Below the pieces are notes generated by a model. The model was not told the DNA's origin and ran no database searches. It saw nothing but the letters and a program-made list of their open reading frames with translations. The position numbers were made by a program, and so were the translations under genes. A stretch of 64,000 bases of DNA from Saccharophagus degradans 2-40 (GTDB lineage Bacteria; Pseudomonadota; Gammaproteobacteria; Pseudomonadales; Cellvibrionaceae): assembly GCF_000013665.1 (NCBI RefSeq), contig NC_007912.1:1908501-1972500 (forward strand), written 5' to 3'. Below, in pieces: positions 1 through 64,000 of this stretch; the first letter of the stretch is position 1, and each line of letters begins with the position of its first letter.

Positions 1-2
1 CA

Positions 3-1037
3 GCGCAAGGTACATCCAGTAAAAGCTCTAAGCTTATTCACGGTGGGCTAAGGTATTTGGAAACGGCGCAATTTAGTTTGGTAAAGGAATGCTTACAAGA
101 GAAAGCAATACTACAAAAAATTGCCCCTAAGCTTGTTAAGCCGGCTACTTTTGTTATTCCAGTATACAAAAAAAATAAACGCTCGCCATTTTGGGTAGGC
201 TTAGGTTTATGGTTGTACAGCTTGCTAGGGGGCAGCGCACCTAGAAAAATTGCCAGCGTGTTGTGGAAAAACTTCCCGCATTTAAACACTCAAAACCTGC
301 GCGCCATGTACAGCTACGAAGATGCGCAAACAGATGATGCAGCCTTAACCCGTGCGGTGTTGGCCGCTGCACAAGAAGATGATGCGGAAATTTTATACTC
401 CACCGAAGTTAGCGCAATAAACAAAACGGGTGAGGGTTATAAGGTAAATTCTAATCGAGGTAGTTTTACTTGCTCTACCGTGGTGAATGCAGCAGGTCCT
501 TGGGTTAATACTATTGCTGGCCGCTGCACTTTTGGTGCGCCAATGATCGATGTAGATTTAGTGCAAGGTGCACACATAGTGTTAGATACACCCGCATTTG
601 AGCAGTGCTTTTATTTCGAATCGCCCGATGATGGCAGAGCAGTGTTTACCTTGCCGTGGAAAGGTAAAACTATGGTGGGTACCACAGAAACGCACTTTAC
701 CGGCGACCCTAAAACCTGTACGCCAACAGCAGACGAAGAGGCTTACTTAAAACGCGCCTTCGATTTTTATTTTCCTGCATTAGCCAATGTAAAAATACTA
801 GAAAGCTTTGCCGGGCTGCGTGTGCTACCTATGGCCGAGGGCAGCGCCACCAAAAGAGCGCGCGATACGCGTATTGTGTTTGATAATAACGTCGACACGA
901 TGAAGGGCTATTACGCAATATATGGCGGCAAATTAACCGGCTATAGGGCAACCGCAGAAAAAGTGGTGCAGTGTATGGCGCCGGTGCTGGGGCATAGTGC
1001 AACACTTGTTAGCACTAAAAATGTCCACCTAAATTAG
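3..1037 (+). CDS. FAD-dependent glycerol-3-phosphate dehydrogenase-like protein, 5' end outside window
   Basis: The reading frame is open from base 3, and the residues upstream of the first TTG (base 57) spell the GlpD signature SSKLIHGGLRYLE, so the gene begins before the window. The family oxidises glycerol 3-phosphate to dihydroxyacetone phosphate at the inner membrane. VVNAAGPWVN and YGGKLTGYRATAEKV are typical of the FAD/substrate-binding fold. The protein stops about 27 residues after GGKLTGYR, whereas classical GlpD carries roughly 140 more residues (DAO_C domain), so this is a short form. It converges on the HDOD gene 23 bases downstream. The family is clear; the exact substrate is less so because of the missing C-terminal domain. 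Confidence 0.8.
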   Translation, partial: AQGTSSKSSKLIHGGLRYLETAQFSLVKECLQEKAILQKIAPKLVKPATFVIPVYKKNKRSPFWVGLGLWLYSLLGGSAPRKIASVLWKNFPHLNTQNLRAMYSYEDAQTDDAALTRAVLAAAQEDDAEILYSTEVSAINKTGEGYKVNSNRGSFTCSTVVNAAGPWVNTIAGRCTFGAPMIDVDLVQGAHIVLDTPAFEQCFYFESPDDGRAVFTLPWKGKTMVGTTETHFTGDPKTCTPTADEEAYLKRAFDFYFPALANVKILESFAGLRVLPMAEGSATKRARDTRIVFDNNVDTMKGYYAIYGGKLTGYRATAEKVVQCMAPVLGHSATLVSTKNVHLN

Positions 1038-1060
1038 TAAATGTATACTGATTAAAATTG

Positions 1061-2035
1061 TTAAAGCTCTAGCGATAGCGTGTCTAAAGTATCAAACATA
1101 TTTTCAGGTAGGTCTAGCCCTGCTAGCACGCTAGCGGCGAGCTTTTTATTATTAGCGTAAGACGTGGTGTAAACCTCGGTTACCATATTGGCTTTGTATA
1201 ATATATGTGCGTAAGGTGATACCTTGCTGCCCGCCGAAATGTTTACTTGCTCTGCAAGGGCTTTACATAATTCTGTAGGCAGCTCCCAATCTTTAGCAAC
1301 CCAATAGCTTACTGCAGGTGAAAGTACTTTCATGAGCGGTACAAAAGCGTTGTAACCAGGCGATATTTCTTCGCCGTTCTTTTTAAATTGCTTACACAGT
1401 TCGCTAAAAATTGTGATTTTGCCAATGTCGTGCACCAGCCCTAGTAAATACACTTTGAAGGGCTCTGGTGTTTTAGTGTTTTTTGCAATTATTTCGCACG
1501 CAACGGCTGTGTTTAGTGAATGCTGCCACATGCGTTGCCCACACTGCGAAAAGTATGCACTTTCGCGCTGAATAATTGGTTGCATAACCGCAGCAGAAAG
1601 CACCGCCCTCAAGCCTTCAATTCCCAGTTTTACTACTGCGCGCTCAATGTTATCTATACGTTTACCTATTGGGTTAAAGTAAACGCTATTGCCCAGTTTA
1701 AGCACGGCTGCACTCATAACTGGGTCTTTATTAATAATTTCTACGTAGTCTTTTACCGAGCTGTCGGGGTCGCGCAGGCTGCGCATTAAACGCGGAATTA
1801 CATGGGGTAAATGCGGTACGGCTTTTTGTCTGGTAGGCTTTTTTTGCAAAGCTTCTTGCACAACATTTATAACGAGTTTTTGCGGCAGGCTTAAGGGCTG
1901 TTCGGTATTTTGCGGGAATAAATAGCGGTAATACGCTTCTTGAGCGTTTTTGATGCTGTAAATTTTGGGTTCTGTTACCTCAACCAGTTTAGGCTTGGTT
2001 ACAGAAGAAAATACCTTAGATAGCCCTAATGCCAT
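1061..2035 (-). CDS. HDOD domain protein
   Basis: 324 residues. The central part (about 75-280) matches the HDOD domain, a catalytically dead relative of HD phosphohydrolases found in regulators of motility, virulence and c-di-GMP signalling. Visible marks are the early hydrophobic pattern (PHVIPRLMRSLRDPDSSVKD), the NKDPVMSAAVLKLGNS segment and a residual HDIGK near residue 200. There is no signal peptide or obvious DNA-binding domain. The ATG has only a weak ribosome-binding site. It is transcribed toward the GlpD-like gene. No specific pathway can be assigned from context. Confidence 0.8.
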   Translation of the reverse strand: MALGLSKVFSSVTKPKLVEVTEPKIYSIKNAQEAYYRYLFPQNTEQPLSLPQKLVINVVQEALQKKPTRQKAVPHLPHVIPRLMRSLRDPDSSVKDYVEIINKDPVMSAAVLKLGNSVYFNPIGKRIDNIERAVVKLGIEGLRAVLSAAVMQPIIQRESAYFSQCGQRMWQHSLNTAVACEIIAKNTKTPEPFKVYLLGLVHDIGKITIFSELCKQFKKNGEEISPGYNAFVPLMKVLSPAVSYWVAKDWELPTELCKALAEQVNISAGSKVSPYAHILYKANMVTEVYTTSYANNKKLAASVLAGLDLPENMFDTLDTLSLEL

Positions 2036-2134
2036 ATTGCCAACGCCCGCCAGAATAAATAGTGTCCAGCTTTTAGTGTAGACAGGTTTCTGGCGTTGCT
2101 CTAATTTTTAGCGTGCTATTGGCCTTGCTGGGGG

Positions 2135-2608
2135 CTAGTTGTCGGGACGGGCTTCAATTTTGGCGCGTATAAAGTCTGCGTGGGACACGTGAATCAAATC
2201 TGACACCTTGCGAATAACGTACTCTTCGTACTTGTCTAAATCGCCATCGGCATAGGCAATAGTCCACATCCCTTTTATTAGGCTGAATTTGTCTTCTGCG
2301 GTGCAGTGGTTATTCACTAATTGTGTGAATTGGTAGGTAGAGGTTGCGGCTTCGCACTCTTGCTGGGCAAGGGTGGTGAGGGTTTTGCACTGGTCCTCAG
2401 TAACGCCAAAGTCAGACTCTAAAATAGCCTGTAGGGCGTTAAACTCCTCTTGATCGAACTCGTTATCCACAATTGCCACTTCAATTAGTAGCGCTGCGCA
2501 GGCGAGCTGGCGCTTATCTTCACTAAGGGTTATTTGGTCAGACTCATCTTGACCGTCGAGAATATTAAAAAACTCGGTTTGAAAGAAAGATTTGATGTGT
2601 GAAATCAC
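2135..2608 (-). CDS. TerB-like tellurite-resistance-family protein
   Basis: 157 residues with a GTG start. The helical TerB/DjlA-type fold shows in the acidic helices: QLACAALLIEVAIVDNEFD near residues 34-52, and the second half-repeat KGMWTIAYADGDLDKYEEY near 111-129, both with the D.E/DGDLD metal-binding-like pattern. TerB-family proteins are small cytoplasmic proteins linked to tellurite or stress resistance, but isolated copies like this one have no defined role. It lies downstream of talB on the same strand, separated by 67 bases that contain a strong hairpin, so it is probably not strictly co-transcribed. Confidence 0.75.
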   Translation of the reverse strand: MISHIKSFFQTEFFNILDGQDESDQITLSEDKRQLACAALLIEVAIVDNEFDQEEFNALQAILESDFGVTEDQCKTLTTLAQQECEAATSTYQFTQLVNNHCTAEDKFSLIKGMWTIAYADGDLDKYEEYVIRKVSDLIHVSHADFIRAKIEARPDN

Positions 2609-2633
2609 AGGGGAGCAGCCTCATTATTGTTGC

Positions 2634-2664
2634 TCTGACGGGTACCCGTAAGATACCCGTCAGA
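2634..2664 (-). terminator. Hairpin between talB and the TerB-like gene
   Basis: An 11-bp perfect inverted repeat (arms 2634-2644 and 2654-2664, arm TCTGACGGGTA) has a 9-base loop. It lies just after the talB stop. No T-run follows on the minus strand, so it may act as an mRNA 3' stabiliser or attenuator rather than a full terminator. Confidence 0.55.
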
Positions 2665-2675
2665 AGCGCTGAGGT

Positions 2676-3608
2676 CTAGGCTTTGCTTTTTAGAAGATTA
2701 ATAAGGTTGATCTGATCTTTAGCAAAGTTGCGAATACCTTCGGCCAACTTGTGGGTAGCCATAGCATCTTCGTTATTCGAGAAGCGGTATTGCGACTCGT
2801 TTTCGATAAGCTTAGCAATAGGCTCGCCGCTGTTTTCTGGCGACAATTTACGCTCTAGTTTACCTGTATCTTGCGCAAGTGCTTCTAGTAGGTCTGGGCT
2901 AATTGTTAAGCGGTCACAGCCTGCTAGCTCTTCAAGCTCACCGGTGTTGCGGAAGCTTGCGCCCATAACAACGGTTTTGTAGTCGTGCTGCTTGTAGTAG
3001 TTGTAAATGCGGCTTACCGAAATTACGCCTGGGTCTTCGTGTGGTAAGTATTCTTTTTTATCGGTATTGGCTTTGTACCAATCCAAAATACGGCCCACAA
3101 ATGGCGAAATTAAGAAAACACCGGCGTCGGCACAAGCGGCGGCTTGGCTGAAGCTAAATAACAACGTTAGGTTACAGTCGATGCCTTCTTTTTGAAGTTG
3201 CTCGGCCGCACGAATGCCTTCCCAGGTTGAAGCCAGCTTAATAAGTACGCGCTCTTTGCCTATGCCGTTTGCTTCGTACATATCAATTAAGCGGTGGGCT
3301 TTATCAATAGACGCGTTTTTATCGAAAGACAAACGCGCATCTACTTCGGTTGAAACGCGGCCAGGAACGATTTTTAGAATTTCGCAGCCAATCGCTACAG
3401 CTAGACGGTCACAGGCGTCATCAATAGAGCTAGATTCTGCCAATGCCTTTTCTAGAAGAGGGGCGTACTGTGGCAATTGCGCGGCTTTAAATAGCAACGA
3501 TGGGTTGGTGGTTGCATCTAAAGGCTGGTAGCGCTTAATGGCTTCGATATCGCCCGTGTCGGCTACTACGCTGGAAAACTGCTTAAGTTGTTCTAACTTG
3601 TTGGTCAT
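2676..3608 (-). CDS. talB: Transaldolase
   Basis: 310 residues. Transaldolase moves a dihydroxyacetone unit between sugar phosphates in the non-oxidative pentose phosphate pathway, in the cytoplasm. The sequence follows TalB along its length: DATTNPSL at 31-38, the Schiff-base lysine in VLIKLASTW (about Lys124), [12 protein letters not shown] and [11 protein letters not shown] chose the ATG at 3608 because a GGGGAG ribosome-binding site sits 5-10 bases upstream and TalB homologues begin MT.KL; the frame stays open 13 codons further upstream. It is slightly shorter than E. coli TalB (317). Monocistronic appearance, with a hairpin after the stop. Confidence 0.97.
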
Positions 3609-3837
3609 ACGACTCCCCATGAGTTTTGGTGTCAAAGATCTTATCAAATTATTGTCAATATTGTTGCGACATTATCCCGCTAGGGGTATTGCAACACAAT
3701 AGCTAAAGCCTTATTGTAACATCTACCATAAGGCGCAACTATGACTGTTTTTGTGTTGCATATGCCAATTTGTATTTTATGTGTACAACTTGGCTTGGTT
3801 TAGCTTAGATCACCTAAAATCAGCTTAGTGCCGTTAT

Positions 3838-4833
3838 TTAGCCTATATCTACCAATTGTTTGGCTTCTCGCAGCACCACAGCGCTCGCTTCGCGGTTAGC
3901 TGCGTGAATAGTGATATGACGGCGAAACGCCCTAGCGCCTTTTTGGCCTAAATATAAGCCCAAAATGTGACGCGACATATGGTGTAAGCGCGTACCGGCG
4001 GCGTTTTGCTGTTCGGCGTAGTGAATAAATTTATCTAACACTTCGTGGCGATTGGCGCTGGGGTTAGGGGTACCAAATAGCTTTTGGTCTACATCCGCCA
4101 AAAAGAAGGGGTTGTGGTACGCCTCGCGGCCAATCATTACGCCATCGAGGTCGTTTAAAAGGGTTTTGGCTTGCTCTAAACAGTTAATGCCGCCGTTTAT
4201 AACAATGTTTAAGTGTGGGAAAGCCTTTTTAAGTTGCACTACTAAATCGTAGCGCAGCGGGGGAATCTCGCGGTTCTCTTTGGGGCTTAACCCTTTTAGC
4301 CACGCTTTGCGGGCATGCACTATAAAGGTGTTACAGCCCGTTTGGGCAACGGTTGTTACAAAGTTGCTAAGCGCTTCGTAATCTTCCATATCGTCAATAC
4401 CAATGCGGTGTTTGACGGTTACTGGAATATCACAGGCCTTTTGCATGGCGTCTATGCACTCGGCAACGAGTTCGGGTTTAGACATCAAAATGGCGCCAAT
4501 CATGCCATTTTGTACGCGGTCGCTAGGGCAGCCGCAATTAAGGTTAATTTCGTCGTAGCCCCAATCCTGCGCTATACGCGCGCATTGGGCCAATGCGGCG
4601 GGGTCGCTGCCACCCACTTGCAGTGCAATGGGGTGCTCGGCGTTATTGAATTGTAAAAAACGTTCGCGGTCGCCGTGAATAATGGCGCCAGTAACAACCA
4701 TCTCGGTATAAAGGCGCGATTTTTTAGTTAATTGGCGCCAAAAGTAGCGGCAGTGTTTGTCTGACCAGTCCATCATCGGAGCAAGGCAAAAGCGGTGGCT
4801 GTCGAACGTTGTAGGTGTTTTGTCAGAATTCAT
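3838..4833 (-). CDS. dusA: tRNA-dihydrouridine(20/20a) synthase
   Basis: 331 residues. DusA uses FMN and NADPH to reduce uridine 20/20a in the D-loop of tRNA. The N-terminal FCLAPMMDWSDKHCRYF, the NLNCGCPSDRVQNG segment with the catalytic cysteine (about Cys102), the KHRIG motif and VINGGI are all diagnostic of the DusA branch. Length matches the family. It stands alone, with 229 bases to talB downstream and a divergent GH3 gene upstream (177 bases between starts). Confidence 0.95.
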   Translation of the reverse strand: MNSDKTPTTFDSHRFCLAPMMDWSDKHCRYFWRQLTKKSRLYTEMVVTGAIIHGDRERFLQFNNAEHPIALQVGGSDPAALAQCARIAQDWGYDEINLNCGCPSDRVQNGMIGAILMSKPELVAECIDAMQKACDIPVTVKHRIGIDDMEDYEALSNFVTTVAQTGCNTFIVHARKAWLKGLSPKENREIPPLRYDLVVQLKKAFPHLNIVINGGINCLEQAKTLLNDLDGVMIGREAYHNPFFLADVDQKLFGTPNPSANRHEVLDKFIHYAEQQNAAGTRLHHMSRHILGLYLGQKGARAFRRHITIHAANREASAVVLREAKQLVDIG

Positions 4834-5010
4834 TACTAGGTAAACAACTATTTAGTAAATGTATAAACGAGCTGTAAAAAAGGTGACCTATTAATAGCCA
4901 GCAGGAAGCTAGCCCTTAAAGAGTCTACCGCGCAGCCGGTAAATGGAAGTAAAGCAGTCTAAGCTCACTATAAAGTGGGCGAATGATAACCATAAAAAAC
5001 AGGTGACACT

Positions 5011-7692
5011 ATGAATAAACACTTTTTAGTAGGTGTAATTACGTTAGGGGTAATTCTGCAGGGGCTAACTGCATGTAGCAAAAGCGCTGCACCTAATGCC
5101 AATCAACCGCAAGATACCGCAGCTAGTACGGCTACCTACCCGTTTAGGGATGCAAGCTTAAGTGTAGATGCCCGCGTAGACGACTTGGTATCGCGTTTAA
5201 CCACAACCGAAAAAATTGCCCAAATGTTTAACGATACGCCCGCAATCGAGCGATTGGGTATTCCCGCCTACAATTGGTGGAACGAATCGTTGCACGGTGT
5301 GGCCCGTGCGGGTAAAGCAACGGTATACCCGCAGGCAATAGGCTTAGCGTCTACATTTGATGAAGACTTAATGTTGCGCGTGGCTACTTCTATTTCTGAT
5401 GAGGGGCGCGCTAAGTATCACGACTTCCTATCGAAAGACGTGCGCACCATATACGGCGGGCTTACCTTTTGGTCGCCAAATATTAATATCTTCCGCGACC
5501 CGCGTTGGGGCAGGGGGCAAGAAACCTACGGTGAAGACCCGTTCTTAACGGGGCGTATGGCCATTAATTTTGTTAAGGGTATTCAAGGCGAAAACGACAA
5601 CAGCGATTACCTAAAAGCCGTAGCGACAATTAAGCACTATGCCGTACACAGCGGCCCCGAAAAAACGCGTCATTCGGATGACTACCATCCAACCCGTAAA
5701 GATTTATTCGAAACCTATTTGCCTGCATTTCGCATGGCAATAGCAGAGACTAACGTGCAATCGTTAATGTGTGCCTACAACCGTGTAGATGGGGCACCTG
5801 CCTGTGGCAATAATGAATTAATGCAAGAAATTTTGCGTGGCGATATGGGCTTTAACGGTTATGTCGTGTCTGACTGTGGCGCCATTGCCGATTTTTACGA
5901 GAGTAGATCGCACCACGTGGTTGACTCACCTGCAGAGGCTGCAGCGTGGGCCGTTAAATCGGGTACCGATTTAAACTGTGGCGATTCACATGGCAATACC
6001 TACACCAACCTGCATTACGCGTTACAGCAAGGTTTAATTACAGAAGATTATATTGATATAGCGGTAAAGCGTTTGTTTAAAGCGCGTATTAAGCTTGGCA
6101 TGTTTGACGAGCAAGACCGCGTGCCTTACAGCGAAATTGGTATGGATGTTGTAGGTTCACCTAAGCACCTAGCGCTAACCCAAGAAGCGGCAGAAAAATC
6201 TATTGTGCTGCTAAAAAACAATGGTGTATTGCCATTAAAAGCAGGGGTAAAGGTAGCCGTAATAGGGCCAAATGCAGTTGATGAAGATGTATTGGTAGGC
6301 AACTACCACGGCGTACCAGTGAAACCTGTGTTGCCGCTAGAGGGGATTGTTAATCGTGTTGGCGAGGCCAACGTATTTTATGCCCCAGGCAGTGCACAAA
6401 TAGCCGATATATACAGCCACTACGAACCGATAAGTGCAGAAAATTTTTATCATAAAGATGCAAATGGTAATTTAGCTGCAGGCTTAAAAGCAGAGTATTA
6501 CGCCGATTATTACAACGCAGCTGAAATTAACGACGATACCTTTAGCGCAACCCCAGCGTTAAATAGAATTGATGCAGATATTAATTTCTCTTGGCCTGTA
6601 TCGCCTATTGATAATTCGTTAGATGATGAATTTAGTGCAGTATGGACAGGCATACTTAAACCGAAAAAGTCGGGTAGCTACCGTTTCTCGGGCACGGTTG
6701 CATTAGCCATTAACGGCAAACCTGTTAATGGGGCTGTTAACCTAAAGGCAGGTGAAAGCTATAACATAAAAGCTATTTTTGGCGTGCAAAAATGGTGGCC
6801 CGTTAATGCAATACACCCGTACGGAAAACTTACTTGGCTAGATGAGTCGCGCGATTTAGAAGAAGAGGCATTAGCTGCTGCCCGAAAAGCCGATGTGATT
6901 ATTTTTATGGGCGGTATAGATGCGCACCTTGAAGGCGAAGAAATGCCGCTAGAGCTAGATGGCTTTACTCACGGTGATCGTACGCACATTAATTTACCTA
7001 AAGTACAAACCAATTTGCTTAAACAATTAAAAGCAACGGGTAAACCTGTTGTAATGGTTAACTTTAGTGGTAGTGCCATGGCTTTAAATTGGGAAAGCGA
7101 AAAGCTAGACGCAATACTGCAAGCGTTTTACCCAGGTGAAGCAACCGGTACAGCGTTAGCTAATATTTTGTGGGGCGATGTAAGCCCGAGTGGCCGCTTA
7201 CCTGTAACCTTTTACAAAGGCGTAGACGATCTACCAGCATTTAATGATTACCACATGGAAAACCGCACCTATAAATTTTACCGCGGTGAGCCTTTGTATG
7301 CATTTGGCCACGGTTTAGGTTACGTTGATTTTGCTTATAACAATTTAGTCGTAGCAAATACTGCAGAAGCGGGCAAAGCGCTACCTATAGCTGTAAGCGT
7401 AACCAATACCGGTAAAATGCAAGCAGAAGACGTTGCCCAAGTTTATATAAGTTTGCTAGATGCCCCCGCAAACACGCCCATCCGCGATTTAAAAGCGTTT
7501 AAACGTACCAAGCTTGCGGCAGGCGAAAGCACCGAGCTTGAATTTAACTTGCCGGCGAGAGTGCTTACCTATATAGACGATAATGGTAAAACCCAAACCT
7601 ATACTGGCAGGGTAGAAGTTACTGTTGGCTCTGGGCAAAAGGGATACGTAAAAGAAAATGCGATAGCTGTAGCGACTATTAACGTTCAGTAG
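5011..7692 (+). CDS. Glycoside hydrolase family 3 lipoprotein with PA14 insert (beta-glucosidase/beta-xylosidase type)
   Basis: 893 residues. The start has a type II signal (hydrophobic stretch then LTAC, lipid-attachment Cys22), so the enzyme is probably anchored to a membrane on the periplasmic or outer side. The GH3 N domain spans about 45-370, with nucleophile Asp288 in VVSDCGA and the KHYAVHSGPE segment. The C-terminal GH3 domain begins near 390. A PA14-like insert sits at about 460-605, and EGEE (641-644) is the likely acid/base region. A fibronectin-like tail follows. The NWWNESLHGVAR motif resembles beta-xylosidase-type GH3 enzymes, but beta-glucosidase activity cannot be excluded. 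The ATG has an AGGTGAC ribosome-binding site. A terminator follows at 7717-7743. Confidence 0.92.
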   Translation: MNKHFLVGVITLGVILQGLTACSKSAAPNANQPQDTAASTATYPFRDASLSVDARVDDLVSRLTTTEKIAQMFNDTPAIERLGIPAYNWWNESLHGVARAGKATVYPQAIGLASTFDEDLMLRVATSISDEGRAKYHDFLSKDVRTIYGGLTFWSPNINIFRDPRWGRGQETYGEDPFLTGRMAINFVKGIQGENDNSDYLKAVATIKHYAVHSGPEKTRHSDDYHPTRKDLFETYLPAFRMAIAETNVQSLMCAYNRVDGAPACGNNELMQEILRGDMGFNGYVVSDCGAIADFYESRSHHVVDSPAEAAAWAVKSGTDLNCGDSHGNTYTNLHYALQQGLITEDYIDIAVKRLFKARIKLGMFDEQDRVPYSEIGMDVVGSPKHLALTQEAAEKSIVLLKNNGVLPLKAGVKVAVIGPNAVDEDVLVGNYHGVPVKPVLPLEGIVNRVGEANVFYAPGSAQIADIYSHYEPISAENFYHKDANGNLAAGLKAEYYADYYNAAEINDDTFSATPALNRIDADINFSWPVSPIDNSLDDEFSAVWTGILKPKKSGSYRFSGTVALAINGKPVNGAVNLKAGESYNIKAIFGVQKWWPVNAIHPYGKLTWLDESRDLEEEALAAARKADVIIFMGGIDAHLEGEEMPLELDGFTHGDRTHINLPKVQTNLLKQLKATGKPVVMVNFSGSAMALNWESEKLDAILQAFYPGEATGTALANILWGDVSPSGRLPVTFYKGVDDLPAFNDYHMENRTYKFYRGEPLYAFGHGLGYVDFAYNNLVVANTAEAGKALPIAVSVTNTGKMQAEDVAQVYISLLDAPANTPIRDLKAFKRTKLAAGESTELEFNLPARVLTYIDDNGKTQTYTGRVEVTVGSGQKGYVKENAIAVATINVQ

Positions 7693-7716
7693 CTAGATTT
7701 TTGATATCTTGCTTAG

Positions 7717-7743
7717 GCCCGCTTTTATGGCGGGCTTTTTTTT
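7717..7743 (+). terminator. Rho-independent terminator after the GH3 gene
   Basis: Six-bp GC stem GCCCGC (7717-7722) with GCGGGC (7730-7735), 7-base loop, then an uninterrupted run of eight T. It lies 25 bases after the GH3 stop. The rest of 7744-8028 holds no convincing gene. Confidence 0.88.
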
Positions 7744-8028
7744 GCTCATTATAAAAGCAGCATTGAATATAGTGCCTTTTATTCGTATTATCGAGCTTAT
7801 ACATTCAATTGGCGTTTTAGTCGGTAGATTATATTTCGTACAAATAAAGCAATGTTTGGCGGTTTACAACTTATTACTTAAACGAAACTCTTGTACGCAG
7901 CTGTTATACGGATCGCTTATTCGACGGTTTGGCTCGAAGGTCTGGTAATAGGCCGCGCCTAGTTTGTTAGGCAGTTGCGAAGGAATGAATGGACATAACA
8001 AAATTAAAAATGGATACAAGGAAATACA

Positions 8029-9261
8029 ATGCCAAGCGAAGCCTTATTTGATGTTGTGTGTACTGGGTTGTACAAAAACGAGCGCGCACCAGAAGAGGTT
8101 ATTGCTGCGTTTGCCCAGTTGGCTAAAATAGATGTTAAAAAAGCAAAGGCTATTATTGAAGGCAAGCGCGCGGTTAAAAAATCTATCGCGCATGCCAAAG
8201 CCTATCAACTAAAAACTAAGTTAGAGCAAATAGGCTTGGATGTTGCTCTGCAGCGCGTAAAAAAAGATCCCGCTGCAATGGGCTTATCGCTAGAGCCCAT
8301 AGAAGAACCGCAAGTATCGAGTGCTACCCCGCAAAGTGATAGCTCTGCACCTTCTTTAGCTACTTTATCATTGGCACCTTTAGAATCCGATCCCGCCGAT
8401 GTAGAACCCGTCGAAACGCCATTACCATCTACAGAAATGCGCTGCCCAAAATGCAACTTGCAGCAGCCTAAGGCGCAGGCGTGTAGTGGCTGCGGTGTAA
8501 TTGTTGCCAAAGTGGCAGCATTTGCAGAACCAAACGAGAGCGCTCAACCGCAAGGGCGTGTGCTGGGTGTGAACACGCAAAAGGAAGAAGACGAAACAGA
8601 AGTACCGGTATCCACCACCAAAGTTTTATTGGCTGCGAGTGTGGCTGCGTTGGTTGGCGCGCTTGCTTGGCAGTTTGTGGCGGTTACATTTAACTACGAA
8701 CTCGGCTTTTTGGCTTGGGGCATAGGTGGGCTAATTGGTGCGGCAGCCGTTTATTATGGGGCCGAAGGAGATAACGCAGGTTACCTTTGTGGTGCACTGG
8801 CCTTGGTGGCTATTCTGGGTGGCAAATATTTAGTTGCTTCGTCGTTTACTGCACAATATTTTGAAGAGTTGCAGCAAATAAGTAGCGAAGTGGATTTGAC
8901 TGAAATGGCAGACCAAATGCGGGCTGAAGCACAAAAATTGCAAAGCGCCTTAGCGTCTGACCATGCTTTGCGTGAATACCTAGTTGAATATGAGTATGTC
9001 TATGAAGACGATCCCTCAGCAATAAGTCAGGCGGTGGTGGATGAACATCGCGAAGACCTTGAACTAGCGTATGAAGACTTTGAACCCATGACAGATATTT
9101 ATTCTGGTGAGGATATAGAGCGGGCACTAGGAGGATTTGCAACGTCAGAAGTGTTTAAGGCAAGCTTCGGTTGGATAGACATTATATTTTTGCTGCTTGG
9201 CGTATCCACTGCCTACCGAATGGCGAGTGAGGGCAGTATACCGCTACTGCGCAGGCAATAA
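8029..9261 (+). CDS. Zinc-ribbon membrane protein of unknown function
   Basis: 410 residues. The N-terminal 80 residues are a soluble helical domain (EEVIAAFAQLAKIDVKKAKA) of a type seen fused to membrane proteins in gammaproteobacteria. A four-cysteine zinc ribbon, CPKC at about 139-142 plus CSGCG near 152, follows. Then come three hydrophobic segments (about 195-275), a charged extracytoplasmic or coiled stretch (280-370) and a last hydrophobic segment near 385-400. The ATG is preceded by AAGGA. It is a lone gene converging on recQ. I cannot assign a function; membrane sensing or envelope maintenance would be speculation. Confidence 0.75.
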   Translation: MPSEALFDVVCTGLYKNERAPEEVIAAFAQLAKIDVKKAKAIIEGKRAVKKSIAHAKAYQLKTKLEQIGLDVALQRVKKDPAAMGLSLEPIEEPQVSSATPQSDSSAPSLATLSLAPLESDPADVEPVETPLPSTEMRCPKCNLQQPKAQACSGCGVIVAKVAAFAEPNESAQPQGRVLGVNTQKEEDETEVPVSTTKVLLAASVAALVGALAWQFVAVTFNYELGFLAWGIGGLIGAAAVYYGAEGDNAGYLCGALALVAILGGKYLVASSFTAQYFEELQQISSEVDLTEMADQMRAEAQKLQSALASDHALREYLVEYEYVYEDDPSAISQAVVDEHREDLELAYEDFEPMTDIYSGEDIERALGGFATSEVFKASFGWIDIIFLLLGVSTAYRMASEGSIPLLRRQ

Positions 9262-9269
9262 GCCTGCGC
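9249..9269. terminator. Hairpin shared by convergent genes
   Basis: Perfect 8-bp inverted repeat GCGCAGGC/GCCTGCGC with a 5-base loop that contains the stop codon of the upstream gene. It lies between the convergent zinc-ribbon gene and recQ, with A/T-rich flanks on the recQ-distal side. Probably a bidirectional terminator. Confidence 0.6.
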
Positions 9270-9281
9270 CTAATTTAAAAA

Positions 9282-11093
9282 CTAGTCTTGCGCGTATTCA
9301 TATTCGCGTAACACTTCTAAAAACTCGCCGCCGTACTGTTCAAGTTTTCTGTCGCCAATACCAGAAATACACAAGAGCTCTGAATCGTTCATGGGGCGCT
9401 TTTCTATCATTTCTTTTAGCGTGGCATCGTGAAAAATTACGTAGGGGGGCACGCCGTGTTCATCGGCTAATTCTTTGCGTACCCGTCGCAAGGCATTCCA
9501 TAATCCCATGTCGGCTTCATCAATATCTAATAAACGTTTACGCACAGAGGGGGCTTTTAAGGTGGCTTTATCTTTGCGTAATTCTATTGGTTCTTCGCCG
9601 CGTAATATTGGTCGGCAACTTTCTGTAAGAATCAAACTACCGTACCCATTAGGGTCGACGGTTAGGTAACCGCGTGCAACCAGCTGCCTAAAAATAGATC
9701 GCCATTCGGTAATGGCTAGCCCTTTACCTATGCCGTAAGTTGATAATTTATCGTGGCCGAATTTACGTATTTTCTCGTTGTCGGAGCCACGCAAAATATC
9801 TATAACGTGCGATGCACCAAAGCGCTGCTCGCTGCGGTAAACACAGCTTAAAGCCATGCGTACGGGTTCACTGGCGTCCCAGGTGTCGGCGGGTTGCAAG
9901 CAGTTGTCGCAATTACCGCAAGGGTGGGGCAGCTCGTCGCCAAAATAGCGCAGTAGGGTTGCGCGGCGGCAGGTGGTTATCTCGCACAAGCCCAGCATGA
10001 CACTTAGGCGCTGTTGTTCGTGGCGTTTGAACTCTTCGCTGCCCTCCGATGTGGCCATCATTTGCTGCAGTTTAACCACGTCTTCTAAGCCGTATAAAAG
10101 CAAAGCGGTTGCGGCGTCGCCATCGCGCCCTGCGCGGCCTGTTTCTTGATAGTAGGCCTCTACACTTTTGGGCATATCTAAGTGCACAACAAAACGCACG
10201 TCGGGTTTATCTATACCCATACCAAAGGCAATGGTTGCAACAATTATTACATTGTCGTCGCGCAAAAAACGCATTTGATTTTGTTGCCGAGTAGCCGCGG
10301 GTAACCCCGCATGGTAGGGCAGCGCATCGTAGCCTTGGGTAACTAACCACGCAGCGGTTTCTTCTACTTTTTTACGTGACAGGCAGTAAACAATACCGGC
10401 ATTGCCCGCTTGCTCTAACTGTAAAAAATTAAGTAATTGGTTGCGAGGCTTATCTTTTTGTTGAATGCGGTATTGAATATTGGGTCGGTCGAACCCGCTT
10501 ATAAATTGTTGTGCATTGTTTAAGCTTAAGCGCTCGACAATTTCTGCTTGCGTGCGTTGGTCGGCGGTGGCGGTAAGTGCAATGCGCGGCACATTGGGGA
10601 ACCGCTCATGCAATATATTTAAACTTAAGTAGTCGGCGCGAAAATCGTGCCCCCATTGCGCCACGCAGTGCGCTTCATCTATAGCAAATAAGGCGAGTGG
10701 CGCCTGTGCCAAAAGGGCGAGGGTGCGCGGTTGCACTAGCCGTTCTGGGGCAATGTAAAGTAAATCTAGTTCGCCACTTATTAGGTCTTGTTCTACCTGT
10801 TGCGCAGTTCGTAAATCGAGTGCGGAGTTTAAGTAGCCGGCGTTTACGCCTAATTCCTTAAGGGCATTTACTTGGTCTTCCATTAATGCGATAAGGGGCG
10901 ACACCACAATACCTACGCCGCTTCGTGCTAGCGAGGGAATTTGGTAACAAAGGGATTTACCGCCCCCTGTGGGCATTATGACAAGGGCATCGCCGCCTTG
11001 GCATACGCAATCTATAATATCTTGCTGTGGTTGGCGGAAAGCCTCGTAGCCAAAGGTGTGTTGCAGTATGTTTAGCGGAGTATTGGCGGTCAT
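9282..11093 (-). CDS. recQ: ATP-dependent DNA helicase RecQ
   Basis: 603 residues from the ATG at 11093. RecQ is a 3'-5' DNA helicase acting in recombination and replication-fork repair. Visible are Walker [13 protein letters not shown], the DEAH box ([16 protein letters not shown]), TATAD, the [10 protein letters not shown] motif VI, the zinc-binding cysteines in [21 protein letters not shown], the winged-helix RQC region, and a C-terminal HRDC domain ([18 protein letters not shown]). The frame extends to a TTG at 11156, but the ATG start fits RecQ homologues better. It is divergent from the CPXCG gene. Confidence 0.96.
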
Positions 11094-11194
11094 AGGGTGT
11101 GTAGTGTTTACCTGTAAATAGGCGGCAAGGGTACCATTGCTAGGGCCAACAGCCAAACTGCAGGCTTAAATGTTTTGTATGTAGGGGGTAAGTG

Positions 11195-11392
11195 ATGAAT
11201 CAGCTAGTAGAAGAGCGTATTTATTGCCCATTTTGTGGCGAACCAATAAGTGTGCTTATAGATTGCTCCGTGCCAGAGCAAGAATATATAGAAGATTGCC
11301 AAGTGTGCTGCAAGCCGATTGATTTTATGGTTACCGTTGATGAAAGTGGTAACCCGAATGTAGTGGTTAGCGGCGAAAATGATAGCTACTAA
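11195..11392 (+). CDS. CPXCG motif-containing cysteine-rich protein
   Basis: 65 residues. Two CxxC pairs, CPFC near the start and CQVCC in the middle, plus a conserved acidic pattern (IEDCQVCCKPIDF) identify the small CPXCG family, a presumed zinc-binding cytoplasmic protein of unknown role. A GTG three bases upstream of the ATG could also serve; the AGGGGG site (11182-11187) suits the ATG. It precedes cytochrome b561 by 48 bases on the same strand and may be co-transcribed with it. Confidence 0.88.
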   Translation: MNQLVEERIYCPFCGEPISVLIDCSVPEQEYIEDCQVCCKPIDFMVTVDESGNPNVVVSGENDSY

Positions 11393-11440
11393 CCCATTGG
11401 TGATATTTACACATTAAAAAACTAAAAGGTAACAGTACAA

Positions 11441-12019
11441 ATGAGTGAAGATAGAGTTGAGTATGTAACGCAAGCGAGTGCCGAATTACCGCAAAACCCC
11501 AAGAGCTACAATAAGCTCTCTATTGGCTTGCATTGGTTAATGGTGCTTTTATTTATTGCGGTGTATGCAACCATAGAGTGCCGAACATTTTTTGAGCGCG
11601 GCACAGACATGCGCAATTTATTAAAAGAGTGGCATTTTATTTTAGGGTTAACCATTTTTACATTGGTATGGTTAAGGTTGGCTGTACGCGTGCTAAAACC
11701 TGCACCGCCCATTCTACCCACGCCACCAAAATGGCAAACCCTGCTCGCGCGGTTAGTTCATGCGGTGCTGTATGCACTTATGATTGGTATGCCCATTGCC
11801 GGCTGGTTAATTTTAAGCGGCGAGGGCAAACCTATTCCATTTTGGGGTTTAGAGCTGCCCGCACTTATGGGGCCAAATAAAGACCTCGCCCACGAAATAG
11901 AAGAGTTGCACGAATTGTTTGGTAAAGTGGGGTATTTTCTAATTGCGTTCCATGCCATTGCGGCGTTAGTGCATCACTACTTTTTTAAAGATAATACTTT
12001 GGTAAGAATGTTGAAGTAA
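11441..12019 (+). CDS. Cytochrome b561
   Basis: 192 residues with four hydrophobic helices and the expected heme-coordinating histidines: GLHWLMVLL in helix 1, WHFILGLTIF in helix 2, LVHAVLYALMIG in helix 3, and FHAIAALVHHYFF in helix 4. Proteins of this family are inner-membrane di-heme b-type cytochromes that shuttle electrons from ubiquinol, in some cases to superoxide. AAAAGGT upstream of the ATG is a plausible ribosome-binding site. It ends before a perfect hairpin at 12093-12112. Confidence 0.92.
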   Translation: MSEDRVEYVTQASAELPQNPKSYNKLSIGLHWLMVLLFIAVYATIECRTFFERGTDMRNLLKEWHFILGLTIFTLVWLRLAVRVLKPAPPILPTPPKWQTLLARLVHAVLYALMIGMPIAGWLILSGEGKPIPFWGLELPALMGPNKDLAHEIEELHELFGKVGYFLIAFHAIAALVHHYFFKDNTLVRMLK

Positions 12020-12092
12020 CAGTACTGCTAGCTTTCAATTTGTTTGTTGTAACTTTTGTAAAGGGTATCAACTGTAGAATATATGTACTTAA

Positions 12093-12112
12093 AACAACGT
12101 CTTGACGTTGTT
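12093..12112 (+). terminator. Hairpin after cytochrome b561
   Basis: Perfect inverted repeat AACAACGTC/GACGTTGTT separated by two bases, 74 bases after the stop. Only a short T/C-rich tail follows, so the termination role is probable rather than certain. Confidence 0.5.
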
Positions 12113-12227
12113 CTCATTGTGCTGGAAATAAATCTGTATTGCTATATTTATACCATTGAAAGTGCTTGTGCAGCATATGGTTGTTCAAGTCTCTTTCAAT
12201 AAATTAGTAACGCAAAAGGATTTAATG

Positions 12228-12623
12228 ATGAAAATTAGTTCAATTTTTAAAGCTGGCGCAGTGTGCTTATTTATATTTTGTGGTTTTTCTCAAGCAAATG
12301 CTTCACCGGTTAATATTACTATTTCAACCTATGGGAACAGTAATTCGAATGGCACTCTAGAGGCTTGGTGCCCAAATTCTGGTACCGCTTGTAAAGTTAT
12401 TGGCAATAGAGACTCCCACCCGGGGCCACGTTCTTGCACTATGGTTTGTGAAACAGGAGATACTGTTGTTACTACCTGTAAAGGTAATAGCAGTTCTCGC
12501 TGGATAGATGATTTTAATGTGCCTACAAATGCTGTTTCTATATATTTTGATTACGGAGATGAAAGCACCTATGGTTGGAGAGCAACAGGCTCAACCAATG
12601 TCTCGTGCGGGTTTACCGACTAG
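12228..12623 (+). CDS. Small cysteine-rich exported protein, unknown family
   Basis: 131 residues from the second of two adjacent ATGs. AAAAGGA at 12214-12220 fits this start; the frame is open further upstream to 12156. A clear Sec signal peptide (MKISSIFKAGAVCLFIFCGF, cleavage near ANA-SP) is followed by a compact mature domain of about 105 residues. It has six cysteines, and the pattern WCPN, ACKV, SCTMVC, TCKG, SCGF suggests three disulfides. It resembles small secreted beta-rich proteins, but I recognise no family. It is flanked by hairpins on both sides and looks monocistronic. Confidence 0.7.
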   Translation: MKISSIFKAGAVCLFIFCGFSQANASPVNITISTYGNSNSNGTLEAWCPNSGTACKVIGNRDSHPGPRSCTMVCETGDTVVTTCKGNSSSRWIDDFNVPTNAVSIYFDYGDESTYGWRATGSTNVSCGFTD

Positions 12624-12647
12624 TCTATCTCTTTAAAAATCGTTCCC

Positions 12648-12675
12648 TCCCACTGTTCGTAAGTGAGCGGTGGGA
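12648..12675 (+). terminator. Hairpin after the Cys-rich protein gene
   Basis: Eleven-bp stem with two G-U pairs (arms 12648-12658 and 12665-12675) and a 6-base loop, 24 bases after the stop, followed by a pyrimidine-rich CTTTCCTCTC tract. The remainder of 12676-12940 contains no gene I can support. Confidence 0.55.
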
Positions 12676-12940
12676 CTTTCCTCTCAATTAATTCAATTTG
12701 TAGTAACTCTGCCTTCCTATTCTGCTAGGATCAATAACCCTATAGTTTGTTTGTACCAAAAGTACAGCAAAATAGTATTCTGGTAAGTTAACTAAAATTA
12801 AGTGCGTATGCTTCGCTTAACGTAAAGAGGGGTAGTCGACACATGACTGTAGAGTTTTAAGTTCTAGTTTGAATTACTGGGAGGGTTAATATTTGTTAAG
12901 CTATTTCGGAATGGATATTTATAGAGAGAAAATATTATAG

Positions 12941-12975
12941 AAATACCCCGCTAGTACTAGCGGGGTATTTTTTTA
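12941..12975 (-). terminator. Terminator of the TonB-dependent receptor gene
   Basis: A perfect 30-bp palindrome (12941-12970; half AAATACCCCGCTAGT) lies seven bases past the receptor stop on the minus strand. A/T-rich flanks give U-runs on either strand, so it can work in both directions. Confidence 0.8.
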
Positions 12976-12977
12976 GC

Positions 12978-15767
12978 TTAATAACTATATTTCAAACTCA
13001 AACTAAACGTTTGGCCGCGTTCCTCGCGAATAATATCCACATCGGAAGCATTGCCGTCAGTATCTGTTGTAGTTCTTTGAATAACGAAATCTTCGTTCAA
13101 CAAGTTTTTCGCTCGGAATTTAACTGTTAAGCTTTCTGTAGGGTAGAAAGAATAAGTAAAGTTAAGCGAATTGAAAGGCTGCTCGAAGCTGTCTGGTGAA
13201 CCGTTACGACCAGCAAAGTACAAGCGCTCGCCAAATACGTTGTAAGCGAGTGTGGCACTGTGCTTAGAGTCGTAAGAATCGAAGCCAATTAAAACGTTAG
13301 CTGCGTATTCCGAGGCGCCATTTAAGCCACGAATGTCATTAGTTGGGGAGTCTGCATTGTTGCCCGTAACCAATTCGTGATCCATTACAGTGAAGTTACC
13401 TTGCGTGTAGAAGGGGTCTAATACACGGGTTAAGTCACCTAGGCCTTTTAAGTATTCAACTTCAATACCAGAAACTGTAGCGCTATCGGCATTGTGAATT
13501 TTGGCTGCAATATTGTCGTCAGCTGCTGCGGCTTCAAACAACTCGATTGGGTTTTTAATATCCTTATAAAACGCCGATACAGTGAAGTTGTCACCATTAG
13601 AGAAAAACCACTCAGCACGTAAGTCGTAGTTTTTCAGCGTGGAGGGCACAACATCTGGGTTACCGTTTACCGATACATCTGTAATAGGGTCTAGGTAGCT
13701 GCTGCTGGCAATTTCACGCAAGTCTGGGCGTACGGTTGAATCCGCATAGCTGGCACGTAGCTGGAAATCCTGTGCCCAAAAATCTTGTACCATCCAGGTT
13801 AGTGCGGCGGAGTAGAATAATTCTGAGTCTGAGTAGGTCGCATCTTCAAAAAATTGCGAAACAGGGTTGCCGTTGCTGTAATCGGCTTGCGCTTCTAATT
13901 GATTGAAAGCTTGTGTTAAACCTACAATCGGGCTGCCGTCAAACTCATTAGGGTTCCAGCCAAGGTTAACCTGTTGGTAATCTTCGCCTCGCACACCAGC
14001 AACAAAGCGTATTGTGTGGTCCCAAGTTAGGTCTAGTTTACCGTAGCCAGCACTAACACGGTTAGCAGCAAAATAACTGCTTGTTGCATCTTGCACGCTA
14101 ATGGCGTAGCCGAAGTCGGGGTCTAGTACATTTTCATCGGAATATAGTACGCCTAACGGGCCGCTAAATTCTGCGCGCTCTTCAGTTTTAGCACCTAGGT
14201 TAAAACGCAATTGTTCGAAGTAGCGCACTTTTTCCCAATTCTCTGCACCACCAATTAGCTTTATTTCGAATTTATCTAGTTCGAAAGGGAATGTGGCTTC
14301 CCAGCCGTAACTTTCTACATCGTCACGTAAATCCGAAAAGCGATATTGAGCAGCGTTGCGGTCTTGCGAGCCTACAGTTGTAGTGATGGTGTCACCTGTC
14401 ACTGGGTCGGCCGTGGTAAACGCATTTATACGGAGGTCGAGAGGAATGTCGGTAGTGGCTTCACTGTCAGAGTAATACCAGTTAACAGTCAAACCTTCTA
14501 AGAACTTGATCATATCCAGCTCAAGTGCTTCGATAGTTTCGAAACCAAGTTCATGCTCACCGTGAATTTGGTTGATAGTTACTTCACGCTGCTGGTATTC
14601 AAATTCGGTATAGCGTTGACCCTTACCAGATGATAACTCGTCGTTGGCATTAAAAAAGTTATTAATAGATACGGTATCATCAGTGTTGCGAATAAAAATA
14701 CTGGTCGTATTAATTTGGTTTTCTTCGTTAAATCGAAGACCAAACCCTAAAGTACCTGTTAAATCTACAGTGAAAGTGCTATCACTTATAAATTTAACTT
14801 GCTCTTCTGGGGCGCTAAAGCTGCGCTGAACGGTATCAGCATTGCGCCATTGGCGATCATACGAGCCGCCGGCAACTACGCCAAGCTCAATACCTTTCCA
14901 CAGGTCAAAAACACTACCCGCATTTAATTCTACGCCAAGGTCTTTTTGCCCGCTTTCATTGTTAATTGTAATATCGCGGAAAAGCTCTGTGGCTAAATCT
15001 CGGTTTACCGCTTCGGCCTCTGTCGTAGTAATGCCTGGCTGAGCTTCCTGAATACTGAATGGGCTAAAGTTGCCACGATAGGTACTTAAAGCGTTACGTA
15101 AAACAGGAGAGAGTGCACGTGTGCCGTCATCTTCACCCTTGTTGTCGTCACCACCACCATTGTACGACATAAAGTCGCCACCGGAGCCGGAATGCATACC
15201 TGTGCTTAATTCAATGTTAAACATGGTTGCAGCAGGAATGCCAGTAGTGCGAATGTCTACATGGCCACCACCAAAGGCTGCGGGCATATCGGCAGATGCA
15301 ACTTTTTGCACTGAAAGCGATTCCACAATCGATGTAGGGAATATATCTAGCGGAATTACATTGCGCGTTAAATCTGGTGATGGCACTACTGCACCGTTTA
15401 GTGTGGTGCTTAGGTAACGTTCACCCAAACCGCGCACGTACACATATTTGTCGTCGACTAAGGTTACGCCCGGTAAACGGCGCAGTGCAGCCGCAACGGT
15501 GGAATCGCCAGTGCGGCTAAATGTTTCTGAAGTAATAATATCAATAGCAACAGATTGATCCATACGCTCACCAATTACATCGGTGGCGGAATCTTGCAGG
15601 CGGCCAAGAATTAATACTTCTTCAATTGGGCTTTTAATGCCCAAATCTACTTTGGGTTTGCTTTCTGCGGTTTCTTCTTGAGCGTAAGCGCTGCCAATTG
15701 CAACACTTAGTACGCTAAGCGGAAACGCCGCTAAAGCACCAGTTAAATTGCGTTTAAATTTGTTCAT
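12978..15767 (-). CDS. TonB-dependent outer-membrane receptor
   Basis: 929 residues. A signal peptide ends near AYA-QE. It is followed by a short spacer, a TonB-box-like EEVLILGR, and a plug domain containing LRRLPGVTLVD, VYVRGLGERYLSTTLNG and ADMPAAFGGGHVDIRTTG. A long beta-barrel ends in an aromatic residue (SLKYSY), as outer-membrane barrels do. The family imports siderophores, vitamins or oligosaccharides using TonB energy. It lies 125 bases downstream of a beta-helix-like lipoprotein gene on the same strand, so the two probably work together at the cell surface. The ligand is unknown. ATG with AGGTCC upstream. Confidence 0.9.
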   Translation of the reverse strand: MNKFKRNLTGALAAFPLSVLSVAIGSAYAQEETAESKPKVDLGIKSPIEEVLILGRLQDSATDVIGERMDQSVAIDIITSETFSRTGDSTVAAALRRLPGVTLVDDKYVYVRGLGERYLSTTLNGAVVPSPDLTRNVIPLDIFPTSIVESLSVQKVASADMPAAFGGGHVDIRTTGIPAATMFNIELSTGMHSGSGGDFMSYNGGGDDNKGEDDGTRALSPVLRNALSTYRGNFSPFSIQEAQPGITTTEAEAVNRDLATELFRDITINNESGQKDLGVELNAGSVFDLWKGIELGVVAGGSYDRQWRNADTVQRSFSAPEEQVKFISDSTFTVDLTGTLGFGLRFNEENQINTTSIFIRNTDDTVSINNFFNANDELSSGKGQRYTEFEYQQREVTINQIHGEHELGFETIEALELDMIKFLEGLTVNWYYSDSEATTDIPLDLRINAFTTADPVTGDTITTTVGSQDRNAAQYRFSDLRDDVESYGWEATFPFELDKFEIKLIGGAENWEKVRYFEQLRFNLGAKTEERAEFSGPLGVLYSDENVLDPDFGYAISVQDATSSYFAANRVSAGYGKLDLTWDHTIRFVAGVRGEDYQQVNLGWNPNEFDGSPIVGLTQAFNQLEAQADYSNGNPVSQFFEDATYSDSELFYSAALTWMVQDFWAQDFQLRASYADSTVRPDLREIASSSYLDPITDVSVNGNPDVVPSTLKNYDLRAEWFFSNGDNFTVSAFYKDIKNPIELFEAAAADDNIAAKIHNADSATVSGIEVEYLKGLGDLTRVLDPFYTQGNFTVMDHELVTGNNADSPTNDIRGLNGASEYAANVLIGFDSYDSKHSATLAYNVFGERLYFAGRNGSPDSFEQPFNSLNFTYSFYPTESLTVKFRAKNLLNEDFVIQRTTTDTDGNASDVDIIREERGQTFSLSLKYSY

Positions 15768-15818
15768 TTGAGCGGACCTATATAATAGAAGCAGCTAAGG
15801 TTTGGTAGCCAGTAATAG

Positions 15819-15842
15819 AAAGGGCGCCGTAGGGCGCCCTTT
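15819..15842 (-). terminator. Strong intercistronic hairpin between lipoprotein and receptor genes
   Basis: Perfect 10-bp stem AAAGGGCGCC/GGCGCCCTTT with a 4-base loop. On the minus strand it is followed by TTTCTATT. It could be a partial terminator that sets the lipoprotein-to-receptor ratio. Confidence 0.65.
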
Positions 15843-15891
15843 ATTTACGGCTGTGCATTAATTGCTAGAAATACTTGTTAGCTTTCTAGAA

Positions 15892-17586
15892 TTACTCAGC
15901 AACAAACCAAAGCGCTTGGCCGCGGTTACCTTCGTGCAAGCCGTAAGCCCAGTTTGCAGTCCAGTCGTCATCCATAGACACAGCACCTAGTAGGTCGTTA
16001 TCTGGAGTAGCTGTTACAGCGCCGCCGTTAATTACCATGTCGGCAACAGGTAGTGAGTAGAAGCCGTTGGTGAACAAAGCAATGTTTACATCGGTTGCAT
16101 CGTCAGCAGGGTTTTCTCCGCCAGTAAGCGTTGCCATGGTATCGTTTTCTAGGTTTAACCAATCCAAAGTAGAAGAGCCGTTAAGGTCGCCTTTGGTTAA
16201 TACAGTACATGCGAATACAGAATCTTCAATTGTTAAAATATCATCCAGTGCAGCCTGACCGCTTTCATGTTCGATACGTAGACAGAAGTGATCTTCAGTG
16301 CCTGGGTTCGTTTCCGCACCGTATGCGGTGGTCATAATGGTGTTTTTGATTTCTGGCATATGTGCTTCACGAATGCGGATGCCAGCACCTTCACCGCGAG
16401 TACCTTGGTTAGATGGAGAAATAATACAAGTTAGGTTATTGATTTTTGCTTGGCTATGTAAACCACGAGTAATAAAGTCTGTAATAGTTGCTTGATCTTT
16501 TTTATCGTGACTGCCAATACCGTCAGACTCTACACACTGGTTGCCGTAGTTTTCGGATTGAATAACCAGCGCGTGGCTGATTGTGCCGCGGTAGCCTTCA
16601 TCGATATCGATTGAGTCATCGCGAACATACATGCCTATGTAGTGAGAGATATTTACTGCACCACCAAACATTTCGATACCATCATCAAGAGTCGAGTAGG
16701 CTTGCAAGTAATCTACTAAAGTGCCAGAACCAACAGCATCAAATGAAATACCGTTTAATTCGTTCCCCGCTGCTACCTGTGCACCAGTGTGCTTAACGAT
16801 AAAGTAGTTTAAAACACCGGAGTTATCATCGTTGTTGTCGCCGCCGTAATGAGTTTGACCCGCGCCAGCTTTACCTTCTGCTTCTACGTTACACTCTTCG
16901 CCTGGCGCAATGGCAATAGTGCCATCGTCAACAGAACCGGTGTATTCACACTTGTTAGTTACGCCAAAACCATTAATGATCATGCCGCCCCATTCGCCGT
17001 CTGCTTCTGGGTCTACAGTGCCGTCTACCGCATCGCTTACAGAAGTAACCGTGATAGGTGCGCCAGCTTCACCTTCGGCAAAAACTTGTGAACCGCGGTT
17101 AATTACAAAGTAATCGTCAGCAGAGCGGAATGCCAATGTAGCGCCGGCTTCAATACGTAAAACAGAACCGTCACCACCTTGCATAATGCCTGCAGCAATA
17201 CGGTCAGCATCGTTATCGTAGTTTTGACCAATTACTAAACTGCCGTTAAAAATATGTACGCCGTCATTTGGAAGGTCGGCCAAGAAAAGCTCACCTTCGC
17301 CAACGTAAGGCTTGTTTAAAGAAACAAAGTTAGTGCGGTAAGTACAGTCGCCCGTTGCAGCGCTATAGTCACCTTGAATAACGCCACTTGCGTCTGTGTA
17401 AGATGCACAAGGGTTAGTGGTAGGAGTAGTTGGTGTTTCTCCACCGTTATCAACGTTGTTGCTGTTGTCGCCAACAGAGTTATCTACCGGTGAGTTGTTC
17501 TGTGCATCGATAACAACATCGCCACCGCCACATGCAGCTAGTGCAGCACTTAATGCGGTAATGCTTAACAAAGTTTGAATCTTCAT
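15892..17586 (-). CDS. Surface lipoprotein with parallel beta-helix-like repeats
   Basis: 564 residues from the ATG at 17586, chosen for its GGAGAG ribosome-binding site and lipoprotein signal (ALAAC, Cys19, followed by GGG); the frame is open upstream to 17757. After a low-complexity Asp/Asn/Thr linker (about 30-55), the protein is rich in Gly/Asp with repeated short strands typical of right-handed beta-helix proteins (GTLVDYLQAYSTLDDGIE, ISHALVIQSENYG, IKNTIMTTAYG). Similar lipoproteins occur beside TonB-dependent receptors in marine gammaproteobacteria. I infer a role in surface capture of a substrate for the downstream receptor; enzymatic activity is not evident. Confidence 0.75.
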   Translation of the reverse strand: MKIQTLLSITALSAALAACGGGDVVIDAQNNSPVDNSVGDNSNNVDNGGETPTTPTTNPCASYTDASGVIQGDYSAATGDCTYRTNFVSLNKPYVGEGELFLADLPNDGVHIFNGSLVIGQNYDNDADRIAAGIMQGGDGSVLRIEAGATLAFRSADDYFVINRGSQVFAEGEAGAPITVTSVSDAVDGTVDPEADGEWGGMIINGFGVTNKCEYTGSVDDGTIAIAPGEECNVEAEGKAGAGQTHYGGDNNDDNSGVLNYFIVKHTGAQVAAGNELNGISFDAVGSGTLVDYLQAYSTLDDGIEMFGGAVNISHYIGMYVRDDSIDIDEGYRGTISHALVIQSENYGNQCVESDGIGSHDKKDQATITDFITRGLHSQAKINNLTCIISPSNQGTRGEGAGIRIREAHMPEIKNTIMTTAYGAETNPGTEDHFCLRIEHESGQAALDDILTIEDSVFACTVLTKGDLNGSSTLDWLNLENDTMATLTGGENPADDATDVNIALFTNGFYSLPVADMVINGGAVTATPDNDLLGAVSMDDDWTANWAYGLHEGNRGQALWFVAE

Positions 17587-18120
17587 GAGTAAAAACTCTC
17601 CTAATGGGTTCGAAACGAAAATGTAATAATTAGATTCATGCCGGCTTAAAAGGCCAACACAAATAAATTCAAAATTAATTTTTTGCCGTAAAAGTAAGTT
17701 GCGAATGCCTCTAAAAGGCCCCCAATCGCAAAGCTCCACAGCGCTTATGTGGCGCATATATTTGATGAACTAGATGACACTAAAGAGGCAGAAATATGAA
17801 TGTTGTGTTACAGCTGGGCGTCGTAATTATTAAGTTGGCAGCGTATCTAAACTGAGGGGTTAGCGCAAACTAACATAAGTTTTAAAAATAGATCTTTCGA
17901 ATACAAAAAATTACAAACATGTATTTTTTGTGTCAGAAATATTGCAGCGTTTTGTGCGGTTTTTGATCGTTTACAAAGGCAAATGAAGAAGTGGAAAGAG
18001 GAAATGAAAAGGAGAGATGGAAAGAAGAAATAAAAAAGGGAAATAAAAAATGAATTGAAATTAGAGGAAAGCAGGAAGGGTAAGTGAAGGTGAAATATTT
18101 ATTTCGAGAAAACCTTACAT
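17587..18120. other. Intergenic region with a long purine-rich tract
   Basis: No gene seen in these 534 bases. It must hold the promoter of the lipoprotein/receptor pair (minus strand). From about 17974 to 18096 the plus strand is almost entirely purine, with only scattered pyrimidines, made of GAAA/GGAAA-type runs. Confidence 0.7.
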
Positions 18121-18147
18121 AAAAGAAGCGTGAACAAACACGCTTCT
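18121..18147 (-). terminator. Terminator of the nitroreductase gene
   Basis: Nine-bp perfect stem AGAAGCGTG/CACGCTTCT (18124-18132, 18139-18147) with a 6-base loop. On the minus strand it runs into TTTT. It lies immediately past the stop. Confidence 0.8.
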
Positions 18148-18155
18148 GTCACCTG

Positions 18156-18719
18156 TTACTCAAAATAACTCACCCTGTCTTCCAGCGCAGGTCGTTCTCG
18201 CTCACTAGGCGCTTGTGCGGCAGAGCCAACATAAATATACCCAGCAACACGCTCGTTTGCTTGCAGGCCGAGTAGGGCATCCACATCGGCATCATACGCG
18301 TACCACTCGGTTAGCCACTGGGCAACAAACCCTTGTGCATGGGCAGCGTGTAGCATATTCATGCACGCCGCACCGGCAGAAAGTACCTGCTCCCACTCGG
18401 GTACTTTATGTTCAATAGGGGCTGCTATAACAGCTACTACGCAAGGGGCACGGTTAAAGCGATCGGCTTCAAAAGCGAGTAACTTTTCACTGGCGTCTGT
18501 GTTTTTGCTAGCAAAAATTTTTGCTAGCGCGTCGCCAAAACGCGCGCGCGCATCGCCTTCAAACACCACAAAACGCCAAGGGCCTATTTTGCCGTGGTCT
18601 GGCACGCGGTGACCGGCTTTCAAAATTACATCTAATTGGTCGCGATTTGGCCCAGGGGCAATCATGTCTTTAGCGGTAACCGAGCGACGGGTTAATAAAG
18701 CATCAATAACAGGGTGCAT
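18156..18719 (-). CDS. YdjA-like nitroreductase family protein
   Basis: 187 residues. It aligns along its length with the compact NAD(P)H- and FMN-dependent nitroreductases of the YdjA type: [12 protein letters not shown] at the N-terminus (FMN phosphate contact), [21 protein letters not shown], and the [22 protein letters not shown] helix. Natural substrates of this subfamily are not well defined. The ATG has AGAGACC upstream. It is divergent from gltX, with 132 bases between starts. Confidence 0.9.
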
Positions 18720-18809
18720 AAAATTTGGTCTCTTTTGTCGGTTAATGAAAGAATTGCAGCGCAGTTTACCCAGCTAAGCGCAAAGGCTCCAGTTAATGTG
18801 GAATTAGCG

Positions 18810-18815
18810 TATAAT
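18810..18815 (+). promoter_or_regulatory. -10 element of the gltX promoter
   Basis: A consensus TATAAT lies 36 bases before the gltX ATG. No good -35 hexamer is seen at 16-18 bases, so it may need an activator or rely on the -10 element. A GC-rich discriminator (CGCGCC) follows. Confidence 0.5.
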
Positions 18816-18851
18816 CGCGCCCTAGATTTCACATATGCAAGAGGCAATACA

Positions 18852-20363
18852 ATGACTGTACGCACCCGAGTCGCGCCATCGCCCACCGGCGACCCCCACG
18901 TAGGCACAGCCTACATCGCGCTGTTTAACCTGTGCTTTGCCCGTAAACACGGCGGCCAATTTATATTGCGTATAGAAGACACCGATCAAAGCCGGTCTAC
19001 GCCTGAATCTGAACAGGCCATTTTAGATTCTTTACGTTGGTTAGGTTTAGAGTGGGACGAAGGCCCAGACGTTGGCGGAGCTGCAGGCCCATATCGTCAA
19101 AGTGAGCGCAAAGAAATATACGCCCAATACGTGCAGCAGCTGCTGGATGCAGGCCATGCCTTTAAATGCTACCGCACCACCGAAGAGCTAGATATGTTGC
19201 GTGCCGCACGTAAAGAAGCGGGCATACACTCAGCGCTTAAGCAAAGCGATCTAATGCTAACCGAGCAAGAGCAAGCCGAGCGCGAAGCCGCCGGTATTCC
19301 CTATGTGGTACGCATGAAAGTGCCAGAAGAAGAGGGCGCCTGCCAAGTAACCGATTTGTTGCGCGGTAATATCGATTTAGATTGGAGCATGGTTGATGCT
19401 CAAATTCTAATGAAATCCGACGGCATGCCAACCTACCACTTGGCCAACGTGGTAGACGATCACTTAATGAAAATTACCCACGTTATTCGCGGTGAAGAGT
19501 GGATTAACTCGGCCCCCAAACACATATTGCTATACCAATACTTTGGCTGGGATGTGCCCGTATTTTGCCACTTGCCGCTACTGCGCAACCCAGATAAAAC
19601 CAAGCTAAGTAAGCGTAAAAACCCAACCAGTATTCTGTATTACAAGCAAGCAGGTTACTTGCCAGAGGCCTTAACCAACTATTTGGGGCGTATGGGCTGG
19701 TCTATGCCGGATGAGAGCGAGAAGTTCTCTATTCAAGAAATGCTCAACCACTTCGATATCGCCCGTGTATCGCTAGGTGGCCCAGTATTCGATATAGAAA
19801 AGCTTAACTGGCTAAACGGCTTATGGATTCGTGAAGACCTAGACGACGCAGCATTGGCGCAGCGCCTAGTAGATTGGAAATTCAACCAAGATAACTTGCT
19901 AGCGGTTATTCCCCACGTTAAACAACGTATGGAGACCCTAGGCGACTTTTTACCCATGGTAAGCTTCTTAGCGGCAAATACCCTAGGCATTACCGAAGAG
20001 AGCTTTAAGGGTAATAAGCTAGACCTAGAAGACCAGAAAAAGGTGCTGCAGTTTGCCCTGTGGCAGCTAGATACCATGCGCACATGGGAGCGAGACGACA
20101 TATTCGCAACCCTAAAAGGCTTAGCCGATGGTATGGGTATAAAGCTAAAAGACTTCTTGGCACCGTTATTTGTGGCTATTTCTGGCTCTACCGCGAGCTT
20201 TTCGGTAATGGATGCCATGGTGCTACTGGGCAGCGACCTAAGCCGAGCACGTTTACGCGTAGCCGTAGAAGTATTAGGCGGAGCCGGTAAAAAGGTGCTT
20301 AAGCGCTACGAGAAAGAATTTGCGGCATTATCGCAATTAAACGAAGAAAGCGACGCGGAATAG
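18852..20363 (+). CDS. gltX: Glutamyl-tRNA synthetase
   Basis: 503 residues. Charges tRNA-Glu with glutamate. The class I HIGH-type motif appears in [19 protein letters not shown] at the N-terminus and the KMSKS-type loop in [10 protein letters not shown]. The closest pattern is the Pseudomonas-type GltX ([17 protein letters not shown]). I chose the ATG at 18852 because it fits the conserved start [10 protein letters not shown] and has CAAGAGG upstream; the frame is open back to 18714. It is immediately followed by tRNA-Ala, an arrangement also common in pseudomonads. Confidence 0.97.
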
Positions 20364-20392
20364 TTGACAGCCCAAGAGGCACTGCATACAAT
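20364..20392 (+). promoter_or_regulatory. Sigma-70 promoter of tRNA-Ala
   Basis: TTGACA (20364-20369), 17-base spacer, TACAAT (20387-20392), then a GC-rich GCGCGCC discriminator of the kind seen at stable-RNA promoters under stringent control. It starts directly after the gltX stop codon. Confidence 0.85.
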
Positions 20393-20431
20393 GCGCGCCT
20401 CTTGTGTGGCAATGCCCGCAAGCCCAAATTT

Positions 20432-20507
20432 GGGGCCTTAGCTCAGCTGGGAGAGCGCAACACTGGCAGTGTTGAGGTCAGCGGTTCGATCCCGCTAGGC
20501 TCCACCA
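20432..20507 (+). tRNA. tRNA-Ala (anticodon GGC)
   Basis: 76 bases with encoded CCA. The acceptor stem GGGGCCT pairs with AGGCTCC (allowing one G-U pair). D-arm GCTC/GAGC, anticodon stem CAACA/TGTTG with loop CTGGCAG (anticodon GGC, reading GCC), and T-arm AGCGG-TTCGATC-CCGCT are all intact. It is preceded by its own promoter and followed by a terminator. Confidence 0.97.
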
Positions 20508-20512
20508 AATAA

Positions 20513-20543
20513 AAAACCTCGCTCGCAAGAGCGGGGTTTTTTT
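20513..20543 (+). terminator. Terminator of tRNA-Ala
   Basis: Twelve-bp stem with one G-U pair (20513-20524 with 20529-20540), GCAA tetraloop, then a T-run. Confidence 0.9.
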
Positions 20544-21062
20544 AATGTGGGGTACTGTAAGCGACAGTCCGAGGAGGGATTGAGCCTAGCTCATCAATCT
20601 GCGTGGTGTTTACCCCGCAACCCACTTTCTAGCATTTCCTTTATATTTGAGCTTAATCTTCAACCATGTCTAAAAGGTGCCGATTCGGCTATTTATACTG
20701 CCAAGCCTCTCTACTAGCAATGTCATTGCGTCGATAAGCCGACAGATCTTATATTCACTTCTGTGTATGCTGGATGGCAAATATCCACTTTCGTTTGATT
20801 AGATAAGTGGGGGGGAGTTGTATTGCCTTTAGTGTGGGTGGAGGCAGGAGATTAAACTAAAGTTCGCAAAATTGTTAAAGTGATATTTTCTGAATCTTTA
20901 TGGTGGGCATTGCCCACCAGTATATAGAGTGCCTGAGATTGTTTTAAATTCACGCTTTTAGTTGGCGCGAAAACTATCTATGGTAATGCGTAAACACGAA
21001 AAGCGGTGGTTTTAGTTCAGCATATGTGATTATTTACCAAGGCATATCTTCTAATGGTCGAT
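20544..21062. other. Intergenic region without a recognised gene
   Basis: About 520 AT-rich bases. I see no open frame of useful length with a ribosome-binding site, no tRNA-like fold and no repeat. It lies downstream of both the tRNA and the minus-strand gene at 21063. Confidence 0.5.
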
Positions 21063-21767
21063 CTATTGCCGACGGATAGTGTCGAATATTAGTTCAGAAT
21101 AAAAAGCTGAAATGGCTTTTCCATTATAGGTTGCTGGAATAAATTTTTGGTTTTTAAAAGATTCTTCTAGGTATTTGGTACACTTATCTCCAGCGTTGTC
21201 GCCTTCTACTGCGACACTGCTTACAGTTCCTAATTCCGAGATGACAGCATTCACAGTTATATGCTTGTTATAGCTGCATCCGGCACCAAATATTCCTCCT
21301 GGAACACTATATCTTTGAGGGGAGGTATAATCTACTCCGTATTTATCTACTTCTAAACCGGAGTTTCCGATGACTTCGATCGAGGTGGCCGAGCCTTTTT
21401 TAATGAAAAGAACATAATACTGAAAGTATACTGGTCTAGCGGTTCCATTAACTCTAGCTGGATTGAAAACGGATTTACTGGCTGCTCGATTAATCATGCT
21501 TACGAATGGGAAGTGTACGCCGCCTTCTTCGTAGCAGAAATTATGGTCCACTTTCCCGTTTCGCTTAATAACTGCGTCACATCTAATTACAACCGCTATA
21601 TCTTCCTTTGATTTTTCATGTTTTCTAGGGAATTTAATTAATTTTTCAATCGACATTCTCGAATCTTTTATGCTGGCGGGAACAAATTCCTCTAATGTAT
21701 TATCATCGTTGGGGAATGTTGGTAAGGAAAAAACTAGAAAAGCTAATGGGATTATGTGCTTTAGCAT
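21063..21767 (-). CDS. Exported protein with TonB C-terminal-like repeats
   Basis: 234 residues with a signal peptide (cleavage near LPTFPND). Two halves each resemble the TonB C-terminal fold. One is around residues 60-125 (IRCDAVIKRNGKVDHNFCY then FNPARVNGTARPVYFQYYVLF). The other is around 160-230 (VNAVISELGTVSSVAVEG then FIPATYNGKAISAFYSELIF). The pattern of a strand, a GxV turn, a helix and a F.PA..NG strand is the one seen in TonB-C proteins. No transmembrane anchor or proline-rich linker exists, so it is unlikely to energise receptors; the role is unknown. Lone gene in an AT-rich stretch. Confidence 0.65.
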   Translation of the reverse strand: MLKHIIPLAFLVFSLPTFPNDDNTLEEFVPASIKDSRMSIEKLIKFPRKHEKSKEDIAVVIRCDAVIKRNGKVDHNFCYEEGGVHFPFVSMINRAASKSVFNPARVNGTARPVYFQYYVLFIKKGSATSIEVIGNSGLEVDKYGVDYTSPQRYSVPGGIFGAGCSYNKHITVNAVISELGTVSSVAVEGDNAGDKCTKYLEESFKNQKFIPATYNGKAISAFYSELIFDTIRRQ

Positions 21768-22483
21768 GATTGTACCAGCTTGAATGGTTGGAAAGTTACT
21801 TGTGGTTGTGAAGAAAAGTTTGGCGTTTAAATTGTTGTTGGTGAAAATATATCACAGAATTCTAAAATAGAATTGTCATGAACGCTAGTTTTGTGATGAT
21901 TATGAGATATGTACTTCCTATGCTGTCGGAAAAATAGGTGTTATAAAAGTTTATGTTAAATAATGGAGCTAAGCGGTTGTTTAGCGCCTTGCACCCTCAA
22001 GTACTAAAGAATTATTTCGAGCTGTGACTATCGCTTCGCTCGCAAGACGTTGAAAAGAAGGTTGCAGAACTTTTGAGGTAGCCAGATACTGAAGGGTATT
22101 GATTCAAAAATATTTTTTGAGCTGAATTGTAAGTAGGAAACCTTATTTTCACTTTGTGCTGATAGGTCTTGGTATGTGCAAATTACTACTTCTCGAGCAC
22201 TGTACTATTTCTAGCTATTACCATTTAGGCTCACGCCGCTACTTGTCTAACTCACGCCAAATTTTTTGATTGTTCAAAGTCAAAATTGCCGCGTAGCTAC
22301 CCCTTCTAATGCACAATTCTTGCACATTTCTAACATTGTTCTTACTTTATTGTTACTCACAATGGCTTAACATTATGGCTGCTTAAGCTTGCAATAGTGT
22401 TTTGGGTAACCTTACCTGAATATGGAATTTTCCAAGTGGTGCTTTGCCTGCACTAGTTAATAAGGAATAAAAAGAGAAATATC
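21768..22483. other. Long intergenic region
   Basis: 716 bases between divergent genes with no supported gene. It holds the promoters of the flanking genes. An inverted-repeat-like segment around 22000-22080 has no T-run and no recognisable RNA family. Confidence 0.45.
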
Positions 22484-23506
22484 ATGAATATACGGTCCAT
22501 TGCCACCATCACCCTTTCTGTTGCTTTCTTCGTATTAGTTGTGAGCGGTATTTTGTTGTACGCAACACCTTACAATTTTTGGACTGGCTCTCTGCATGTG
22601 TGGGGCGCTATTTTATTTTTGGTGTGTATTGTTTGGCATATTAAGCACAATGCAAAAACGTACAAAAACCATATGAGTAAAAAGCCGGGTAGGTGGGCAA
22701 TGGGGGCGGCGGTTTTTGGTGTTGTGCCTATTGCAATTGCTTTGGGTTTGAATTTGCCGCCGGTTTATAGCGTTGTACAGTTTGGTTACGATTTAAAAAC
22801 ATCCGCAGAGCCACCTAAGCGGGAATATACCATTGTGGATTTAACCAAAGACAATAGCGCCCCTAAACTTAGCGTATTTTTTAAAGCGGGCTCTTCGTAC
22901 GAGTCTGAACCGCAGCCGATATTTTTGAATATTTCCTATACCAGCGTGCCTCAAATTGTAGTGTGGATGGAAACCTTAGATGGTGAGTATGTGGATACAT
23001 TGTATGTTACGGGTAAAACGTCTAACTCTAGCTATCGCACGAGCGATGAAGAGCCCGACGTAGTGAGAAGGCCAGAAGCGTTACCCTACTGGAGCCATAA
23101 GCGCGGAGTTGTGGCGAGTGACGGGTTGTATATGCCAGAGCACAATAATACAGATTTCGATGGTATTACCGCTGCTACACCTAAGGTAGATTATCAGGTA
23201 GATATGCCTTTGCCCAGTACGGGGCAATATAAGTTGATGGTTGAAGTGAACCGCTCTTACGATTTTAATGAGTACTACAGTAAAACCCGTTTCCCTGATG
23301 ATACTGTGTATAGCGGGCCTGGGTCCTCTGGACAGCCATCGTTAGTGTATGAAGCGATTGTAAACTCTGCTAAAGCAAAGCAATTTATATTTAATTTAGT
23401 TGGACACGGACATCATTCAGGTAAAGATGGTGTGCTTTACCGCGGCCTAGAAAATATTACTACGGCCAAAAATATATTGGATTTTATTGTCGCTACATTA
23501 GATTAA
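22484..23506 (+). CDS. Membrane protein with DUF4405-like b-type cytochrome domain and DUF2271 periplasmic domain
   Basis: 340 residues. The N-terminal 110 residues form three hydrophobic helices with the DUF4405-like pattern GILLYATPYNFWTGSLHVWG and VWHIKHNAKTYKNH, where paired histidines suggest heme binding. The remainder is a periplasmic domain with DUF2271 marks (PQIVVWMETLDGEYVDTLYVT, then the LPYWSHKRG segment and a GHGHHSG loop). Such proteins occur with PepSY/flavin electron-transfer systems; here it stands alone. The AAGGA and AGAGA motifs support the ATG. A role in periplasmic electron transfer is inferred, not shown. Confidence 0.75.
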   Translation: MNIRSIATITLSVAFFVLVVSGILLYATPYNFWTGSLHVWGAILFLVCIVWHIKHNAKTYKNHMSKKPGRWAMGAAVFGVVPIAIALGLNLPPVYSVVQFGYDLKTSAEPPKREYTIVDLTKDNSAPKLSVFFKAGSSYESEPQPIFLNISYTSVPQIVVWMETLDGEYVDTLYVTGKTSNSSYRTSDEEPDVVRRPEALPYWSHKRGVVASDGLYMPEHNNTDFDGITAATPKVDYQVDMPLPSTGQYKLMVEVNRSYDFNEYYSKTRFPDDTVYSGPGSSGQPSLVYEAIVNSAKAKQFIFNLVGHGHHSGKDGVLYRGLENITTAKNILDFIVATLD

Positions 23507-23729
23507 TGTATGCGATAGAAACCTGAATTAAAGACTGAAAAAAGTGTATCTGCAAGTTTATGTATCTCTGCTAAGGCCCTCGTTGTTGATAGTTAACTAG
23601 GTGTTTGTGAAGCCTAGAGGTGCTATTAGGTGTCAATTTGGCCGGAGATACGATTTAAGCTGCTTGTTTCTGATAGTTCTATTGGTTATGTTAGGTAGCT
23701 ATATTAATCTAGATTAAAGGAGCTGTTGC

Positions 23730-24551
23730 ATGCAGACTCATTTGTTGCCTAAATTACTTAAGGGCGGCATCTCTGCAACTGGAGAGGCGCGGGTCATGTT
23801 CTCGATGAAGCCCAATCGAAAAGCTATTGTGTTTATCCATGGATTTAATGGGAATGCAATTAAGACTTGGGCAGATTTTCATGAGCTCTTACCCAATTCG
23901 CCCAAAAGTGAAGGTCGTGATATTTATTTTTATGGCTACGATGGTTTAAGGTCAGAATTAATAGCTAGCGCGGCTATATTTGGCAATTTTCTAAACCAAT
24001 TGTTTAATAATATTACCCCAATACTAAAAGACAATTTATCGCAACCTGCGCAACGCTCTTCAAGCTTTGCTTATGATGAAATTCTTATTGTGGCGCATTC
24101 GTTGGGGGCTGTTATTTCTCGACGAGCATTATTAGATGCGCCCAAAAGGGGATTTGATTGGGGTAATAAAACAAAACTTGTTTTATATGCTCCAGCACAT
24201 ATGGGGGCAAGGGTAGTAGCTTTAGCCATTGAGACTTCAAGTGCAATTCCAATACTAAAGTACTTTTGTTCATTGGTACGTTTTTCATCCCCATTGGTAG
24301 AACAGCTTCAGCCTGGTTCTGCTGTGTTGCAAGCTCTAAAGGCCGATACATTGTCTGCAATTGTTAATAGTAAAAATAAACATTTGGTGGCAAAGAAAGT
24401 CATTATCGCCGAATACGAAAAGATTGTTAGCAATGATACTTTTGCCGGTGATCCTCCGCCTGTTGCAATTCCTGGAGTGAATCATATTGGTGTATGCAAA
24501 CCTACAAAAAGTTTTAACTCGCCACTGCTTCATCTGGAGGATTGTTTATGA
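23730..24551 (+). CDS. Alpha/beta-hydrolase (lipase/esterase-like)
   Basis: 273 residues. The oxyanion motif VFIHGFNGN (34-42), the nucleophile elbow AHSLGAV with Ser124 and a late histidine in VNHIGVCKP complete a serine-hydrolase pattern like eukaryotic-type lipases of the DUF676/PGAP1 group. No signal peptide is obvious, so it is probably cytoplasmic. An AAGGAG ribosome-binding site precedes the ATG. Its stop overlaps the next gene's ATG (ATGA), so the two are translationally coupled and probably act together. Substrate unknown. Confidence 0.8.
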   Translation: MQTHLLPKLLKGGISATGEARVMFSMKPNRKAIVFIHGFNGNAIKTWADFHELLPNSPKSEGRDIYFYGYDGLRSELIASAAIFGNFLNQLFNNITPILKDNLSQPAQRSSSFAYDEILIVAHSLGAVISRRALLDAPKRGFDWGNKTKLVLYAPAHMGARVVALAIETSSAIPILKYFCSLVRFSSPLVEQLQPGSAVLQALKADTLSAIVNSKNKHLVAKKVIIAEYEKIVSNDTFAGDPPPVAIPGVNHIGVCKPTKSFNSPLLHLEDCL

Positions 24552-25516
24552 ATATTAAACAGGCCAATTATGAAGAGTTAATTGCTACCTATTACGAAGA
24601 GTCAGATGCGAAATCTGTAGTGGTTGAGCTTGCGAAATTAATTGATGAAGGTGATGAAAACAAAATTAATTGGTTGCTTCGGGATTATCATGTCGCTGCG
24701 GTTGTTGATAAGTCTGAAATATTGTTTCGAAGAAGGGCCGATAAGTTCATGAAATGTTGCTCTGTTATAGAGGTGGCGGCTCTAGCGGACTTTATCCCAG
24801 ATGTGGCTACAAGCGAATTTGCTGGAGAAATTAAAGATGTTCTATTGCATCAGTCTGTGAAGCCATACTACACGGAATTTTATCCAGAGTATTTGCCTCA
24901 AGAGCTGTCGAAGAGGATGGAAGGCGTATATAACATAACGGAAGATATCTCCGATTCTGAGGCATATAGAATTATGCTTTCTTTTTTGGAGTTGGATCAG
25001 CATTTCGAAGAGAATTTAGCCAATGGATATTTACTAAGGTTGTTGGACTCGTTCACTATAACAAAAAAGAGGCGTAGTATAGGAGTTAAAGAAACAGTTA
25101 GATTTAAAGACTTGGTTGCTTTAATGCATTCTCCACAAAAATTTATTGATAGCTTGTTTATGGATGTAAGGAAGCAGGGCGTGTTGGAAAAGGCGGTAAA
25201 TGAATTTTCTTTGTTTATCCAGTTTTGTTTCGACTTAACCGATCTATTAAAGCTTTGCGATAATTACCCCCTAATACAGCGTGCAATTTGGAGTTGCTAT
25301 AGTTATTGGTTTGGTGTTCTGGGCGAAAAGCTTGAGGCCAAACTAGGTAAAGCTTTAGATGGATTTTTATCGTGGGTACCCCCAGGTGATTTAGAGATAA
25401 ATGCGGATGAAGCTATTGCTGATATACAAAAATATGTGGGAGAGGCGCGTTCCGTTTTGGTGGGTTTGGTTTCTTATCGAAATAGATATGACTCAATAGC
25501 GCTAAACAGTATTTAA
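24548..25516 (+). CDS. Unknown protein coupled to the alpha/beta-hydrolase
   Basis: 322 residues from the ATG in the ATGA overlap (a TTG six bases upstream is also in frame). It looks soluble and helical, with many acidic residues; I see no signal peptide, transmembrane segment or recognised catalytic motif. Leucine-rich segments (ELAKLIDEGDENKINWLL, FIQFCFDLTDLLKLCD) suggest a helical-repeat scaffold. Translational coupling suggests it regulates, inhibits or partners the hydrolase. Base composition is AT-rich like the surrounding stretch. Confidence 0.65.
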   Translation: MNIKQANYEELIATYYEESDAKSVVVELAKLIDEGDENKINWLLRDYHVAAVVDKSEILFRRRADKFMKCCSVIEVAALADFIPDVATSEFAGEIKDVLLHQSVKPYYTEFYPEYLPQELSKRMEGVYNITEDISDSEAYRIMLSFLELDQHFEENLANGYLLRLLDSFTITKKRRSIGVKETVRFKDLVALMHSPQKFIDSLFMDVRKQGVLEKAVNEFSLFIQFCFDLTDLLKLCDNYPLIQRAIWSCYSYWFGVLGEKLEAKLGKALDGFLSWVPPGDLEINADEAIADIQKYVGEARSVLVGLVSYRNRYDSIALNSI

Positions 25517-25675
25517 TAATTCTATACTTTTTTCTGCTGGTACGCTCGAGCTGTTCTTCTTAAATAGTATGGCTAGGCGAGTTGAGGTGGTCTGCTTCAA
25601 ATCCTTGGGTGAGTATTTTTGATGATTGTTTTGAGCTGGCTGGCAATACCTACTATACGAGATCGGTTGGTTGTT

Positions 25676-26272
25676 ATGTCTAAAATATTTATTTTAAGCC
25701 TACCTAGAACCGGCACCACAAGCACGTGTATTTATCTGCTTGAGAGCGGTTATAAAGTTGCTCACACCGCGTTTAATGAAGCTGCATTTGAGTTGGCAGA
25801 AGTGGTTGCCGACACGCCTGTATTTATCGACTACGCAAGCTTGTATTCGCGATACCCAAATTCCAAATTTATTTACTTGCAACGCCCTGAGGGAGACTGG
25901 TTGGAGTCTATTCGAAGGTTGTTGCTTAGTATGCGCAAGCGATGGCTAGCCGATAGCAATTTTTTTGAAAGTGATATTAAGCGCTGCTTTTTGGCGGCGT
26001 TTCCAGAGTTCTGTTCAAAAAAAGAATTTAGTAATGAGTATTTACTTTCTTGCTATCGTAAGCATCAAATAGCTGTGGATAGGTTCTTTAACGATAAGCC
26101 CGAGCAGCTATTAAGGGTAGATATAACCCAGCTCGGTGCAGGTGAAAAAATCCTGAAGTTTTGCGGTAAAGCTCTCGGTGGTTCATCGAATGAGTTACCG
26201 CATGTAAATAAAGGGCGGCGTATTACTTACTGGGAAACTATTGAGCACCCAAATAAAGTATTCTCTAAATAA
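25676..26272 (+). CDS. Sulfotransferase-family protein
   Basis: 198 residues from the ATG at 25676; the frame also opens at ATG 25622. The first strand and loop FILSLPRTGTTSTCIYLL is the PAPS 5'-phosphosulfate-binding P-loop of sulfotransferases. SKFIYLQRPEGDWLESIRR resembles the conserved 3'-phosphate-binding R/S region. Such enzymes transfer sulfate from PAPS to sugars, lipids or proteins. It is short for the family, and the acceptor cannot be predicted. No PAPS synthesis gene is nearby. It is 159 bases after the coupled hydrolase pair. Confidence 0.7.
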   Translation: MSKIFILSLPRTGTTSTCIYLLESGYKVAHTAFNEAAFELAEVVADTPVFIDYASLYSRYPNSKFIYLQRPEGDWLESIRRLLLSMRKRWLADSNFFESDIKRCFLAAFPEFCSKKEFSNEYLLSCYRKHQIAVDRFFNDKPEQLLRVDITQLGAGEKILKFCGKALGGSSNELPHVNKGRRITYWETIEHPNKVFSK

Positions 26273-26360
26273 AAGGGGTTCTAGCTATTTTTTCTGGCTA
26301 CGCCCCGGGGTTTTTAGGCATTCGCGTGCTCCTCGGATTTGAATCCACGTAGGTTTGGAG

Positions 26361-26394
26361 TGTTGGCCCTATAGAAATACCTCTAGGGCCAGCA
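26361..26394 (-). terminator. Hairpin after the DUF481 gene
   Basis: Fourteen-position stem with one mismatch and one G-U pair (26361-26374 with 26381-26394, core GGCCCTA/TAGGGCC) and a 6-base loop, five bases past the minus-strand stop. No T-run is present, so termination strength is uncertain. Confidence 0.5.
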
Positions 26395-26398
26395 CGTG

Positions 26399-27172
26399 TT
26401 AAAAGTTGTATGCCAAAGAGGTGAAGTAAGAGTGATCTACATGCTCTAACTCGCCTACTGGTTTGCTATCGTATTGCGTTTCTAGGGTAACTTTTAATGC
26501 GAGTTTTTCACTAATTTTTACGGTAAACGCAAGGTTGTTATACGCGTAGCTATCGGCAATGTCGCCTAAGCGAGGCTGCCAGTAAAGTGTGTTGCTGAAC
26601 GATGTGCTTTGGGTAAGCTGTTTGGCGTAATTTATATAGCTGTTGGCGCGGGCATATTGTTCTTCGCGCTCTTCGTCGGTTGCGGTTTCTGGCAGGTTGT
26701 ATACTTCTTGGGTGTAATATGCGCCTAATCCAAAATTAAATAAGTAATCGTCGTCTTTTTGCGATACTTTAAATCTGGCGCCTGCACCAATAAGTGCTCT
26801 GGAATCCAAAAGCTTAAATGTATCCTCTTGGTACTGCACAAATCCTTCAATGGCTAGCTTGTTGGAGTTGTGGTGAATGTAACGCTGATGGATAAATTTA
26901 TTATCTGTATCTTTAACTTTATTACTTTCACCGTATTCTGCACTTGCTGATGTTAGCCATTGGTGTGCACCTGCTCGGTAGCTAAGTTGGCCAGCTATGC
27001 TGTGGGTTTGCCTGTTACTGTTACCCGATTTGCCTTTTAAAGATAATTCAATATTCCCGTGTAACCCATCTTGTTCACCTTGTTTGTGAAGATACTCCAT
27101 ATTTGTAATGGCTGCTGCTGTAGCGCTGTGTAATGCCGCGGCTGCAATAATTGCTTTGATAAAAGTTCGCAT
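26399..27172 (-). CDS. DUF481 family outer-membrane-like protein
   Basis: 257 residues. A Sec signal peptide (cleavage near TAAA-IT) is followed by alternating amphipathic strands typical of a small beta-barrel. The DUF481 pattern is visible: GNIELSLKGKSGNSNRQTH near the start of the mature protein, GAGARFKVSQ in the middle and a terminal aromatic (SLAYNF). E. coli YdiY is the best-known relative; function unknown, with acid induction reported for YdiY. Lone gene. Confidence 0.8.
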   Translation of the reverse strand: MRTFIKAIIAAAALHSATAAAITNMEYLHKQGEQDGLHGNIELSLKGKSGNSNRQTHSIAGQLSYRAGAHQWLTSASAEYGESNKVKDTDNKFIHQRYIHHNSNKLAIEGFVQYQEDTFKLLDSRALIGAGARFKVSQKDDDYLFNFGLGAYYTQEVYNLPETATDEEREEQYARANSYINYAKQLTQSTSFSNTLYWQPRLGDIADSYAYNNLAFTVKISEKLALKVTLETQYDSKPVGELEHVDHSYFTSLAYNF

Positions 27173-27508
27173 AATTTACTGGGAATTCCTGATTGTAATT
27201 TGTTTGAAAATATTAAGCGTGTAAGCGGGAGAGGCGTTGATTGTTGCCTGCCATTGGCAGGTGGCTGGTATGTGTCGCCCTTGTGGGGCTGGCATCATAA
27301 AGAAAGCGGTATTGTGCTGCAAGGATCATTTAGGCGCCTAAGTGGAGATGCAGGAGACAGTGCTTTTTATTACCGGCTGACCGATATACAAATTGGAAGA
27401 CAATGTAATTAAATATTAGTGTAACCAAACGTATCGGCGTGTTACATTTCTCTACGATGTTACCGGATAGGTAACACGCTAATTAAAATTACATAGCGGA
27501 GATTTGTT

Positions 27509-29533
27509 GTGAAAATCATACGGTTGCTTGTTTTGTGTTTGGGGGTAGTAAGTTCTGTGGTTGCGGTAGCTAGTAGCTCAGAGCCACATGATGAAGGTAA
27601 TGCATTAGAGAGTGCATTGTGGGATACGTTAACTATTCCTGTGTGCTGGGAGAATCCAGAGGCTTTTCCTGTAGAAGAGCAAGCTTGGGTAAGAAAAGCG
27701 GTTGAGCGTACTTGGGAGCAGGAGTCATTAGTCCGCTTCACCGGTTGGGGCGAGTGTGGGGCGAACGATGATGGGATACGTATTTTAGTGGATGATGTTG
27801 GGCCGCATGTTAAGCAGCTAGGCTCGCGTTTGGATGGCTATGTTAATGGCATGGTACTAAACCATACATTCCAAAATTGGGGCACCAGCTGCAGTTACCG
27901 TCGTCAATATTGTGCAGAAGTGATTGCAGTTCATGAGTTTGGTCATGCTCTAGGCTTTGCCCATGAACAAAACAGAGATGACACCGATGATATGTGCGCG
28001 GCCGAGGCGCAGGGTACTGACGGCGACATTTATGTCGGCGCCTGGGACTTGGATTCGGTTTTAAACTATTGCAACCCTGAGTGGAATGGCGCGGGCAATC
28101 TAAGCGATACCGATATAGAGATGGTTCAGCTGTTTTACGGTCAGCCCATTGAAACGTCTGGTAACGAGCCTGTAGCTATTTGTAGTGTTAGCGCCAGTTC
28201 AAGCGATGGCAATATTGCAGAAAATACGCTAGACGGCGATTACGCTACGCGTTGGTCTGCAAACGGCGACGGCGAGTGGATACAATTTAATTTGTGTGAA
28301 AGCCAAGTCGCGGATCGTGTCGAGTTAGCTTGGTATAAGGGAGATACTCGCTCAAGTACCTTCTCTATTGAGTATATAACTACCGATGGTTACGTTTGGT
28401 ATACCACGCCTGTTCGTCGATATTCTTCCGGTGCTTCGCTAGGCTTGGAATCTGCGTCATTTACTGCAGCTGAAATTCAGTCCTTGCGTATTACTGGCTA
28501 CGGCAACTCGTCTAACACTTGGAATAGTATTACCGAAGCGGTAATTTATACTCCAAGCGCTGGGCTAGATTACCCTAACTTAGTTGCACCTACAGATGTG
28601 GCGGCTACGGTAACAGGGCAATCGCAAATTACTATTTCATGGGCAGATACTAATAGCGAAGAAGAAAGCTATTTTGTTGAGGCGCGTATTGGTGGCAACG
28701 ATTTTTTCGCTATAGGTCTTACTGAGGCGAACGCAACATCTTATACGCATACCGACCTTATTGCTGAAGGCCTTTACGAGTATCGTGTTACTGCCGTAAG
28801 CGGCATTATTCGCTCAAACTTTGCAGCTGCAAGTGTATATTTTCAACCTGCAGGCGGCTCGCAGGCTAATCTTGTGCGCCCAGAAAACTTCACTGTAACA
28901 GCTAATGCGCAAGGGCAAATAGCACTAAGTTGGGTGGATGTAAGTGAAGGCGAAGAGGGTTATACCTTAGAGTATAAGCTTAGTAGTGAAGCTGAATTTA
29001 CTGTAATTGAGCTAGCTGCGAATGCCGATTCTGCAATTGTTAGCGATTTGGCTGCGGGTAGTTACTATTTTCGTGTAAGCAGTTATTTCGGCAACAATGC
29101 TTCTGAATACAGCGAGCTTTTGGTTACTGTGTTTGCATCAGAAGCGACTATTGTGCCGGTTGATGTTTATGCATCTAGTGATGATGGCAATGTGGCAAGC
29201 AATGTTTTTGATAATGATTACTCTACGCGATGGTCGGCTTTTGGTGTAGGTGAGAATTTAACCATTGCGCTGGGGGATAATTATCTCGTTACCGATATGC
29301 GCATAGCGTGGTACAAAGGTGATCAACGTCAAACCCGCTTTCAGGTAGAGGTGAGTGATGATAACCAAACCTGGGTGCAAGTGTTTGATGGGATTAACTC
29401 GGGTGAGTCGTTAAGTTTAGAGACGACGTTTGGCGGTGATTATCGCGCAAGCTATATTCGAATTATCGGTTTGGGTAATGAGTTTAATAACTGGAACAGT
29501 ATTACTGAGGTAAGCATTAAAGGGCACCTCTAG
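27509..29533 (+). CDS. Secreted metzincin-like zinc protease with two F5/8C domains and two fibronectin III domains
   Basis: 674 residues, GTG start with GCGGAG upstream, and a signal peptide of about 22 residues. The protease domain (30-205) has the metzincin zinc site HEFGHALGFAHE (142-153). Where metzincins have a Met-turn (S-V-M-x-Y), this protein has SVLNYCN (183-189), with Leu for Met. Then come an F5/8C (discoidin, CBM32-like) domain at about 220-345, two FN3 domains at about 350-545, and a second F5/8C domain at about 550-674. The F5/8C domains closely resemble those of the PL7 lyase at 32837, suggesting binding to the same target. Secreted and probably retained on a glycan or cell surface. 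Confidence 0.88.
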   Translation: MKIIRLLVLCLGVVSSVVAVASSSEPHDEGNALESALWDTLTIPVCWENPEAFPVEEQAWVRKAVERTWEQESLVRFTGWGECGANDDGIRILVDDVGPHVKQLGSRLDGYVNGMVLNHTFQNWGTSCSYRRQYCAEVIAVHEFGHALGFAHEQNRDDTDDMCAAEAQGTDGDIYVGAWDLDSVLNYCNPEWNGAGNLSDTDIEMVQLFYGQPIETSGNEPVAICSVSASSSDGNIAENTLDGDYATRWSANGDGEWIQFNLCESQVADRVELAWYKGDTRSSTFSIEYITTDGYVWYTTPVRRYSSGASLGLESASFTAAEIQSLRITGYGNSSNTWNSITEAVIYTPSAGLDYPNLVAPTDVAATVTGQSQITISWADTNSEEESYFVEARIGGNDFFAIGLTEANATSYTHTDLIAEGLYEYRVTAVSGIIRSNFAAASVYFQPAGGSQANLVRPENFTVTANAQGQIALSWVDVSEGEEGYTLEYKLSSEAEFTVIELAANADSAIVSDLAAGSYYFRVSSYFGNNASEYSELLVTVFASEATIVPVDVYASSDDGNVASNVFDNDYSTRWSAFGVGENLTIALGDNYLVTDMRIAWYKGDQRQTRFQVEVSDDNQTWVQVFDGINSGESLSLETTFGGDYRASYIRIIGLGNEFNNWNSITEVSIKGHL

Positions 29534-29575
29534 ATTAGTTATTAATTAGTTATTGATTGGGTATAAGTTACGCAG

Positions 29576-29606
29576 AAAGGGCGGCCTTACAGGGGCGCTC
29601 TTTTTT
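29576..29606 (+). terminator. Terminator after the protease gene
   Basis: Eight-bp stem AAAGGGCG/CGCTCTTT with one G-U pair, 12-base loop, and a T-run at 29601-29606. It also lies at the end of the convergent gene. Confidence 0.75.
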
Positions 29607-29618
29607 GTGATTACTTCT

Positions 29619-30563
29619 CTATAAATACGATAGGTCTAGCAGGGGGGTGAGCACATCTAGCCAAAGTGATTTATTATTTAGTGGTGTAGCTTCGGGTAAA
29701 TAGGGGTTGGGTAGGCTAAATAATTTTCTGTTTTCTAGCTTCGCTTTGTTTAGCGCTTCTTTAACTAATTCATCGTTAAAAAAATAGTTGTCGAAGCTTC
29801 CATCGGCAATCGCTTGATTTAGCCCAGCTTCTATTATTGCCGCCAATTCGGGCTGGTGAGGCGAAACAAAAAGATAGGCTGGCATGGGGTAGGCAATAAC
29901 CAAGCTTTGCTCTATGGCGAGCGTATCGCCATTTAATTCTCGTAACTCGCCCCAAGGTTCCATTACGCCACGCGGTAGCATATCGAACCGTTTTGCTTCA
30001 AGCATGTTATATAGCTTGTGAATATCGCTTGCGGTAATAACGGAAAAACCAGCGTCTTTTAGTATAAGAGTGTCAGACCAGTCAGAGCCCTGGCCAACGG
30101 TAAAGCGCTTTAAATCATCTAAGTTATTAACATGTAAAAAGTGGGGTTGATCCTGTTTGCGTATTACGGCTAGGCGAACGCCAAGCAACCCTTTGTATAT
30201 AGGTATCCTAATGGGGATAAGGTTGACTTCTAATTCAGGCTTTGTGGCGGCCCATAGTAGTGATGATTTGTCCTGTTCTACCAACTGCGCTTCACGTTTT
30301 TGGCTGCAGGTTAGGTAATCTTTAGAAAGGCTGTAGGTGGCATCGCTATAGCTAAACGCGAGTTTTACTAAGCCTTCTGTATATTCGTTGCCCCTTACTT
30401 TTCCGCTACCGCAACTTTTGTGAATATTAAAGTGCAGGCAAGCTTGGGGCGCTGCGTGGGCGGCTGCGGGTTGTAAGCCGCAGGCTAGCGCCGTAATGGC
30501 AGTAATGACGAGTTTGGCCGCCTTGAATACGTTGGCGTTATGCGAACCAAGTCTATTCAGCAA
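29619..30563 (-). CDS. Periplasmic substrate-binding protein, family 3-like
   Basis: 314 residues, TTG start with AGGAA 9-13 bases upstream. A signal peptide (ALACGLQPAAAHAAPQ) leads into an extracellular solute-binding family 3-like fold with the two-lobe pattern: an LVKLAFSYSDATYSL strand, GVRLAVIRKQDQ, a VGQGSDWSDTLIL hinge and AYLFVSPHQPELAAIIEAGLNQA near the end. No ABC permease is adjacent, so it may serve as a stand-alone sensor or binding component, as many marine relatives do. Ligand unknown. Confidence 0.75.
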   Translation of the reverse strand: MLNRLGSHNANVFKAAKLVITAITALACGLQPAAAHAAPQACLHFNIHKSCGSGKVRGNEYTEGLVKLAFSYSDATYSLSKDYLTCSQKREAQLVEQDKSSLLWAATKPELEVNLIPIRIPIYKGLLGVRLAVIRKQDQPHFLHVNNLDDLKRFTVGQGSDWSDTLILKDAGFSVITASDIHKLYNMLEAKRFDMLPRGVMEPWGELRELNGDTLAIEQSLVIAYPMPAYLFVSPHQPELAAIIEAGLNQAIADGSFDNYFFNDELVKEALNKAKLENRKLFSLPNPYLPEATPLNNKSLWLDVLTPLLDLSYL

Positions 30564-30761
30564 GTGTTTATATTCCTACGTTAGGTATTTAATTTTTCTT
30601 GGTGTTGAATCGGTATTGTTTGTTACCGATTAAGCGACGGCTGGGTATTAGCGTTCCTTGTTAAGTGTAGCAGGCAAATAAGGGAGTATGCGCCTGTGCG
30701 GTGTATGTTAAATTACCTAATTGAATGCCAAACTCAATTATTATGAGAGCTATGAACCCAT

Positions 30762-31574
30762 ATGCAAAAACTTAAGTATGCTGCAAAGCTTGCTACTGCC
30801 GAAAATACGGCACTACCCTTTGCTGTTTATACGTCGCTCAAAGAGCAAACGATATTAAATGTGCCAATTGTTAAGCCCTTACTTGTTTTCGTGTTAGATG
30901 GTTGTAAAAAGCTGGGTGCTAACGGAGATGTGCGATGTGTAAATGGTCGTTTTGTTTTTTTATCTAACGGTACTAAAATTGATATGCGGAATATTGCTGA
31001 AAGTGATGAATATTTTGCGCTGCTAATAGAATTTGACTATACAGATTTCAATTGCCTTCATCAAAAGGCTGTAAATATTAATGCTGCGCCATACTTTTTG
31101 GGGGAGATAACCCCTCTTTTAGAGGGCACGCTACAGCAATTTATAGAGTGGGCAGCAATTGCACCAGCTGAACTTTGGCATATTCGCAGGCAGGAGCTTT
31201 TGCAAACGCTGTTTCATTTAGGGTATACGCAAGTGTGCTCTATTGCCGGGGCTCCAAGCCTTAGCGCTAAAGTTCACGCCATTATAAGTACAGATTTAAC
31301 CTACGATTGGACAATGGATGTTATTACCCAAAAGCTCGCGATGAGCGAGTCCACTATTCGCCGCAAGCTTACTGCTGAAGGCACAAGTTTGCAGGCTGTT
31401 AAAGATAGTGCCCGGCTAAGTTTTGGGTTGCATCAGGTTCAGTCTACTTTTCAACCCATTAACCATATTGCAGAGCAGTGCGGTTACTTATCTCAATCTA
31501 GGTTTACCAATAAGTTTAAGCAGTTGTTTGGTGTTACACCTACGGCGTTAAGAAAAACACGCTTGAGCGATTAG
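30762..31574 (+). CDS. AraC-family transcriptional regulator
   Basis: 270 residues. The N-terminal part (1-160) resembles the beta-rich ligand domain of AraC proteins. The C-terminal 100 residues carry both helix-turn-helix units: MDVITQKLAMSESTIRRKL, then IAEQCGYLSQSRFTNKFKQLFGVTPTALRK, the standard AraC signature. It is immediately upstream of a PEBP-family gene (87 bases to that ATG) and inside the algal-polysaccharide region, so nearby genes are candidate targets. Its ligand is unknown. Confidence 0.9.
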   Translation: MQKLKYAAKLATAENTALPFAVYTSLKEQTILNVPIVKPLLVFVLDGCKKLGANGDVRCVNGRFVFLSNGTKIDMRNIAESDEYFALLIEFDYTDFNCLHQKAVNINAAPYFLGEITPLLEGTLQQFIEWAAIAPAELWHIRRQELLQTLFHLGYTQVCSIAGAPSLSAKVHAIISTDLTYDWTMDVITQKLAMSESTIRRKLTAEGTSLQAVKDSARLSFGLHQVQSTFQPINHIAEQCGYLSQSRFTNKFKQLFGVTPTALRKTRLSD

Positions 31575-31661
31575 GGCGAAAGTTTGAATGTTTTGCCTGT
31601 AAATAAAAGGGTAAACCTTAATTACAATAACCCCACTTTCTACAACAATAGTGAGGTTACT

Positions 31662-32234
31662 ATGAAAAAATCATTCATTCGGGCTTTCGCCAATACCGCA
31701 ATAACGGCTGTAGCTTTTAGCGTGAGCTGCGCGGTGTATGCTGGCTCACTTGTGCTTACTAGTAGTGATATAGGCGATGGTAAGCATATGGCCAAAACGC
31801 AGGAGTATACGGGGTTTGGTTGTGCTGGTGGCAACTTGTCCCCCCAGCTTAGCTGGCGTGGTGCGCCAGAGGGCACAAAAGCATTTGCATTACTGGTGCA
31901 CGACCCCGATGCGCCTACAGGCAGTGGGTGGTGGCACTGGCAGGTGGTTAACATTCCCGCCGGTACCACGTCGCTACCCGCTGGCGCGGGGGCGGTGAAT
32001 AGTAAGTTGTTGCCAAAAGGTGCTTCCCAAAACACTAACGATTATGGTGAGAAAGCCTTTGGCGGTGCTTGCCCACCGGTTGGCCACGGCGTGCATCGCT
32101 ATAGATTTACTTTGCATGCTTTGTCCAAACCACTAGAGCTACCTGAAAATGCTTCAGCCGCTTTAACTGGGTATATGGTTAAAGCGCACACTATAGAGGA
32201 AGCAACAATAGAGGCCTTGTACAAACGCGACTAA
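31662..32234 (+). CDS. YbhB/YbcL-family (PEBP-like) exported protein
   Basis: 190 residues from the ATG at 31662, which has a GTGAGG ribosome-binding site and begins a signal peptide (cleavage near VYAG); the frame is open to 31584. The phosphatidylethanolamine-binding-protein fold is identified by NLSPQLSWRGAPEGTKAFALL, HDPDAPTGSGWWHWQVVNIP and the GHGVHRYRFTLHAL loop. Bacterial members are mostly periplasmic with unclear function. Probably co-transcribed with the AraC gene. Confidence 0.9.
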   Translation: MKKSFIRAFANTAITAVAFSVSCAVYAGSLVLTSSDIGDGKHMAKTQEYTGFGCAGGNLSPQLSWRGAPEGTKAFALLVHDPDAPTGSGWWHWQVVNIPAGTTSLPAGAGAVNSKLLPKGASQNTNDYGEKAFGGACPPVGHGVHRYRFTLHALSKPLELPENASAALTGYMVKAHTIEEATIEALYKRD

Positions 32235-32836
32235 CTTTTTTACGTGACAGCTGTGTTGGAGTGGTTGTCACGTAATTCCCGCTTTTATCGTCCCTTTTTA
32301 TTTCTTTCTTATCCATTCGCGACCACCTCAAACATGGGCAGCTTTTGAATTGGTTGTGCATACGGTGAAAATTGGTTAACAATTTAAATAAAATATTTTT
32401 TTGGTAATAACATAATGTTGTTTTCTGCGTCGTACTCCTTTACCAATTTGTATTTAATTTGGTATATGCATTTTTAAAATATTCCTATTCATTTTTAATC
32501 AGTAATCAATATAGGCTTGGATATTATAATTCTTAAATTATTTAATCGTTAAGCTACTATTCATCACAAGACCAACAAAAAATAAAAGGAGGTGATGATA
32601 GTAAGAGCGCTGGTTTACATTTGATAAAAATAATAACAACAACCAATAAATTTATATTGGAATTTTTTGTAGCCAAGTTAGATCAAGTCCTTTTCTAATT
32701 AGTAGAATATTTTACAAACATTTTTCTTCTTGTTTTAAGAGGGTGGGGTCTTATTGTCTGCAGATTTCTTAGAAATGGATTTATGTACTAACAAAAAACA
32801 ATGCATCTAACCAGAAAAGATTTTAAGGAAATAATA
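32235..32836. other. AT-rich leader region before the alginate lyase
   Basis: About 600 very AT-rich bases with no supported gene. A 9-bp inverted repeat TACGTGACA/TGTCACGTA (32241-32249, 32266-32274) follows the PEBP stop. TTGGTA-type words recur at 32401 and near 32456. It should contain the lyase promoter. Confidence 0.5.
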
Positions 32837-35458
32837 ATGAGAAACAAGAAAATACCCAGGTTACCCAGTGTATTTATGGCTGTTTTTACGCTGTTTTTTG
32901 CGTTTTCAGCTTATGCAATAGAACCGATTGCACTTAGTGCGAGCGGTGATGATGGCAACGGCCCAAATAATACGTTAGATAATAATTTAGGCACGCGTTG
33001 GTCGGCGAACGGCAATGGCGTATGGATTGAATATGACTTCGGAGCAGAAGTTACAATGGGAGCGGTTGAGATAGCCTTCTATAAGGGCGATCAACGCAGT
33101 GCCACATTTGAAGTGCAAAGCTCGCTAGATGGAGCAAGTTGGGATGTTAATTTAAACACATTCTCAAGCGGTTCAACTTTGGCTATGGAACCCTATACGC
33201 TAAATGTTCAGGCGAGATACTTCCGAATAGTTGGTTATGGAAATACAAGTAATACTTGGACGAGCATTACTGAAGTGAACTTCGTGGAAGGGGATGGCCC
33301 AATTCCACCCGAGCCCCCTGTAGAAGGGCAGCTAGATGTACATTCTGTGGTTGCAAGTAGTGATGACGGGAATGTAGCGAGTAACACTCTAGATGGCTCG
33401 CTAAGTACGCGCTGGTCGGCGAATGGGAATGGTCAAACCATTACTTACAATTTGGGCAGTATGCAATTGGTAAAAAGTGTGAGCATGGCTTTTTATAAAG
33501 GCGATCAGCGAAGCGCTACTTTCGATATTCAAGTAAGCCCAGATGGATCTAATTTTTCCACTGTGTTTAGCGGGGAAAGCTCGGGTAACACGCTTGCGTT
33601 GGAAGAGTTTGATATACCCAATATGCCTGCACAATTTGTACGTATTGTAGGGTACGGTAACAGCGCTAACTCTTGGAACAGCATTACAGAAGTAGAAATA
33701 TATGGCGGTGGTGATATTAGCAATGTGCCTCCTGTTGCCAGCTTTGATATTGATGACGAAGTTTCGATTGATGTGGCGTTAGTTTTCGACGGTTCGAATT
33801 CCTTTGACCCCGATGGCGGCAGCTTAGCTTCATACAGTTGGGATTTTGGCGATGGCAGCGATGCAACCGGGGCAGTGGTTAACCACACATACAGCGCTGG
33901 CGGTAGCTATATTGTTAGCTTAACTGTAACTGACGATGAAGGGGATAGCGCAACGGCTACCCATGCCATTACTGTTGACGACAATAAAGAACCGCCTGTT
34001 GTGGTGATTGGCGCACCCGCAAGTACCGCGCCGAATGTTGTGCTAAATATTGATGGTAGTGCTTCGTTTGACCCTGATGGCGGTAACCTTGCAAGCTACT
34101 TATGGGATTTTGGCGATGGCACGTCCAGCTCGGACGTAGCGCCGCAAAAATCGTATAGCTCAGATGGTGTGTTTGAATTGTCTTTAACTGTAGTCGATGA
34201 TGAAGGTGAATCTACAACGGCAACTCAAACTATTCGAGTGAGTTCGGTTAACCCAGACTTTGAATTGTGGCCACTAGTGAATGCGAGCTTTGAGCTTAGC
34301 ACTTCAGAAGGTGGTTGGTTAGAGGTCGACCCTGCAAACGTTGTATCCATGAATGGTACTTCTAATCCACAGCCACCTGAAGGCGGTAGGTTATTAGTTA
34401 TCGACGGCGATGGCGGTATTATCAAGCAGGCGATTTATAAGCCTATTGCCGGCCACGTATACGAAATTACAGCTTATGTGTATGGCCACGGTACCATCGG
34501 CATACAAGATTTAGGCTCCGATAACGTATACGAAACCAGTACGGCGCACGGCAACAGCTGGCAACAAATTTCTGTAACCTATGTGTCTACGGGGTCACCG
34601 GCAATGCTTTACGCCAAGTATGGCCCAGGCTCTGGCGATTCTTATTTTGATGTTTTCGACGCGAAAGATATTTCAACCGCCGAAGATTTGAGTAAGCAAC
34701 CTCCTGCACCAATAATGCGTTATGCCTCACAAGTTATCGATCTTTCTTGGTGGAAAATTACATTGCCAATTAACAATGCAATGGAAATTTACACCCCAGA
34801 ACTTTTAACTTACGAAATAGACCCTTGGTTTAAATTAGTTGAGGATGAGGACGGGTATGCAGTGCAATTCCGTGCGAATCATGGTGGCTCTACAACAGGT
34901 GGTTCATCCAACCCGCGCAGTGAATTGCGTGAATTAACCCAAAATTATCATTACCGTAATTCAAAAAGTGCAGCAGCTTGGAGTAATACAAGCGGTACGC
35001 ATGAGATGTGGATTAAGCAAAAAGTTACCCACTTAACTTACGTAAAACCACATGTAGTTGTTGGGCAAATTCACGATAGTGGCGACGATGTTACCGTGTT
35101 CCGAGTAGAAGGGCACCTAGGGCAAGGCGGTGACTGGGATAACAATGGCACTGTTGGGGTAATGGATACCCACGCAAACATATGGATTACAAACGGCAAC
35201 GATCGCCATGGTTACCTTGTGGATGATAATTACGAGCTAGGTACAGTGTTTACCGTTAAGTTTATAGCGCGAGATGGCAAGGTGGAATATGAGTACAACG
35301 GCCGTAAACTCGATTATGTGCACGAGGAAAGCTTCTCTGGCGCATACTTCAAGCTAGGCAACTACACGCAATCTCATAACGGTACAGCACCCGGCGAAAC
35401 GGATGACGCCTATGCAGAAACCTATGTTTACGACTATTACATAAAGCACACCGAGTAA
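32837..35458 (+). CDS. Modular PL7 alginate lyase with two F5/8C and two PKD domains
   Basis: 873 residues from the ATG at 32837 (AAGGA upstream; the frame is open to 32801). A signal peptide ends near AYA-IE. Order: F5/8C (CBM32-like) at about 28-150, Pro/Glu linker, a second F5/8C at about 168-290, PKD at about 296-383, PKD at about 384-466, a carbohydrate-binding-like beta domain at about 470-618, and a C-terminal PL7 catalytic domain at about 626-873. The catalytic domain has the PL7 motifs RSELRE (694-699), QIH (744-746, catalytic His746) and YFKLGNYTQ (837-845, catalytic Tyr843). It cleaves alginate by beta-elimination. Secreted; specificity (M or G blocks) cannot be read from the sequence alone. 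Confidence 0.94.
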   Translation: MRNKKIPRLPSVFMAVFTLFFAFSAYAIEPIALSASGDDGNGPNNTLDNNLGTRWSANGNGVWIEYDFGAEVTMGAVEIAFYKGDQRSATFEVQSSLDGASWDVNLNTFSSGSTLAMEPYTLNVQARYFRIVGYGNTSNTWTSITEVNFVEGDGPIPPEPPVEGQLDVHSVVASSDDGNVASNTLDGSLSTRWSANGNGQTITYNLGSMQLVKSVSMAFYKGDQRSATFDIQVSPDGSNFSTVFSGESSGNTLALEEFDIPNMPAQFVRIVGYGNSANSWNSITEVEIYGGGDISNVPPVASFDIDDEVSIDVALVFDGSNSFDPDGGSLASYSWDFGDGSDATGAVVNHTYSAGGSYIVSLTVTDDEGDSATATHAITVDDNKEPPVVVIGAPASTAPNVVLNIDGSASFDPDGGNLASYLWDFGDGTSSSDVAPQKSYSSDGVFELSLTVVDDEGESTTATQTIRVSSVNPDFELWPLVNASFELSTSEGGWLEVDPANVVSMNGTSNPQPPEGGRLLVIDGDGGIIKQAIYKPIAGHVYEITAYVYGHGTIGIQDLGSDNVYETSTAHGNSWQQISVTYVSTGSPAMLYAKYGPGSGDSYFDVFDAKDISTAEDLSKQPPAPIMRYASQVIDLSWWKITLPINNAMEIYTPELLTYEIDPWFKLVEDEDGYAVQFRANHGGSTTGGSSNPRSELRELTQNYHYRNSKSAAAWSNTSGTHEMWIKQKVTHLTYVKPHVVVGQIHDSGDDVTVFRVEGHLGQGGDWDNNGTVGVMDTHANIWITNGNDRHGYLVDDNYELGTVFTVKFIARDGKVEYEYNGRKLDYVHEESFSGAYFKLGNYTQSHNGTAPGETDDAYAETYVYDYYIKHTE

Positions 35459-35464
35459 TGCTTT

Positions 35465-35495
35465 AGGGGCGCTCTTCGGGGCGCTCCTCCTTTTT
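35465..35495 (+). terminator. Terminator of the alginate lyase gene with UUCG tetraloop
   Basis: Ten-bp stem with two G-U pairs (35465-35474 with 35479-35488) closed by a C(TTCG)G tetraloop, followed by CC and five T. Six bases after the stop codon. Confidence 0.85.
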
Positions 35496-36272
35496 GTCCT
35501 GCTATGCAACCCCGCTTTCTTCCTACCTGTCTGCTCAGCTTGTGCTAGGCGTTAAATTACCGTGTTGGTAAAACGGTTTTTCTTTGCATGCTTTGCTTGT
35601 GTGGTTAATACCCGCTATTGGCGCTCCCTTACGGCACGGTAAAAGTGACTGAATAAAGTAAGTACTGATGGCGTTAGTTGGTCTAGCCGTTGGCTTTTCA
35701 AGCGCCGAGAAGCTATTTGGTGGCTCTTTCTAAATTTGGGCTGGCACTGCTTAGCTGGCGTTATTGCTTTATTTTCGAACCCTAGTGGGGGCGGGGCTAC
35801 TTATTTGTTTTTTAACAAAAAAATTGCCACTACAAACCAGTGGTATTACAGATTGGTTGTTGTTAATTGGTTAACCAACACTGTTTCCATTTGGTCTTTT
35901 TAACTAGATGGGGGCATTTTAAGCTAGCTTGGCGCGTTAATTATTAATCGGGTGCCTCTGAGTGGTAATACCATTTGGTTGAATTTTATGTCATAAGGCT
36001 GGCGTAAATCATTTACTTAATGTGTGTGACCACTAGTGGCACAAACTAAAGGCTTGGCTAGTTATAAATATAATAAAGCTCGGTAAGCTCGATTTTTCTA
36101 CGTTCTGAAAGGTATTTCTCGCCTCTTTTGGCGCTAAAAACATCCTAAGCATTTATTTAATCCCGTAATTTTCACAGGGTGTGTTTTTTGTGTGAAATAG
36201 GTTTAACCCGCTACGGCTGGGATGGGGCAGACATTTAGCAAACAAATAAGTTTCATTGGTAAAAATAATCGG
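35496..36272. promoter_or_regulatory. Palindrome-rich regulatory region before the TonB-dependent receptor
   Basis: No gene seen. Inverted repeats: CCACT/AGTGG at 35827-35843; TTGGTTAACCAA at 35867-35878; TGGTAATACCA at 35964-35974; GTAAATCATTTAC at 36004-36016; CCACTAGTGG at 36030-36039. TGGTAATACCA fits the TGGT-N3-ACCA pattern of FadR-subfamily GntR operators. Confidence 0.5.
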
Positions 36273-36301
36273 TTGACAATTAGGTTTATATTCGTTGTAC
36301 T
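36273..36301 (+). promoter_or_regulatory. Sigma-70 promoter of the TonB-dependent receptor
   Basis: TTGACA (36273-36278), 17-base spacer, TGTACT (36296-36301). A start about seven bases further would give a leader of roughly 38 bases to the ATG. Confidence 0.65.
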
Positions 36302-36345
36302 TCTGCCCATAATAAAACTAACTCTTAATGAGGGGGATCTACATA

Positions 36346-39222
36346 ATGACTAATAAATATACAATCGGTGCATTCGCACTTTCCGCTTTCACCCTGGCTT
36401 TTAATCAAGCCGTTTATGCTCAAGAAGATGCTGCTTTGGAAGAAGTGGTTGTAACTGGTATTCGTGCCAGCTTGGAAGCTGCAGTTGATGCTAAGCGCAA
36501 CGACGGTCGAATTGTTGACTCTGTTGTAGCTGAAGACATTGGTAAATTACCCGATAACAATGTTGCAGAAGCATTACAGCGTGTTACTGGTGTTTCTATT
36601 AACCGCGATTTCGGCGTGGGCTCTGAGGTTTCTATTCGCGGCTTACCGCAGAACCGTGTTGAAATTAATGGTCGCTCAAGTGTGGGCGATGGTCGCTCTG
36701 GGGTTAGTTTTGATGATTTCCCAGCCAGCTTTTTGCAAGCGGTAGAGGTTGTTAAGTCTCCTACACCAGAAATGATTGAAGGTGCGTTGGGCGGTACTAT
36801 CAGCCTTAAAACAGCTCGCCCATTAGATTTAAAAGAACGCGTAATTGCTGTTTCTTTAGACGCAGAATACGCAGATAAAGCCGATAACTGGGCTCCTATA
36901 TTTAGTGGTTCTTTTGGCAACAACTGGGACTTTGGTGACGCAGGTAGCTTTGGTGTAATGGCTAGCGTTGCCTATCAAGATCGTTGGTTGCGTCAAGATA
37001 CTGCTTCCGCAAGTCTTTTCCCTTCGGATAAGTGGAGCGCCGGTGTAATTGGGCTAGAAGATACTCCTGCTCAGAATACGCCTAGCGGCTTGTATATTGT
37101 GCCAGATGAGCACAAATTTGAGCCCTTCACTGAGCAACGCGAGCGTACTGCATTTAACGTTTCCATGCAGTGGGCCCCAGCATCAGAGCAAGGTTCATTC
37201 TATATAGATTTAAATAGTACTGAGCGGGATGGTGGTCAAGAAGCGTATTCTATTCTGTCGGTAATTGGTGCGCCCACAGCAACAGCAAATACGACTGAAG
37301 ATGCAAACGGACAGTTAAATAACTACGTATTGGCGGGTTCACTACCTATCCCCAAAACTTGGAGTCAGTTCCGTTTTACAGAGAGTTTTTCTAACGCAAT
37401 TGGTGGTGAGTGGAACTTCACTGACAGCTTAAAAGTATCCGGTGAGTACGCCGTAGCTGAATCCGATACTATGACGTTAGCTTCGGAAATGAATTTGCGT
37501 GCGGTAGACCCCGTTGCTGAGGCGGCAAACCCTGCAGATGCGAATCAGTGGTATACCGACGTAACCATCATTAACAGTCAAGACCAGATGCCAACAGTCG
37601 ATTACTTGGCGGACGGTACCTACACTGACGCGAGTCACTTGGCGTTCCGTGAATATCGTCACCGTGAACTCCCAGTTCAAAACAAAGAATCAGCAATGCG
37701 CCTAGATGTAGAGTACTCTGAGCCATTCGGTTTGGAATGGTTTTCAGCGCTTAAAACGGGTGTGCGCTTCACCGATCGTGAGTATGAAAAAGGTGAGTCT
37801 CAGATACAGATCAAAGATATTTACAAAAACCTTACCCGTGATGGCAACCCAGATATTATTTGGTTGAACGATCTGGATAATGTAAAAACTTTTGACTTTG
37901 ATGATGCGTTTGAGCACGCCGGAGTTCAAGGTGTTAACGATCTGACAAGCTTTACAGTGTATGACGCAGCAGCTTTACGTAACCCTGGCCAAACGTATGA
38001 AATGGTGCAGAACTTGTTAGCCGGCACCAATCTGGCGTTGACTGGAACTCTGCGAGAGAATTTAGATAACGGCGAGTTAAAGGGTTCTTATTCACTTATT
38101 GAAGAAGATACATCTGCGTTTTACGTTCAAGGTAACTTCGACTTTGATCACGCGCGCATCATTGTTGGTGGTCGATATGTGAAAAGTGAAATCACTTCTA
38201 CTGCATACAACCAAGAAGGTGACGCTCTTGTAACTGATGGCAATACTTACAGCGATTTCTTGCCTAGCTTGAACGTAACTGTAGATTTAACAGAAGATAC
38301 ACTCCTTCGCTTTGGCGGTGCTAAAGTAATGAGCCGTCCGAACTTTGGAGAGCTGAGCCCAACGTTTGTATTTAACTCGGATAAAGTGACTGCAACTCGA
38401 GGTAACCCACAGTTAGACCCATATCGTGCAACGCAATTTGATATGGCGGTAGAGCACTATTTTGGTACCGGTAATATGGTATCGGCCACAGTGTTTTATA
38501 AGGATGTTGCATCTTTCCTAAGTGAAACAATTTACTGTGCGTACGATGCTGATGCTGTTGCTACACAGAACACTACTATCTTTGACAATATTTGTCTGCG
38601 AGATGACGCCACTAGCGATAAGCAACAATTAGTGTTTGCTGATAGTCAAGCGGTGTTTGATGCTGCTCTAGCTCAAGGTCGCAATGGTGTTCGTACTACT
38701 ACCAACACAAATGGCGAAAGTGGCTATGTACGTGGTTACGAGTTAGGTTACCAGCAAGCCTTCGACTTTTTGCCTGGCATCTGGTCTGGTTTAGGTGTGA
38801 ATGCAAACTACACGTATGCGGATAGTGAGCAGCCAGGTGGTACTCCGTTAGAGGATATCTCTGAAAACACCTACAATACTCAGGTGTACTGGGAATACGA
38901 AGACTTTGCAGTTCGTTTGGCTTATACCTACCGTGATAAGTTCTTGGACGGTATTGTTCACAAGCGTGTTGAACGTGTTGGTGCGCAGGTTTTACCCTCA
39001 GCAACTCGCTCTACCGATCCTACTTTGGGTAACGACTACCGAGATGGTCTGTCTCAGTTAGATTTATCTGCAAGCTGGGATGTTACTGATAGTATTACTC
39101 TTGTTGCGAACGTAAGTAACTTAACTGGTGAGCCAACTATTAACCAGGCGGTAACTGGTACCACGTTCCAATTACAAGAGTCTGATCGTCGCTTCTCTTT
39201 CGGCGTTCGCGCTAAGTTCTAA
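36346..39222 (+). CDS. TonB-dependent receptor, probably for (alginate) oligosaccharides
   Basis: 958 residues from ATG 36346 (AGGGGGAT ribosome-binding site). The signal peptide ends at VYA-QE. A TonB-box-like LEEVVVTGIR starts the plug, followed by GKLPDNNVAEALQRVTGVSI, VSIRGLPQNRVEINGR and EMIEGALGGTISLKT. This is the pattern of the large polysaccharide-type TonB receptors common in Xanthomonas, Caulobacter and marine degraders. The barrel ends in Phe (GVRAKF). It lies next after the alginate lyase and probably takes up its oligosaccharide products; this is inference from position. A strong terminator follows. Confidence 0.92.
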   Translation: MTNKYTIGAFALSAFTLAFNQAVYAQEDAALEEVVVTGIRASLEAAVDAKRNDGRIVDSVVAEDIGKLPDNNVAEALQRVTGVSINRDFGVGSEVSIRGLPQNRVEINGRSSVGDGRSGVSFDDFPASFLQAVEVVKSPTPEMIEGALGGTISLKTARPLDLKERVIAVSLDAEYADKADNWAPIFSGSFGNNWDFGDAGSFGVMASVAYQDRWLRQDTASASLFPSDKWSAGVIGLEDTPAQNTPSGLYIVPDEHKFEPFTEQRERTAFNVSMQWAPASEQGSFYIDLNSTERDGGQEAYSILSVIGAPTATANTTEDANGQLNNYVLAGSLPIPKTWSQFRFTESFSNAIGGEWNFTDSLKVSGEYAVAESDTMTLASEMNLRAVDPVAEAANPADANQWYTDVTIINSQDQMPTVDYLADGTYTDASHLAFREYRHRELPVQNKESAMRLDVEYSEPFGLEWFSALKTGVRFTDREYEKGESQIQIKDIYKNLTRDGNPDIIWLNDLDNVKTFDFDDAFEHAGVQGVNDLTSFTVYDAAALRNPGQTYEMVQNLLAGTNLALTGTLRENLDNGELKGSYSLIEEDTSAFYVQGNFDFDHARIIVGGRYVKSEITSTAYNQEGDALVTDGNTYSDFLPSLNVTVDLTEDTLLRFGGAKVMSRPNFGELSPTFVFNSDKVTATRGNPQLDPYRATQFDMAVEHYFGTGNMVSATVFYKDVASFLSETIYCAYDADAVATQNTTIFDNICLRDDATSDKQQLVFADSQAVFDAALAQGRNGVRTTTNTNGESGYVRGYELGYQQAFDFLPGIWSGLGVNANYTYADSEQPGGTPLEDISENTYNTQVYWEYEDFAVRLAYTYRDKFLDGIVHKRVERVGAQVLPSATRSTDPTLGNDYRDGLSQLDLSASWDVTDSITLVANVSNLTGEPTINQAVTGTTFQLQESDRRFSFGVRAKF

Positions 39223-39323
39223 TCGATATTCAGTTATCGACGCTTAGCTGAGGCTGGGTACAATTGCGGTGGAGGGGGTAACCCCGAGAGCTAATGATCG
39301 TACCCACCTTAAAGCTTAGCTAA

Positions 39324-39375
39324 AAGCCTGCTTGAGGCATGTAGTTTGTACTGCATGCGTCAAGCGGGCTTTTTT
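39324..39375 (+). terminator. Terminator of the TonB-dependent receptor gene
   Basis: Long stem AAGCCTGCTTGA (39324-39335) with TCAAGCGGGCTT (39360-39371, one G-U), inner GCATG-type pairing, then a T-run. Confidence 0.85.
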
Positions 39376-39520
39376 ATTTGTGGTCTCTTAATTCCCTCCT
39401 TTAGTTTTCTGCTCGGTTGTTGGTTAGCCACTCTGCTATACTCGCGGCTTATTCGTGCCCTTATAGGGTGTTGTATTCATCTTCAGTGCGAACCAGCCAG
39501 CTTTTTGCCCCGAGACGCCA

Positions 39521-40717
39521 ATGACATTTTCTACCCTTGGTCTATGTGACCCAATCCTGCAGGCCTTAAACGACGTGGGCTACGAAGCGCCTACTGCCAT
39601 TCAAGAGCAGGCTATACCACCTATTTTGGCTGGGCGAGATGTGCTGGCGAAGGCGCAAACAGGTACAGGTAAAACGGCAAGCTTTGTGTTGCCAATACTG
39701 CAAACCTTTAAAGATAAAGCGAACCGCAGAGCCAAGCGCATAAAGGCGCTTATTTTGGTGCCTACGCGCGAGCTGGCCATTCAAGTAGAAGATAACATTA
39801 GGTTGTACGGTGCGCATTTAAGCCTCACATCTATGGCTATGGTAGGTGGGGTAGATATTGAGCCGCAAAAGGCAAAGCTTGTGGAGGGGGTGGATATTCT
39901 AGTCGCCACGCCGGGCCGACTTATAGATTTAATGCATCAGCGTGCCTTACATTTCGATGAGCTGGAATTTTTAGTATTAGATGAAGCCGATAGAATGCTC
40001 GATATGGGCTTTATAGGGGATATCAATAAAATTATTGAGCGCCTGCCGGAGCGCAGGCAAAGCTTGTTATTTTCTGCAACGCTTTCTGATAAGGTGCGTT
40101 TGCTAGCAAAAACCGCCATAGTTAATGCGGTAGAAATTTCCATTGCCGCGGATAAAAAATCTACCCCGCCGATTACTCAGTGGTTGGTAACTGTAGACAA
40201 ACATAACAAGTCGGCACTGCTCACGCATTTAATTAATGAGAATGGTTGGAAGCAGGCGTTAATATTTATCCGCACCAAGCACGGTGCAGCCAAGCTGGTT
40301 ACACAGCTAGAAAAGCGTGGTATTAAGGCCGAATCAATTCATAGCGGCCGAAGCCAAGCAGTACGCACCCAACTACTAGCAGATTTTAAGGCTGGAAAAA
40401 TAGGCTTTTTAGTGGCCACAGGCATTGCCGCACGCGGTATCGATATAGATGATTTGGACCGTGTAGTTAACTATGACTTACCCGACGATGCACATGATTA
40501 TGTGCATCGTATTGGCCGCACAGGCAGGGCAGGCGTAAGTGGCGAAGCCGTATCGTTAATTTCTATGGATGATTTTAAGCGCTTGTGTGCAATAGAAAGT
40601 AGGCTTGGCCATATTATTGATAGAAAAGAAGTGGCAGAATTTAAAGCAGTAAAAGAAGTGCCTATATCTATATTAAATTACGTTAAGAAAAGTGCAAAAA
40701 AGCCACAGAGAAGGTAA
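39521..40717 (+). CDS. rhlE: DEAD-box ATP-dependent RNA helicase RhlE-like
   Basis: 398 residues. All DEAD-box motifs are present: the Q motif GYEAPTAIQEQAI, motif I AQTGTGKT, PTRELAIQ, TPGRLIDL, DEADRMLDMGF, SATLS, ARGIDIDDLDRV and HRIGRTGRAG. The start MTFSTLGLCDPIL matches RhlE proteins. The basic C-terminal tail is short (KKSAKKPQRR) compared with longer RhlE forms. It works in RNA remodelling such as ribosome assembly and RNA decay, in the cytoplasm. A hairpin overlaps its stop codon. Confidence 0.93.
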   Translation: MTFSTLGLCDPILQALNDVGYEAPTAIQEQAIPPILAGRDVLAKAQTGTGKTASFVLPILQTFKDKANRRAKRIKALILVPTRELAIQVEDNIRLYGAHLSLTSMAMVGGVDIEPQKAKLVEGVDILVATPGRLIDLMHQRALHFDELEFLVLDEADRMLDMGFIGDINKIIERLPERRQSLLFSATLSDKVRLLAKTAIVNAVEISIAADKKSTPPITQWLVTVDKHNKSALLTHLINENGWKQALIFIRTKHGAAKLVTQLEKRGIKAESIHSGRSQAVRTQLLADFKAGKIGFLVATGIAARGIDIDDLDRVVNYDLPDDAHDYVHRIGRTGRAGVSGEAVSLISMDDFKRLCAIESRLGHIIDRKEVAEFKAVKEVPISILNYVKKSAKKPQRR

Positions 40718-40730
40718 CGCTTTGTGGCTT
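40700..40730. terminator. Hairpin at the end of rhlE
   Basis: Eight-bp stem AAGCCACA/TGTGGCTT spanning the rhlE stop codon, followed by an A/T-rich stretch. It lies between convergent genes and may serve both. Confidence 0.6.
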
Positions 40731-40759
40731 GATTTAATTATAACTTGATGGCGCTGGCA

Positions 40760-41242
40760 CTATTGATTCCGTTCAGAAATCTTCATCGTCATGGATGACA
40801 GGAGTTTACACGTGTCATTAATTTGTACATAAGTACGCGAAAAGTAATACTCATAAACGCGTTGTTGTGTTCCGCTACTATCACTACTTGGCCTATGTTT
40901 GGTTACGCTTGAAATACCACTCACTACTACTGTATCCCCGCTGCGTTGAATGTTTTTAAACTCAGATTCTCTCAAAATTGGGCGATCATAATCTGTCTTG
41001 TTTATTCGTGTTAACAGCATGCTTTTTGATTCAATGTTCTTGGCTAGGGTGTGAATCCAGCTAAAGTTGTCTGTAAGTAGCTCGGTTAAAAATGCCTCGT
41101 TCGATGTTTGAATCGCATGTTCATACTGCTGGTCTAACAAGTGCATATTGGCATCGTTATCGCAGTTTGTAACAGGGTTTGCCGTTGCGTAAGCGCATGT
41201 TAAGAGGGTAAAGGCTGCTAATATTAATGGAATTGTCTTCAT
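40760..41242 (-). CDS. Exported DUF4440/NTF2-like protein
   Basis: 160 residues from ATG 41242; the frame extends to 41335, but the signal peptide (MKTIPLILAAFTLLTCAYATA) fixes this start. The mature part has the SnoaL/DUF4440 cone-fold pattern: LDQQYEHAIQTSNEAFLTELLTDNFSWIH, then LRESEFKNIQRSGDTVVVSG and a late aromatic strand EYYFSRTYVQI. Family members are small ligand-binding or enzyme-like domains of varied function. Lone gene. Confidence 0.75.
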   Translation of the reverse strand: MKTIPLILAAFTLLTCAYATANPVTNCDNDANMHLLDQQYEHAIQTSNEAFLTELLTDNFSWIHTLAKNIESKSMLLTRINKTDYDRPILRESEFKNIQRSGDTVVVSGISSVTKHRPSSDSSGTQQRVYEYYFSRTYVQINDTCKLLSSMTMKISERNQ

Positions 41243-41416
41243 GGTAAACGCGGTGTCCCCTAAAGGCTTGATAGTTATTCGAGTATAGTTGCGGTTATTT
41301 GTGATTAGTATAATAGTAATTTGGGACAATCGCATTGTGGTAAGCTGGCCGCCCTCGCATTTGGCTAGCGTATTCGGTTAGCTGCATGTGCCATTCTGTA
41401 TTATCGGGCTATTAAA

Positions 41417-43801
41417 TTGGTTTTCGCTTCTTCTAAAAACAAGGTTTCTGGGCCCATTTCTGGATTTATTCTTACGCGTGCGCGTAGAGAAATTGCCGGT
41501 AAGTTATGTTTAGAGTGTTGGCTGAATACCCCTAATGGAGCCGTTCAGCTTATAACTGATACGCAAGATGATGTGTTTTTTATTGCGCAGCAGGACTTTA
41601 CTGCTGCCAGCGAGTTGCTTGCTGGTCTGGATTTTCGATATCGCCCCCTTGAGTTAGCCACTTTTGAGCACTTGCCTGTAGGGGCTTTGTATTTTAGTAG
41701 TGGGGCTACCTCTTTTAAAGCTAAGCAAATATTAGAAGGGAGCGGTGTTACCCTTTACGAAGCGGATATTCGTTTAACAGATCGCTACCTCATGGAGCGC
41801 TTTATTTATGGTAGCGCGCAGTTTAATGGCGTGCATAACGCTACAACCTCCCAGAAGTTTCAAAGTTATTCTAACGCCCAGCTTAAGCCAGCCAATTACA
41901 CGCCCAGCTTAAAAGTTTTAAGTATTGACATTGAGTGCAGCGAGGTAGGGGAGCTTTTTTCTATAGGTTTGGCTGCAGACGGATACAAATGTGTGCTTAT
42001 GATAGGTGGGCGACAAGACGATGCCCCGAGCTGGATAGACTGGGTGGATGACGAGCGTGCGCTATTACAAACGTTTGTGCGCCGAGTAGGGCAGTTCGAC
42101 CCCGATGTGTTCGTAGGTTGGAATGTAATTAATTTTGATTTTAGGTTGCTAATAAAGCGCGCAGAGCTACACCGAGTTCGATTAAACCTTGGCCGCGATG
42201 CAAAGCCACTACATTGGCGCGATGCCCCCGGTGAAGTTGATCAAGGTTATGTCTCTATGCCCGGGCGCGTAGTAATCGACGGTATAGATGCTTTGCGTAC
42301 CGCAACCTATCATTTCGATAGCTTTAGCTTGGAATATGTATCGCAGGCGTTGCTTGGTAAGGGTAAGAAAACTGACAACGTAGAAAATAGGTTGGCAGAA
42401 ATAGAGCACGATTTTTTACACAATAAGGTAAAGCTAGCAGAATACAACTTGCAAGATTGCGAGTTAGTGTTGGATATTTTTGAGCATACACAATTGCTGG
42501 AATTCCTTGTGCTGCGCAGTCAAATTACAGGGTTGGAGTTAGATAAATTAGGTGGCTCTGTCGCTGCATTTATAAATTTATATTTACCAAAGCTACACCG
42601 AGCTGGTTATGTGTCGCCCAACCGGCCGGAAGGTGGCGGTTTGGCAAGCCCTGGCGGTTACGTAATGGATTCGCTGCCCGGCCTTTATAAACATGTGCTG
42701 GTGCTCGATTTTAAGAGTCTTTATCCGTCAATTATTCGCACGTTTAAAATAGACCCCTTAGGTTTGATTGAGGGCTTAAAGCAACCAGAAAATGCAATTC
42801 CGGGCTATAAGGGGGCGTTGTTTTCAAGAGAGAAGCATTTTTTACCGCAAATTATTACCTCGCTTTGGCAGCAGCGTGACGAAGCGAAAAAGAATAAAGA
42901 CAGTGCGCGTTCGCAGGCGATTAAAATATTAATGAATTCGTTTTACGGCGTGTTAGGTTCTGGTGGCTGCCCGTTTTACGATACGCGACTTGCCAGCTCG
43001 ATTACCATGCGCGGCCACGACATAATGAAACAAACGGCAAAGTGGATAGAAGCCGAGGGCTACAAGGTTATTTATGGCGATACAGATTCCACCTTCGTGT
43101 GGCTTGATGGTGAGTATAGTAATGAGCAGGCTCAAGCAATTGGGCAAAGCTTACAGGTGCTAATAAACGAAAAGTGGCAACAACTTATTCGCGAGGAGTA
43201 CCGGCTAGAGTGTAACCTAGAAATTGAGTTTGAAACGCACTTTTCGCGCTTTATTATGCCTACCATTCGTGGTTCTTCGCTTGGCAGTAAAAAGCGCTAT
43301 GCGGGCGTTAAGCAAACTAAACAAGGTGGGGAGCTAGTTTTTAAAGGGTTAGAAACGGTGCGTTCAGATTGGACTGCACTTGCCAAAAAATTTCAAACCC
43401 AACTTTATAGTATGGTGTTTGAAGATAAAAACGTTAAACAGTATGTACAGAAGATAATTGCAGAAACTCGCGCAGGGTTACACGATAATGAACTAATTTA
43501 CCGCAAGCGATTGCGCCGCAGGTTGGATCATTACGTAAAAAGTATACCGCCACATGTTAAAGCTGCGCGTATGGCAGATGCTGCGAATGCGCTTGCTGGC
43601 AAGCCTTTGCGCTATCAACATAAAGGGTGGATAAACTATGTATTAACACTAAATGGGCCAGAGGCCGTAGAGCATCAAACTAGCCCAATAGATTACGATC
43701 ATTACATTGAAAAACAAATACGCCCAATTGCCGAGGCCATTCTGCCTTTTATCGGCGTTTCTTTCGAAGAAATTAGTGCTTCTCAGCTGGGGCTTTTTTA
43801 A
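41417..43801 (+). CDS. polB: DNA polymerase II (family B)
   Basis: 794 residues. Family-B polymerase for replication restart and translesion synthesis. The exonuclease carries LSIDIECSEVG (Exo I) and VGWNVINFDFRLL (Exo II). The polymerase carries DFKSLYPSIIRT, KILMNSFYGVLGS, YGDTDSTFVW and SKKRYAG, all intact, so both activities should work. The C-terminal QLGLF is a beta-clamp-binding motif. The start is uncertain: the first candidate is a TTG at 41417 with no good ribosome-binding site, and homologues start close to GFILTRARRE, a few residues later. No LexA box is obvious upstream. Confidence 0.95.
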   Translation: MVFASSKNKVSGPISGFILTRARREIAGKLCLECWLNTPNGAVQLITDTQDDVFFIAQQDFTAASELLAGLDFRYRPLELATFEHLPVGALYFSSGATSFKAKQILEGSGVTLYEADIRLTDRYLMERFIYGSAQFNGVHNATTSQKFQSYSNAQLKPANYTPSLKVLSIDIECSEVGELFSIGLAADGYKCVLMIGGRQDDAPSWIDWVDDERALLQTFVRRVGQFDPDVFVGWNVINFDFRLLIKRAELHRVRLNLGRDAKPLHWRDAPGEVDQGYVSMPGRVVIDGIDALRTATYHFDSFSLEYVSQALLGKGKKTDNVENRLAEIEHDFLHNKVKLAEYNLQDCELVLDIFEHTQLLEFLVLRSQITGLELDKLGGSVAAFINLYLPKLHRAGYVSPNRPEGGGLASPGGYVMDSLPGLYKHVLVLDFKSLYPSIIRTFKIDPLGLIEGLKQPENAIPGYKGALFSREKHFLPQIITSLWQQRDEAKKNKDSARSQAIKILMNSFYGVLGSGGCPFYDTRLASSITMRGHDIMKQTAKWIEAEGYKVIYGDTDSTFVWLDGEYSNEQAQAIGQSLQVLINEKWQQLIREEYRLECNLEIEFETHFSRFIMPTIRGSSLGSKKRYAGVKQTKQGGELVFKGLETVRSDWTALAKKFQTQLYSMVFEDKNVKQYVQKIIAETRAGLHDNELIYRKRLRRRLDHYVKSIPPHVKAARMADAANALAGKPLRYQHKGWINYVLTLNGPEAVEHQTSPIDYDHYIEKQIRPIAEAILPFIGVSFEEISASQLGLF

Positions 43802-43871
43802 TACAATCGCACCGTGTTGTGTAGACCGGTAGGTAGTGTAGTATTGGGTGTTTAGGCGCTTAGGTAGCGAG

Positions 43872-44492
43872 CTAAGTAGGTAAACTCATCATTAAAAAAC
43901 CGCAAAAAGCAGGGTTGTTTGGGCTAAGGCTTGGTGAAACATGTTTTTTCATTTCTAAAATATAGGCGCGATATTTCTCATAAAACTCCCAGCTTGGCGT
44001 GGGCTTGTAAGTAATACCTTCGAGTTCAAAGTAATTGACTATGCCTTTGACTGTGGTGGGTTTAACAAATATTTCTTCCTGTAAGCGGTAGTAAGCTGGC
44101 ACTGCGCTAATGATTGACCACTTCGCTAGTTTATCTATTTTTAGTAATTCTAACTGTAGCTCAAACCCCTGTTGGTGCTTGCCGTGTAGGGCGAGTTTTA
44201 GCCCGTCGACAAGTGTCTTTTTCTCATCGCTATTACGCGTATTTATAAACGATTTAAATTTGGGCTTCTCGAACATAGATATCATGGAGGAGCGACTAAT
44301 AACTTTAATCCAGTCTTCAAGTATTTGCTCTGTATGCTTAAATTTATTTTTTGCAAACGCTTCTTGGCAAAAATCAGACAGCTTATTTACATTGTGCTTT
44401 TTGCCGATGGCAACGATTTCGGGGTGGGCAAAGCCCCCAGGGTAAGCCGCTAAAAACTGCTCTTCGGCAAACTTGAGTCGCTTTGTGTGCAT
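43872..44492 (-). CDS. Conserved-looking hypothetical protein
   Basis: 206 residues from ATG 44492 (the frame opens 13 codons further up at 44531). Soluble, lysine-rich, mostly helical; no signal peptide or transmembrane helix. Segments such as EEQFLAAYPGGFAHPEI and KPTPSWEFYEKYRAYILEMK look constrained, with codon use like its neighbours. I recognise no domain. It follows yacL on the same strand, 64 bases downstream, and could form an operon with it. Confidence 0.7.
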   Translation of the reverse strand: MHTKRLKFAEEQFLAAYPGGFAHPEIVAIGKKHNVNKLSDFCQEAFAKNKFKHTEQILEDWIKVISRSSMISMFEKPKFKSFINTRNSDEKKTLVDGLKLALHGKHQQGFELQLELLKIDKLAKWSIISAVPAYYRLQEEIFVKPTTVKGIVNYFELEGITYKPTPSWEFYEKYRAYILEMKKHVSPSLSPNNPAFCGFLMMSLPT

Positions 44493-44556
44493 AAGTTTTA
44501 ACCTCGCGTTGGTACTGGTAGTAGCCTGCAATGATGGTGGCGCCGCGTGTGTACTG

Positions 44557-44922
44557 CTAGTGGCTTTTAGTTACAAACTGCAGCCAAGATTGTAGTGCTT
44601 CTTTAAAGTCGGTTAAGCCGCACTCCGCGTTCGATTCTAATTCATAAAGCGAGATGTTTTTTTCGAATTCAATATCGTCGTCAATGGCGTGAGCCATAAC
44701 TGACACCTCATCACCTGCGATATGTAACTCGAACTCAGACCCGTGAAGGGTTAGGCTCGCTTTATGGCCTAATTCTATCTGTTCTATATGGCTTAGCAGG
44801 CTCGTTATGCGCTGGGTGTTGCTTGCTAACTCATCGGTTAACCAGCGACCAATTGCTTCGTGCCCCATCGAAAAAGTAGCCACGGGGCTACCGCCTAGGT
44901 CTTTGTTGAATTCGTATTCCAC
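44557..44922 (-). CDS. yacL: YacL-family (UPF0231) protein
   Basis: 121 residues, GTG start. The opening MEYEFNKDLGGSPVATFSMGHEAIGRWL, the HIAGDEVSVMAHA strand and the acidic CGLTDFKEALQSW end match the UPF0231/YacL family along its length. The family is restricted to gammaproteobacteria and has no established function. Probably first gene of a two-gene unit with the hypothetical at 43872. Confidence 0.85.
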   Translation of the reverse strand: MEYEFNKDLGGSPVATFSMGHEAIGRWLTDELASNTQRITSLLSHIEQIELGHKASLTLHGSEFELHIAGDEVSVMAHAIDDDIEFEKNISLYELESNAECGLTDFKEALQSWLQFVTKSH

Positions 44923-45061
44923 GTTTTACTCAATACTGGGTGCATGTGCTTGGATAATAGCAATTGTCGACTTTGTTAGGGGAATTTAATACAGTGAGTA
45001 GCTAATTTGGGTGGGTTAGGGCGTGTTTGAAACGCTCTAAAACACCAGTGAGCTTATTGGC

Positions 45062-45088
45062 GAGTGTGCGTTGTTATGACGCACACTC
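45062..45088 (+). promoter_or_regulatory. Hairpin in the leader of the carboxylesterase gene
   Basis: Perfect 9-bp inverted repeat GAGTGTGCG/CGCACACTC with a 9-base loop, ending 24 bases before the esterase ATG. It may regulate or stabilise the leader; no family recognised. Confidence 0.45.
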
Positions 45089-45112
45089 CAAATTCCAGAG
45101 TAGAGAGTAATT

Positions 45113-45808
45113 ATGACTTTAACACCAGCACAGCAGGCAGCCGCTAAACAAACAAGAACAGTCGTTCACGGGGCCGGTGAGCCTACCCATGCCGTTATTT
45201 GGTTACACGGTTTGGGAGCCTCATCGGATGATTATCCGCCTGTAATCCCATATTTGGGGTTGTCTAATTCTCGCACCATAAGATTTGTATTCCCTCAAGC
45301 CCCTGAGCGGCCCATTACAATTAACGGCGGCATGGTCATGCCTGGCTGGTACGACATAAAGGGAATGGATTTGGTCGATAAAGAAGATTTAGAGGGGATG
45401 AGCGAGTCCCGTGCGACTTTAGAGCGTTTAATTCAGGAGCAGGTGGACAAGGGGGTACCTACGAGCAACATTGTTATCGCTGGCTTCTCGCAGGGGGGAG
45501 CGGTTGCTTATTACACCGGTTTACGCTACTCGCAAAAACTGGCTGGGATTATGGCGCTATCTACCTATATGCCTTTCGCCGGTACTGCAGCGAGTGAGCA
45601 CTCAGGTGTGAATGTGCAAACACCCATTATGGCAATGCATGGCCTGCACGATGGTGTGGTGCCGCTAAGCATCGGCAAGCAAAGCGCCGACGCAGTAAAA
45701 GCCTTAGGTTATACCGTAGAGTGGAAAGGGTATGCCATGGAGCACAATGTAATCCCTGAGCAGCTTACTGATATTGGTGTTTGGCTGAATAGGGTGTTTG
45801 AGGGGTAG
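45113..45808 (+). CDS. Carboxylesterase (phospholipase/carboxylesterase family)
   Basis: 231 residues. Alpha/beta-hydrolase with WLHGLGASSDDYPP (oxyanion loop), FPQAPERPITINGG and the nucleophile GFSQGGA (Ser126); HGLHDGVVP gives the aspartate and MEHNVIPEQL the histidine. This is the carboxylesterase type of Pseudomonas EstB, which hydrolyses short acyl esters and lysophospholipids in the cytoplasm. The ATG has GAGAG upstream. A short GCCAAC/GTTGGC hairpin follows the stop at 45814-45828. Confidence 0.92.
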   Translation: MTLTPAQQAAAKQTRTVVHGAGEPTHAVIWLHGLGASSDDYPPVIPYLGLSNSRTIRFVFPQAPERPITINGGMVMPGWYDIKGMDLVDKEDLEGMSESRATLERLIQEQVDKGVPTSNIVIAGFSQGGAVAYYTGLRYSQKLAGIMALSTYMPFAGTAASEHSGVNVQTPIMAMHGLHDGVVPLSIGKQSADAVKALGYTVEWKGYAMEHNVIPEQLTDIGVWLNRVFEG

Positions 45809-45920
45809 TTGTCGCCAACTTCGTTGGCTTACTGTATATGCACAATAGGGCTTCTAGTTGGAAGTCTCTTTTACGTGTATTGCTTATTTGGTCTTAGCAT
45901 CTCTCTTGACGGCTATTTTT

Positions 45921-46877
45921 CTAGGCGTCCATATCATTCGGTTTTAAGGTGCTTCTTATCCCCTCATAGGTTTCCAGCTCTCTAATGCGCCGGCATATTG
46001 TTGGCCTAGATATGCCCAGTATTTTAGCTGCTTCGGTTTGGTTTCCTTTGGTTAGCTGTAATGTTCTGCGTGTTTTTTCAAGGGCCATTATATCTTTGGC
46101 TCTTTCGAGTGAAATGTTGGGGTTGAATAATGCAGTAGTAAGGGTTTCCGTTGTGTGAAATGGGCGCGTTCCTGGAAGCGCTGCAAGTATTTGCGGAGTG
46201 TAATATTTATTTTCTGAGTATATTAGGCCCAACAGGAATATTGTAACGTTGAATGATGTAACTATTGTTGCGTTCACTTGTAAGCCTAGTTGCATAAGAA
46301 ATGCAATTATTAACGAAGATATTACAAATGGCCCAGAGCAAAATAGGAGTACTTTGCTACGGTGTCTAATTACATCTTCTTTGTGTAGAAAAGCACCATA
46401 ACTTAATAAAAGTAGCGTAAATATAACAGCACTAAACATCCCGCTTATATAAACAGAGTAAAAAGGGCCCGGTATGCGAGTTATTGAGTATGCTATTTTA
46501 GTTGTGCCTAGTATTGCTAAATTGGGCATAGCCACAAGTATGGAGAGGCCGAGCGCAATGAGTAATGGCAAATAAAAATTTGATAGCTTATCAACTGTTC
46601 TTAATGCTACACCCAGAATTGAGTATATGGAAAACGCATAGAACACGTGGTAGGCAACTACCAAGTTTAAGGTGGCCTTGGAGTTAAGCTGAAAGCAAAA
46701 AAGTGTTAGTTCGCAGATGTTTAGCCCAAGTAGGGCTAGGAACAATATTAAAAAGAGATTATCAGAAAGGAATCTTTGCGATTCCCCTCTCGAGTGTGAA
46801 AATGGTCGTTTCCAAAGGATTATTAGCTTAACAAATATTGCTAATATGCTAGGCAAAGCGTAAAGCAATCTAAACAT
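45921..46877 (-). CDS. Membrane-embedded Fis-type transcriptional regulator (second paralogue)
   Basis: 318 residues. The first 220 residues hold about seven hydrophobic helices with the look of the 7TM N-terminal regions of some histidine kinases (PGPFYSVYISGMFSA, then RHRSKVLLFCSGPFVI). There is no kinase. Residues 265-300 form a Fis/NtrC-type helix-turn-helix: QLTKGNQTEAAKILGISRPT followed by ICRRIRELE. I infer a one-component membrane receptor that binds DNA directly. It is paralogous to the gene at 46929, 51 bases upstream on the same strand, and belongs to an operon with a KAS III-like gene. The ATG lies directly after AAAAGG, unusually close. Confidence 0.8.
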   Translation of the reverse strand: MFRLLYALPSILAIFVKLIILWKRPFSHSRGESQRFLSDNLFLILFLALLGLNICELTLFCFQLNSKATLNLVVAYHVFYAFSIYSILGVALRTVDKLSNFYLPLLIALGLSILVAMPNLAILGTTKIAYSITRIPGPFYSVYISGMFSAVIFTLLLLSYGAFLHKEDVIRHRSKVLLFCSGPFVISSLIIAFLMQLGLQVNATIVTSFNVTIFLLGLIYSENKYYTPQILAALPGTRPFHTTETLTTALFNPNISLERAKDIMALEKTRRTLQLTKGNQTEAAKILGISRPTICRRIRELETYEGIRSTLKPNDMDA

Positions 46878-46928
46878 CCTTTTAAATAGTTACCGCTTCA
46901 GGGTGTGCGGGGTCGTAAGCCTAGGGTA

Positions 46929-47834
46929 TTAAAGCTTACGTGCTTTTGTATATTGGCTCTCAATTAGCTTGATTCTTCTGCAGATCGTGGGTCTAGAGAC
47001 ACCAAGAATTCGTGCAGCTTCGCTTTGATTTCCTCTTGTTAGTTCTAGCGTGTATCTAGTCTTTTCTATATCCATCAGTTCTTTTGCCTTTTCTAGAGGC
47101 ATGTTTGGGTCGAACAAGGCTTGAGTCAGGATTCTGGCGCTGTCGTTATATTTGGTGCCTGGTAGTGAGGAAAGAAGCCCGTATATATGGTACTTGCCCT
47201 CTAGATACAATAAGCCAAAAAGTAAAATATTAATGGAGAACGATATAACAACAGTGGCGTTTATTTGAAAGCCAAATTGCATTAAGGCAACGATTATAAA
47301 AAGGCTTACAAATGATGGGGTTAGGCATATTAATAAAACCGAGCATTTATTTTTTATTTCTTTAGATTTGCTTCTAAGGGCGCCGTGTATTAGCAAGCCA
47401 ATTGATGCACTAAATGGAACAAGTAGGGCAAGTTGGACTACGAAATAGTATGGGCCTTGAATCCTTGTATAGGAATATCCAATACTTTTTGTTCCTTCTA
47501 TTGCGAGCCCTGGTATTGCGATAAAAATCGCCATTAAACAACCAAAGGTTGCAAGCGTGCGAATAGGAAAGACCTGTCGAGTAATCGACAGAGTAATCCC
47601 TAACACGGAAAGAATGGAAAAAAGGCCGAATATATAATGCGCCATAACAAGGATTGTTGCGCCACTCTCTTTAAGGTTGAGTGTAAACAACAACATCTCA
47701 CTAATGTTCAGAGCCAGTAGTGAAATGAAAACGGCTAAAAAAGCTTGGTTCGTTATCAGCAGGCTTTGTCTGGCTCGCCATAATAGAACTAGTTTTATAG
47801 CAATAGCCGAGATACTTGGGATGGCGTATAGCAA
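46929..47834 (-). CDS. Membrane-embedded Fis-type transcriptional regulator (first paralogue)
   Basis: 301 residues from a TTG start. The architecture matches the next gene: about seven hydrophobic helices (residues 1-225), a short linker with ALFDPNMPLEKAKELMDIEK, and a Fis-type helix-turn-helix (ELTRGNQSEAARILGVSRPT followed by ICRRIKLIE). The two paralogues agree especially in the linker and DNA-binding end. The start is uncertain: AGAAGG lies directly before an ATT codon four codons upstream of the TTG, the position equivalent to the partner's ATG. It begins 30 bases after the KAS III stop. Confidence 0.8.
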   Translation of the reverse strand: MLYAIPSISAIAIKLVLLWRARQSLLITNQAFLAVFISLLALNISEMLLFTLNLKESGATILVMAHYIFGLFSILSVLGITLSITRQVFPIRTLATFGCLMAIFIAIPGLAIEGTKSIGYSYTRIQGPYYFVVQLALLVPFSASIGLLIHGALRSKSKEIKNKCSVLLICLTPSFVSLFIIVALMQFGFQINATVVISFSINILLFGLLYLEGKYHIYGLLSSLPGTKYNDSARILTQALFDPNMPLEKAKELMDIEKTRYTLELTRGNQSEAARILGVSRPTICRRIKLIESQYTKARKL

Positions 47835-47864
47835 AAAAGTAATCCTTCTAAAAGGTGTTAACTA

Positions 47865-48863
47865 TTAAAATATTAATCCGCTTTGGCACACGGAGAGGCC
47901 GCTGCCAGTTCCCATAATCAAGATTTTTTCACCTCGTTGGGGGCGGTTTAAGAACATATTTACAGGTATTGAGGCGGAGGTCAAATTCCCGTAATTATCA
48001 TAGGTAATAGGCGCCTTGTTGATGGGTTGGTGCGCCAAACTGGCCATTCCTTGGTGCGGTTTAGCTCCAGTTTGGTGACAAAATAGTTTGTCAATACTTT
48101 CTGGCTGCCAACCCAAAAGTTCATAGGTACTGTCTATGAACATTTTATGAAGCCGTAATATTTGTACTGTAATCTCGCGCATTAGCATCTGACCTTGCGT
48201 GCCACTATCCGTATGTTTGTAATAGCATAGGTTTGTATGGCTACCATCAGACATAAAGTTCATTTTTTGGAAACCCGAATGTTCATTACCACGCTGAATA
48301 ATCATTGCCCCTCCAGCGTCACCTACTGTTAGCCCTCCAAGTCTTTTGCGGAACTCTTCTTTACTTGATAGCTTTTTAAGTTGATCAATTGCTTCGTAGG
48401 TTAGGTTACTTTGCTTCTCGCCGGTGCACACAAGTACGGTTTGGGCGCTGTGATTTGCAATAAATGCATCTGCTATAGAAATGCCATTTAAAAAACCATG
48501 ACAAGCATTCGTAACATCCAGAACTATTGCTGATGTGGCCCCAAGCTCGGCCTGTATTCTATGGGCCGTTGCTGGCTCTTGCCAATCTCTTTCGATGCCA
48601 CAATAAAGGATTAAGTCAATTTCGTGAGCTTGTACGTTTGCATCTCTTAGTGCTACTTCAGAGGCCATGATTGCCATGTCTGACGCGAGTGTTTTTTCAT
48701 CTGCCATTCTGCGCTCTATGATGCCAATCTTGTTTGAGATATAATTCTCTGGTGTGCCAAAGCGCGTGCTTGCTATTTCCGCCATTAACTCATCTGACGT
48801 CACACGTTGCTTTGGTAAATAAGCGCCAATGCCAGCAATTTTAGATATGCAATTCATTTCCAT
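47865..48863 (-). CDS. KAS III-like 3-oxoacyl synthase (non-FabH)
   Basis: 332 residues. The thiolase fold of ketoacyl synthase III is complete, with catalytic Cys121 (TNACHGFLNG), His263 (FCHQTGAKPHQ) and Asn293 (YGNLTSASIP). The flanks differ from housekeeping FabH, which has HQAN.RI after the histidine and GNTSAASIP at the asparagine. It is therefore probably a specialised enzyme joining an acyl-CoA or acyl-ACP to another acyl or malonyl unit, like those making signals, resorcinols or ketones. ATG with GGAG upstream. It heads an operon with two membrane regulators and is divergent from a 74-residue protein gene. Confidence 0.88.
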   Translation of the reverse strand: MEMNCISKIAGIGAYLPKQRVTSDELMAEIASTRFGTPENYISNKIGIIERRMADEKTLASDMAIMASEVALRDANVQAHEIDLILYCGIERDWQEPATAHRIQAELGATSAIVLDVTNACHGFLNGISIADAFIANHSAQTVLVCTGEKQSNLTYEAIDQLKKLSSKEEFRKRLGGLTVGDAGGAMIIQRGNEHSGFQKMNFMSDGSHTNLCYYKHTDSGTQGQMLMREITVQILRLHKMFIDSTYELLGWQPESIDKLFCHQTGAKPHQGMASLAHQPINKAPITYDNYGNLTSASIPVNMFLNRPQRGEKILIMGTGSGLSVCQSGLIF

Positions 48864-48912
48864 TTTGTTTCTCCAGTTTTTTGTTTAAAAGTAAAAAATA
48901 ATGTTGTTTTGG

Positions 48913-48934
48913 GGTGTGTCACGAATGAAACACC
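48913..48934. promoter_or_regulatory. Inverted-repeat operator candidate between the KAS III operon and the small-protein gene
   Basis: GGTGTGTCA-CGAA-TGAAACACC: 9-bp arms with one mismatch and a 4-base spacer. A further half-site GGTGT lies at 48986-48990. On the minus strand the repeat overlaps a possible -35 (GTGACA, 48922-48917) of the KAS III operon. Suited to a dimeric Fis-type regulator such as the two encoded next door; the link is inference. Confidence 0.5.
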
Positions 48935-48974
48935 TGCTCACAAAGCCGTAAAACCATGTATCAAAAAAAAACAG

Positions 48975-49002
48975 TTGATTTCATGGGTGTCAGCAATAGG
49001 AT
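48975..49002 (+). promoter_or_regulatory. Possible promoter of the 74-residue protein gene
   Basis: TTGATT (48975-48980), 16-base spacer, TAGGAT (48997-49002). The GGTGT half-site lies inside the spacer. Moderate match only. Confidence 0.35.
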
Positions 49003-49038
49003 CAGCTGAAAATAATTAACTCATTGAGAGAGGTTGTT

Positions 49039-49263
49039 ATGGCTAATCAAACTGCAGTACAGGACATCAATATCAATCAACCAAGTTACCTGCAAGTGGC
49101 ACCGTTAATTCGGTTGACTAAAAATGACATTTCTATCCTAGAACGGTTAGAACAGGACGGTGTATACGACCTTGCGGGTCACCCAGATAGAGCTTCTACA
49201 ATCGAATCTATTATTTATGATCTGCTCGATGCAGTTCGTGGCACTGAAAGTAAATCTGCTTAG
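49039..49263 (+). CDS. Small protein, unknown, divergent from the KAS III operon
   Basis: 74 residues from ATG 49039, chosen because GAGAGAGG lies 5 bases upstream; the frame extends to a TTG at 49024. There is no signal peptide and no cysteine. The centre reads LQVAPLIRLTKNDISILERL and the end DRASTIESIIYDLLDAVRG, i.e. amphipathic helices in a small soluble protein. I recognise no family. A hairpin at 49327-49352 follows. Its strong ribosome-binding site suggests it is well expressed. Confidence 0.7.
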   Translation: MANQTAVQDININQPSYLQVAPLIRLTKNDISILERLEQDGVYDLAGHPDRASTIESIIYDLLDAVRGTESKSA

Positions 49264-49326
49264 TAAAAATATTTGGCGCGTAAATATTTAAAAAGAATTT
49301 GGCGACAGATTTTTAATTTGATTTCA

Positions 49327-49352
49327 AAACGGGGTGCAATCGCACTCCGTTT
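49327..49352 (+). terminator. Terminator-like hairpin after the small-protein gene
   Basis: Eleven-bp stem AAACGGGGTGC/GCACTCCGTTT with one G-U pair and a 4-base loop, 63 bases past the stop. The tail is TTTCTCCC, a weak T-run. The rest of 49264-49548 shows no gene. Confidence 0.6.
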
Positions 49353-49548
49353 CTCCCATTCCCTCCCAAAGCTTTATTTTTTATTCTCTTGTCTGCTTCT
49401 ATAAGTCGGCATACCTATTGTTATTCTTTGGTTAAAAAGTAGTCGCTGCTCGATTGTGCTTCTATTTTAGGTGGTTGGCTTAGTACTAGGGGGAAGCGTT
49501 GTTGGGTTGTATACTGTTTCTTTTGTTTATGTGAATAGAGAGTGTTGA

Positions 49549-50391
49549 ATGTACCGTATTGGTCGATCTTACCCCTTGGAAGTGGTTAAACGTGTTGAGT
49601 TTGGGGTTTACCTTGACGCTGGCAACTTAGGTGAAATTCTTCTGCCTAATAGGGTTGCGCCAGAAGGGCTGGAAATTGGAGATTCGGTGAAGGCCTTCCT
49701 CTATTTAGATTCAGAAGACCGCCCAATAGCGACAACCAAGCGCCCTCGGGTTCAGGTTGGCCAGTTTGCTTATTTGCAAGTGGTAGAAACTACGCATTTT
49801 GGCGCTTTTTTAGACTGGGGCCTAGATAAGCACCTATTGGTGCCCTTTGCCGAGCAGCACGTAAAGATGTTAGAAGGGAAGTCATACCTTGTATATGTAT
49901 ACCAAGATAGACGCGATGGCCGTATTGTGGCCTCATCAAAGGTAGATAAGTTTATCGACGATGATAAGCCTCACCGGTTTAAGCCTCGGCAAGAAGTGAG
50001 TTTGATAATAGCTAATTCCACTGAATTGGGCTTTAAAGCCATTGTTAATCACAGCCATTGGGGTGTGTTATATAAAAATGACGTGTTTCAGCGGTTAAGT
50101 TTTGGCCAAAGTGTAAAGGGGTATATCCAGCAAGTGCGAGCTGATGGGCGGATAGACCTCACTTTGAATGGGGGCTATAAAGCGCGAGACAAAAATTGCC
50201 AAACCATTCTCGATTACCTTAAAAAGCAGGGTGGTTATGCTGCGTTGCATGATAAATCCGACCCCGCGGAGATCTCGGCTCAGTTGGGTATGAGCAAAGC
50301 GGCCTTTAAAAAGGCTATTGGCGGTTTATATAAGCAGCAGGTAATTACTATAGAAGAGGCCGGTATTCGTTTGATTGCGGGCCAAAGCTAG
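49549..50391 (+). CDS. cvfB: CvfB-like S1 RNA-binding protein
   Basis: 280 residues. Tandem S1-type domains (MYRIGRSYPLEVVKRVEFGVYL; QFAYLQVVETTHFGAFLDWGLDKHLLVPFAEQ; FKAIVNHSHWGVLYKND) and a C-terminal winged-helix (QLGMSKAAFKKAIGGLYKQQVI) match CvfB/YitL proteins. Staphylococcal CvfB binds RNA and affects virulence-gene expression; in gammaproteobacteria the role is undefined. The next gene starts 2 bases after its stop, so both are probably co-translated. Confidence 0.9.
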   Translation: MYRIGRSYPLEVVKRVEFGVYLDAGNLGEILLPNRVAPEGLEIGDSVKAFLYLDSEDRPIATTKRPRVQVGQFAYLQVVETTHFGAFLDWGLDKHLLVPFAEQHVKMLEGKSYLVYVYQDRRDGRIVASSKVDKFIDDDKPHRFKPRQEVSLIIANSTELGFKAIVNHSHWGVLYKNDVFQRLSFGQSVKGYIQQVRADGRIDLTLNGGYKARDKNCQTILDYLKKQGGYAALHDKSDPAEISAQLGMSKAAFKKAIGGLYKQQVITIEEAGIRLIAGQS

Positions 50392-50393
50392 TT

Positions 50394-50825
50394 ATGCACG
50401 CCAATCACTCTGCACACATTCAATTACTGGCGGATTTGCCACCGGTTGTGGACGACGGATTCGGCAACCTCGCTTTTTGTAGCGCGGATGACGGTGTTTT
50501 ATGGCTATGTTATGAAGTGCGCCGAGATTTTCTTTCTGCGCCTCGTCAATTTAATGTTTTACGTGTGGTATTAGCCGACGAGCCGTTTATTGCGACAGGT
50601 GGTCAGTACCTTAACGATTTGCAATGGGAGTCGCTGCGCAAGGCTGGATTTGGCATATACCGTGTTGAAGGCAGTGAGCTTGTTGAAGGCGAGGGGGAGT
50701 TGCACTTGGTGTGTTATACCCCCAAGCAGATAGTGGAGTGCTGTGCGCTACAGGTTACATCTGAGCAGCAATGTTTCCATGCCGCATCGCCATACCAAGC
50801 CCTTGTTAGTTTTTTGGCGAGCTGA
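50394..50825 (+). CDS. Hypothetical protein downstream of cvfB
   Basis: 143 residues, starting 2 bases after the cvfB stop codon, so clearly in the same transcript. Soluble alpha/beta composition, no signal peptide. Two cysteines sit together (VECCALQV). No recognised domain. It converges on the type VI phosphatase gene. Confidence 0.65.
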   Translation: MHANHSAHIQLLADLPPVVDDGFGNLAFCSADDGVLWLCYEVRRDFLSAPRQFNVLRVVLADEPFIATGGQYLNDLQWESLRKAGFGIYRVEGSELVEGEGELHLVCYTPKQIVECCALQVTSEQQCFHAASPYQALVSFLAS

Positions 50826-50853
50826 AAAACATTACGCTAGTAGCGCTACCTAG

Positions 50854-51579
50854 TTAAAGAGAAACAATAATGCTGCTTAAGTTGTCTGGTGCACCAGCAT
50901 CTAAGGCGCCAGTTAAAAAGCTTTGGTTTATTTTATCAATATTATTTGCATCCACGCGCAAGGCGAGCTGTTCGTCGCTATACACCTTTGTTAAGCCATC
51001 GGTGCATAGCAAAAAGCGATCTTCTTCATATATATAGTCACATATATAATCTACATATGGGCTTTCATCTACGCCAATTGCTTGGGTAAGGGTATTGGCG
51101 GCAGGTGTGTTTTTTATTTCTTCTAAGCTAAGTATGCCTTCTGCTAAAAGTTCTTCGGCCTCTGTATGGTCGCGGGTGATGAGCGTGAAGGTGTCATCCC
51201 TCAATAGGTAGCAGCGGCTATCACCACTCCAAAAGCAATGGTAGCGGTCGTTTTCTAATACAAGTACCACTACGGTACTTCCTATTACGCTTTCGGTACT
51301 AATGCTATTGGCATACCTATAAAGCTCTGTGTTTGCTGCTTGAATTACAGATGGTATGGCATCCACAAGAGCTTGCCCTTGGTAATTAGCAGCCGCTTGA
51401 TATAAATGGCTTATTACGCACCGACTAGCGTAGTCGCCAGCGTCGTGGCCGCCCATGCCGTCTGCTACAGCCCATATCCCCGATTTGGGCAGTGCAATTA
51501 GAGCGTCTTCGTTTTTCTCTCTTACGCAGCCTGTGTGTGTCATGCTGCTGGTGGCTATACCCACATTTAAGTTTTGCAT
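50854..51579 (-). CDS. pppA: Type VI secretion PP2C-type protein phosphatase
   Basis: 241 residues. The PP2C metal-binding motifs are present: CVREKNEDAL (ED), WAVADGMGGHDAGDYA (DGMGGH), SGDSRCYLL and LLCTDGLTKV, ending in DNLSSIIV. In Pseudomonas aeruginosa PppA reverses PpkA phosphorylation of Fha1 to turn the type VI system off; the presence of PpkA and TagH here supports the same job. It is last in the minus-strand operon, 16 bases after tagF. Confidence 0.93.
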   Translation of the reverse strand: MQNLNVGIATSSMTHTGCVREKNEDALIALPKSGIWAVADGMGGHDAGDYASRCVISHLYQAAANYQGQALVDAIPSVIQAANTELYRYANSISTESVIGSTVVVLVLENDRYHCFWSGDSRCYLLRDDTFTLITRDHTEAEELLAEGILSLEEIKNTPAANTLTQAIGVDESPYVDYICDYIYEEDRFLLCTDGLTKVYSDEQLALRVDANNIDKINQSFLTGALDAGAPDNLSSIIVSL

Positions 51580-51595
51580 TAGTTGGCAATTATCC

Positions 51596-52372
51596 TTAAT
51601 TTTTATTTTCTAATACAGATTCCAGGTTCCATCCCCACTGTTGCCAGTTGCCATCTAGCATGGCTGCAAATTGGCCTGCATCGGGTAGGCCACTGTTTAC
51701 CAACAGTGTAGGTGCAATATGCTCTGAGCCCTGTGTCCACCATATGCCGTAGGCACCGTAAATTCGCTGGTAGGCTTTGTGTAATAGGTTTAAAGGCAGT
51801 TGTTGGTCGCTGTTACTAGGTGGTGTTTCGACTACAAAATTTTCTGCGTAGGAATGTTGAGCGTGCAGTGTTTCAAAATTGCTAAACTCAGGTAACTGTA
51901 GCGAAGGTAGCATTTCGAAGTTGCCGATAAAATTAGAGTAGCTAGTATGTTCTTCTAAAGCTAAAAGTGCAGCGCTCTCCAGTTGGCTAAACCACGCATC
52001 GCCATGTAAGTAAGCAGACCAAGGTGTGTGGTTATATATTTGTACTAAGGTAAGCGGGAAGTAGCGGCCGACTTCATCCACACTTGGGATCATTATGCCC
52101 GCCACGCTTTGCGGGTGTGTAATAGTGGGCATAAGTGAAAAGCGCCAAACAGGGCTGGTTAAATAAAAATCTAACCAGGTGTCGCCAAGCTGTTCTTTAC
52201 TTACACCCAAACACCCTTGCAGCCAAGCATGCCAAACATCTGTAAATGCAGCAGGTAAAAAGTGCGAAATAAAATCACCTTGTTGCGGCAGTTTGCCAAA
52301 CAGCCCGCAGGTATCTGTCTGCGGTGCTGGATTAGCTGTGCTGTTTGTTTGGAAATCACCAACAGCTTCCAT
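51596..52372 (-). CDS. tagF: Type VI secretion accessory protein TagF
   Basis: 258 residues. The N-terminal TagF domain is diagnosed by CGLFGKLPQQGDFISHFLP, FYLTSPVWRFSLMP and IMIPSVDEVGRYFPLTL. TagF represses type VI activity after translation, by binding FHA protein in P. aeruginosa. In some species TagF is fused to PppA; here they are separate, adjacent genes. Begins 20 bases after tssM. Confidence 0.92.
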   Translation of the reverse strand: MEAVGDFQTNSTANPAPQTDTCGLFGKLPQQGDFISHFLPAAFTDVWHAWLQGCLGVSKEQLGDTWLDFYLTSPVWRFSLMPTITHPQSVAGIMIPSVDEVGRYFPLTLVQIYNHTPWSAYLHGDAWFSQLESAALLALEEHTSYSNFIGNFEMLPSLQLPEFSNFETLHAQHSYAENFVVETPPSNSDQQLPLNLLHKAYQRIYGAYGIWWTQGSEHIAPTLLVNSGLPDAGQFAAMLDGNWQQWGWNLESVLENKN

Positions 52373-52392
52373 TAATTGATCTCTCCAAGTAT

Positions 52393-55300
52393 TTACAGCT
52401 GTGTGGGCAAGCTAAACTTTTGCACATCTTTATTATGGTAAGGGTTGTCGGTACTTGCGGGCTGAATGATATAAGCCGAAGCAATTCCATCCAGTTCAAA
52501 AGTAACCAATAATCCGTCGGATTCTTTCTTGCGTTCTATCTTGCTGTGTTCGTCTAGCAGTCTAAACCAGCTCCACTCGCCTTCGGTGCGAGCGCTAATT
52601 GGGGTGCCTTTACTGGACAGGCTAAAAACAATTTTAGATAGGTCTGTTTTTGCGCCAGGCCATAGTACATTTACATTGCGCACTGGGCCGTGATTGTAGG
52701 CGATAGTGGTACCTGCTGTTTCTAGTAAAAAGCCACTGGCAATATGGTCGAGTGTGTGCGGCTTCATCGAGAATGCAACTTCTGGTTCGCCGCTTTTATC
52801 CGAGAAGTAGGCATTTTTAATGTTTTGGGCTTGATAAAAAAGTTCTAGGCTGTTTGTGCTAAGGCCTATATTTTTCTTCCAGCGCCACGGGTGTTTAGAT
52901 GTGTCTACAAAGGGTTCTATATATTCCACAAAGTAGGAATCTAATATGCCGGCGGGGCCAAAAAATTTTGTGAAGTCTGCTAGTTTAACATCACGCTTAC
53001 TTTTTGGGTTTAAGGGGTATTTATCTTTAATCGCACGATTATAAAAACTCACAACCTCTGTTTGCCAAATATTATTCATATGGCTTTGGGTAGCTGCTGC
53101 GGTAACCTGCGCGGTATCTCTTGCAATAGATGAGAACCAAGTTTCAATTTGAGGTGGTGCATCGGATATAGCGCGCTGTACAAATACAACAGGGCTGCTG
53201 CCACCTTTCCATTCTTTACTAGCGTCAAATGCGGCTTGTTTGGTGTTTTCAGAATAAGCTAAGTTTTGAAAGTAGTCGTCTAAATTAATTAAAGCTTGCT
53301 GTAACTGCAGTAAAGGCAGGCCTTCTTCAGTATTTATATAGCTGTTTAGGTCTTCGAAATGCTCGGTTACGTCGAAGCCGGGGAGTTTTATATTACTAAG
53401 CCCCGCAGATTTTGGCACTAACCGTTCGAGTCTACCTTTTTGACTGCTGGAAAATTCTTCAGCTAATTGGTTAGCGGAATCTTTCATGTTGTCGCTAATA
53501 ACAGGCGCTTCGCTTAGTGCGGTATGTTTGCGAATTTGAACAAGCAGTTTAACCAGCGGTTGGTCAGAGCTGGCAAGCATTTGCACCACAGATTGGCCTC
53601 GGTTAACGGTGCCAAACGATTGAATAGCTACATCGTTTAGGTATTCATCCCAGCGCGCAATATACTCGTTAAAGTAATATTGGTTTACTCTGCTGCTTAT
53701 TTCTTTTATGCGCTCTTCAGTAAGCGCCTCTTCTTGTTTGTCGCCATAAATCCATTGTTCATCGGCTAGGCGTTGCGATAATTTAATGTTCTCTAAGTTA
53801 AACCCTCGATGAAACCCAGAATAGGTGAATAATTCTGGAATGCCATTTTCAAGAGCCTTTCCACTTTTTCTATAAAACATTGCATCTGCTTTTTTGCCTA
53901 ATACGCTTTTGATCGAAAACTCTTCTGGATGAAGATCCATGTAATCATTTTTTAAGCGTCGGTATACGCGTAGATCAAGCGGGGTTTTTATAAGTATGTT
54001 ACGGGCCATTTCGACTTTAGTGTCGTCGATAGGAAACGGGGATACTTTTTCGCTTAGCGCAGTTTTAAGGTGGCTATTTAACTCACTTAATAAAACTTGC
54101 TTGTTTTGATTAGGTAGTTGGCGCTCCCATAGAATGTTTACCCATAAGGTAAAACTGTCTGTATCCATTTTGCTGGAGTGGTAGGGCATTAAGTAGAACT
54201 TAAGGGCTTCGTACAGTCGCTCATCGTCATTTTTAGCAAGCTCAAGCTGTTCGCCTAGCATTTCTTCTAAGTGCTGCATAAAAAACGATTCGAGCGCTTT
54301 TTTATAGGTGGTTTCGGCTTGTTCACCTAACTTGTTACCTTGGTATAAACCAAAACCCTGTTTAAAGGTATATTGGCTATCTTTAAGCATATAGCCTGTG
54401 GGTAAGTCTCGCAGTAGGTTTAGTTTTAAGGCGAGGTTGTGCCAGTCTCGCACTGCAGTATTTTGTTTTTTATCAATTTTAGAATACTTTTCTAGCTGGT
54501 CTTCAATTTCGTGAATGTAATCCTTATTTAAGGTTTTACTGTGCGACCAGGCGATGGCCAAGCAAGAAAAAGCAGCAATAGCACAGCCTGTTAGGCCAGT
54601 GTATATCCAGCGGTAACGAGCGCGCATTTTGTCGTTTAGTGTTGCTAGGTTGGCCTCAGCAAAGATAACTTTTTTAAGTAAGTTATTAACGAAATAGGTT
54701 TTAGGTTGAATGCCAATTATGTCAATTGGGGGCGCGCATTGTTCTGGGGGTAAAATACCTGTTACCCAGCGCGAAGCCATATTGCTCTGCGTGCTACTAA
54801 GCAGGTATAAGCCGCGCCACATAATAGGGGTTTCAAATTGATTGGGGGTAAAAATAGGGGCTACAAACTTAAGAATCTCAGTTTTAAGTGCGCGCATCTG
54901 ACGAGGGAACTCGTAGATTAATGCACGCTTTTGTGGGCTGTGCTCATTATTTAGCCGAGATAGCACACGGTCTTCAAGGCGTTGTAGTAGTAAATCAAAT
55001 TCATTGTTAAACACTTCTTCAGTAGCAGAAATATCGCCCGCTTTGAACTGGCTGTAGGTAAACCCCCATGCTTGTTCTCTGTCTTGCGCTTCTAAATCAG
55101 AGAAAAAGCTGTTAAAGCCTGCAACCATGTCGAGTTTGCTTAATACCAAATACACCGGTATTTTCATGTTTAAATGATTGTTGAGCTCTTGTACGCGCTG
55201 CTTTATTGCCGTTGCTTGTAAAGCTTTTTGAGTGGGCGTCTTTTGCAGAATATCCTGTATGCTTACAGTAACAATTATGCCGTTTAAGGGTTGCTTGGGT

Positions 55301-55938
55301 CTCGCTTTTTTAAGGCGCGCTAAAAAGCCAAGCCACGCTTCACTGTCTTTAGTTTGTGGGTTGTCTTGCGTGGTGTACCTGCCGGCGGTGTCAATTAATA
55401 TGGCTTCCTCGGTAAACCACCAGTCGCAGTAGCGTGTGCCGCCTTCGCCTTGAATGGGGGCGTCGCCAAGTTTATTTTGCAGCGGGAAGTTAAGGCCAGA
55501 ATTCTTTAACGCTGTGGTTTTTCCTGAGCCTGGGGCGCCGATTACCATATACCATGGCAGCTTATACAGTTTATTGTCTTTGCCAAAGCCACTACCTTGT
55601 AGCAAGCCAAGGCTTTTTTGAAGGTTGGATTCTAAAATTTGTTCATCGGCCGATGGTACCTTCTTGGTTTTGCTAGCAGCTGGCTTGGCATCTTCCGCAA
55701 TAGCATTTGCCAATTTATCTGTGGCTTGGTTTGTTCTGGTTCTCTTACGTAAATTATTTAAGCCCCAAAGTATAAGGGCAACAAATACCATGCTTAATCT
55801 TACCCACTCGGCGCTAAGTGGTTTGTACTCTGCAATTGCTATAAGTGGCCCTATGTACCAAATAATCAAGCACAGCAAAAGTACGCCCAAAAGAGAAAGA
55901 AACCAGGGCTGGGTAAATTGTTGGAAAAAACGTTTCAA
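52393..55938 (-). CDS. tssM: Type VI secretion inner-membrane protein TssM (IcmF)
   Basis: 1181 residues, TTG start with GGGAG upstream. Two N-terminal transmembrane helices (about 12-65), a cytoplasmic NTPase-like domain with Walker A GAPGSGKTTALKNSG and DTAGRYTTQD, a third helix near 450, then the large periplasmic IcmF region and a C-terminal beta domain. TssM spans the inner membrane and with TssL and TssJ forms the membrane complex. Walker A is intact, which is variable in the family. Length is normal. It begins 11 bases after tssL. Confidence 0.96.
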   Translation of the reverse strand: MKRFFQQFTQPWFLSLLGVLLLCLIIWYIGPLIAIAEYKPLSAEWVRLSMVFVALILWGLNNLRKRTRTNQATDKLANAIAEDAKPAASKTKKVPSADEQILESNLQKSLGLLQGSGFGKDNKLYKLPWYMVIGAPGSGKTTALKNSGLNFPLQNKLGDAPIQGEGGTRYCDWWFTEEAILIDTAGRYTTQDNPQTKDSEAWLGFLARLKKARPKQPLNGIIVTVSIQDILQKTPTQKALQATAIKQRVQELNNHLNMKIPVYLVLSKLDMVAGFNSFFSDLEAQDREQAWGFTYSQFKAGDISATEEVFNNEFDLLLQRLEDRVLSRLNNEHSPQKRALIYEFPRQMRALKTEILKFVAPIFTPNQFETPIMWRGLYLLSSTQSNMASRWVTGILPPEQCAPPIDIIGIQPKTYFVNNLLKKVIFAEANLATLNDKMRARYRWIYTGLTGCAIAAFSCLAIAWSHSKTLNKDYIHEIEDQLEKYSKIDKKQNTAVRDWHNLALKLNLLRDLPTGYMLKDSQYTFKQGFGLYQGNKLGEQAETTYKKALESFFMQHLEEMLGEQLELAKNDDERLYEALKFYLMPYHSSKMDTDSFTLWVNILWERQLPNQNKQVLLSELNSHLKTALSEKVSPFPIDDTKVEMARNILIKTPLDLRVYRRLKNDYMDLHPEEFSIKSVLGKKADAMFYRKSGKALENGIPELFTYSGFHRGFNLENIKLSQRLADEQWIYGDKQEEALTEERIKEISSRVNQYYFNEYIARWDEYLNDVAIQSFGTVNRGQSVVQMLASSDQPLVKLLVQIRKHTALSEAPVISDNMKDSANQLAEEFSSSQKGRLERLVPKSAGLSNIKLPGFDVTEHFEDLNSYINTEEGLPLLQLQQALINLDDYFQNLAYSENTKQAAFDASKEWKGGSSPVVFVQRAISDAPPQIETWFSSIARDTAQVTAAATQSHMNNIWQTEVVSFYNRAIKDKYPLNPKSKRDVKLADFTKFFGPAGILDSYFVEYIEPFVDTSKHPWRWKKNIGLSTNSLELFYQAQNIKNAYFSDKSGEPEVAFSMKPHTLDHIASGFLLETAGTTIAYNHGPVRNVNVLWPGAKTDLSKIVFSLSSKGTPISARTEGEWSWFRLLDEHSKIERKKESDGLLVTFELDGIASAYIIQPASTDNPYHNKDVQKFSLPTQL

Positions 55939-55949
55939 GCTGGTGCTCC

Positions 55950-57359
55950 CTATTTAGCTTGCTGTTCGCTAGCTATTAATCCTTGATGGTAATAAACGTC
56001 GATAACAACACGGCGATTGTGGGCGCGCCCAGCGGCGGTGTCGTTACTCATAATGGGTTCGTTAGCCCCGCGTCCTTCAGGTAGTAGGCGTGATTTAAGG
56101 TCTGCACTTGCAGCTAAGTACTTAACCACTTCACTTGCGCGAGCAAGGGAGAGGTGCCAGTTAGAAGGGTAGCGCGGTGTGCGAATAGATTCGTTATCGG
56201 TATGGCCAGATACGATAATTCTGCCCGGTATGGCTTCCAGTGCCTTGGCTATTTTATCTAATATTGGCTCAAAAGAGGGTGTGATATTGATATTGCCAGA
56301 GGTGAAAAGCTCTTGGTTGTGCAGCACTATCGAGGTGTGAGTCGGGTAGTCCTGCACACTTAAAATACCTCTGTCTATTTCTGGGGTAAGTAAAGCGCGC
56401 AGCTCGATAAATTCAGGCCGAACCATACTGGGGTCGAGTACTTTTTTCTCGGGCGTGGGAATTAGGTTAGTCATTAGTACGCGCGTTGTGTCCGACTCTT
56501 TGTTTAAGCCGATAAGCCAATAGCTGTATAGGCCAAATGCGGCGAGCACAAGTGTGCCGATTAACAGCCAAGCAGGTAAAAATGAGTATAGGTGTTGCTT
56601 ATTACTGATTTGCGGAGAAATATTAACCGATAGGGTGTTGTTGTATTTCTCTCTGGATCTATGTAGTACGTCGTAAAGACGACTACGGATTTTTTCAATT
56701 TTTATAGGGCCTTGAGGGTCTATTCTCAGCTTTCCCATAAAACCAAGTGACATTGCAACAAAAAGTATTTCTAGTAAATCTTTATGCTCGTAAGGGGATT
56801 CTAAGCTTGTATCTAATATGCGGTAGAATTTTTCTCCACCGTAGGTTTCTTTGTGAAAAATACTGAGTATAGGGTGTTGGCTCCAGCCAGACATCTCACC
56901 CCAAGTGGTATTTAGAATGGTCTCGTCAATAAGAGCGCACAGTATATAGTTGGCGTCTTGCCTTATTTGAATATCGCTTTCAAGTTTGGTTATTTTGCTA
57001 TCAAACTGTTTAATGGACTCTTGCACATAATTTCGTAGGCGCTGGCCATCTACTTTACCTTGAATTTGCTTTAGTTGAGTCGCAAGCGCCAAAACGGGGG
57101 ATGCCGCCTCGGCAATTGTTGTTGCGTGTGTGTTCTCTATGGCTGCGAATTTTAAGTCTACAGTTGCCGATTGGTTTGGGTGGCGAGGCTTTATAACAGT
57201 CGTATCGCCCATTGCCGCAGTGGGAGGTGTGCGCTTGCCGCCGGGGCGAGGGCGCGGCTTTATTATGGTCTGATCCGACGACGGAGTTACGCTTTGTTGG
57301 GGCGCGTTTGCTCGCTTTCCTGGTCGAGGCTTAATTACTGTTATATCCGAGTTGTCCAT
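55950..57359 (-). CDS. tssL: Type VI secretion TssL with OmpA-type peptidoglycan-binding domain
   Basis: 469 residues. A proline-rich cytoplasmic N-terminus contains three copies of a D-x-T-[VI]-I-K-P-R motif (Thr7, Thr31, Thr54). The DotU domain covers about 75-240 (CALIDETILNTTWGEMSGWSQ; FHKETYGGEKFYRIL), then one transmembrane helix near 265-285 and a periplasmic OmpA domain (340-460) with VSGHTDNESIRTPRYPSNW and LSLARASEVVKYL. The OmpA domain anchors the complex to peptidoglycan. Agrobacterium TssL is phosphorylated on an N-terminal threonine and bound by Fha; the repeats here suggest the same. ATG with AGGGA. Confidence 0.95.
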   Translation of the reverse strand: MDNSDITVIKPRPGKRANAPQQSVTPSSDQTIIKPRPRPGGKRTPPTAAMGDTTVIKPRHPNQSATVDLKFAAIENTHATTIAEAASPVLALATQLKQIQGKVDGQRLRNYVQESIKQFDSKITKLESDIQIRQDANYILCALIDETILNTTWGEMSGWSQHPILSIFHKETYGGEKFYRILDTSLESPYEHKDLLEILFVAMSLGFMGKLRIDPQGPIKIEKIRSRLYDVLHRSREKYNNTLSVNISPQISNKQHLYSFLPAWLLIGTLVLAAFGLYSYWLIGLNKESDTTRVLMTNLIPTPEKKVLDPSMVRPEFIELRALLTPEIDRGILSVQDYPTHTSIVLHNQELFTSGNINITPSFEPILDKIAKALEAIPGRIIVSGHTDNESIRTPRYPSNWHLSLARASEVVKYLAASADLKSRLLPEGRGANEPIMSNDTAAGRAHNRRVVIDVYYHQGLIASEQQAK

Positions 57360-57393
57360 CTGTATCCCTTGCTGGTGTTACGCGCAAACTCAA

Positions 57394-58731
57394 TTAGTTT
57401 CGAATAGCCCAAAATTCTACGGCTAGTTCCGGTAAATCGCCGGCAATATGAAAAGCGAAACCACCAGAGTTGTTGAGCGATTGCCATTGTTCGCCGTGAG
57501 CGTCCAGCTCAAAATACACAAACCCTGCGGTATAAGAAATCTCTCTAGGTGCCATGGCGAGATTTGTAAGGGTGATACCAGTTAGCTGGTTATTTACCAA
57601 GTCGCGAATGGTTTCTACGGAGCCAATTTTTACATGTTTTGGCAAGTGGGCACGCAGTTGATCAGTACTGATATTAGCCTTGGCGGCCAAAATAAATCGT
57701 GACTGAGATAGAAGCGAACGGTCGGTAATGCGCGATACATAAATACCGTACTGGCGCTTCTCCATCGGCAGAGAAATTGCGGTTTGCTCTAATACAACGC
57801 TAAGCTGCTTACTTAGGGTTTCGATTACAGGCAAATAACATTTGTATAGGTCGTTATGCTTGTAGGGTTCAAAGTCAACTGGGCGCTTAGACTTTGTTGT
57901 AAATGTCGCTAGTTCTCCAGATAGAGATACCAGTTTGGCATACAGGGTTTCTGGGTGTGTTTTCTTAATATTGTTCAAGTGGCGTAGAGCCGGTTCTGCG
58001 CCATTAATAAGTTGTAATAACATAAAGTCGGCTATAGCTGCAGAATTATTATCTTGAGTGCCTGAATTAAACCTATGTGAGAGTAAGTCACCGCGTTGGT
58101 GCAGCATCCCAATAATGTCACTTAGGTAACCCTGAAGCAGCGGGTTGGCTTTTACAGAAAGTACAGGTGGAATAAATTTCTTATCTAAAATTATGGCGCC
58201 TTCTTGCGTGACTTCCGCTATTCGCGCGATAGGTAAGCAGGTGAATCCACCTAGGTTTTCGTGCTCTAGTGCTAGCCTGAACTGTAATGTGGCGCTTTCT
58301 ACTTGCTCAGCATTGTTGTTGTCTGAACAGTAATCAAATACTTCCAATTCTTGAAGCCGGTATCGTGCAACACCTTCCCCTGCATTACTGCTTTCAACAT
58401 AGCGCGAACCCGCTTGGTATATTGGCAGTACAAGGTATACAAGCTCATTTTTTACCTGCTGATCCACTTGAATTGGAGCTGGCAGTGGTGCGTTATGAGG
58501 TAAATCGAAAGGGCAGCCATCAGTCATTATGCCGCTTGCACGTGTGAGGGCAATGCGCTGTTCGTTTAGTAGCGTACTGTCAAGCTCGAGCGCTTCAAAG
58601 CCCCATACAAATGGTCTAATCGCTTTCGCGCGGTGCTCTATGGTGGCTTCAATATAGCGTTCTTGTTGCTGGAAGTGGTGTGGGAATAAGTATTGGCTTT
58701 CCATCCACGCTATTTTGTTGTGCTTAACCAT
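57394..58731 (-). CDS. tssK: Type VI secretion baseplate protein TssK
   Basis: 445 residues. The N-terminal IAWMESQYLFPHHFQQQERYIEA is the TssK hallmark. TssK links the baseplate to the membrane complex through its N- and C-terminal domains, which resemble phage receptor-binding proteins. Length is standard (about 445). Separated from tssJ by 71 bases and from tssL by 34 bases, all on the same strand. Confidence 0.96.
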   Translation of the reverse strand: MVKHNKIAWMESQYLFPHHFQQQERYIEATIEHRAKAIRPFVWGFEALELDSTLLNEQRIALTRASGIMTDGCPFDLPHNAPLPAPIQVDQQVKNELVYLVLPIYQAGSRYVESSNAGEGVARYRLQELEVFDYCSDNNNAEQVESATLQFRLALEHENLGGFTCLPIARIAEVTQEGAIILDKKFIPPVLSVKANPLLQGYLSDIIGMLHQRGDLLSHRFNSGTQDNNSAAIADFMLLQLINGAEPALRHLNNIKKTHPETLYAKLVSLSGELATFTTKSKRPVDFEPYKHNDLYKCYLPVIETLSKQLSVVLEQTAISLPMEKRQYGIYVSRITDRSLLSQSRFILAAKANISTDQLRAHLPKHVKIGSVETIRDLVNNQLTGITLTNLAMAPREISYTAGFVYFELDAHGEQWQSLNNSGGFAFHIAGDLPELAVEFWAIRN

Positions 58732-58802
58732 AATGTGCTTAGTCCGTATTATATTCTGGTAAAAAGTGAGTAGCGGGTACCCTGCTAAAAATGCCTAATT
58801 TG

Positions 58803-59333
58803 TTAGTCGCGTTCTCTGCGCCGTCGCTGTTGTTTCTTCTGAGATTTTGGAACGTCAACGAGCCCTTGCTGAGTGACCATTATTTTATGTGAGTAATAGC
58901 CGGTATCATTTATCTTATATAGGTGCTTCCAACGCGTAGAATCAATGTCTCTGTAGGCGGCGAGCACAGCAATATGGGTAACGCCGCTAACTAAGGCTAT
59001 TTCGTGCTTGAGCTCTTCTTTGGGTTGAAGAATAAATTCTTTTTGCTCCAGAAGTTCGTCACTTAAGAAATCTTCCCCGCGATAAAATAATTTATCGAAA
59101 TCTAAATTGTCGAGTGTTGTGCGAGATGTAAGTTGGTATACCTTAATTTGAATGGGGGAGGGTCTACCACTGCCATCTGGGTTAACGTCTTTATTGGCTA
59201 TTACCGTTAACTTGTCGTACGGAGATACTATATAGTTTGTTGCTGCGCAGCCGGTGAAGCCAATAAGTACCGCCACAGCAATAGCTATGTTTGCCACTGT
59301 ACTGCCGAAAAAGTAGTGATTATTTGGTTGCAT
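58803..59333 (-). CDS. tssJ: Type VI secretion outer-membrane lipoprotein TssJ
   Basis: 176 residues. Signal with lipobox GFTGC (Cys29, then AA) and the transthyretin-like TssJ fold: LTVIANKDVNPDGSGRPSPI then IKVYQLTSRTTLDNLDFDKL, and LAAYRDIDSTRWK near the end. The N-terminus is longer than usual before the hydrophobic core, and the C-terminus is a run of Arg/Lys (KKQQRRRRERD), unusual for this family. Its start overlaps the tagH end by 14 bases, so translation is coupled. Confidence 0.92.
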   Translation of the reverse strand: MQPNNHYFFGSTVANIAIAVAVLIGFTGCAATNYIVSPYDKLTVIANKDVNPDGSGRPSPIQIKVYQLTSRTTLDNLDFDKLFYRGEDFLSDELLEQKEFILQPKEELKHEIALVSGVTHIAVLAAYRDIDSTRWKHLYKINDTGYYSHKIMVTQQGLVDVPKSQKKQQRRRRERD

Positions 59334-60516
59334 TGTTTTTATCCCGCATACGTTTTGCGTGGGCTAGCAGCGTTTTAGTTTCAAAGTCTTTACCTATTTG
59401 AGCGCTAGCTTTCTCGCAAATTTTTGCCCAATTTGCGGTGTAGAAACTCCACTTTTTAGATTGCGACATAAATTTACTACTAAGGCTTTCTATCGCGCTA
59501 TTTTTTTGAGCGTGTGCCTTGTGAGCTTTTTCTAGTGCCTTTTCGATTTCCACGGGGGCTAAACACTGTTGTGCTTTAGTTATTGCTGCTTGATAGCCCG
59601 CGTTGAGCTCGATTTGATCTTCCAAGTTGTATTTAAGTGTTGCACTTAGCAGTGACGGTATTTTTTTCTGATCCCGATGCCTTGTATCTAGTAGTGCTTC
59701 AATAATTGAATCCGCGTTTGGAAAGCTGCCCAAAGCGTCTGCTTCCATTTGGCGTTCAGTGGGTATTTCGTCTAGGCAAGCTTTGCTTTTAGCCTCTTGT
59801 AATACACGTCGCTGCGCGACAGCGCCCATCAGCGAAATGCGTAATGCCTTGCCTAACAACTGGGCCGTTTCGGGAGTTATTTGGTCTGCGGTGAATTTCG
59901 ACTCGGGTGCTAGCCCGCTAAGTAGGCTTTCTATTAGTTTTGATTTTTTGTTAGAAAAATCTATAACTTGGGCTTTTTCCGGTTTTGCGGCAGGTAGTTC
60001 GGGGGATGCTAAATCTAGGTCCCAGTCCTTGGGTATAATAGTCGTGGGTGGTGTGAATTGATCGGTGGTCGAGCCAAAATCAATACGGGCATCGGCTATG
60101 TCCGATGTGGCGGGTTGGGTTGTAACTGCGTTATTGTCTAAAACAATATTAGCTTGATTTGTACTTGGTGCAAAAGCTGGTATATCGTCTTCTTCCACAT
60201 CAAAATTGGCTTCTAATTCATAGTTTCCAATTTGAAATACATCGCCGTGTTTTATTGGGTGGCGCTTGCCCATACCTAAGGGCTCGTTAGATTTGTTGAT
60301 ATAAACGCCGTTAATGCTACGGTCTATTAATAAAAATGCGCAGTCTTCCAAGCGAATTTCTGCATGCACTCTCGATACGGATTTTTCCTCGCAAGGTAAA
60401 TATAATTCGCACTCAGAGCTTCTTCCTAGCTTGCCGCCATCCATCCCAAACAAAGTAAATTTAGGTGCATTCGTATCCAATGCATCATGATTTTTTACAT
60501 CTATTCGTAAGGCCAT
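59320..60516 (-). CDS. tagH: FHA domain protein TagH (Fha)
   Basis: 398 residues. The FHA domain (about 15-95) has GKLGRSSECEL, KSVSRVHAEI and DRSINGVYIN, the phosphothreonine-binding residues. An acidic linker and a C-terminal TagH domain (about 205-390) follow. Fha integrates kinase PpkA and phosphatase PppA signals to switch the type VI system on. First gene of the minus-strand operon; divergent from ppkA across about 765 bases. Confidence 0.93.
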   Translation of the reverse strand: MALRIDVKNHDALDTNAPKFTLFGMDGGKLGRSSECELYLPCEEKSVSRVHAEIRLEDCAFLLIDRSINGVYINKSNEPLGMGKRHPIKHGDVFQIGNYELEANFDVEEDDIPAFAPSTNQANIVLDNNAVTTQPATSDIADARIDFGSTTDQFTPPTTIIPKDWDLDLASPELPAAKPEKAQVIDFSNKKSKLIESLLSGLAPESKFTADQITPETAQLLGKALRISLMGAVAQRRVLQEAKSKACLDEIPTERQMEADALGSFPNADSIIEALLDTRHRDQKKIPSLLSATLKYNLEDQIELNAGYQAAITKAQQCLAPVEIEKALEKAHKAHAQKNSAIESLSSKFMSQSKKWSFYTANWAKICEKASAQIGKDFETKTLLAHAKRMRDKNNATK

Positions 60517-61281
60517 AGTTTTCTACTGGTGTGAGACTGTTAATGTGTTGATGTTTTTAATGCCTTTAATTAGTTTTTTAAACTAAAGTATGGGGTTCGG
60601 TGTGTAAGCTTTGGCACGTGGGTGCTTGGGGGAGGTGTTGTTGCGATAATAGTTTGTATCGCTTTGGGATGTGGTCGTTCTCATTCAAATTCCCTCCGTG
60701 GTTTTTTGAATAAAATTGGTTGGAGTAGCCTGCGATAAATATTAACAAGGTATATTGTTAAAAAAGTTTTATCTGGTAGCTGTTTCGATGTGCGCAAGTC
60801 TATCATGATAGAAAATAAATCAACTAGCCGACATGAAATGTATTTGCGACAGCATTCACATAATAAAAATGTTAAGCGTAATTGGCTTTCCTGTTCTGTA
60901 AAACGCATTTATATTGTTCGAAAATATTTTGAGCGCCATTCAAATATTTTTATTTTGCAAAAAATAAAACGCGCTTAACATAAGCTGTCGTCAAATTTGT
61001 TTTGTGTTCAAAAAGTGTTCTTGTTGTGGCGCTTATTATTGTTTTTGGCTGCTTTTGGTAGAGCAGCAGTCGGTGCTAATAGCTATGTATGTTTTCTAGT
61101 GCCTAGGTTTTTTCTTATAAAAAGGATTTTCAGCGCGATAGCTAACTTTGCACATGGATGAGTTCCTTTAGTTTAATAATTGATGTGCCTACGCTAACGG
61201 CGATTGGTTACATTCTTATCCTGTCTGCCTGGCTCTGTGAGCATCTAGCTCAATGCAGGCTATTTCGCTTTAATTTGAAGA
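60517..61281. other. Divergent regulatory region of the type VI locus
   Basis: 765 AT-rich bases with no supported gene; two short overlapping frames (minus 60681-60908, plus 60790-60978) lack ribosome-binding sites and look random. It must hold both operon promoters. Confidence 0.5.
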
Positions 61282-63300
61282 ATGGAATTGGATAAAAAAC
61301 GCAAAATGGAAGCGGCAACTGATCTTAAAAATATAGACACCCAAAAAATTGAGCAATTACCTAGCGGCATCCAGTTAGCCGAGGGAACCATCTTGCTTGG
61401 TCGTTATATGCTCATGCGACAAATAGGGCAGGGCGGTACGAGTAGTGTTTACCGTGTGCGCGACATGCTTGCGGTATTGGGTGGTGACGAGAGCGAAAGT
61501 CACATTGCTGCAAAAATAGTCAAGGTTCCGCCTGCATCTGCTAGTAATCATGAGCAGCAAATGATGTTGCGTGAGGCGCTTACTACCCGCCATTTGGCCC
61601 ACCCGAATATCTTAAAGGTTTACGACTATCATCAAGACGGAGATTTATACTTCGTGACGATGGAGCTAATAGAAGGGGAGTCGCTAGCCGACCTTGTAGC
61701 TCGCAAACCAAATAAAAAACTAGCCTATAAGCAAGTCAAAGCGATCATTAGCGCAGTTGCCGCTGGCCTAACCGAAGCACATCAAAATGGTGTTATTCAT
61801 TCGGATGTAAAGCCTAGCAACATATTAATTAGTGAGTCTGGCGAAATAAAGGTCATAGATTTTGCAACGGCAAGATCATACATAGATGCCAGGGTTAAAG
61901 GTCAAAAAATAGACGATGGTGCAAACTATTACGGCTTTACGTTGGCGTATGCTAGCCCCCAAACCATTGCCGACGAGCCAGCATCCCCAAGCGATGATGT
62001 TTTTTCTTTAGCGTGTATTGTTTATGAACTGTTGAGCGGTAAACACCCATACGCACGCAAACCAACAAGCACAATTGCAAAAAAATACGTACCGCCGCGT
62101 CCTAAAGAGATAGGGCTATTTCAGTGGTTAGTGTTGCGAAAAGGCTTAAGTTTGGTTGCATCAAAACGCTACAGCTCGATAAATGAGTTTGTTTCACGCC
62201 TGTTTTTCGCTAAAAATTTATTACCGTACGCGACCGTTTTTACAGGGATAGCTGTGGGGTTAGTGCTAGGTGTTTCTAGCTTAATAAGCGCTGTAAACGC
62301 ATATATTGATACGCGATCGGCGCATGAATCTGCATATCAACAGTTAAGTTATCAGCAGCAATTGGTTTCAAGTTTGCTGGCAAATCTACCCGAAAATAGC
62401 GCATCGTTAGTCCAGCGCTTGCAAGGCGTAGAAGGGGCAGAACGCCAAGTGGTGCTGGCTTCTATTAAGGGTGGAATTTTAGATAAGCTCAGTGCACAAG
62501 CTAAAAATGTGTTGGGGTACTCTGCTGCTAGTGTTCAAGCGTCTCACTTTGATAGCTTTCTAGCTCATGCTTCAGGCTATAAGGCAATTTTCCCAGATTC
62601 CAATAAATTGCTTGGCTTATTGGCTGATGTAGAAAGTGAGCGAAACGCCTACGCGCTAGGGTTGCAGCATCAATATTATAGTTTTTGGCAAACCACAAAC
62701 TTTTCGCAGGCCGATGCTCGTCATTTGGATTTACTGCAAGAAAAAATACTATCTTTCGACCCGGTATTTGAAGTTGTACTTGGCGCAGATGTGACCAGTA
62801 TGATTTTAAATAAGGTTGATGATGCAATAGCCAACAATAATATTTCACAGCTTGCGCAAATCAACGCGTTTATTAACGGTGTTGGAAAGCCGCATTTTGA
62901 GTTTTTACTACCCGAGCAGCTACGCGCACTTTCCAATGCTGTATTAGTCACTAACTATCTCGCAGGGTTAAAAATAGATACTGCTGATGCTGGTGAGTAT
63001 CCAATAGAAGCAACGCTTTACTTTATAAAAGAAGACTTAAAAGCGTTAGAAAGTAGTATTGCAGACTTATGGTTTGATAAAGATATGGCTGCTGTAAGTG
63101 ATAGTTTGTTAGCGCTGGTAACTGATTTTGCAATACCTGCGGATTCGCCCGTAATGACATCGATTCAGCAAAAGTTGCTTGAAAAGTTAGAGGGCAAGTT
63201 AAAGTTTCATAAGCGTAAAGGCAACAGTGAATCTATTGTCGTAATCCAAGGGCTTATTGATAAACATAAAGCGGTTAATTCCAGCCAAGCGGTACTGTAG
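61282..63300 (+). CDS. ppkA: Type VI secretion serine/threonine protein kinase
   Basis: 672 residues. Cytoplasmic kinase domain at about 38-310, with the glycine loop GQGGTSSVYRV, catalytic lysine in IAAKIVKV, HSDVKPSNILI (Asp in the catalytic loop; the usual HRD is HSD) and the metal-binding DFATARS in place of DFG. A single transmembrane helix at about 315-340 is followed by an extracytoplasmic domain of about 330 residues with no recognised fold. In known type VI systems PpkA phosphorylates Fha or TssL. First gene of the plus-strand operon; tssA follows 10 bases after the stop. Confidence 0.9.
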   Translation: MELDKKRKMEAATDLKNIDTQKIEQLPSGIQLAEGTILLGRYMLMRQIGQGGTSSVYRVRDMLAVLGGDESESHIAAKIVKVPPASASNHEQQMMLREALTTRHLAHPNILKVYDYHQDGDLYFVTMELIEGESLADLVARKPNKKLAYKQVKAIISAVAAGLTEAHQNGVIHSDVKPSNILISESGEIKVIDFATARSYIDARVKGQKIDDGANYYGFTLAYASPQTIADEPASPSDDVFSLACIVYELLSGKHPYARKPTSTIAKKYVPPRPKEIGLFQWLVLRKGLSLVASKRYSSINEFVSRLFFAKNLLPYATVFTGIAVGLVLGVSSLISAVNAYIDTRSAHESAYQQLSYQQQLVSSLLANLPENSASLVQRLQGVEGAERQVVLASIKGGILDKLSAQAKNVLGYSAASVQASHFDSFLAHASGYKAIFPDSNKLLGLLADVESERNAYALGLQHQYYSFWQTTNFSQADARHLDLLQEKILSFDPVFEVVLGADVTSMILNKVDDAIANNNISQLAQINAFINGVGKPHFEFLLPEQLRALSNAVLVTNYLAGLKIDTADAGEYPIEATLYFIKEDLKALESSIADLWFDKDMAAVSDSLLALVTDFAIPADSPVMTSIQQKLLEKLEGKLKFHKRKGNSESIVVIQGLIDKHKAVNSSQAVL

Positions 63301-63310
63301 AGGAGGCACA

Positions 63311-64000
63311 ATGGAATTGTTTAACTCTAATGAAGAATTGTCTGCCATGCTTGAGCCTTTGCAAGAGGGGGAGCCTGTCGGGCAAGATTTACGCGAGAAT
63401 ATCTCACCAACATCTAGCTACCAAGTACTTCGCGATGCCCGCACGCTAGCAAGAAATAATGAGCGTGCTGCGTTAGCGAGTGGCGAAAGTATGTACTTTC
63501 ATATGCCAGATTGGACGCTAATTCTCGAAAAAGTGCCTGAGGTTTTAAAGACAGAAAGTAAAGATATAGAACTAGTAGCTTGGTATATAGAAGGTTTAAC
63601 TCGGTTTCACGGTTTTGCTGGGCTTGCTTCAGGTTTTAGTATTGCTAGGCAGCTTATAGCAAGCTTTGGCGAAGCATTGTACCCGCGGCCAGATGAGGAT
63701 GGCATTGCTACACAGCTGGCACCACTTATAGGTTTGAACGGGTTCGGTTCGGAAGGCGCCTTGATTGCCCCGATTAAATCTATACCCATTACTCAGGGAG
63801 ATTACCCTGGCCCACTAGCCACGTGGGAGTGTGAACAAGCCTTTGAGTTAGCTCGAATTACTGACCCTGACAAGCGTGAAGCTCGACTAAAGCAGGGCGG
63901 AGTATCTCGCGAGGCATTGGATCAGGTTGTTGCGCAAACCAGTACTGAATTTTTGCAGAAAATGCATGCAGATATAAGCGCAGCAATCTATGAGTTTGAG
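63311..64000 (+). CDS. tssA: Type VI secretion protein TssA, 3' end outside window
   Basis: The frame from ATG 63311 (perfect AGGAGG at 63301-63306) runs 230 codons to the window end. The N-terminal ImpA_N domain shows: PLQEGEPVGQDLRENISPTS, DWTLILEKVPEVLKTESKD, ELVAWYIEGLTRFHGFAGLA and GEALYPRPDEDGIATQLAPL. TssA primes and caps the growing sheath. The remaining structural genes (tssB, C, E, F, G, H) presumably lie beyond the end. Confidence 0.93.
   Translation, partial: MELFNSNEELSAMLEPLQEGEPVGQDLRENISPTSSYQVLRDARTLARNNERAALASGESMYFHMPDWTLILEKVPEVLKTESKDIELVAWYIEGLTRFHGFAGLASGFSIARQLIASFGEALYPRPDEDGIATQLAPLIGLNGFGSEGALIAPIKSIPITQGDYPGPLATWECEQAFELARITDPDKREARLKQGGVSREALDQVVAQTSTEFLQKMHADISAAIYEFE

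Follow-up and report, generated by a model that had tools for sequence, protein, structure and literature searches.

A KAS III-like condensing enzyme next to seven-helix membrane regulators with a Fis helix-turn-helix in Saccharophagus degradans: a candidate synthase and receptor pair

Known synthase and receptor pairs, and the layout of the locus

In the CqsA/CqsS and LqsA/LqsS systems the gene of a signal synthase lies next to the gene of a multi-helix membrane receptor. CqsA and LqsA are alpha-oxoamine synthases, while CqsS and LqsS are histidine kinases that act through a phosphorelay. The locus considered here differs on both sides: its enzyme is a KAS III, and its membrane proteins carry a DNA-binding domain and have no kinase-domain match in Pfam at E<=1. 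The other likenesses of these proteins are equally partial. HisKA_7TM (PF16927) is the N-terminal seven-transmembrane (7TM) region of histidine kinases, whereas here a 7TM region is fused to a Fis helix-turn-helix (HTH). A C-terminal HTH of Fis type is shared with the NtrC-type sigma-54 activators, but both window proteins lack an AAA+ match (Pfam, E<=1). Their predicted 7TM bundle, as modelled for one of them, can be superposed on those of GPCRs, but they are bacterial and fused to a DNA-binding domain.

Two described enzymes are close to the KAS. With OleA of Xanthomonas, a thiolase that condenses acyl-CoAs head to head, it has in common the Cys-His-Asn residues, the Glu117-Pro pair and the Arg-Asp that precedes it. 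Four genomes carry OleA-like genes, which we named OleA by score and by eye, with no named profile; unlike the KAS genomes, they have no full-length 7TM-Fis among the matches listed. The second likeness is to PpyS/PluR of Photorhabdus, where, according to an excerpt of the PpyS paper (PMC4578411), a ketosynthase with a base glutamate makes a hydrophobic signal that is read by a receptor. PpyS enters our comparison by its description, and the receptor differs: PluR is LuxR-like, whereas the protein of this locus sits in the membrane with seven helices and ends in a Fis HTH.

The window is the whole stretch of 64,000 nucleotides that was analysed, and positions are counted from its first letter. 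Three open reading frames follow each other on its minus strand. The first (47865..48863) encodes the KAS III-like condensing enzyme of OleA type, 332 aa, a candidate signal or lipid synthase by its PF08545/PF08541 domains, its match to OleA 3row and its linked relatives. The KAS-proximal 7TM-Fis regulator (46929..47834, 301 aa, TTG start) and a tandem paralogue (45921..46877, 318 aa) come after gaps of 30 and 51 bases, and the two are 44.7% identical (tblastn). For the paralogue, the TTG at 46868 is the more likely start judging from the letters, since AAGGA stands 8 bases before it, with the same spacing at the TTG of the proximal gene, and LLYALPSI there corresponds to LLYAIPSI; the protein would then have 315 aa and the gap 60 bases. 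The initial annotation had described this same order of genes and gaps, and the reading frames and domain matches agree with it. It had also counted in a divergent 74-aa frame that starts from ATG (49039..49263, plus strand). This frame is a neighbour only: it was found in 1 of 58 related genomes, namely its own, neither Pfam nor NCBIfam gave its product a match at E<=1, and we reject it as a conserved partner. A defence system is likewise rejected, as the KAS, the proximal regulator and the 74-aa protein gave no PADLOC match at E<=0.01; the KAS-distal regulator matched an HTH-bearing model alone (E 0.0014).

Domains and predicted fold of the enzyme and its regulators

Both KAS domains, PF08545 and PF08541, score above their Pfam cut-offs. 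The closest PDB entry is OleA 3row (2.7e-33, 118.8 bits), nearly tied with the FabH of Aquifex, 2ebd (1.3e-32, 116.5 bits). The nucleophile Cys121 (codon 48501..48503, minus strand, as for all codons given here) is Cys in 42 of 42 family members, His263 (48075..48077) is His in 41 with one gap, and Asn293 (47985..47987) is Asn in 40 with two gaps; in an alignment of 21 members all three are invariant. Their retention in this gene, asserted earlier, is confirmed. Alignment with OleA makes Glu96 (48576..48578) the equivalent of the catalytic Glu117. Glu96-Pro97 is present in all 42 family members and the glutamate in all four OleA-like rows, while E. coli FabH has Phe at this position. As an excerpt of PMC7064751 has it, all but two of the OleA proteins in one alignment carry Glu-Pro, and the glutamate is essential. 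In PpyS, an excerpt of PMC4578411 equates E105 with OleA Glu117 and reports that E105A abolishes photopyrone, the signal read by the LuxR-like PluR. Via OleA Glu117, the window KAS has the base glutamate of the PpyS type, PpyS itself standing outside the alignment. On the family profile full-length members score 336-546 bits, the OleA-like rows 209-215 and E. coli FabH 152. A tree tentatively sets the family and OleA apart from FabH with support 97/96, but its outgroup branches are very long, and it does not separate OleA from the family, the two forming a polytomy.

In both regulators the HTH_8 domain exceeds its Pfam cut-off (34.3 and 32.9 bits against 22). Domain searches place the HTH at residues 262-289 of the proximal protein (46968..47051, minus strand) and at residues 271-300 of the second (45978..46067, minus strand), and HTH_8 is found in 19 of 21 and 13 of 14 members of two sets of 7TM-Fis proteins. 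HisKA_7TM reaches 15.9 bits in one window copy, against a cut-off of 28.6, and is not listed for the other; it exceeds the cut-off in three relatives (L043, L032, L031) and is matched at E<=0.01 by 12 of 21 and 12 of 14 members. Lys14 and Glu46, in TM1 and TM2, are the sole residues invariant in all 21 aligned proteins.

The AlphaFold model of the proximal regulator (mean pLDDT 89.7) has seven transmembrane helices, with a hairpin between TM4 and TM5, and a C-terminal HTH; a second model agrees in helices, hairpin and HTH. The predicted 7TM sensory domain spans residues 1-212 (47199..47834, minus strand). Superposition of this domain on GPCRs of classes C and A gives Z 18.4 (203 residues, 3.1 A); for the second model Z is 17.5 (210 residues, 3.6 A). 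Among the structure matches listed, which for the second comparison are drawn from Foldseek's first 1000 chains, all are GPCRs, and microbial rhodopsins and other 7TM folds are absent. Foldseek alone gives GPCRs an E no better than 1.6e-3 and a query TM of 0.31-0.50, and identity to GPCRs is 4-16% across the VIA matches listed. Such a common fold, as predicted, implies neither a common function nor a common ancestry. That the 7TM part is joined directly to an HTH with no kinase between, as had been proposed from the letters of the window, is borne out by the domain search and the predicted structure.

Linkage in related genomes and the upstream DNA

Among the matches listed, the same 7 of 369 class genomes hold the subfamily KAS and the full-length 7TM-Fis, and all 11 subfamily KAS genes there adjoin a full 7TM-Fis gene. 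In the order the KAS is present in 5 of 293 genomes (E<=1e-40). All five also have a 7TM-Fis, and of the six KAS genes that they hold, five adjoin one. Conversely, five of the six genomes of the order with a 7TM-Fis match also hold the KAS, and the sixth match is without an HTH. An open 7TM gene follows the KAS gene downstream on the same strand in 27 of 32 named loci (KAS scan), and 7 of 37 pairs overlap, the 7TM frame starting just before the KAS gene has ended. A genome may have up to three KAS copies; Exilibacterium and G434 each have three KAS/7TM pairs. One genome has KAS and 7TM-Fis on separate contigs, not adjacent (L023/L046). The initial annotation had named a lack of conserved linkage as what would speak against it. 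The linkage is conserved in more than one genomic setting and was seen in the order, the class and the named loci; it is more than chance, and we reject a chance neighbourhood. Such linkage is also expected where the regulator senses some other cue.

These counts depend on how the genes were scored. We set the KAS threshold, about 335 bits, after the search, from a gap in the scores that runs from about 215 to 336 bits, with at most five candidates scored per genome. The 7TM profile matched 347 of the 369 class genomes, nearly all via the HTH alone; we counted as 7TM-Fis those matches that span most of the 7TM part, all of at least 120 bits, with at most six candidates scored per genome, and left out G584 for its partial match (model 60-220, 35 bits). 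The 37 pairs are loci holding both genes, so that the gene-direction count is conditional on the pair being present. Dropped beforehand were loci at contig ends (L037, L051, L054), L023/L046 with no adjacent 7TM gene, broken KAS frames (L049, L056), a 7TM frame running beyond its locus (L091) and duplicates (L042, L047, L061, L062, L064, L065); L041 was retained despite an early KAS stop (292 aa).

Linkage does not amount to a pairing of particular enzymes with particular regulators. The mirror-tree correlation of KAS and 7TM (r = 0.907) can be explained by co-inheritance alone. When partners were re-paired within genomes, 348 of 1152 pairings equalled or beat the true one, so the tree data give no support for one-to-one cognate recognition. 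That the outputs of the two paralogues are opposite or graded, as had been suggested, is also unsupported. Most KAS genes have a single 7TM neighbour, though tandem 7TM genes were seen in L055, where one lacks the HTH, and in L026, away from the KAS. Solo 7TM-Fis genes, distant from any KAS, occur in KAS-bearing genomes (L015, L017, L018, L026, L121, L122). Two distant partners are long, with 834 aa in L053 and 851 aa in L120, and that of L053 has weak AAA+ and lid matches under the cut-off.

In one clade a palindrome has 16 matches over 17 loci, 11 upstream of the KAS and 5 in the KAS-7TM gap. It is confined to these two genes, with no matches elsewhere in the 17 loci, and is absent from five of them. 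Since the palindrome was picked from the upstream alignment, the matches found upstream do not test it independently. No wider regulon was seen in six genomes, where the forward strand held 4 one-mismatch palindromes against 7 control matches at one mismatch or fewer. The window itself has an imperfect dyad, GGTGTTTCA-TTCG-TGACACACC (48913..48934, found by dyad search), 50-71 bases upstream of the KAS, which might weakly be proposed as an operator. It is one mismatch off the relatives' TTTCA-N4-TGAAA (uncorrected p 0.03 against resampled sequence), and simply as a dyad it is not significant (p 0.32); its uniqueness in the genome means little, the pattern having been derived from the dyad itself. 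Promoters are unsupported between 45780 and 49300, since a scan gave 6 sigma-70-like sites against 8.0 expected.

What the pair may do

On balance we lean, by a little, towards the suggestion that the product of the KAS is a hydrophobic acyl compound, with the 7TM-Fis protein serving as autoregulator and as a one-component receptor for this compound in the membrane. If so, Cys121 would take up an acyl thioester, as in enzymes of OleA/PpyS type, and Glu96 from the partner subunit would act as the base; condensation with a second acyl thioester would yield a hydrophobic beta-keto compound or something derived from it. This product would move into the membrane and bind among the helices of the neighbouring 7TM protein. 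The C-terminal HTH of that protein would lie in the cytoplasm and, as a dimer, contact DNA at the promoter or promoters of the cassette. With the HTH on the receptor itself, binding of the ligand would alter transcription in one step, with no kinase or phosphorelay. We infer the product class, the identity of product and ligand, the DNA target and the direction of regulation, and on this same side of the model lies the choice between a signal passed among cells and a report on the cell's own lipids.

Other suggestions can be made. The product of the KAS might be a hydrocarbon or lipid of the membrane, with KAS expression tuned by a 7TM-Fis protein that senses the membrane state or the lipid pool, no signal passing between cells. 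The operon-like pairing and the palindromes confined to the cassette fit this equally well, and OleA itself begins membrane hydrocarbon synthesis (excerpt of PMC7064751). A FadL-family transporter gene lies downstream of the unit in L050 and L053, and L053 has an acyl-CoA dehydrogenase and a thiolase on the side opposite FadL; these neighbours are in keeping with the receptor reading too. However, the solo 7TM-Fis genes would be needless for pure local feedback, and by eye no other lipid-modifying gene is constant in the unit among the genes listed, so we hold this lipid role to be unlikely, if a serious contender. Alternatively, the regulator might sense an unrelated external cue, such as a nutrient or a molecule of another species, with the KAS as output, supplying for example an acyl compound of antibiotic-like or protective effect. 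Binding of small metabolites is within the reach of bacterial 7TM sensors, as BtsS and pyruvate show (excerpt of PMC10653868), and sequence divergence is greater for the 7TM proteins, at 17-46% identity to those of the window, than for the KAS, at 33-62%. Yet full-length 7TM-Fis is confined to KAS genomes, in 7 of 7 cases in the class (among the matches listed) and 5 of 6 in the order, the sixth match there being without the HTH. This is weak evidence against an external cue, as a dedicated KAS regulator predicts the same, and we regard such a cue as improbable.

Ordinary fatty-acid initiation, with the KAS as the FabH of the organism and its neighbours there by chance, is hardly credible. The enzyme does belong to the KAS III superfamily, and the only other PF08541 match of the genome is a divergent 370-aa protein. 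However, it scores 145.6 bits on the NCBIfam fabH model against a cut-off of 292.1, has Glu for the Phe of FabH, is lacking in 288 of the 293 order genomes (E<=1e-40) and comes in up to three copies per genome, and E. coli FabH scores low on the family profile, below the OleA-like rows and the full-length members. We therefore reject a housekeeping FabH identity, which the initial annotation had named as an outcome that would refute it.

Returning to the KAS product as ligand, one may go further and see here an undescribed class of signalling, among cells or of a cell to itself, in which a hydrophobic acyl signal made by a ketosynthase of OleA/PpyS type is read by a GPCR-like 7TM receptor that is itself the transcription factor, with several channels per cell and solo receptors that listen. 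This wider proposal is speculative, and we put it forward tentatively, as something that may well prove wrong. In the open part of PubMed Central no title or abstract opening among the matches listed treats this KAS/7TM-Fis pair. Should the product prove to be the ligand, Gram-negative bacteria would have a form of lipid-type signalling that is unusually simple, with one enzyme and one membrane protein acting both as receptor and as transcription factor. Ketosynthase-derived signals, read by a LuxR-like receptor in PpyS/PluR, would gain a membrane receptor, and the GPCR-like fold would be available in a tractable bacterial system whose output is directly readable. Such a pair might matter for bacteria that are without the usual signal synthases; in a relative, Teredinibacter turnerae, there is no LuxI, LuxM or LuxS homologue, according to an excerpt of its genome paper (PMC2699552).

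The gene pair and its linkage across genomes

The initial annotation had guessed the kind of unit well. It paired a KAS III-like synthase with membrane-bound Fis-type regulators, and the genes, their linkage and the catalytic signature are confirmed as parts of a real and conserved unit. The KAS III-like gene (KAS; 47865-48863, minus strand) encodes 332 amino acids with both KAS III Pfam domains. Thirty bases after it, on the same strand, begins with TTG a gene for a protein of 301 amino acids with seven transmembrane helices and a C-terminal Fis helix-turn-helix (7TM-Fis; 46929-47834). Downstream lies a paralogue of 318 amino acids (45921-46877, minus strand), for which a TTG at 46868 is the likelier start. 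The two paralogues are 44.7% identical, and the Fis HTH of each scores above the cut-off. Upstream of KAS a divergent 74-codon ORF (49039-49263) reads in the opposite direction. The host genome is a single contig of 5,057,531 bases. What looks by eye like a type VI secretion cluster, with phosphatase, TagF-like and IcmF/TssM-like genes, begins about 2 kb from the unit (window 50854-55938 and beyond).

The linkage read from this one genome recurs elsewhere. In the order, 293 genomes were searched: KAS relatives (E<=1e-40) occur in five and 7TM-Fis relatives (E<=1e-5) in six; all five fall within the six, and in the sixth the match is a frame of 246 amino acids without HTH. A 7TM-Fis gene directly follows five of the six KAS genes, the exception being genome G047, where the two lie non-adjacent on separate contigs. 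A stricter count was made with profiles of both families against the same 369 genomes of the class. Matches covering most of the 7TM part were found, among the matches listed, in seven genomes, and KAS matches at about 335 bits or more in the same seven, which are spread over four families. All 11 KAS genes there adjoin a 7TM-Fis gene; ten share its strand, and one meets it tail to tail. Genome G584, which has no such KAS, gives the one weaker and partial 7TM match (35 bits, among the matches listed), and four further genomes have OleA-like enzymes at 208-215 bits without a full-length 7TM-Fis match. Since only the window's own genome, out of 299 sampled from the phylum, has a KAS at E<=1e-75, the cassette is rare.

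When the KAS alignment was used to search named genome contigs, 32 loci were obtained. Three are from Exilibacterium, two from Pseudomaricurvus and one each from a Pseudohongiella, a 'Muproteobacteria' and a Nitrospirae MAG; many others are from MAGs labelled Pseudomonadales, proteobacterial or gammaproteobacterial. In 27 of the 32, KAS is followed by an open 7TM gene reading in the same direction (one of these, L049, has a broken KAS itself). As for the other five, the contig ends too early in L037, L051 and L054, only remnants are left in L056, and L046 has no 7TM gene nearby. Some of these loci come from genomes counted above: L042 and L047 are from G003, the KAS in L046 is that of G047, and L027 and L052 seem to equal G473 and G333. 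The Pseudohongiella-type loci have one common gene setting, judged by eye among the matches listed, so there are fewer settings than loci. In L049 and L056 the KAS frame is in pieces, through decay or assembly error.

What the enzyme and the membrane protein may do

If KAS were a housekeeping FabH, its Glu96 would be out of place. E. coli FabH has Phe at this position, and Leu replaces the glutamate in the host's only other PF08541 protein, a highly divergent KAS III of 370 amino acids (L058, G000:C1:790749). Glu96-Pro97 aligns instead with Glu117-Pro of OleA, the thiolase that condenses acyl-CoAs head to head, and all 42 family members have Glu96, as do all four OleA-like rows. All but two OleA proteins of one study carry this Glu-Pro pair, and the study describes the glutamate as essential to condensation (PMC7064751). 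The equivalent E105 of photopyrone synthase, PpyS, is reported as required to make photopyrone, a signal in which two acyl moieties are joined (PMC4578411). From this shared residue we would expect KAS to carry out an acyl+acyl condensation. A firm OleA label is another matter. In a tree, OleA and the KAS family stand apart from FabH (support 97/96, but with very long outgroup branches) and are unseparated from each other, and the PDB scores of KAS are nearly tied (OleA 118.8 bits, Aquifex FabH 116.5); both count against it. A FadL-family transporter gene lies downstream in two distant loci, L050 and L053, the latter with acyl-CoA dehydrogenase and thiolase genes on the opposite side; by eye, the setting of L120 is similar.

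The AlphaFold model of the 301-residue protein (mean pLDDT 89.7) has seven transmembrane helices, a TM4-TM5 hairpin, linker helices and the HTH. Compared with known structures by VIA-align, it gave only GPCRs among the 50 matches listed (best Z 18.4, 3.1 A over 203 residues). For a distant partner, whose model has mean pLDDT 78.9, the matches listed were likewise all GPCRs (Z 17.5, 3.6 A over 210); the alignment behind this model was separate, not fully independent, as two of its 14 rows (L042, L047) are L014 and L013 of the first. Foldseek alone was weak (best E 1.8e-3 and 1.6e-3). Because the number of helices is odd and the DNA-binding end is in the cytoplasm, the N-terminus would lie outside, as it does in GPCRs; the loops have too few charges to prove this. 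Only Lys14 (TM1) and Glu46 (TM2) are invariant in 21 7TM-Fis sequences, and they are a plausible candidate for a polar site inside the bundle.

Inheritance of the cassette

In 36 of 37 pairs, picked for having both genes, the 7TM gene is downstream of KAS in the same orientation; with the first start codon taken mechanically, the spacing is -25 to 476 bases. The correlation between the KAS and 7TM trees is r 0.907 (none of 5000 permutations is as high; best 0.316); once the large orthologous group is removed, the remaining 22 pairs give 0.861. The pair is thus passed on as a unit. One-to-one recognition is unsupported: on re-pairing within genomes, 348 of 1152 pairings equalled or beat the true one.

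Solo 7TM-Fis genes also occur in KAS-holding genomes (L015, L017, L018, L026, L121, L122). Those of L017 and L018 lie away from KAS in two related genomes, each with a conserved ORF of 63 codons (MKIRGFDDVV...) some 0.8 kb away; in Exilibacterium two more tandem genes (L026:3018-4932) lie some 3 kb from the pair. At L055:4066-10025 a 7TM gene accompanies each of two divergent KAS genes, and behind one of them comes a second 7TM gene, of 227 codons, that has no HTH. The partner at L013:9379-10254 has a C-terminus no longer HTH-like. The distant partners have greater lengths, with 469 and 540 amino acids in L050, 851 in L120, and 834 in L053, whose protein gives weak AAA+ and lid matches ahead of the HTH. 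These suggest that the ancestor may have been a membrane-bound sigma-54-type activator whose ATPase has since been lost.

Candidate operators and a possible signalling role

Aligned upstream regions of the Pseudohongiella-type group contain a palindrome, TGTAGGA-N5-TCCTACA. With up to two mismatches it has 16 matches in 17 loci (217.5 kb), at least one in 12 of them: 11 upstream of KAS, five in the KAS-7TM gap and none elsewhere. Because the pattern was derived from the upstream matches, in loci that are themselves related, only the five matches in the gap and the lack of matches elsewhere count as independent. In six whole genomes the perfect palindrome occurs once in four, twice in one and never in one; the scan gave four one-mismatch sites versus seven control matches. 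The sole second perfect copy (L112:1501-1519, G688:C13:225480) is about 230 bases before an ORF of 204 codons. In the L031-L048 group, perfect or near-perfect copies lie in the gap and some 157-237 bases ahead of KAS, and the group also has a conserved GATAATG box and a second dyad, TTTCA-N4-TGAAA. This dyad, picked after looking, is perfect in nine of the 14 Pseudohongiella-type loci used, one of two L055 genes and none of 21 others. In the window it starts, with one mismatch, 67 bases upstream of KAS (uncorrected p 0.03); taken on its own, the window's dyad is not significant (p 0.32). Putative operators at these genes would fit autoregulation.

Among the matches listed from open PubMed Central (titles and abstract starts), we found no publication on the pair. 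We take as settled the gene pair, the co-occurrence of its members and the catalytic signature of the enzyme. As to what the unit is for, the initial annotation had proposed synthesis and sensing of a hydrophobic molecule; a signalling role is our best reading, one to which we give slightly better than even chances.
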